A stretch of DNA of 21,042 nt from a virus. Every line of letters starts with the position of its first letter. Position 1 is the first letter of the stretch. The DNA lies in the IMG/VR virus record IMGVR_UViG_3300010371_000122, positions 1 to 21,042 of that record; one strand, 5' to 3'. Made by a program: the position numbers and the translations under genes. Positions 1 through 21,042 of this stretch are shown one piece after another. Under the pieces are notes generated by a model. The model saw only the letters and a list, made by a program, of their open reading frames with translations. It did no database searches and was not told the DNA's origin.

Positions 1-697
1 GTATCCCAAAGGACTGGGCCTTTTTAACCAGTTCCATTGTTTGGGGATCTGGTTTGATCGCTCTGGGGATACTTTTTACTGCATTGGACACCTTCGATGC
101 CCCTGTTTTCAACAGTTCTCCCTCAGGGCTGTCAGCGACCTTGGACGCAACCGATCTTGCCGCCTGACCGATCTTCCCGTAATTTGCCACGCGAGCCGCA
201 GACCCTAATTCTCCGACGACTCCCAATTCCGGCTGCACCGCGATAATTCCGCTATCGTCAATAAATTTCCCTACCTCCTCAACCTCATTCTTCCCGGATT
301 CCGATCTGGGTGAATAGGTGAATCTATTCGATATAGCGGAGAATCTATCCGGGATACTGCCGGAAGGTGCGTCAGGGTCCGTACTCTTCTTCCCGCTTAT
401 GTAATCCAGCGCCTTTTCAGTGGGGCTAAGTACCGCTCCTACAGCCATCCCAATGGGAGCGGTTGCCATGGTAGTTGCCGTTTCGAATGGACCGGCAATT
501 CGGTCTCCTATAGAAGGTTTCTTTTTATCAATACTCGGCTCTACGTATCCATAGTCGGCAGGAATATCCCCTATCGGACCTTTAGGTCCGCGAGATTCCT
601 GTTTGGCCGTACCGGAAGGAGATGCAAGTTCCCCGAAGTCGTACTTGGAACTACGCTTAACAGGAGAGGCGATTGCGCCGAAATCGTAGTTTGCCAT
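1..697 (-). CDS. Partial phage structural protein, possible ejection/internal virion protein (C-terminus off window)
   Basis: An open frame runs from ATG at 697 to the left window edge: 232 codons with no stop. The start overlaps the stop of the preceding gene as TAATG, so it is probably translationally coupled. Near the N-terminus a short motif is repeated: YDFGAIASP at residues 4-12 and YDFGELASP at about 19-27. A Gly/Ala-rich, fairly hydrophobic stretch (about 75-90) follows, then Ser/Lys-rich sequence. No enzymatic domain is visible in the part present. It is third in a run of long genes after the hub protein, the place where P22-like phages keep ejection proteins (gp7, gp20, gp16). That role is inferred from position only. 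The missing part could carry a lytic transglycosylase or another domain. Confidence 0.75.
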   Translation of the reverse strand, partial: MANYDFGAIASPVKRSSKYDFGELASPSGTAKQESRGPKGPIGDIPADYGYVEPSIDKKKPSIGDRIAGPFETATTMATAPIGMAVGAVLSPTEKALDYISGKKSTDPDAPSGSIPDRFSAISNRFTYSPRSESGKNEVEEVGKFIDDSGIIAVQPELGVVGELGSAARVANYGKIGQAARSVASKVADSPEGELLKTGASKVSNAVKSIPRAIKPDPQTMELVKKAQSFGI

Positions 698-2316
698 TAG
701 TTCACCACGTGCTGGATTCCATCGGGGTCATTGAAGGTATCTCCCTTCTTGATCTTTCCGTCCTTGATCGCCTGTTGAAGTTCGGAGGCGCTGGAGAAAA
801 CCAGCCCCTTCTTTTTTGAGAATTCATCATTAATTCCGGACATGATCTCTTCTCGCGTTTGGTCATTAGAACCCTTGGCATTCTGGATAATGCGACGCAT
901 ACCTTCAATTGCAGCCTTCATCTGCTGAGGAGTCTGCGCGTCTTTGTATGCCTCTTTTGAAGCCTGCACATCCTGAACATTGAGTGCCCCAGGATTTCCG
1001 GTGATGATTCCTTCGAACTCATTGAAAACAGCCTTGGCGGCCTGATCCAATTTCGTTACATTAGGATCGCCAATTTCGCGCAATGCCCAAATCTTCCCGC
1101 GTGAGGCGGCAGGAATGCTAGGGAGGTCAAGTTTCGACATGGCGTCTTCCATAACTGGAATTTCCCTGTCGAGTTGATTCTCCGCCCTGCTAAGATTTTG
1201 TGTTCTCACTTCGAAATTGCGTTTGGCAGAGAGTTTCGTCTTCACGTCGGCGGAAGCGGATGTAAGTTCCTGAACGGACATGCCGTTTTCTTTCGCGACT
1301 TGAGCAACATTCTTCATTGTTGCTTGATAGAGACCACCTCTTGCCGGCGGGTTGGTTCCCTTCAAAAGATAATTCCATGTTGCGGCCTCAACCGCGCCCT
1401 TGTCTGTAGGTCCATTCGCATTTCCAGCCATTGCGTCTGCCTTCCTGGAATTCGATGCGGCATTCATGAATAGGGCTTCGGTGCGACGAGGACGATCTTC
1501 GACCTTGCTCTTAATGTCTTCTACCTGAGCGCCAACCAAAGGAGCCTTTTGGTCTATCTTTTGCTGATTTTGCTGGAGGATCTGATTCTGATACTGCTGC
1601 TTCCAGTAAGACGCCTCTACCTTGGCATCGTTACTCATGAATGCCTGAGCCTTGTCCAAGAACGCAGAAAACTGATTCGGATTCGTTACCCCGTTCTTCA
1701 CGGCCCACTGAGCCACCTGTTCCAGGCTCATCTTTGGAGGCTGAGGGATCTGGGAAGCTTGAGGTTGTTGAGGCGCGGACTCTCCATTCATCGATTTGTA
1801 AGGAGCTACCTTTTGCGATGACTGTTGAACCACGTTAGACCAAGCCTTGGACAGTTCATCCCTAGCCTTCGGGTTCGGCATAGAAGCGATGTTTCCGAAG
1901 ACGGAGTTAACGAACGACTGTCGCTCCTGAGGATCGGTAATGGTCTGAAGATAATCGGCACGTTCCTTCAAACCCTTTGCCAATGCCTGCCTTGGGTCGG
2001 ATTTCTGCACTGTCTGAGCAGGATTGACCATAGGGATGGATGCTTGACCCGGAGCGGGAGGTTGAGCAGGAGGAGGAGGTATGGTCTGAGGATTCTGCCC
2101 TCCCGATTGGAAATACTTGAACCACAGGTCGTTCCCTGACTTCTGATCCTGCATGGCCTGCTGCTGTGCCGCAAGCTGCCTTTTGTAGTCCTGAAGTTTC
2201 AGCGCTTCGAGTTCATTGGCCTGCTGTTTTTGGACGAGCGCCTGCTGCCTGTTTTGGTAATCTTCCTGACCTCTTTCGGCAGCGCCGACATATTGCCCGA
2301 CAAGACCTAGATTCAT
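697..2316 (-). CDS. Gln-rich coiled-coil phage structural protein, putative ejection protein (539 aa)
   Basis: The protein is rich in Gln, Lys and Ala. Residues about 15-60 are a strongly Gln-rich helix (repeated QQ pairs), followed by a Pro-rich linker around 78-92 containing IPPPPAQPPAPG. The rest is mostly helical and charged, without membrane segments or catalytic motifs. It has the start MNLGLVGQYVGAAERGQEDYQ and ends in TAA overlapping the next ATG. Long helical Gln-rich proteins downstream of the tail hub are typical of podovirus internal or ejection proteins. By order it could correspond to P22 gp20 or a T7 internal core protein, but I recognise no specific family. Function is inferred from composition and place. 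Confidence 0.8.
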   Translation of the reverse strand: MNLGLVGQYVGAAERGQEDYQNRQQALVQKQQANELEALKLQDYKRQLAAQQQAMQDQKSGNDLWFKYFQSGGQNPQTIPPPPAQPPAPGQASIPMVNPAQTVQKSDPRQALAKGLKERADYLQTITDPQERQSFVNSVFGNIASMPNPKARDELSKAWSNVVQQSSQKVAPYKSMNGESAPQQPQASQIPQPPKMSLEQVAQWAVKNGVTNPNQFSAFLDKAQAFMSNDAKVEASYWKQQYQNQILQQNQQKIDQKAPLVGAQVEDIKSKVEDRPRRTEALFMNAASNSRKADAMAGNANGPTDKGAVEAATWNYLLKGTNPPARGGLYQATMKNVAQVAKENGMSVQELTSASADVKTKLSAKRNFEVRTQNLSRAENQLDREIPVMEDAMSKLDLPSIPAASRGKIWALREIGDPNVTKLDQAAKAVFNEFEGIITGNPGALNVQDVQASKEAYKDAQTPQQMKAAIEGMRRIIQNAKGSNDQTREEIMSGINDEFSKKKGLVFSSASELQQAIKDGKIKKGDTFNDPDGIQHVVN

Positions 2317-2358
2317 GACTTTACCTATCGCTTCAAATGTTCTAACACACGTATTCCA

Positions 2359-3306
2359 TTAATCCCAACTTGAATCAGATGTATATTGATCGAATGTTGA
2401 TGGAGAACTATTCCCCTCCGGAGTGGGAGTAGGGGTATTCCAGTTCTTGTATGCCTTTCCGAAATCGGATGCGGCATTTGACCATCCTTGAATTCCATTT
2501 AGCTGGTTTTGAAGATTCACCTGTCCCTGATTAAATGCCTGACTCTGGGCTCCTTGGCCATAGTTGTTATATGAAAGTGCATTAGACTGTAATTGTTGGA
2601 GACCGCTTAGATACGGAGAAATTGCCCCGTAATAACCACCAATGGCAGAATTCTGATCATTGTAGATGGCATTGTTAGCAGAGTAAGGGGCCTGACCTCC
2701 CAGGACATACATCTGCCCCGATGCTGATCCTAAGTTTTGTCCGGCATTATTCGCACTATTCATCGCTCCAATACCGGAAACTTCCCTTTGCAACTGCTGG
2801 TTATTCCAATCATTCTGGAAATTTCCAAGAACATTCCCTTCAATAGCCGCTCCATAAGGCGAAGTTTGAATCCCCCTTGAGTATTCTGCTGCTCTGGTCG
2901 AATCAGTCAATTGCTGAAGATTTTGTTTATAAAGAGTTGACTGTGGATCAAATGCGTTTTGGTATATCTGGTTTCCAGCGGTGAATGAAGTTTTCGAAGC
3001 ATTTTTTGAATTCTTTGCTCCGTTAAGGTAGGAGAGCTCACCTTCATTGGCTGCCGTCTGAAATTGTGATGAGTAAGGGTTGTTGTAAAGATTCTGAAAA
3101 GTCCCGGCTGCGTAAGGGGTGATCTGAGCCCCGAATCCATCTACCTGACCCTGATAAGCTCCGTAGTCAGTTTGGAAGTTTTGTGCCATGCCTGCCTGGT
3201 TTGGAGGAACATAAGCGGATCCTCCACTTCCTCCACTCCCTCCACCTCCTCCAGATTGAGTGGCACCATATACAGCTGCCGCTGCACTTACCCATGCTGC
3301 TGGCAT
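2359..3306 (-). CDS. Asn/Gln/Gly-rich phage structural protein, putative ejection protein (315 aa)
   Basis: The short N-terminus is Ala-rich (MPAAWVSAAAAVYGATQ), followed by a Gly/Ser linker at about 19-30 (GGGGGSGGSGGS). The rest is dominated by Asn, Gln, Ala, Ser and Tyr with almost no charged residues. The C-terminus has a TPTPTPEG turn-rich segment. This low-complexity, uncharged composition is common in small podovirus proteins lying between the tail hub and the large internal proteins. ATG at 3306 lies 1 base after the stop of the oxygenase gene (TGA at 3310-3308). No enzymatic motif is seen. A tail or ejection role, like P22 gp7, is plausible but unproven. Confidence 0.78.
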   Translation of the reverse strand: MPAAWVSAAAAVYGATQSGGGGGSGGSGGSAYVPPNQAGMAQNFQTDYGAYQGQVDGFGAQITPYAAGTFQNLYNNPYSSQFQTAANEGELSYLNGAKNSKNASKTSFTAGNQIYQNAFDPQSTLYKQNLQQLTDSTRAAEYSRGIQTSPYGAAIEGNVLGNFQNDWNNQQLQREVSGIGAMNSANNAGQNLGSASGQMYVLGGQAPYSANNAIYNDQNSAIGGYYGAISPYLSGLQQLQSNALSYNNYGQGAQSQAFNQGQVNLQNQLNGIQGWSNAASDFGKAYKNWNTPTPTPEGNSSPSTFDQYTSDSSWD

Positions 3307-3307
3307 A

Positions 3308-3925
3308 TCACATACTCCTTACTGATTCTTCAAGGGAGAATACATCCGGGCTCCATGGAACCCGATACCCTCTGTCAAGTCGAATACAGACCGTCATCAC
3401 GATATGGTCATCTTTACCTTCATTAATCACTCGATGAGTGGTGTCGTTTCTAAAAAGGTGAATATCGCCCTGAGACTGAACCATTGACTCATCGTCATAT
3501 ATGAAGGCCGCGTTTTGATTGCTTTGGAGGCAGACATTGAACTTATCGTAGAAGGAGGCGTGCCAACCTTTATCGACATGTGGATAAATCTGCTTACCCG
3601 GTTCCACTTTGTAGACAAATACCCCGCCAAGCATCTCTCCACCGACGCGGTGCATTAAGTCGAAAATAATCTTCTTTGAAGATGGGAGAAAGTCGATAGT
3701 CTTATTCCAGTCCGGTATATGCTCATCGCTGAAATTCGACCAGTCACCCGTCTTCACGTTTTCCGTTTCGTCCTTGTATCGGAGGAACATATCCTGTGTT
3801 TCATGATGAGGACCGACTTTTGATAATCGGCACGGGTTCTTATTCCATAATTCTGGTTGCCGATGAATCTCTAAAAGCAATGGGATGACATCCACTCCTT
3901 GAGCGACTTTCATGAAATTTTTCAC
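3308..3925 (-). CDS. 2-oxoglutarate/Fe(II)-dependent oxygenase, aspartyl/asparaginyl hydroxylase-like (205 aa)
   Basis: The protein has the double-stranded beta-helix signature of 2OG/Fe(II) oxygenases. An HxD iron-binding pair is at H116 and D118 (IYPHVDKGWH), and a distal His at H164 (DTTHRVINEG). Arg165 or Arg182 (VCIRLDRG) are candidates for the 2-oxoglutarate carboxylate ligand. GDIHLFRNDTTHRVIN resembles the distal part of the aspartyl/asparaginyl beta-hydroxylase fold. The start ATG overlaps the stop of the upstream cupin gene as ATGA, so the two are almost certainly co-translated. The substrate is unknown: a virion protein, a host protein, a nucleic acid base or a small molecule are all possible. 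It is unusual because it sits between the tail-hub and ejection-type genes. Confidence 0.82.
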   Translation of the reverse strand: MKNFMKVAQGVDVIPLLLEIHRQPELWNKNPCRLSKVGPHHETQDMFLRYKDETENVKTGDWSNFSDEHIPDWNKTIDFLPSSKKIIFDLMHRVGGEMLGGVFVYKVEPGKQIYPHVDKGWHASFYDKFNVCLQSNQNAAFIYDDESMVQSQGDIHLFRNDTTHRVINEGKDDHIVMTVCIRLDRGYRVPWSPDVFSLEESVRSM

Positions 3926-4293
3926 TTCACCTCTCCCACGTAGGGACGGCTGATGTCGTCAATATCCATTCCTCGCGTATCGTGGATGCAATAAGCCATC
4001 GTCTTATCAACTAACGCTATCAACCTGTGATGGCAATTTGCTTTTATGTCGATAAAAGCCGGAGCCTCATATTCCTTGGTCTCTCCATCGCACTCAACCC
4101 GAAGAGATCCGTAAGCAAGCAATGTCGTATGTTCGTAGTCATGAGAGTGACCGATAGCTTCGCGGTGGTCCGGATTTTCTTCAAAGTCGAAATACATACG
4201 CTTGATGAATATGTTCCCCACATGCCTGAAAAAATCATCGCTTTGCTTGATCAAGTTTCGACTTTCGGATGTTTCTTTAAATTGATCGTCCAT
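3922..4293 (-). CDS. Small cupin-fold protein (123 aa)
   Basis: A single-domain cupin is indicated by metal-ligand motif 1, HSHDYE, with H49, H51 and E54 followed by a Gly at 62, and by a motif-2 His (H88 or H89 in ANCHHRL). The spacing fits the family. Length of about 120 aa is usual for a monocupin. It starts 6 bases after the hub gene; the SD-like AGGAAAAA includes part of the hub stop codon (CCT TAG GAA). It ends in an ATGA overlap with the 2OG oxygenase. It may bind metal and act as a small dioxygenase, isomerase or binding partner of the oxygenase. The reaction cannot be told from sequence. Confidence 0.8.
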   Translation of the reverse strand: MDDQFKETSESRNLIKQSDDFFRHVGNIFIKRMYFDFEENPDHREAIGHSHDYEHTTLLAYGSLRVECDGETKEYEAPAFIDIKANCHHRLIALVDKTMAYCIHDTRGMDIDDISRPYVGEVK

Positions 4294-4299
4294 TTTTTC

Positions 4300-6147
4300 C
4301 TAAGGTGTATTGGTATATCCAAGTTCCTGATACCGCATGTCTATCTCTCTGATCGAAACGTTTTGCGCGGAATAAGTAGAAACCGACAAAATCATCTTCT
4401 TGAAAACAATCGGATTAGGCCACGGCATGGTGTAAGGATGGGTAGTCAATGCATTCGATGACCAAATAAAAGAACCCCACTTCGATACTCCCCATGCCGC
4501 TCCAGACCCCGGGACCGAAAGATTTAATGTAGATAGAAGAGAGTACTGATCGTTATATGCAACGATCGTGTAGACGATGCTTGATGACGAACTTGATAAC
4601 TCGATGGTTGACTCGACAATCGCCTTTACCTTCATCGGATCGGATTGAGGCATTGACGACGACAACATGGAACACAGATAAACTGCACTATTGTCCAAAT
4701 AGGCTGTTGAAGGCGACGGAATTACATCGGACTTGAACAACTTACCTGGGTAGGTATTCGATGCAAGATAAAAAGACGTTCCCACCGGGACTGCCGAATG
4801 GTAAGGAAAGGTATGAATCCCATTCCATCTGGAGAACAGAAAGTCAAACCAATAGTCCGCCGCCGAGACAGGAACTCCAAAGGTATTAGCGCCCTTGGAG
4901 ATTGTGTCTAAGGCGATTCTATAAATTCCGTTGTTGTATGCGGCGCATGCCCGAGTTGGGTCGGTAGCATTAGAAAATGGAGCCGCAATATCGGGAGAAA
5001 CATCTGAATTCCTCTTCAGGTATTGAAGTTGCCCTCCTAAATCTACTATCCTTGGTCCATCCGATCCGATGAACACCACCCCATACAGAGTCGATTGGGC
5101 AGTCCTCGGCATACTGCATCCAACGTTATCCGCAATCTCGTTCAAAGATAATGCTGCGGAACCGGATAGAGTAATATCTCCGACAATCTGATATACCGAA
5201 CCTGCCTTGAAAACGATGAGTGACTGAAGAATTCCTTGCGATGACGCATTGGATGGAAGTCCAACCGCTCCGGTCGAATTTGTCGTATCTCCCAGAGTCA
5301 ACGATGCAGCGAAGTTCGTATTGCTTATCGTTAGAGGAGAAAGCGAGTCGGAGAAAAGTACCTGATTCGCACATCCGTAATAGGCTCTACCGAAGAACTG
5401 AGCCACCCAAATAGGAACGGATGGAAGTTCATTGGTCGTTGTATTCCCCGCTCCCCACTGAGGTGCCGCGAAAGATCCTCCTGTAACTGTTACCGTTACT
5501 GTCCCCGATGCGCTGGCCGGATTACTCATCACAATCGTAGATGCAGTTGTCGATACTACCGTTGTATTCGCCGGAACCCCTGTTCCGGTTACGATCATCC
5601 CCGGCAATACGCCTGTCGTTGAGCTGACCGAAGTTAAGGTTGCACTCGTTGAAGTGGTCGTTGCCGTGGGCGTTATAACGAACCCGGAAATATCGAACCA
5701 GCCGATGTAATTACTTCCCGAGAATCCGGGATGCGTTACCACTACCCTTCCGCCGATGACATCCATCGTCGGAGGATTCCATGTCCCAGACGTTGGCTGA
5801 GTAGCGGGCACATTAGTCGATAGCACGTTGGCTACTGTGACAAACATCCCTGAAGCAGTGTCGTAACAAAATGGCTCATCCATGCCGGAATTTCTGGATG
5901 TGCCTATCAATCCATAAATTCTTGTCCCGACCGACAACTGAGCAGAAACCACTCCCGGACTTGAGAATCCGGGAAATGAAGTGGACAAGGAAACTCCCGG
6001 CCTCGCAATGACTGCTCCTCTGTTCTGCCTGTCGAATATCAGGTTCGACAAAGACTGACATGCCCCAGGAAATGAAGACGCCTGATCCACCGCATCCGTT
6101 AGCCCCGATGGAATAAACGTGACCGGAAGGGAATTCCGAATCGCCAT
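4300..6147 (-). CDS. Tail hub/nozzle protein, P22 gp10 / T7 gp12-like (615 aa)
   Basis: This large beta-rich protein directly follows the head-tail adaptor (TAATG overlap at 6147), the position of the packaged-DNA stabilisation protein gp10 in P22 and the nozzle gp12 in T7. Its N-terminus (LTDAVDQASSFPGACQSLSNLIFDRQNRGAVIARPGV) was cut here for length: it reads LTDAV then SNLIFDRQ and VIARPGV, a pattern usual for such hubs. Residues about 157-224 look like an inserted Thr/Ser/Val module with LPGMIVTGTGVP and SASGTVTVTV, a small beta module found in many phage proteins. The remainder has beta-propeller-like repeats (RIYGLIGTS, GIYRIALDT, SFYLASNTYPGKLFK). It should form the part of the tail that closes the head after packaging. 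Confidence 0.78.
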   Translation of the reverse strand: MAIRNSLPVTFIPSGLTDAVDQASSFPGACQSLSNLIFDRQNRGAVIARPGVSLSTSFPGFSSPGVVSAQLSVGTRIYGLIGTSRNSGMDEPFCYDTASGMFVTVANVLSTNVPATQPTSGTWNPPTMDVIGGRVVVTHPGFSGSNYIGWFDISGFVITPTATTTSTSATLTSVSSTTGVLPGMIVTGTGVPANTTVVSTTASTIVMSNPASASGTVTVTVTGGSFAAPQWGAGNTTTNELPSVPIWVAQFFGRAYYGCANQVLFSDSLSPLTISNTNFAASLTLGDTTNSTGAVGLPSNASSQGILQSLIVFKAGSVYQIVGDITLSGSAALSLNEIADNVGCSMPRTAQSTLYGVVFIGSDGPRIVDLGGQLQYLKRNSDVSPDIAAPFSNATDPTRACAAYNNGIYRIALDTISKGANTFGVPVSAADYWFDFLFSRWNGIHTFPYHSAVPVGTSFYLASNTYPGKLFKSDVIPSPSTAYLDNSAVYLCSMLSSSMPQSDPMKVKAIVESTIELSSSSSSIVYTIVAYNDQYSLLSTLNLSVPGSGAAWGVSKWGSFIWSSNALTTHPYTMPWPNPIVFKKMILSVSTYSAQNVSIREIDMRYQELGYTNTP

Positions 6148-6821
6148 TAATCGCCCTGCAATTTTGTCGGCTTGACGAATCGAACCGAGCGGAACGTCTG
6201 CGGGTCTTTCTTGACCGAAATGGCGCGATTCTCTTTGTCGTTGGCCATCTGAAGAAGGCGTCTGAACTTGTCGTCGTTCTTTACTGAAAATTCGTTCGCA
6301 CGAGTATCATCGGCGATGTCCATCAAGTCTTCAGCTACCATCTTGATCAACAATAGTTGATCCTGAAACCATGGAATAGTCGAGGACGTTTCCGGATTTG
6401 TGATCTCCACCAGGTTGTCCATGTACCGCACAGTCAATGGAGCGGAAACTACCGGTGACGGATAGAGAATGATCGTGGGAGGAGACTGCGCTATATCCGT
6501 TGCGTAGTAGTACGGATAATCCTGCTCTCCCGGACCATTGAACAGTCCATCGTAATCTTCAAGGCTGATCTGATTCGGCTCGAATACCTGACCGTTCACG
6601 TTATAAAAAACCTCCCGCGCACGCAGGTAATTGGCGGGGAGGTTGTAGGTTGAAGTACCCGCAATCATCTGGATGGTTGTCGTCCGTCTGATGATGTCCA
6701 AATCCTGATCCAGAGCGATTTGAATCAGGCGGGCGTTCATGAACTGCCCCGCCTGAGTCGTCATTCCCGGAACCTTGGCGATAGAACATGCCAGGCTGAT
6801 GATTTGGGTACTGGTCAGCAT
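6147..6821 (-). CDS. Head-tail adaptor, P22 gp4 / T7 gp11-like (224 aa)
   Basis: An N-terminal helical region (about 1-45, SLACSIAKVPGM, FMNARLIQIALDQDLDIIRR) is followed by beta strands with TYNLPANYLRAREVFY, then SPPTIILYPSPV and PLTVRYMDNLVEI, and a C-terminal helical bundle (about 150-200). This order (helices, NLPxxYLR strand, P-containing strands, helices) is typical of podovirus adaptor proteins that attach under the portal. Length is close to the usual 160-220 aa. It overlaps both neighbours by TAATG and directly precedes the hub gene, as gp4-gp10 do in P22. The family name is from recognition, not a search. Confidence 0.8.
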   Translation of the reverse strand: MLTSTQIISLACSIAKVPGMTTQAGQFMNARLIQIALDQDLDIIRRTTTIQMIAGTSTYNLPANYLRAREVFYNVNGQVFEPNQISLEDYDGLFNGPGEQDYPYYYATDIAQSPPTIILYPSPVVSAPLTVRYMDNLVEITNPETSSTIPWFQDQLLLIKMVAEDLMDIADDTRANEFSVKNDDKFRRLLQMANDKENRAISVKKDPQTFRSVRFVKPTKLQGD

Positions 6822-7207
6822 TACGCAGCTTCTTTTTCCAGCGCGGCCAGAATTTCTTCACCCTTTTCGACTTGGTAGGTAAGGCGCTCAATCTGCTGAG
6901 TGCAGGTTTCCATCTGAGCCTTTTCGCCAGAATTGAGTTTTCGTCCCTGCTCTTGAAACTTGAGCTTTTCAAGTTGGTCCTTCGTCCTAGAAAGAGCGTC
7001 TTTCTGATCTTGAAGGCTCCCCTTCACTGCCGGGAGTTTCATGCGCTTGACATTCTGCTTTTCGAGAGCGGCAAGCACCTTGTCCATTTCGGATACCATG
7101 TCTCCAGTCGATGCGCCTTCTGGAAGATTTCCGCTGACGGTCAGGGCGATGCCTTCTCCTACCTGCATCGATGCTTGAAACAGATAACCGGGTTTTTTGT
7201 CGTTCAT
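6821..7207 (-). CDS. Small coiled-coil phage protein (128 aa)
   Basis: There is a short beta-rich N-terminal part (about 1-32, GYLFQASMQVGEGIALTVSG). A long charged helix (about 35-125) is rich in Lys, Glu and Gln with heptad-like spacing (LAALEKQNVKRM, DALSRTKDQLEKLKFQEQ, IERLTYQVEKGEEILAALEKE). The gene ends in TAATG overlapping the adaptor start. The lead-in has a good RBS (AAGGAGAATTTCA before ATG). Between capsid and adaptor one finds small head-completion or accessory proteins, but I do not recognise this family. It may oligomerise through the coiled coil. Confidence 0.75.
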   Translation of the reverse strand: MNDKKPGYLFQASMQVGEGIALTVSGNLPEGASTGDMVSEMDKVLAALEKQNVKRMKLPAVKGSLQDQKDALSRTKDQLEKLKFQEQGRKLNSGEKAQMETCTQQIERLTYQVEKGEEILAALEKEAA

Positions 7208-7218
7208 TGAAATTCTCC

Positions 7219-7587
7219 TTATTGTTGGACGTAAGCGCGGCGCTGTTTGCGGCCTTTGTTTTCGGATTCATGCAGGGATGCTTCATGAGCCCAAAGTCGG
7301 TTCGTTACTTCCTCAAGTCCCCACTTCACATCGTTGGGAACCGAATAGGTCATCCCATGGAAGAACTCTCGACCGCCGTAACGAATGCTTTTTCCGCCGG
7401 CGGGGGGGATATTGATGGTTACCTGAGATGCAGCCGCTTCGTTCGCCTTGATACGATCCGCCTCAGCTTCTTCTCTTGCCAGTTTTTCGGCACGAAGTTC
7501 TGCCAGTTCATCCAGTTGCGCTTGAATGTCGGGGCTTACCTCGGGTTCCTTCTCCTTTTTAAGGGAGAGAGTTTTCTTGTCTTCCAT
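7219..7587 (-). CDS. Small phage protein with charged helical N-terminus (122 aa)
   Basis: Residues 1-50 are a highly charged Glu/Lys/Ala helix. The C-terminal half is a compact domain with SQVTINIPPAGGKSIRYGG, FFHGMTYSVPND and a final KGRKQRRAYVQQ basic tail. It lies between the capsid terminator and the 128-aa coiled-coil gene, with 11 bases to the next start. Position suggests a head-associated accessory protein. No known family recognised. It would need its own promoter or read-through of the capsid terminator at 7602-7629. Confidence 0.75.
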   Translation of the reverse strand: MEDKKTLSLKKEKEPEVSPDIQAQLDELAELRAEKLAREEAEADRIKANEAAASQVTINIPPAGGKSIRYGGREFFHGMTYSVPNDVKWGLEEVTNRLWAHEASLHESENKGRKQRRAYVQQ

Positions 7588-7601
7588 GTTTTCCTCGGAA
7601 T

Positions 7602-7629
7602 AAAAAAGGGAACCCGGTTAGGGGTTCCC
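7602..7629 (-). terminator. Rho-independent terminator after the capsid gene
   Basis: Read on the minus strand: GGGAACCC stem (8 bp, perfect), loop CTAACC, GGGTTCCC, then TTTTTT. It lies 22 bases past the capsid stop and 15 bases before the next start, so it probably reduces expression of genes after the capsid. Confidence 0.9.
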
Positions 7630-7651
7630 TTGATTGCCTAGTAGCCTAGGA

Positions 7652-9043
7652 TTAACTCAACGAACCAGTAGTGATTACGTTGGAGTAGTTCGAACCTGAC
7701 TCGAAACGCAGGAAGAAAGCCTGATTAAGAATCATGGTTCCGTAGAAAATCTTCCACGAGATGACTCGCAGTTGATTATGTGGATCGGACTTGTCCGCAT
7801 CTTTCAAGTATTCGAAGTGCGCACTGTCAAGCGTGACTTGGCCGTACGCACCCTTACCAATGAAGAACGACGGATAGACCGTAACGCCGGTTGCCGGAGG
7901 CAGGGGAGCCACCAGCGACGGAGTTGCGCTGTTTTGCAGAGATGCGACGGTAGGTCCGGGGCCGGTCAGAGTGACAGTAGTCCCACCGGTCAGTTGAGTG
8001 GCATAACCCGCAAAACCTCCCGTTGTCGGGACACTTGCGCACAGCGCCAGCGTATTGGGTGTAGTACCTGCCGCAGCAGACAGGTAGCAGTTGAAGGTGT
8101 ATCCCGCAACCGTAGACGCCGGAAGCGTCACCGACATGCCCTGACCGGAGGTCATCGAGATATTCCCCGATGACTGGTGGATGATGCGCTCATAGCCGAA
8201 CACCGGGTCAGTTTCCGTCACGAACAACTGATAGTTTGCGGTGGTGAACGTGCCGACGCCGGAGCTAGTACCCGTTACCAAGGCAGCTCCAGTGTACCAA
8301 GGGGTCATGTTGGTGGAGGTGAAACGAACACCGCCCCATACACCGACTTCCATGTTGTACAGAACTTCCAGATCGCTATACGACCATGCATTGGACATGG
8401 TGGTATTCGAACGAAGATCCTGCTCAACCAAGGGGTGGATGATCGATACGTAGTGAGGTTTATTCTTACCTCCACCACGAACGACATCCAATTCCATCTT
8501 GTCGTCCTCGAAATCGCGAGCGCCGAATTTCGGAGCGCCAACGGTATTCAATGAGCCGACCGCCTTGTTTACTTCGGTAACACCGAGAACGTCAGTTGCC
8601 AACAGATTTGCACGAGACGATTTTCCGTTCGCGAAACCGATGTTTGTACCCGACATCAGAGCGTTGTGAGTGTTTCTCTCAAGAGTTTCCGCCAATTGCA
8701 GAGCGGTTACTCGCATGCCTTCCTTGAATAGGTCATGTTCAATGGTCAGCATATCCACGTCGGTGATGTACACCGAATCTCCCCACTGCTGAGCAGTGGC
8801 GGATTGCTGAGAGATAGGCATGATCTCGCCAACAGACGGCACGCCTTCAGCCAACGGAGCGTTAGGAAGGTTGATGCGAGAGTAACGTGTGGCGGTGTAA
8901 GTCGTGCCACGGTTTTTCGGAAGCGTCAGGGGAACGCCAAACTGAAATGCAACCAGTTGGCGCTGAGCCAAAGGCAGGACTTTTTTCTGGATGTAATTAC
9001 TGATGTCGGCGCTAAAGCTACTCGACTTATTTACATTGCTCAT
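7652..9043 (-). CDS. Major capsid protein, N4-gp56 family-like (463 aa)
   Basis: The N-terminal half (1-130) follows the N4-gp56 capsid pattern: YIQKKVLPLAQRQLVAFQFG (15-34), then GTTYTATRYSRI (46-57) and LAEGVPSV. Later segments HYVSIIHPLVEQDL (197-210) and the C-terminal PHNQLRVISWKIFYGTMILN (421-440) fit the HK97-fold end of that family. Residues about 250-390 appear to be an inserted or expanded Gly/Thr/Ser/Val-rich beta region not expected in the basic fold. The start ATG has SD GGAG about 7 bases upstream (TTTGGAGATTTAAATG). The gene is flanked by terminators on both sides and follows its scaffold, consistent with high, separately tuned expression. Confidence 0.92.
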   Translation of the reverse strand: MSNVNKSSSFSADISNYIQKKVLPLAQRQLVAFQFGVPLTLPKNRGTTYTATRYSRINLPNAPLAEGVPSVGEIMPISQQSATAQQWGDSVYITDVDMLTIEHDLFKEGMRVTALQLAETLERNTHNALMSGTNIGFANGKSSRANLLATDVLGVTEVNKAVGSLNTVGAPKFGARDFEDDKMELDVVRGGGKNKPHYVSIIHPLVEQDLRSNTTMSNAWSYSDLEVLYNMEVGVWGGVRFTSTNMTPWYTGAALVTGTSSGVGTFTTANYQLFVTETDPVFGYERIIHQSSGNISMTSGQGMSVTLPASTVAGYTFNCYLSAAAGTTPNTLALCASVPTTGGFAGYATQLTGGTTVTLTGPGPTVASLQNSATPSLVAPLPPATGVTVYPSFFIGKGAYGQVTLDSAHFEYLKDADKSDPHNQLRVISWKIFYGTMILNQAFFLRFESGSNYSNVITTGSLS

Positions 9044-9057
9044 TTAAATCTCCAAAT

Positions 9058-9083
9058 AAAAAAGCCGCCTTCTTTGGCGGCTT
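9058..9083 (-). terminator. Rho-independent terminator after the scaffold gene
   Basis: On the minus strand: AAGCCGCC, loop AAAGAA, GGCGGCTT, followed by a T tract. The scaffold stop TAA overlaps the first stem arm by two bases. It ends before the capsid SD. Some read-through, or a further promoter, is needed for the capsid if no other start site lies in the 38-base gap. Confidence 0.88.
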
Positions 9084-9795
9084 ATAGCGGGATGTCCTTG
9101 AGTCGGTCGTATTCCGTGCTCTCGGACTTGGATGGAGCCACATTCGATTTCGTACCAAGAGGCTTTCCGGTAGCGGCTTTCACGCGAGCGGTGGCTTCTC
9201 GCTTGATTGCCGGGGCCTTTTTCAACTGCTCCCGATGGTCACGTCCCATAAGGACAACCATGATTTGTTCGCGGGGCGGGTTAAATCCGTTTTTTCGCGC
9301 CTTTGCGAGTTCTTGCTCGACGCGTTCAACGTATTGGGCTTCTTCCGGGTTCTTTGAAACGGAAAATAGAAATGCAGACTTATCGTCCATGTCCTGTTGG
9401 CGCATTTGGACTTGCTGCAATGTTTTGTTGGCATCTCTCTGCCACTTTTCCAGCGGATCAAGGTCTTCTTCTTCCTGATTCGGTCGTTGAGACCGCCTGA
9501 TTTCCTCAAGCTGCTGTTCCAGTAGCTGTGCTCGCTGCTCAGCCAAAAGTCGCTGTTCGCGCTCTGCCGTTCTTTCATTGGCAAGGCGTTGATAACGTTG
9601 CGACTTCGACTCCTTCGATCCTTTTTCGGTCGTATGAACCTGCTCGTGTTCCTCTTCGTGAAGATCCTCATCTGCCGTTTCCTCGGTGATTTCCTCGGTT
9701 TCGGCTTCCTCGACTTCAGTTTCTTCACTCGATTCCACGGGGGTATCGTTCAATCCAGCGTTCAATGCTTCAACATCAAATTCTTCGTTTTCCAT
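9082..9795 (-). CDS. Capsid scaffolding protein (237 aa)
   Basis: The protein is very acidic in residues 1-60 (runs of Glu such as EETEVEEAETEEITEE). A long charged coiled-coil follows (about 65-105, RLANERTAEREQRLLAEQ and LLEQQLEEIRR), and the C-terminal part is basic with a helix near KKAPAIKREATARVKAAT. Acidic N-terminus, central coiled coil and basic C-terminus, immediately upstream of the major capsid gene, is the usual arrangement for scaffolds. There is no protease motif. The start has SD AAGAGGA, and a hairpin (9810-9822) ends only a few bases before that SD. Confidence 0.88.
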   Translation of the reverse strand: MENEEFDVEALNAGLNDTPVESSEETEVEEAETEEITEETADEDLHEEEHEQVHTTEKGSKESKSQRYQRLANERTAEREQRLLAEQRAQLLEQQLEEIRRSQRPNQEEEDLDPLEKWQRDANKTLQQVQMRQQDMDDKSAFLFSVSKNPEEAQYVERVEQELAKARKNGFNPPREQIMVVLMGRDHREQLKKAPAIKREATARVKAATGKPLGTKSNVAPSKSESTEYDRLKDIPL

Positions 9796-9809
9796 TTCAT
9801 TCCTCTTGA

Positions 9810-9875
9810 GTCGTTACGCGACAAATCGGTTGACCGCATTACGTGCGGAGATCGGATGTGGCTCGTTACGCGAGC
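9810..9875 (-). repeat. Three tandem hairpins with a shared loop and covarying stems, scaffold 5' region
   Basis: Minus-strand sequence reads, in order of transcription: GCTCG-CGTAA-CGAGC (9861-9875), CCGCA-CGTAA-TGCGG (9834-9848) and GTCG-CGTAA-CGAC (9810-9822). Loop CGTAA is identical in all three. The stems differ but each remains perfectly paired, which is compensatory change. Each is preceded on the minus strand by CCGAT. Spacing is about 25-27 bases. The array lies between a terminator and the scaffold SD. A regulatory RNA or protein-binding role is likely; a binding partner is not known. Confidence 0.8.
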
Positions 9876-9894
9876 TAATCGGGCACTACGGACG

Positions 9895-9916
9895 AAAAAA
9901 AAGAGCCTTTCGGCTC
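9895..9916 (-). terminator. Rho-independent terminator after the 151-aa gene
   Basis: On the minus strand: GAGCC, loop GAAA, GGCTC, followed by eight T. It lies 24 bases past the TAA of the 151-aa gene. It separates the terminase/portal unit from the scaffold/capsid unit. Confidence 0.88.
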
Positions 9917-9939
9917 CTTGCACTACGAAACTTGTTTTA

Positions 9940-10395
9940 TTACGCGCTGAGCAGTCGATACCACTTCCCTGCAGTGGTGCAGTAATAGATCGCTGTCTTT
10001 CCTGCTGCCTGAGCGACGCCGGTTGATGCGGTGACATCGTTGATCGTGTCTGTCGAAAGTCCGAAAACCTGCATGGAGTTCGAAGCAGCGGCATTGACAA
10101 TGACATGGGGCTTAACACCGACGACCGCAGCCGGCAGGCTGATGGAATCGTTTCCACTCGCAACCGTAGAGACGCGATGGACAAACATCCCCGAATTGAT
10201 AGCTACCGCATTAGCCTGAGTTCCCCCCGCTCCGGCGGTAATTGCGTCCTCAATAAGCGTAGCGTTAGTGAACAGGGAATTGATTGAGTTGATAGTATTT
10301 GCCAAGTCAATCATCGTCTGCGTGTTATCGGCAGGTCGGGTTGTGCTGTATTGAGCGCTCGGGTATCCGAGTGTGGTATTTGTGACGGTTGTCAT
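9940..10395 (-). CDS. Beta-rich phage protein, possible head decoration protein (151 aa)
   Basis: The C-terminal half resembles a repeated phage beta module: SISLPAAVVGVKPHVIVNAA, then MQVFGLSTDTINDV and KTAIYYCTTAGKWYRLLSA. This pattern (hydrophobic strand, N-x-A, DTIN, AGxxAxxxCTTAGxW) recurs in small virion proteins. The N-terminus (MTTVTNTTLGYPSA) and a helical segment around 25-50 precede it. SD AAAGGAAAA lies before ATG. Located between portal and scaffold, it is a candidate for a capsid surface protein. Function is inferred. Confidence 0.72.
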   Translation of the reverse strand: MTTVTNTTLGYPSAQYSTTRPADNTQTMIDLANTINSINSLFTNATLIEDAITAGAGGTQANAVAINSGMFVHRVSTVASGNDSISLPAAVVGVKPHVIVNAAASNSMQVFGLSTDTINDVTASTGVAQAAGKTAIYYCTTAGKWYRLLSA

Positions 10396-10412
10396 GATTT
10401 TCCTTTAAAGAG

Positions 10413-10751
10413 TTATTCGCCTTCACCCGGCGTTAGGTAGACAGTTTGCGTTCCGGATGCGGAGATGATTCCTACGTGGGTAGTACCTAATGGAAGGGTG
10501 AAAGTCTGCGTTCCGGGTGGAAGGCATATCCCATTTGCGGGAGTTCCGGAGGTCGGAATCACCACCGGAACAGAGGCCGTGCCGAATGCGAAGAACACAT
10601 CAGCCGTTCCTCGATTATTGAAGAGGTACTGTTTGGAATAGACAATTTGAGTATCTGTCCCAGTTCCGGTCGATACGGCTGAAATGCAATAGCTATTCGC
10701 TCCGCTCGGCGCAAATGCGTAGCCGAACAGATCCGCTTGATTCGGTATCAT
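10413..10751 (-). CDS. Small beta-rich phage protein, possible decoration protein (112 aa)
   Basis: Mostly uncharged and rich in Gly, Thr, Ser and Val (TGTGTDTQIVYSKQYLFNN, VPVVIPTSGTPANGICLPPG, TQTFTLPLGTTHVGIISASG). This pattern predicts a beta sandwich. It has the same RBS context as its neighbour (AAAGGAAAAACATG). It follows the portal stop by 9 bases and precedes the 151-aa gene by 17 bases, so all three form one unit. It could be a capsid decoration or stabilising protein. I recognise no specific family. Confidence 0.72.
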   Translation of the reverse strand: MIPNQADLFGYAFAPSGANSYCISAVSTGTGTDTQIVYSKQYLFNNRGTADVFFAFGTASVPVVIPTSGTPANGICLPPGTQTFTLPLGTTHVGIISASGTQTVYLTPGEGE

Positions 10752-10760
10752 GTTTTTCCT

Positions 10761-12815
10761 TTATCCGCGCATTCCTGCTTGCGCGTCTGCCATTTGATCT
10801 TGGTGTATCGCTCCAGCGGGTTGCTGAGCGACTCCTCTTGGTCCTGACGGTATCGAACCTGGGCGAGGCGTTCCGGCCACCCCTGGCCCAGCCCCACCCG
10901 GGATTCCGGGCTGCCCTTTCGGCTGTTGCTGGGCGAGTTTTGCCTGCATTGACTTGACGTGCTCCATGATGTGATTACGGAACGATCCGGTTGGGTCTTT
11001 CGTCTGCTGAGCCGCCTTTTGGTGCTCTTGGATGTGATGCTGATCATCATCCATGGGAGATGGAGTAACGGGAAGATTGTTAAGCAGGATCTCGTTCTCA
11101 ATTTCCGGAGGAATCGACATCTTGTGGCTTTCGTCAATCAAGACGTTCTGCGCCATGGTCGGCCCTAGAATCGCTTGATTAATGAACTCGATCATCTTGC
11201 CCAAATCAAGTTTTCTTCCGTTCAAAACCTGAGGAGGAAGTCCTCTAAGCACATTCATCCAGGCGATCATTTGTTGAATGTTTTGGGCTCCAATTGCCTT
11301 ATCTGCACCGTTCCAATGGAACCAATATCGGATTCCCGCCTGCTGGGGGGGGATCTTCTCAATGATGGACTGTATTCCATGCTCGCCTTCTTGAACGACG
11401 AGAAGATCCTCCTCCCGGAATTGGAGATCGAGTTCATAGAACCACTCCAATAATTTGTTCATGACGCCATTCTCGAATCGCTTTACGACATCGCCAATGG
11501 TCGCCATCGCTTCAGCGCTTTGCTGTCCGATAGCCTGAGCATTTTTCCGTCCAGCCGGAGCACGTCCAAGCATGGTTTCATTGACATCCATCGATTCCAT
11601 GATCTGCTGCTTGATGGATCCTCTGATAGTCAGGGAATGCTGATACAGAGCCGGGAAGTCGACAATTTTCGTGTCGTTCGGGTTCGTCGCCCAGATAGCG
11701 GCCATGGAAAGAACCATCGATGAATACTGAGGATTCTTCAGCGGATCGGTCATGATGATGGGCATCAGCGAATACATCGCAGAGTCTTGGCCCATGTTCG
11801 AAATGTCGTTAAGTTGATACTGAAGCGCCGCAACGGGAGAAACCTTCGACTTACCCCAGAACGATCCAGCAACCTTATCGACGGCTTCTGAAATGATAGG
11901 TATTTTCTGAGACCAGTACGGGTTCTCAATTACACCGAGAATATTGTCCGGACCACCGAAGTAGATAATGGCTGGCTTCTTCTTTCCGTCCAATTTAAGT
12001 TTTGCGAAGGCCATGTAAATCAAAGCGAACTTCTGACCTGCCTTGATCTTTATTCCGGCCTCCCCACTTCTTTCTTTCTGAGCCCACTTGGCTTGATCTT
12101 CGCCGGCATCCTTGGCTAGTTTCTTGACCGCCGCCTTCAGGAATACGCCTTCCTCTACCTTTTCGTCTAGGGCATCTTCCGTAAGTCGGAGGGCAACCGA
12201 TACGATTTCCGCATCCTGAATATCGGAAACCGTGGCCGGGAATACCCATAAATCCTGGGCCGGGATGATCGTTACATCCGGGCCTTCATCTACGATGGTT
12301 TCTTTTTCTACGTCCGAAACCTCAGTTCCTTCTATGGTCTTTTTTACTTTCCTGGTGATGGTTCTTTCTTTTCGCTTCCAGTCGGGCATAATTGACCATT
12401 GCCCTTCCACGTCGCCATTCAGGAACAGCGTGGAGACAGCCGACCGAAGATCGGTCTCCCGAACATGGCGCTGAAGAATCGCCAGAGTTTCACCGGGAGA
12501 ATTCCCCTGCTCGGAAATCACTTCGATATTGTTTCCAACACTTGGAAACGTCATGCCAGTGAAACGCTTGCGACGAGCCTCTATCGCATCGTGCACAATC
12601 GGCTCATAAACCTGAGCATCGCCGTCGTACTGCTGGTTTTCACCTAAAACGCAGTTGTAGATGTCCCAATACTCATCGATGGATTCAGATTGATCTTTCT
12701 TTTCCTCTTTGAATCCAGAAACGATCTGCGCATATAACTTGTAGCACTTCTCTTTTACGGATGATTCAGTGGCGTAGTTTTTCAACTTTCCAGAGGATTT
12801 TTCTTCTTCTGCCAA
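10761..12815 (-). CDS. Portal protein (684 aa)
   Basis: A large portal: N-terminal region with YEPIVHDAIEARRKRFTGM (about 68-86), a central part (about 190-260) with DVTIIPAQDLWVFPATVSD, and the stem/wing segment with LPDLxxQ-type helices. Here that segment is IQQMIAWMNVLRGLPPQVLN near residues 525-545. The C-terminal tail is Gly/Pro/Gln-rich and likely disordered (PKGQPGIPGGAGPGVAG). Length of about 680 aa fits P22/podovirus portals. The only in-frame start near the N-terminus is TTG (12815-12813), one base past the stop of the 65-aa gene. It lies just after terminase, as usual, and would form the dodecameric DNA channel. Confidence 0.87.
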   Translation of the reverse strand: MAEEEKSSGKLKNYATESSVKEKCYKLYAQIVSGFKEEKKDQSESIDEYWDIYNCVLGENQQYDGDAQVYEPIVHDAIEARRKRFTGMTFPSVGNNIEVISEQGNSPGETLAILQRHVRETDLRSAVSTLFLNGDVEGQWSIMPDWKRKERTITRKVKKTIEGTEVSDVEKETIVDEGPDVTIIPAQDLWVFPATVSDIQDAEIVSVALRLTEDALDEKVEEGVFLKAAVKKLAKDAGEDQAKWAQKERSGEAGIKIKAGQKFALIYMAFAKLKLDGKKKPAIIYFGGPDNILGVIENPYWSQKIPIISEAVDKVAGSFWGKSKVSPVAALQYQLNDISNMGQDSAMYSLMPIIMTDPLKNPQYSSMVLSMAAIWATNPNDTKIVDFPALYQHSLTIRGSIKQQIMESMDVNETMLGRAPAGRKNAQAIGQQSAEAMATIGDVVKRFENGVMNKLLEWFYELDLQFREEDLLVVQEGEHGIQSIIEKIPPQQAGIRYWFHWNGADKAIGAQNIQQMIAWMNVLRGLPPQVLNGRKLDLGKMIEFINQAILGPTMAQNVLIDESHKMSIPPEIENEILLNNLPVTPSPMDDDQHHIQEHQKAAQQTKDPTGSFRNHIMEHVKSMQAKLAQQQPKGQPGIPGGAGPGVAGTPRPGSIPSGPRGVAQQPAGAIHQDQMADAQAGMRG

Positions 12816-12816
12816 T

Positions 12817-13014
12817 TTACTTCTTTCTAGCCATAGGTTTTTTTGCTACGACCGATTGCATTTCCTTGATCTTCTCCGTGGCGCACTTTTGCGCGGCCAC
12901 CATCCTCTTCCGGTCGTTCTCGATTTCCTTGGCGCGAGCCAAAGTTCTCATGTCGTCTTCAGCGCGATATTTCGCATCGTCATACAGTCCAATTGACGGT
13001 TTTTTCGTAGCCAT
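12817..13014 (-). CDS. Small charged protein between terminase and portal (65 aa)
   Basis: A short, highly charged, probably helical protein (MATKKPSIGLYDDAKYRAED, then many Lys/Arg/Glu) with a basic C-terminal end (VVAKKPMARKK). Its ATG overlaps the TerL stop as TAATG and its TAA is one base from the portal TTG start. Small ORFs of this type often sit here in podoviruses. Function unknown. Confidence 0.7.
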   Translation of the reverse strand: MATKKPSIGLYDDAKYRAEDDMRTLARAKEIENDRKRMVAAQKCATEKIKEMQSVVAKKPMARKK

Positions 13015-14438
13015 TAATATGCCTTTCGTGGTCGGGAGGTTAGGTAGGTCACACCACTATTGTTCGTGGCGTAGTGACCTTCTTTTTTATTGGAATAGCC
13101 GAGTTGCAAAACAGATCGGCAGAGATACCTCATACAATCGAGTAAATGGTCATTTTTCTTGACCACCTTTCCGTGCTCATCTCTCCGATACATCGGGAGT
13201 TCTTTCTGAATATTCGTCAGGGTCCTGAAAATCTTCAACCGACCCGAAATCATTCTTTGGTAAACATCGAAGATCCCGGCTTCAACCGCGTTGTCTGCGA
13301 AGATCAGGGTCAGACCTTCGTTTCGGTACAACTGGATTAACTGAGATCCGTCATGCTGAGAACGCCCCCTTGAAGCGGGATCGATAAACCCGGTCATCTC
13401 GCCGCGAGCTTTTATTGCTGAAGCATGGGCAGCGGGCGATGCTTCTCCCATGTAATGTTCCGAGTAAAGATAGAGGATGTCGCTGTCTCTATCGTGAGCG
13501 CCCCACAATGCAGCAGTTCGATTCCACCCCACGTCCAGGGAATATCCCTTCGGCCAATAGTCCGGAAGTTTTATCGGATCGCAAAGGATGTCTTCAAGTG
13601 AAACCGGATAAATCTTTCCGGCCCCGATGGTCGGAACACCGGTAGTTCTCGCCTCCCTTTCATGCAAGGGGATGCCTTCTAGGTACTTTTTCTTCTGTTC
13701 TTCCGACAGGTGTGGAACGTCGTTCCATCCCGCCATGACCAGATATTTATCGGATGACTTGTCGGCATCCAGAAACATTTGAGTCACGTCTCCCATGCCC
13801 TCGACGGGGGTATAGGTATTCATGATCATTCCGTTTGTCGTCATGGTTCGCATGTACGCTTCGGAATAGATCGACAGAGGAGGTTCTTCGTCCAGCCAAA
13901 CTCCGTGTTTAGCAGTCCCCTGCCATGCTTCACGATCCTGATCGTAAGATTTCAACTGGAGGATTGACTTACCTCCCGAGGAATGTCTTACATAGATGTT
14001 TTCAACCGCGTCAGCGAGACCGCGTTTATTTGTGGTTCCGATTAGGCAGTCACCACGGATAAGGCCAGTGCCGAATTCTCCTATCGGTCCCAGTAAGGCA
14101 AGCTGAAGGATGTCGCGGACGGTCGTTGTGGTATCTCCGCCGGCCCACCATTCCACCGGATGGTCGAATCGCTTCCCGGGCCACCAGTCGGGATATTGCC
14201 CAGTCAAATGGAGGGTTGTTTCGTACCCGCCAATCGTTAGCGTCTTGCCGATACGGTTTGCCGCCAGCGCGGTGCGTTCCGTGTACTTCTTTCCGGCTTC
14301 GAAAAACTCCAGATGTTTCTTGTACAGTTCCCTTCTCAATGGTCCTGAGTCGGGGAAATACTGATCAATCGCGTTTCGTTTCTTCCGACTCTCCAACTCC
14401 TTCAGTATTCGTTCTGCCTCCTGAAGGAGTTCACTCAT
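13014..14438 (-). CDS. terL: Terminase large subunit (ATPase/nuclease, 474 aa)
   Basis: Numbered from MSELLQEAERIL: an N-terminal ATPase with Walker A-like AANRIGKT (59-66), Walker B VWLDEE (181-185 region) and NTYTP coupling-type segment (207-211). A C-terminal RNase H-like nuclease follows, with acidic residues in SLDVGWN (D302), GFIDPASRG (D353) and KNDHLLDCMRYL (D430/D434). This is the terminase_6 type that cuts and pumps genome DNA through the portal. I prefer the ATG at 14438 over the frame-opening ATG at 14486. The extra 16 codons overlap a separate 26-aa ORF (14431-14511), and GGGTG before 14438 can serve as SD. It ends TAATG into the next gene. Confidence 0.95.
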   Translation of the reverse strand: MSELLQEAERILKELESRKKRNAIDQYFPDSGPLRRELYKKHLEFFEAGKKYTERTALAANRIGKTLTIGGYETTLHLTGQYPDWWPGKRFDHPVEWWAGGDTTTTVRDILQLALLGPIGEFGTGLIRGDCLIGTTNKRGLADAVENIYVRHSSGGKSILQLKSYDQDREAWQGTAKHGVWLDEEPPLSIYSEAYMRTMTTNGMIMNTYTPVEGMGDVTQMFLDADKSSDKYLVMAGWNDVPHLSEEQKKKYLEGIPLHEREARTTGVPTIGAGKIYPVSLEDILCDPIKLPDYWPKGYSLDVGWNRTAALWGAHDRDSDILYLYSEHYMGEASPAAHASAIKARGEMTGFIDPASRGRSQHDGSQLIQLYRNEGLTLIFADNAVEAGIFDVYQRMISGRLKIFRTLTNIQKELPMYRRDEHGKVVKKNDHLLDCMRYLCRSVLQLGYSNKKEGHYATNNSGVTYLTSRPRKAY

Positions 14439-14511
14439 CGTTACACCCGCACAGAACGGCCATACGCCCGCAGATAGGACAATCAATCTGCGGTTTTTTA
14501 CGGTAGGTCAT
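14431..14511 (-). CDS. 26-aa zinc-knuckle-like microprotein
   Basis: ATG at 14511 overlaps the stop of the 260-aa gene as TAATG. The frame ends TGA at 14431-14433, 8 bases inside the TerL start. It has CPICG at residues 11-15 and CGC at 21-23, with a basic start (MTYRKKPQID), so C11, C14, C21 and C23 could bind one zinc. The close spacing with both neighbours supports translation and explains the region upstream of TerL. Role unknown. Confidence 0.62.
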   Translation of the reverse strand: MTYRKKPQIDCPICGRMAVLCGCNDE

Positions 14512-15293
14512 TAAGTGGCGTTACCAGCACCGATGTTTTGCAGGGTGATCGCAGCAGACCCAGTCACCGTTACGCCGTAATCACGGAAAACGTTGGTGGC
14601 GATAGTCGCGGTTCCTGTGATCGTTACTCCCGTACCGCCCGTCAAGGTCAACGTTCCCGCATTGGTGTTGTAGACGCGGAGGACGTAGCTTTGACCGACG
14701 ATAAGACCGGCCTGCGTAATCATCTGAGCTGCAGTTCGTGTCGTCAGGGCCGTAGCTCCGGAGGTCGCCAGCGCCGTGAAATTCGCACCTTCAATGGCAC
14801 CCGCCGACAAGGTTCCGTTGCCTGAAGAGATTGTGGTGAACTGAAATCCAGGGAGATCAACGCCGCCGGACGTATAGACGCCTTGGAGGGCGATTGTGGT
14901 AGCCGAGGCTACCGTTCCGACGAATACTCCGGTGTTATAGACCGGGACAACCGAAGTGCCCGATACGGTTACACCCGTCCCGCCAGCCATGGTCACTGCG
15001 CCTGCAGCGGTATTGTTATTCGTGTAGAACAGAACGAAGGTCTGCCCGACCTTGACCGTGGGGCCAAGTGCCGCAATGATGTTCGCGGCAGTGTCAGTCG
15101 TAGCCGTAACTGCTGCCGTCGCACCGGAGCGTTGATACAGTCCTCCGACGATCTGACTTGCTGGAATCGTCTCCGACGCGCCGGAAGAGGAAAGCGAGAA
15201 ATTGACGAATTGCCCTGCGTTTGATGCAGCCAGCATGTCCGCATACGTGACAAACTGTCCTTGATTACCGAAACTACCAATAGAACCTGCCAT
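14511..15293 (-). CDS. Beta-domain phage protein with internal duplication, possible capsid decoration or head fibre (260 aa)
   Basis: The protein consists of two similar beta-rich halves. Repeat 1 (about 45-140) has VGQTFVLFYTNNNTAAGAVT, AGGTGVTVSGT and ATTIALQGV. Repeat 2 (about 165-255) has VGQSYVLRVYNTNAGTLTL, TGGTGVTITGT and SAAITLQNIG. It is mostly Gly, Thr, Ala and Val with few charges. SD is CAGGAGTGAATC before ATG. It opens the terminase unit and follows two terminators, so a promoter may lie in 15294-15335. It could be a head fibre or decoration protein; alternatively a tail-fibre-like protein. Confidence 0.72.
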   Translation of the reverse strand: MAGSIGSFGNQGQFVTYADMLAASNAGQFVNFSLSSSGASETIPASQIVGGLYQRSGATAAVTATTDTAANIIAALGPTVKVGQTFVLFYTNNNTAAGAVTMAGGTGVTVSGTSVVPVYNTGVFVGTVASATTIALQGVYTSGGVDLPGFQFTTISSGNGTLSAGAIEGANFTALATSGATALTTRTAAQMITQAGLIVGQSYVLRVYNTNAGTLTLTGGTGVTITGTATIATNVFRDYGVTVTGSAAITLQNIGAGNAT

Positions 15294-15331
15294 GATTCAC
15301 TCCTGATTTATCTCCCGTAGGAGCGTTAAAA

Positions 15332-15355
15332 ACAAAAAGCCGCGCTATGGCGGCT
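15332..15355 (-). terminator. Rho-independent terminator, second of two in tandem
   Basis: On the minus strand: AGCCGC, loop CATAGC, GCGGCT, then TTTTTGTTTTT. It lies about 10 bases after the first terminator and before the 260-aa gene. Confidence 0.82.
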
Positions 15356-15362
15356 AAAAATG

Positions 15363-15384
15363 AAAAAGGCCGGAAACCCGGCCT
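15363..15384 (-). terminator. Rho-independent terminator at the end of the small basic-protein unit
   Basis: On the minus strand: AGGCCGG, loop GTTT, CCGGCCT, followed by TTTTT. The 54-aa gene's TAG (15385-15383) overlaps the first stem arm. Confidence 0.85.
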
Positions 15385-15547
15385 ACTTCTTGTTCGTTCG
15401 AGGCTTTCGCCCTTCCTTCTTCTCAATCACCGGTTCTGTGAAGTTTTGAACGCCCCGTGTATTTTTCGGCGTCGCGTAAATTCGGTTAGTCCGATGGTCC
15501 CCGAGTTTGCTGGATCGTTCCTGCAATGATTGTTTAGTGAGGGCCAT
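15383..15547 (-). CDS. Small basic protein (54 aa)
   Basis: ATG at 15547 is 6 bases past the stop of the 84-aa gene. The frame ends TAG inside a terminator stem. The product is Lys/Arg-rich, especially at its end (KKEGRKPRTNKK), with MALTKQSLQERSSKLGDH at the start and no Cys or hydrophobic segment. It resembles a disordered nucleic-acid- or protein-binding tail. Function unknown. Confidence 0.62.
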   Translation of the reverse strand: MALTKQSLQERSSKLGDHRTNRIYATPKNTRGVQNFTEPVIEKKEGRKPRTNKK

Positions 15548-15553
15548 TCAGTT

Positions 15554-15808
15554 TTATAACGCCATGTCCGGGTCAGCCCTGTTATGCCGAGATCCGTCTG
15601 AGTTATGCATGGCATCCTGAGCGATAATCCCAGACACCAAATAAAGGTCTTTCCTGTTCATTCCCGCTTGATTCCAGGTGAATGACCCATCCTTGTCGAT
15701 CCAGGCTACCAGCAGCTTTGTGCCATCGCCCACCTTGGACATTGCTGCCGCCAATGCAGCGTGCGCAGACCACTCAATATCCGGCAGACCGATAATCTCA
15801 GCGCTCAA
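15554..15808 (-). CDS. Unknown phage protein (84 aa)
   Basis: Starts ATGA-overlapped with the 43-aa Lys-rich gene and ends 6 bases before the 54-aa gene. The composition is mixed, with a helical WSAHAALAAAMSKV segment near 13-26 and a beta-like TKLLVAWIDKDGSFTW near 30-45. The C-terminal part is polar. No family recognised. It forms one unit with its two basic neighbours. Confidence 0.65.
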   Translation of the reverse strand: MSAEIIGLPDIEWSAHAALAAAMSKVGDGTKLLVAWIDKDGSFTWNQAGMNRKDLYLVSGIIAQDAMHNSDGSRHNRADPDMAL

Positions 15809-15936
15809 TACTTGGCTTTCCTCATCTTCGTCGCCGCCACCATAGGTGCAGCTTTCTTCGTTGCCATCGGAACCTTCTTTTCCTTCTTCGTGACCGTCGA
15901 AGGACTCTTCAATGCGGTAGGCTTCTTCCTCAACAT
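15805..15936 (-). CDS. Lys/Ala/Pro-rich basic microprotein (43 aa)
   Basis: I chose ATG at 15936 because SD CAGGAGCAGCC lies just upstream. A longer frame to 16005 adds 23 unlike residues. The protein is histone-tail-like: 12 Lys and 2 Arg in 43 residues, with KSPSTVTKKEKKVP and TKKAAPMVAATKMRKAKY and no acidic cluster. It could bind DNA or RNA non-specifically. It ends ATGA into the 84-aa gene. It is the first gene after the 460-base control region. Confidence 0.62.
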   Translation of the reverse strand: MLRKKPTALKSPSTVTKKEKKVPMATKKAAPMVAATKMRKAKY

Positions 15937-16015
15937 GGCTGCTCCTGTGTTCAAGTGCTCAATATGAGCGTGATATACGATATGGGAATAACTTACCGAA
16001 TCCATTCGATGACAG

Positions 16016-16050
16016 CTCGGTATTCTGGCACTAAATTGCCGATACCAGAG
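16016..16050. repeat. Imperfect stem-loop
   Basis: Plus strand: CTC-GGTAT and TGGCA on the left pair with TGCC and ATACC-GAG on the right around a CTAAAT loop, with small internal bulges. There is no T tract, so it is not a rho-independent terminator. It lies about 80 bases before the 43-aa gene start. Confidence 0.5.
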
Positions 16051-16119
16051 TTAGATATTCAGGATTGTTATAACTGAGCGTTTTCAATAATCCGTGGAGG
16101 AGCGGATGTCACGCGCAAA

Positions 16120-16139
16120 CTCCCCGTCCGGGGCTCCCC
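16120..16139. repeat. GC-rich hairpin with CTCCCC direct repeats
   Basis: CCCC-GTCC-GGGG (16122-16133) overlaps palindrome GGGGCTCCCC (16130-16139), with CTCCCC occurring twice, in otherwise AT-rich surroundings. Possible binding or packaging-type site; nothing proves this. Confidence 0.4.
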
Positions 16140-16180
16140 AAGTTACCTAATATTTGTCTCAATCGATCCACAAATACGAT

Positions 16181-16225
16181 TTGACATAATTAATAATTAT
16201 GCGAACATTGCACCGCAACATTCAA
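16181..16225 (-). promoter_or_regulatory. Candidate promoter with a perfect palindromic operator
   Basis: Minus strand: TTGAAT (16225-16220), 18-base spacer, CATAAT (16201-16196). The -10 is one arm of CATAATTA-A-TAATTATG (16185-16201), a perfect 8-bp inverted repeat. On the plus strand TTGACA (16181-16186) overlaps the other arm but lacks a good -10. Suggests a repressor operator over a promoter; not proven. Confidence 0.45.
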
Positions 16226-16334
16226 TGTAATCAATGACTTACGAATACTGTCTGATCGCGTTGCATCTGTTTCATTCCGCATCGTGAGATATTGTCATGG
16301 TGCGCTGCATCATCACTTCTATGGTGCGTCCTAA

Positions 16335-16371
16335 TACTGTTTGTTTATACAGTGTTAGAGGGACGTTTGAA
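16335..16371 (-). promoter_or_regulatory. LexA (SOS) box over a minus-strand promoter
   Basis: Plus strand TACTGTTTGTTTATACAGTG (16335-16354) matches CTGT-N8-ACAG exactly (16337-16352) and keeps the TA and GT flanks of the E. coli consensus. On the minus strand TTCAAA (16371-16366), 16 bases, TATAAA (16349-16344) form a sigma-70-like promoter whose -10 lies inside the box. Transcription would run toward the 43-aa gene and the virion genes. Confidence 0.6.
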
Positions 16372-16395
16372 CAGGATGTGTAAGGGGATTCGGGC

Positions 16396-16662
16396 CTACG
16401 CCGAGCCATTCTCTTTGGGTCCCTGCCGAGATAGGTGCCACACTCTCTCGCTAAAGTATTTGTCCGCGCCCTCTACACAATCGATCCTTGCATAACCCAG
16501 TTCCCCGCCGCACGATCCGCATGTCATCCGCTTGGTGGTATCTGGCTTACTTCCGTCTATTAGCGTCACATCCTGGAATCTGAATGTCTGCCCAGATACG
16601 GGAATGTGAGAATAGTAGAATGCCACTTCTCCGCAGCCGCCTTTATGGATGTAGGAATACAT
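16396..16662 (-). CDS. Small zinc-ribbon-like phage protein (88 aa)
   Basis: Candidate metal ligands are H6/C10 (YIHKGGCGE) and C48/C51 (MTCGSCGGEL), with a beta-strand region between. The layout (H/C-rich start, then a CGSCG knuckle after about 35 residues) is seen in small phage zinc-ribbon proteins. ATG overlaps the stop of the upstream gene as TAATG. It is the last gene before the control region. The tail (SRQGPKENGSA) is polar. Function unknown. Confidence 0.65.
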   Translation of the reverse strand: MYSYIHKGGCGEVAFYYSHIPVSGQTFRFQDVTLIDGSKPDTTKRMTCGSCGGELGYARIDCVEGADKYFSERVWHLSRQGPKENGSA

Positions 16663-16913
16663 TACAGATGAGAGGTATCAAGAAACCACTCCCCGCTCCT
16701 ATTGCGCAGAATAGCCCCTGTTGCCGTGTCCATGACATTGGATACGCGGTACTGATAGTTTCTATATGCCTCGTCTGGCGTATTGCCATCGGCTATTGAA
16801 TTATCGGTGCGGCAGTAATACCTCTCGCCATCCGGGCACTTTATTATGCGCGGCTTTACTAAGCCAACTTCCCGAATATGCTCAATAGCCCACTCCGGCA
16901 ACTGATTCACCAT
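16662..16913 (-). CDS. Unknown small phage protein (83 aa)
   Basis: I chose ATG at 16913 (MVNQLPEWAIEH), which overlaps the preceding stop within ATGGTGA. A GTG three codons earlier (16922) is also open. The protein is moderately charged, with GERYYCRTDNSIADG and TPDEAYRNYQYRV as visible segments. The second half, GAILRNRSGEWFLDT, looks beta-rich. No family recognised. It ends TAATG into the 88-aa gene. Confidence 0.62.
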   Translation of the reverse strand: MVNQLPEWAIEHIREVGLVKPRIIKCPDGERYYCRTDNSIADGNTPDEAYRNYQYRVSNVMDTATGAILRNRSGEWFLDTSHL

Positions 16914-17059
16914 ACTCGCCACTCATACGGCCATGCTCTATATACCAATCCGATCTCGCTCTTCATGGCACCGCTGGCAAGCATGTCGGATAGGGTTGAT
17001 TCTATCCTTTGGCACTCTATGGCGATGAAGGCGGCAACCAAGCTATCGTACATCCTCAT
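16907..17059 (-). CDS. Small helical protein (50 aa)
   Basis: ATG at 17059 (MRMYDSLVAAFIAIECQRIE); ATG at 17053 with upstream AGGAAATGAGG is an alternative. It overlaps the 48-aa gene by 17 bases and the next by 7. The N-terminal half is an amphipathic helix, and the end is Trp-rich (AWPYEWRVW). Function unknown. Confidence 0.5.
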   Translation of the reverse strand: MRMYDSLVAAFIAIECQRIESTLSDMLASGAMKSEIGLVYRAWPYEWRVW

Positions 17060-17189
17060 TTCCTGAGGACTTCTCATCCTCGTCGTTCATTAGAAGCATA
17101 TTCACGGCCAGTAGAAAATCGTTGAGATCAACGCCCGCTTCCAGATCAACCCCTAAGAACTTTTCTTCGGTATCGATGAATTCAACCAT
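17043..17189 (-). CDS. Small acidic protein (48 aa)
   Basis: ATG at 17189 overlaps the stop of the 119-aa gene by 8 bases. It is acidic (MVEFIDTEEKFLGVDLEAGV, NDEDEKSSGNEDVR) with a hydrophobic helix DLNDFLLAVNMLLM. It is followed in overlap by the 50-aa gene. Function unknown; the packing supports translation. Confidence 0.55.
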   Translation of the reverse strand: MVEFIDTEEKFLGVDLEAGVDLNDFLLAVNMLLMNDEDEKSSGNEDVR

Positions 17190-17541
17190 GCTCTTCGCCC
17201 TCCTTATATTCTTCCTTGAAGTCTACCGTCACCGCTTCTCTACCGTCCATATGCAACTGGAGCTTGTGGGCCTCCATCAATTCAAGGAATCGCTTGTTCA
17301 GGTCGTCCGAGCTTACCTTGGTCAGACTTGTCTCTACCGTATGGTGTACGGCACTGATCGCGGGAAGGACTCGGTCTATCAATAGGGCTGCGCACCTTGC
17401 TTGCGTCGGGGTCATTTCTCCTACCGGATTGGCGTGACTTTCGTCTACCAATCTCTTTACCAGCCTGGGGCCTTCGATCTCTCTTAGCCATTCCAGGCTA
17501 CCGGGGACCAGTCCCCGCGGTCTTTCTGTCGTTATGTCCAT
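17182..17541 (-). CDS. Probable terminase small subunit (119 aa)
   Basis: The N-terminus MDITTERPRGLVPGSLEWLR leads into a helical region, then MTPTQARCAALLIDRVLPAI (about 42-61). A Thr-Pro-x-Gln...LLIDRVLP helix is characteristic of small phage proteins annotated as small terminases. An acidic-basic tail (KEEYKEGEEHG) follows. SD GAGGGT lies 7 bases before ATG. If TerS, it recognises the packaging site and hands DNA to TerL, which is about 2.7 kb away, with other genes in between. It could instead be an unrelated helical regulator. Confidence 0.5.
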   Translation of the reverse strand: MDITTERPRGLVPGSLEWLREIEGPRLVKRLVDESHANPVGEMTPTQARCAALLIDRVLPAISAVHHTVETSLTKVSSDDLNKRFLELMEAHKLQLHMDGREAVTVDFKEEYKEGEEHG

Positions 17542-17572
17542 GCCGTTACCCTCAATCGTACCTTGCTTGTAG

Positions 17573-17776
17573 TTAGGCGATTGGATTCCCTACTATCCTC
17601 TTTTGATCCTGTGCCCACTTGTCATCGCGGCTTTTTTTGTGACGGCGCTCCTGTTCGCATTTTCTGCTGCAACAAGGAGTTCGTCCTGCCTTCTTTGCCA
17701 AATATACCTGATAGGACTCAGCATGGAATCCCTTATGGCATATCGGGCACTTACAACTAATTGCTTTGAATCCCAT
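17573..17776 (-). CDS. Zinc-ribbon microprotein (67 aa)
   Basis: Cys/His ligands appear as CKCPICH (C8, C10, C13, H14) and CCSRKC (C35, C36, C40), followed by a basic helix (EQERRHKKSRDDKWAQDQKR). This is a typical small zinc finger with a DNA-binding-type tail. It overlaps the upstream 69-aa frame by 20 bases and ends 31 bases before the 119-aa gene. Confidence 0.65.
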   Translation of the reverse strand: MGFKAISCKCPICHKGFHAESYQVYLAKKAGRTPCCSRKCEQERRHKKSRDDKWAQDQKRIVGNPIA

Positions 17777-17966
17777 GGTGATCCGTGTCTTGCCTCATGC
17801 TTTCTTTGCAGGTTGGGCAAGGATCGAACTTGCTCCTCCTGACCAAGTGAAGCAAAGGTAAATCATATTCCAGCTGGCAATTGCAGCAAATCATGGTCGC
17901 GCAATACCCGAATGTTCCTCTTCCAATTGCACCAGGATTCAGATAGCTGAAGTCTTTTGCGCTCAT
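17757..17966 (-). CDS. Zinc-ribbon microprotein (69 aa, start uncertain)
   Basis: Contains MICCNC (C27, C28, C30) and DPCPTC (C50, C53), consistent with one zinc ribbon. The first 24 residues are less convincing, and the SD at 17966 is weak. An internal start near residue 21-25 is possible (AGAGGAA lies upstream of a TTG). Overlaps the next zinc gene. Function unknown. Confidence 0.55.
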   Translation of the reverse strand: MSAKDFSYLNPGAIGRGTFGYCATMICCNCQLEYDLPLLHLVRRSKFDPCPTCKESMRQDTDHHGIQSN

Positions 17967-17987
17967 CGGATGAAAGCAGGTGTTTCG

Positions 17988-18191
17988 TTAAATAAGAGAA
18001 CGAGCCTTGGCAATCAGGGAACGGAATGCTTCCTGAGCTTCCGGAACGATCTGACCAACGTATGACTCGATCTCAGCCAATACCGATAGGTGCGGCTGCG
18101 CAGCATCAAATGCGGATTGATCTTGGGCGAGCTTGGCTTGCGCTTCCTCTACTGCTGCCTTGTCGGCATCGAGTTGTTCTTGGGTAATCAT
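17988..18191 (-). CDS. Coiled-coil microprotein (67 aa)
   Basis: Nearly all helix, with heptad-like Ala/Gln/Asp spacing (MITQEQLDADKAAVEEAQAK) and a second helix ending in LIAKARSLI. Good SD AGGAACAAC. ATGA overlap with the preceding gene. Small coiled-coil proteins of this kind are frequent in phages; function unknown. Confidence 0.68.
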   Translation of the reverse strand: MITQEQLDADKAAVEEAQAKLAQDQSAFDAAQPHLSVLAEIESYVGQIVPEAQEAFRSLIAKARSLI

Positions 18192-18445
18192 GTTGTTCCT
18201 TGGTCTTTGAGTCGTTCGGTTAATACGGAATTCTCGGCAGCAAGTGTCTGAATGTCGCGAATGAAGCTTCCTACGATCCTCCCCAGTACGAGATCATGTT
18301 GGTCCTGTCGGATCTTGTTTTCACGCTGCTGGCGTAATTGGGATTCCATCTGTAGCTGAAGTTCTTCCGCAGTTGGGCCTTGCGGGAGTTCGCTCTGCTT
18401 CTCAATGGGTTTTTGATCGGGGATCGTCTTGTTTAGCCTAGCCAT
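18188..18445 (-). CDS. Gln-rich coiled-coil protein (85 aa)
   Basis: Gln/Glu/Arg-rich helix (TAEELQLQMESQLRQQREN) and a second helical segment VGSFIRDIQTLAAENSVLTE. The start overlaps the end of the 275-aa gene by 13 bases, with GGAG ten bases before ATG. The stop overlaps the next ATG (ATGA). No family recognised. Confidence 0.68.
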   Translation of the reverse strand: MARLNKTIPDQKPIEKQSELPQGPTAEELQLQMESQLRQQRENKIRQDQHDLVLGRIVGSFIRDIQTLAAENSVLTERLKDQGTT

Positions 18446-19260
18446 ACGGGAATTGCTCCATTTGTTCCATTGACCTTGAGTCGCAGCCAGAATGCAGGAT
18501 TGCCTGCCGTGGGAGAATTCGTCAGTGTCCCAGTAGCGGCGGCGGCTGACGATGTTTGACCCGTGAAGATCACTCCTCGATCTGTCGCCAGCTCCAACGC
18601 TCCCGCGCCCGTGATCTGCATGAGAGAGCCATTTCCTGTATTTGCCGCCGCACCGAAAATAACGGGAGCGCCACCGGACGGAACCACAATGTTGAATTTC
18701 CCCGGTCCCGCTAGTAATTGTCCGTAGAAGCCAATCGTCGAACTAGAGCCGGTTTGATCCAGCATGTTCACGCCGATGATATTTCCGGGTGCTGTTCCAA
18801 TGGGAGCATTTGCCCTGAAATGATTCAGATTGCTTAATGTGCCGCTGTTGCCGCTTACGCTGGAATTGAAACTGGTTTGCGTGCCAATCGTACTTCCGGA
18901 AGCGATGTTTGCCAGCCCGCCCTGAACCGATACCGAATTGGTAATCGTGCCAGCAATGGCCTCAACCTTTCCTTCCGTGCCAATCAATAATGCAGCCGTT
19001 TGTCCCGAACTATTCATCAAGGAATAGCCCATGCAACCAATGTTATGGCCTACCGCGTCAAATCCGCCTGTTCCTGTATAGGTGATCTGACCGAGCAAAG
19101 GAATGGTTACTGTGCTCGATTGGCTTGCCGGGTTAGTGGTGATGACAGATTGAGCGAATAGAACCGTACCAGACGACGTTTGCGAGGTGGATTGGGAAAT
19201 CGATAGGGAGCTGAAACTGCCGGCGCTTCCAGGCGGTTGGACGGAAACGGAACGTAACAT
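18433..19260 (-). CDS. Beta-rich fibre-like virion protein (275 aa)
   Basis: A Gly/Ser/Thr/Ala-rich sequence with almost no charge, many short strands and repeated turns (SVSGNSGTLSNLNHFRANAP, GTAPGNIIGVNM). The C-terminus, GVIFTGQTSSAAAATGTLTN and WLRLKVNGTNGAIPVWLG, is typical of phage fibre or receptor-binding tips. ATG follows a 20-aa ORF as TAATG. It may be a side fibre or head fibre; no assembly chaperone or lyase domain is seen. Confidence 0.68.
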   Translation of the reverse strand: MLRSVSVQPPGSAGSFSSLSISQSTSQTSSGTVLFAQSVITTNPASQSSTVTIPLLGQITYTGTGGFDAVGHNIGCMGYSLMNSSGQTAALLIGTEGKVEAIAGTITNSVSVQGGLANIASGSTIGTQTSFNSSVSGNSGTLSNLNHFRANAPIGTAPGNIIGVNMLDQTGSSSTIGFYGQLLAGPGKFNIVVPSGGAPVIFGAAANTGNGSLMQITGAGALELATDRGVIFTGQTSSAAAATGTLTNSPTAGNPAFWLRLKVNGTNGAIPVWLG

Positions 19261-19322
19261 TATGCGAACCTAATTCCAATCATCCAGATCCCCGCCTTTA
19301 TGCCAGCCGCGCTAAGTAGCAT
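19260..19322 (-). CDS. 20-aa hydrophobic microprotein
   Basis: ATG at 19322 has SD CTGGAGTTGAA (GGAG six bases away). The stop TAA overlaps the 275-aa ATG as TAATG. The peptide is hydrophobic and Gly/Ile-rich (AGIKAGIWMIGIRFA near its end). It may be a coupling leader or a small membrane peptide. Arrangement, not sequence, supports it. Confidence 0.5.
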   Translation of the reverse strand: MLLSAAGIKAGIWMIGIRFA

Positions 19323-19337
19323 TTCAACTCCAGAAAT

Positions 19338-19360
19338 AAAAAATCCCGCGCTAGGCGGGA
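19338..19360 (-). terminator. Rho-independent terminator after the 58-aa gene
   Basis: Minus strand: TCCCGC, loop CTAGC, GCGGGA, followed by TTTTTTA. A second small hairpin CCATC-GTGT-GATGG lies just upstream (19364-19377). The next start, the 20-aa ORF, is 16 bases on. Confidence 0.85.
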
Positions 19361-19387
19361 AATCCATCACACGATGGAGGGAGGGGG

Positions 19388-19564
19388 TTAGTCTTTCAGT
19401 GCCTCGCTGGCTTGTCTGAAGTCACGCTCTATTTGAGCAAGAACTTCGGATCTGGCGAGATTCGCCAGCGATTCAAGCGAAGCTTTGTACAAGCTATAGT
19501 CATGATGCTTTAATTCACAGAACGCATTGGCAAGGTTGTGGATTGCACGCTCTGTGTGAGTCAT
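19388..19564 (-). CDS. Small helical protein (58 aa)
   Basis: ATG at 19564 is one base past the stop of the 92-aa gene; stop TAA at 19388. It is helical and charged (MTHTERAIHNLANAFCELKH, ARSEVLAQIERDFRQASEAL). No family recognised. It is followed by a hairpin and terminator. Confidence 0.66.
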   Translation of the reverse strand: MTHTERAIHNLANAFCELKHHDYSLYKASLESLANLARSEVLAQIERDFRQASEALKD

Positions 19565-19565
19565 T

Positions 19566-19844
19566 TCAATCTGGAGCTTCCGTAAAAGTCACGTAATACT
19601 TCTTTCCTACCTCCATATTGTTGACGACGGATTCATTGACAACAGTGGCGGTGAATTCTGCATTCGGCGTCCAATGACCAAACATCGCGTTTTCCGACAT
19701 GCGCTGCTTGTCCGTACTTCCCTCCCATACTGCGCCAAATCGCATCTTGGCGGCCGGCAGCGGAGAATTATCAGATGCGAATAGAGTTCCCGAAGGAGTC
19801 AGTGCATGAAGCTGAAGCTTGCAAACCATTACCTTCTTAGACAT
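19566..19844 (-). CDS. Small beta-rich phage protein (92 aa)
   Basis: I chose ATG at 19844 (MSKKVMVCKLQLHAL) with SD AGGTGA upstream; a GTG three codons earlier at 19853 also opens the frame. The C-terminal pattern MSENAMFGHWTPNAEFTATV and MEVGKKYYVTFTEAPD (SEN..F..WTP..xF, then GK.YYV.F) recurs in small phage proteins of unknown function. Beta-rich, no signal peptide or metal motif. It is the first gene of the minus-strand block visible here. Confidence 0.7.
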   Translation of the reverse strand: MSKKVMVCKLQLHALTPSGTLFASDNSPLPAAKMRFGAVWEGSTDKQRMSENAMFGHWTPNAEFTATVVNESVVNNMEVGKKYYVTFTEAPD

Positions 19845-19977
19845 AAAAATCACCTATATAAGAACGCCCTTCTGGGCAGATGTAGGGGTTTTGTCTTTCA
19901 GTCTTGCGCCCCAAAATGCAAAAAGCTCGACCGGAATTAACCGTAGCGGGCTGGCTTGGCGCTGAGCGCTAGGTATA

Positions 19978-20037
19978 TTACTTCTTAGGTATCAGCTTCC
20001 ATCCGAGGATTTCTCGGTCGCGCTCTCGCTGTGTCAT
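19978..20037 (-). CDS. 19-aa microprotein
   Basis: ATG at 20037 follows a strong SD (GGAGG then CTTCC); stop TAA at 19978. The peptide is basic (MTQRERDREILGWKLIPKK). Supported by RBS only; it overlaps the first bases of a plus-strand frame, so one of the two may be false. Confidence 0.35.
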   Translation of the reverse strand: MTQRERDREILGWKLIPKK

Positions 20038-20258
20038 GGAAGCCTCCAAAATATAAATTGGTTATATACGAGTCTCAAGACTTAGACTCTTCTAAAAAAT
20101 CTGTAAACCCTAAATCCATGTTCAACGCAAAACAGGTATCCAGTGAGTGGTTGAATGAGCTGTTAAAGCAGTCTGGGAACGCAGTTTTAGATGGGATTCA
20201 GGCAAACGAAGAGTTATGCCAGAAGCATGGAAAATCTCCATCAATAGAGATTGAATGA
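20031..20258 (+). CDS. Unknown hydrophilic protein (up to 75 aa, start uncertain)
   Basis: Open from GTG at 20031 to TGA at 20258. No clear SD precedes GTG; an in-frame ATG at 20118 (MFNAKQVSSEWLNELLKQSG) is an alternative, with no SD either. Helical and charged with no Cys cluster. It is transcribed opposite to the virion block. A minus-strand frame covers its second half; this strand is preferred because of its even, hydrophilic composition. Confidence 0.5.
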   Translation: MSWKPPKYKLVIYESQDLDSSKKSVNPKSMFNAKQVSSEWLNELLKQSGNAVLDGIQANEELCQKHGKSPSIEIE

Positions 20259-20397
20259 ATTTTTTTCTAAAAAAATCACCTTCTGGAAGCCCATTATCGA
20301 ATTGCTCGCAATGATCTACCAGATAGCGCTCCCCAGCCAATAGGCCGTCTTCAGTAACCACTAAATACTTTCCATTTTCCAAAATGAGGCCCAATCT
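20259..20397. other. Gap with an ambiguous minus-strand reading frame
   Basis: No plus-strand gene fits here. On the minus strand a frame extends from 20487 to 20122 and reads protein-like in this part (LGLILENGKYLVVTEDGLLA, then LVDHCEQFDNGLPEGD). It lacks a good start or SD and is antisense to two plus-strand genes at its ends. It may be the remnant of a gene disrupted by recombination. Confidence 0.3.
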
Positions 20398-20532
20398 ATG
20401 AAGAAAGACAAACACAACGGGGAAGGGCGTCAGCTCAAGGAAGATGAAGTATTGCGACGGATGCTCAACACGCCGCCGAAACCACACGAAGCAAAGCCCG
20501 CACCCAAAAAGAAGAAAGCTTCCAAAACATGA
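20398..20532 (+). CDS. Lys/Pro-rich small protein (44 aa)
   Basis: ATG at 20398 with SD GAGG eight bases upstream; TGA at 20532 overlaps the next ATG (ATGA). Contains EDEVLRRMLNTPPKPHEA followed by a Lys-rich end (KPAPKKKKASKT). The RRMLNTPPKPH pattern is known from small phage and prophage proteins in proteobacteria, function unknown. Confidence 0.7.
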   Translation: MKKDKHNGEGRQLKEDEVLRRMLNTPPKPHEAKPAPKKKKASKT

Positions 20533-20684
20533 AAACGCTTATTCTGCTTTCAATGTTGATTGCCGTTTCGCTTTCAGGCTGCGCAATGGGATTTAATAAG
20601 AATGGGTTCTACTGCACGGAAGGCCCAGTGACAGACGAAACGCCTTCATGTTTCGGACATAAAACGCCGCCGCCACAACCATAA
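20529..20684 (+). CDS. Small lipoprotein (51 aa)
   Basis: N-terminal Lys and hydrophobic core MKTLILLSMLIAVSLSGC end in lipobox LSGC with lipid-attached Cys18. The mature part is about 34 residues with two more Cys (C29, C41) and a Pro-rich end (KTPPPQP). It is coupled to the 44-aa gene by ATGA. Likely exported and anchored in the outer membrane. It could be a spanin-like lysis protein or a superinfection/surface protein; there is no overlapping Rz-like partner, so this is open. Confidence 0.75.
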   Translation: MKTLILLSMLIAVSLSGCAMGFNKNGFYCTEGPVTDETPSCFGHKTPPPQP

Positions 20685-20702
20685 ATAAACGGGAATCCTT
20701 GA

Positions 20703-20888
20703 ATGGAAAATCTAGGCGTCTTTAACTATGACCACGTCCACAAAGTTTTTGTCGATGAGCATGGGCAAGTAGCAATTCTTCTCGTTGCAGGGGACGGAGA
20801 TCAGATGACTTTGCGACTATCTCGCACGGCTGCTGGCAGGTTGACCCAACTACTACTGGAACTTCCGGCCACGGATCAACCGAAATAA
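20703..20888 (+). CDS. Unknown small protein (61 aa)
   Basis: MENLGVFNYDHVHKVFVDEH begins a compact alpha/beta sequence, followed by QVAILLVAGDGDQMTLRLSR and a helix AAGRLTQLLLELP. It sits 18 bases after the lipoprotein stop. SD is weak (GGGA). Overlaps a minus-strand frame with a good SD (20722-20990). Confidence 0.62.
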   Translation: MENLGVFNYDHVHKVFVDEHGQVAILLVAGDGDQMTLRLSRTAAGRLTQLLLELPATDQPK

Positions 20889-20988
20889 TCTTCTGCCCAG
20901 TCTCCATGTGCTTTTGCAGCGACTTTCTGCTCCATTCTTTGTAAGCAGAATCTACCGCCTTAGCCCAGTCTTCAACGCATTTACACAC
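20722..20988 (-). CDS. Possible convergent small protein (88 aa)
   Basis: A GTG start near 20988 follows a perfect SD (AGGAG, then ACTGG). The first 35 residues, CVEDWAKAVDSAYKEWSRKS onward, read like a real helical protein. The second half is antisense to the 61-aa gene and less convincing (SSDLRPLQREELLLAHAHRQ). Either both genes are real or this one has a shorter real extent. Confidence 0.4.
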   Translation of the reverse strand: MCKCVEDWAKAVDSAYKEWSRKSLQKHMETGQKIISVDPWPEVPVVVGSTCQQPCEIVAKSSDLRPLQREELLLAHAHRQKLCGRGHS

Positions 20989-21042
20989 CCAGTCTCCTAA
21001 AACTCATTTATCCTGCATTTCTCAAGTACATAGTTCCGAAAA

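Follow-up and report, generated by a model that had tools for sequence, protein, structure and literature searches.

Ejection proteins of short-tailed phages traverse the nozzle and reassemble in the cell envelope to form a channel. GNATs and members of the PF05118 hydroxylase family act on small molecules too, including free L-proline and nucleosides. AspH-like genes are known in phages (PMC12195039, PMC7029224, PMC3037559); Limnohabitans phage DC33 (PMC12195039) and pelagimyophages (PMC7029224) both encode PF05118 members. In Cobavirus, the GNAT pc40 lies beside internal virion proteins and was equated with T7 gp13 by position (PMC6775973), and a Ralstonia phage cupin carries a tail-fibre name without validation (PMC8703784). 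Our literature search found no description of an oxygenase-cupin pair, partner-specific clades, an altered 2-oxoglutarate (2OG) anchor or an exchangeable slot. The individual components are already known, and the pair and the exchangeable slot are apparently new.

An oxygenase-cupin pair within a virion gene block

We analyzed a stretch of viral DNA of 21,042 nucleotides (the window), whose minus strand carries a virion gene block including both an oxygenase and a cupin ORF. The features are as follows.

14486..13014, minus strand: terL
12815..10761, minus strand: portal
9795..9082, minus strand: scaffold
9043..7652, minus strand: major capsid protein (MCP)
6821..6147, minus strand: SU10-type adaptor
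4300..6147, minus strand: nozzle/hub-type virion structural protein of 615 aa that borders the slot on its upstream side (phrog_6002/6005 virion structural protein; kept in relatives L155-L165)
3922..4293, minus strand: small monocupin, 123 aa, with a predicted four-His metal site (H49, H51, H55, H89)
3922..3925, minus strand: 4-nt GTGA overlap of the cupin stop and the oxygenase start, probably translationally coupled
3308..3925, minus strand: PF05118-type Fe(II) oxygenase (AspH / proline-hydroxylase-like), 205 aa, GTG start; metal ligands H116, D118, H164; 2OG-anchor positions Y105, K128, H174
2359..3306, minus strand: Gly/Ala/Gln-rich 315-aa protein in the DNA-ejection (gp7/gp14-type) position, judged by position and relatives; candidate substrate
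697..2316, minus strand: second internal-protein-type gene, 539 aa, Gln-rich, judged by position and relatives L157-L159
697..<2, minus strand: third internal/ejection-type gene

The original prediction, made from the window alone, had described an oxygenase and a cupin overlapping by ATGA between a tail-hub gene and ejection-type genes. Both ORFs are indeed present on the minus strand of the virion block, and they overlap by four nucleotides, but the sequence of the overlap is GTGA. A Shine-Dalgarno-like stretch, GGGAGAGG, lies ahead of it. The pair does lie between the nozzle/hub-type gene and the 3306..2359 gene. The product of the latter itself matched no PHROG, phrog_598 included, and a clean hhalign comparison with recognized ejection proteins gave 0.6%. 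A higher hhalign value, of 99%, came from a profile sharing members with the query and was rejected on that clean repeat. We use "ejection-type" for this putative ejection protein on the grounds of its position, composition and relatives. The 697..2316 product gave no confident family match.

A sequence scan from the nozzle gene to the end of the oxygenase gene detected neither a promoter-like site on this strand nor a T-rich terminator; it showed just one weak hairpin, at 3365..3346. Because no such promoter or terminator intervenes, a single transcript across the nozzle, cupin and oxygenase genes is likely. Elsewhere on the minus strand, two strong terminator-like hairpins (7606-7631 and 9062-9083) stand on either side of the major capsid gene, as if the level of its transcript were set separately. 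Residues ~155-230 of the nozzle/hub-type protein (4300-6147) form a Ser/Thr-rich Ig-like insert (STSATLTSVSSTTGVLPGMIVTGTGVPANTTV), in the portion matching phrog_6002/6005.

Predicted metal sites of the oxygenase and the cupin

In a Pfam profile search, the oxygenase matched PF05118 (Asp_Arg_Hydrox) at 25.3 bits (cut-off 22.6, E 1.6e-5), and the alignment showed H116, D118, H164 and N168 unchanged in all full-length relatives. An AF2 model built from 54 relatives reached a pLDDT of 95. Its closest solved folds were L-proline cis-4-hydroxylase, a nucleoside-antibiotic hydroxylase, AspH and viral or other prolyl hydroxylases, and its closest viral models were phage proteins named 'Aspartyl/asparaginy/proline hydroxylase'. 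The structure prediction proposed as a check on the earlier claim thus gives a hydroxylase fold in the model, with a metal site that appears intact by sequence.

The 2OG part of the 2OG/Fe(II) assignment fared less well than the family match and the invariant H116/D118/H164 triad. R735 and S668 of AspH anchor the C5-carboxylate of 2OG. In the window's oxygenase subclade, the position of R735 is H174 in eight of nine members and that of S668 is Y105 in all nine, whereas nearly all relatives outside this subclade keep R/K174 and T/S/N105. Most members of the cupin-partnered clade have K128 at the position of AspH R688 and C180 at that of the next Asp. With the canonical anchor (Arg with Ser, Thr or Asn) swapped for His174 and Tyr105, the use of 2OG by the window oxygenase is doubtful, and the enzymes of this branch may use another co-substrate. 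A search of 84,980 genomes with the window-subclade motifs as query returned one weak bacterial relative of 27% identity (L064:1697-2254), which lies in an ordinary chromosomal setting in a Rhodovibrionaceae MAG.

The cupin scored 21.5 bits against Cupin_2, below the cut-off of 27.2, in a Pfam profile search; a profile of 15 slot cupins matched solved small cupins with an E value of 5e-6. AF2 predicts a cupin barrel (mean pLDDT 79, with values >90 in the core of the barrel) resembling TM1459, CelOCE (9BWF) and KdgF, and H52/H54/H58 mutants of TM1459 were among the structure matches. H49, H51, H55 and H89 are invariant in all 15 aligned cupins, and E54 varies. The most likely metal ligands by alignment are therefore these four histidines: of the ligands first proposed (H49, H51, E54), the two histidines hold and the glutamate does not, and the site appears intact both in sequence and in the predicted barrel.

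Direct tblastn and a single-protein scan found no relatives of the window cupin, and its relatives were reached solely through the neighbors of oxygenase relatives. The cupin also matched PHROG 12032 and 24280 ('short tail fiber'; E 4e-4 and 0.028), families that include such cupins. We found no experimental basis in the literature for this label on slot cupins, and we flag its widespread use as doubtful. A Shewanella phage X14 cupin is labeled a 'structural gene', for which its paper yields no mass-spectrometry basis.

The pair recurs in other phages

Scans of IMG/VR identified 145 oxygenase ORFs in phage-type loci, with a cupin adjoining in about 20 of these loci; the arrangement is therefore not due to chance. 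Clustering at 90% identity gave 92 oxygenase clusters, of which 64 had a GNAT as partner, 15 a cupin and none both. The remaining 13 had neither, a class that includes truncated loci and one locus (L030) whose GNAT stands behind an HNH insert. Two further oxygenase-cupin pairs, in L157 and L158, were reached via the capsid protein.

In the oxygenase tree, cupin-partnered and GNAT-partnered enzymes form separate clades (98% SH-aLRT). In the window's subclade the cupin precedes the oxygenase, and in the other cupin-partnered relatives it follows it, which amounts to one change of gene order on the tree. Distances between oxygenases correlate with those between cupins (Mantel r 0.32, p 0.003, n 16). 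The survey of neighbors thus bears out the expectation that the pair would be conserved at this position in other phages: the cupin recurs beside the oxygenase in virion operons, and their adjacency outlasts the flip in gene order. The pairing makes a joint reaction plausible, an idea limited by the four to five relatives in which the oxygenase occurs without a cupin and by the GNAT partner of the larger clade.

Two other arrangements were observed. In L156, likewise reached via the capsid protein, the cupin's place is taken by an oxygenase partner (11026-11553) with a PAPS-loop-like RSGSTW start and a weak match to Sulfotransfer_3 (E 0.018). In L054-L056, oxygenase relatives (near 6001-6567 / 1160-1741) immediately follow a different major capsid gene, and cupin, GNAT and ejection gene are absent.

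The slot upstream of the ejection gene holds different enzymes

We then considered the slot as such. Of 69 genes lying after the module, 51 matched phrog_598 'DNA ejection'; others matched further ejection or structural families. In named phages, the slot holds cupins labeled 'short tail fiber', often with lost metal ligands (as in Vibrio, Shewanella and Dickeya phages), or GNATs alone; the cupin-family gene of Xanthomonas phage Mallos is an exception, located outside the block of structural genes. Compared with T7 gp13, slot GNATs gave an hhalign probability of 0.25% (3-sequence profile), and homology was not found.

Cupin-SET methyltransferase fusions occupy the slot in Rhodoferax P26218, ct1fd225 and Pseudoalteromonas PH1. 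Such fusions in isolated or complete phages (L153:3920-4681, L150:3890-4765 and L228:3465-4295) bear the annotations tail fibre, methyltransferase or hypothetical. By hhalign (96.8%), the SET-fused cupin is a homolog of the window's cupin family, and it lacks the last His of the four-His set. It has 60 relatives in IMG/VR, and SET was present in all 22 of those scanned. The phrog_598 ejection gene trails the fusion at +2 or by a short overlap.

To avoid ascertainment by enzyme, we seeded a survey with the ejection protein of PfAn1, which yielded 23 loci that include near-duplicates, so that the counts are not independent. A modification-type enzyme was found in the slot in 19 of them: oxygenase with GNAT in two, a second oxygenase type with GNAT in four (HxD...H, assigned by motif only), GNAT or GNAT-like alone in five (two by eye, with one profile test negative), cupin in three, and cupin-SET or SET in five. 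One locus held an unknown protein, of 157 aa (L245:2523-2996), upstream of the ejection gene, and three showed nothing visible. The second oxygenase type (HQVHSD...LHRAEP; L234:1887-2462, L235:1890-2498, L237:1918-2493, L238:1921-2493) looks unrelated to the first, and no solved structural relative of it was found.

Phages whose capsid proteins are 86-88% identical still differ in slot content, and the slot of L159 holds a cupin whose metal ligands are lost and no oxygenase. Slot enzyme genes frequently overlap their neighbors.

Interpretation of the module

We propose that in these short-tailed phages the slot, bounded by the nozzle gene on one side and the first ejection/internal-protein gene on the other, takes interchangeable small enzymes that are usually protein-modifying. 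In this phage, a putative mononuclear-iron hydroxylase and a putative four-His metal cupin would be co-translated just ahead of the ejection-type protein. The oxygenase would hydroxylate an Asp, Asn or Pro type residue of a virion protein from the same transcript, with the 3306..2359 product as the first candidate substrate, and the cupin would either complete the oxidation or dock the enzyme on its target. Docking is favored by the SET fusions and the metal-less cupin forms, catalysis by the invariance of the four-His site in oxygenase-paired forms. In related phages, acetylation by a GNAT or lysine methylation by a cupin-SET fusion would do the equivalent job. Any benefit would arise during assembly or as the DNA enters the cell.

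Our best-supported guess is that a protein of the virion, or one that is injected, becomes hydroxylated, because the slot is shared with SET methyltransferases, GNATs and a second oxygenase. Since enzymes of hydroxyl, acetyl and methyl transfer alternate there, often overlapping neighboring genes, modification of a protein made next door is an economical reading, and that protein would most likely be the ejection-type one. That the slot is exchangeable among modification enzymes, with the oxygenase here hydroxylating a co-translated virion protein, we judge to be close to an even chance, though below it. Tentatively, and with a probability somewhat short of even, we extend this to short-tailed phages as a dedicated exchangeable slot for post-translational modification enzymes upstream of the ejection gene. 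Hydroxylase with cupin, hydroxylase with GNAT, second oxygenase with GNAT, cupin-SET and GNAT alone would be alternative ways to modify a protein entering the host with the DNA, and the oxygenase of the window's branch may draw on a co-substrate other than 2OG.

Several observations speak against modification of a virion protein. A search of the ejection-type proteins saw no substrate signature, as the oxygenase-less L159 keeps the same conserved core; members of both enzyme families also act on small molecules; and the 2OG anchor is replaced. Some oxygenases are partnerless, L054-L056 have no ejection gene, and the 3306..2359 product had no clean profile match to known ejection proteins.

The oxygenase and its cupin or GNAT could instead catalyze successive steps on a small molecule (for example a free amino acid, a nucleoside or an envelope/polysaccharide precursor), with the late-operon place serving only for timing. 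Among the closest solved folds are hydroxylases of free L-proline and one of a nucleoside antibiotic, metabolites are common substrates of small cupins and GNATs, and the L156 partner bears its PAPS-loop-like motif. We nevertheless regard such a metabolic role as rather unlikely, since the enzymes are mostly confined to one slot beside internal virion genes, no pathway genes accompany them there, and SET domains, which typically methylate proteins, are fused to the same cupin in the same slot.

It is also improbable that the cupin is a structural or binding domain ('short tail fiber', 'tail fiber adhesin') with the oxygenase as an independent neighbor. It is precisely in the oxygenase-paired cupins that the four-His site never varies, and the pairing persists through the gene-order flip, which outweighs for us the PHROG family names, the ligand-losing Vibrio, Shewanella and Dickeya cupins at the same place and the missing last His of the SET-fused cupins; the tail-fibre name of the Ralstonia phage cupin is itself without validation (PMC8703784).

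Modification of a host factor, either at a late stage of infection or once the enzymes have been delivered along with the genome (in counter-defense or translation control, for instance), would fit the variable, exchangeable slot content, which is like that of rapidly evolving host-interaction genes. A defense-family search gave no PADLOC-type match, however, there is no evidence of packaging of the enzymes, and the fixed adjacency to ejection genes with frequent gene overlaps points to partners made next door; we consider this reading quite unlikely. Interchangeable cargo without joint function, the pair hitch-hiking in a slot that tolerates small genes, is very improbable despite HNH nucleases and other inserts next to the slot and the solitary oxygenases, as a small, constant set of enzyme types recurs across diverse phages, partner choice follows oxygenase clade, and catalytic residues are invariant, neither neutral nor decaying.

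Turning back to the modification of neighboring proteins, the slot enzymes for acetylation and methylation and the second oxygenase suggest that such viruses chemically modify proteins they assemble or inject. If true, covalent modification of ejection proteins would add a new layer of genome-entry control. Because several unrelated transfer and oxidation enzymes occur at one position, the idea is testable in cultured isolates: if true, the neighboring protein would be hydroxylated/acetylated or methylated in virions of Pseudomonas phage PfAn1 and Limnohabitans phage DC33, which both have oxygenase with GNAT, and of the cupin-SET phages Rhodoferax phage P26218 and Pseudoalteromonas phage PH1.

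Comparison with known systems

The window oxygenase shares with the PF05118 hydroxylases (AspH, L-proline cis-4-hydroxylase 4P7W, proline 3-hydroxylase 1E5R) the double-stranded beta-helix, the HxD...H triad and a score above the Pfam cut-off. It differs from them as a short single-domain form in a virion operon, and its subclade has His174 and Tyr105 in place of the 2OG anchors R/K and S/T/N, with R128 replaced by Lys and D180 by Cys. The cupin shares its barrel with small cupins, TM1459 and CelOCE (9BWF) among them, and its HxHx3H...H spacing (2/4/34) with TM1459, whose four-His site is H52/H54/H58/H92; it is distinguished from TM1459-type cupins by an identity of about 18%, a phage operon and an oxygenase partner.

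PHA00672-type phage cupins and the cupin-SET fusions (P26218, ct1fd225, PH1) have a homologous cupin and the same slot directly upstream of a DNA-ejection gene, but they lack the oxygenase, have partly lost the metal ligands and in some cases carry a fused SET domain. The Cobavirus pc40 GNAT occupies the same genomic slot and represents the partner type of the sister oxygenase clade, whereas its chemistry is different and slot GNATs have no profile match to T7 gp13.
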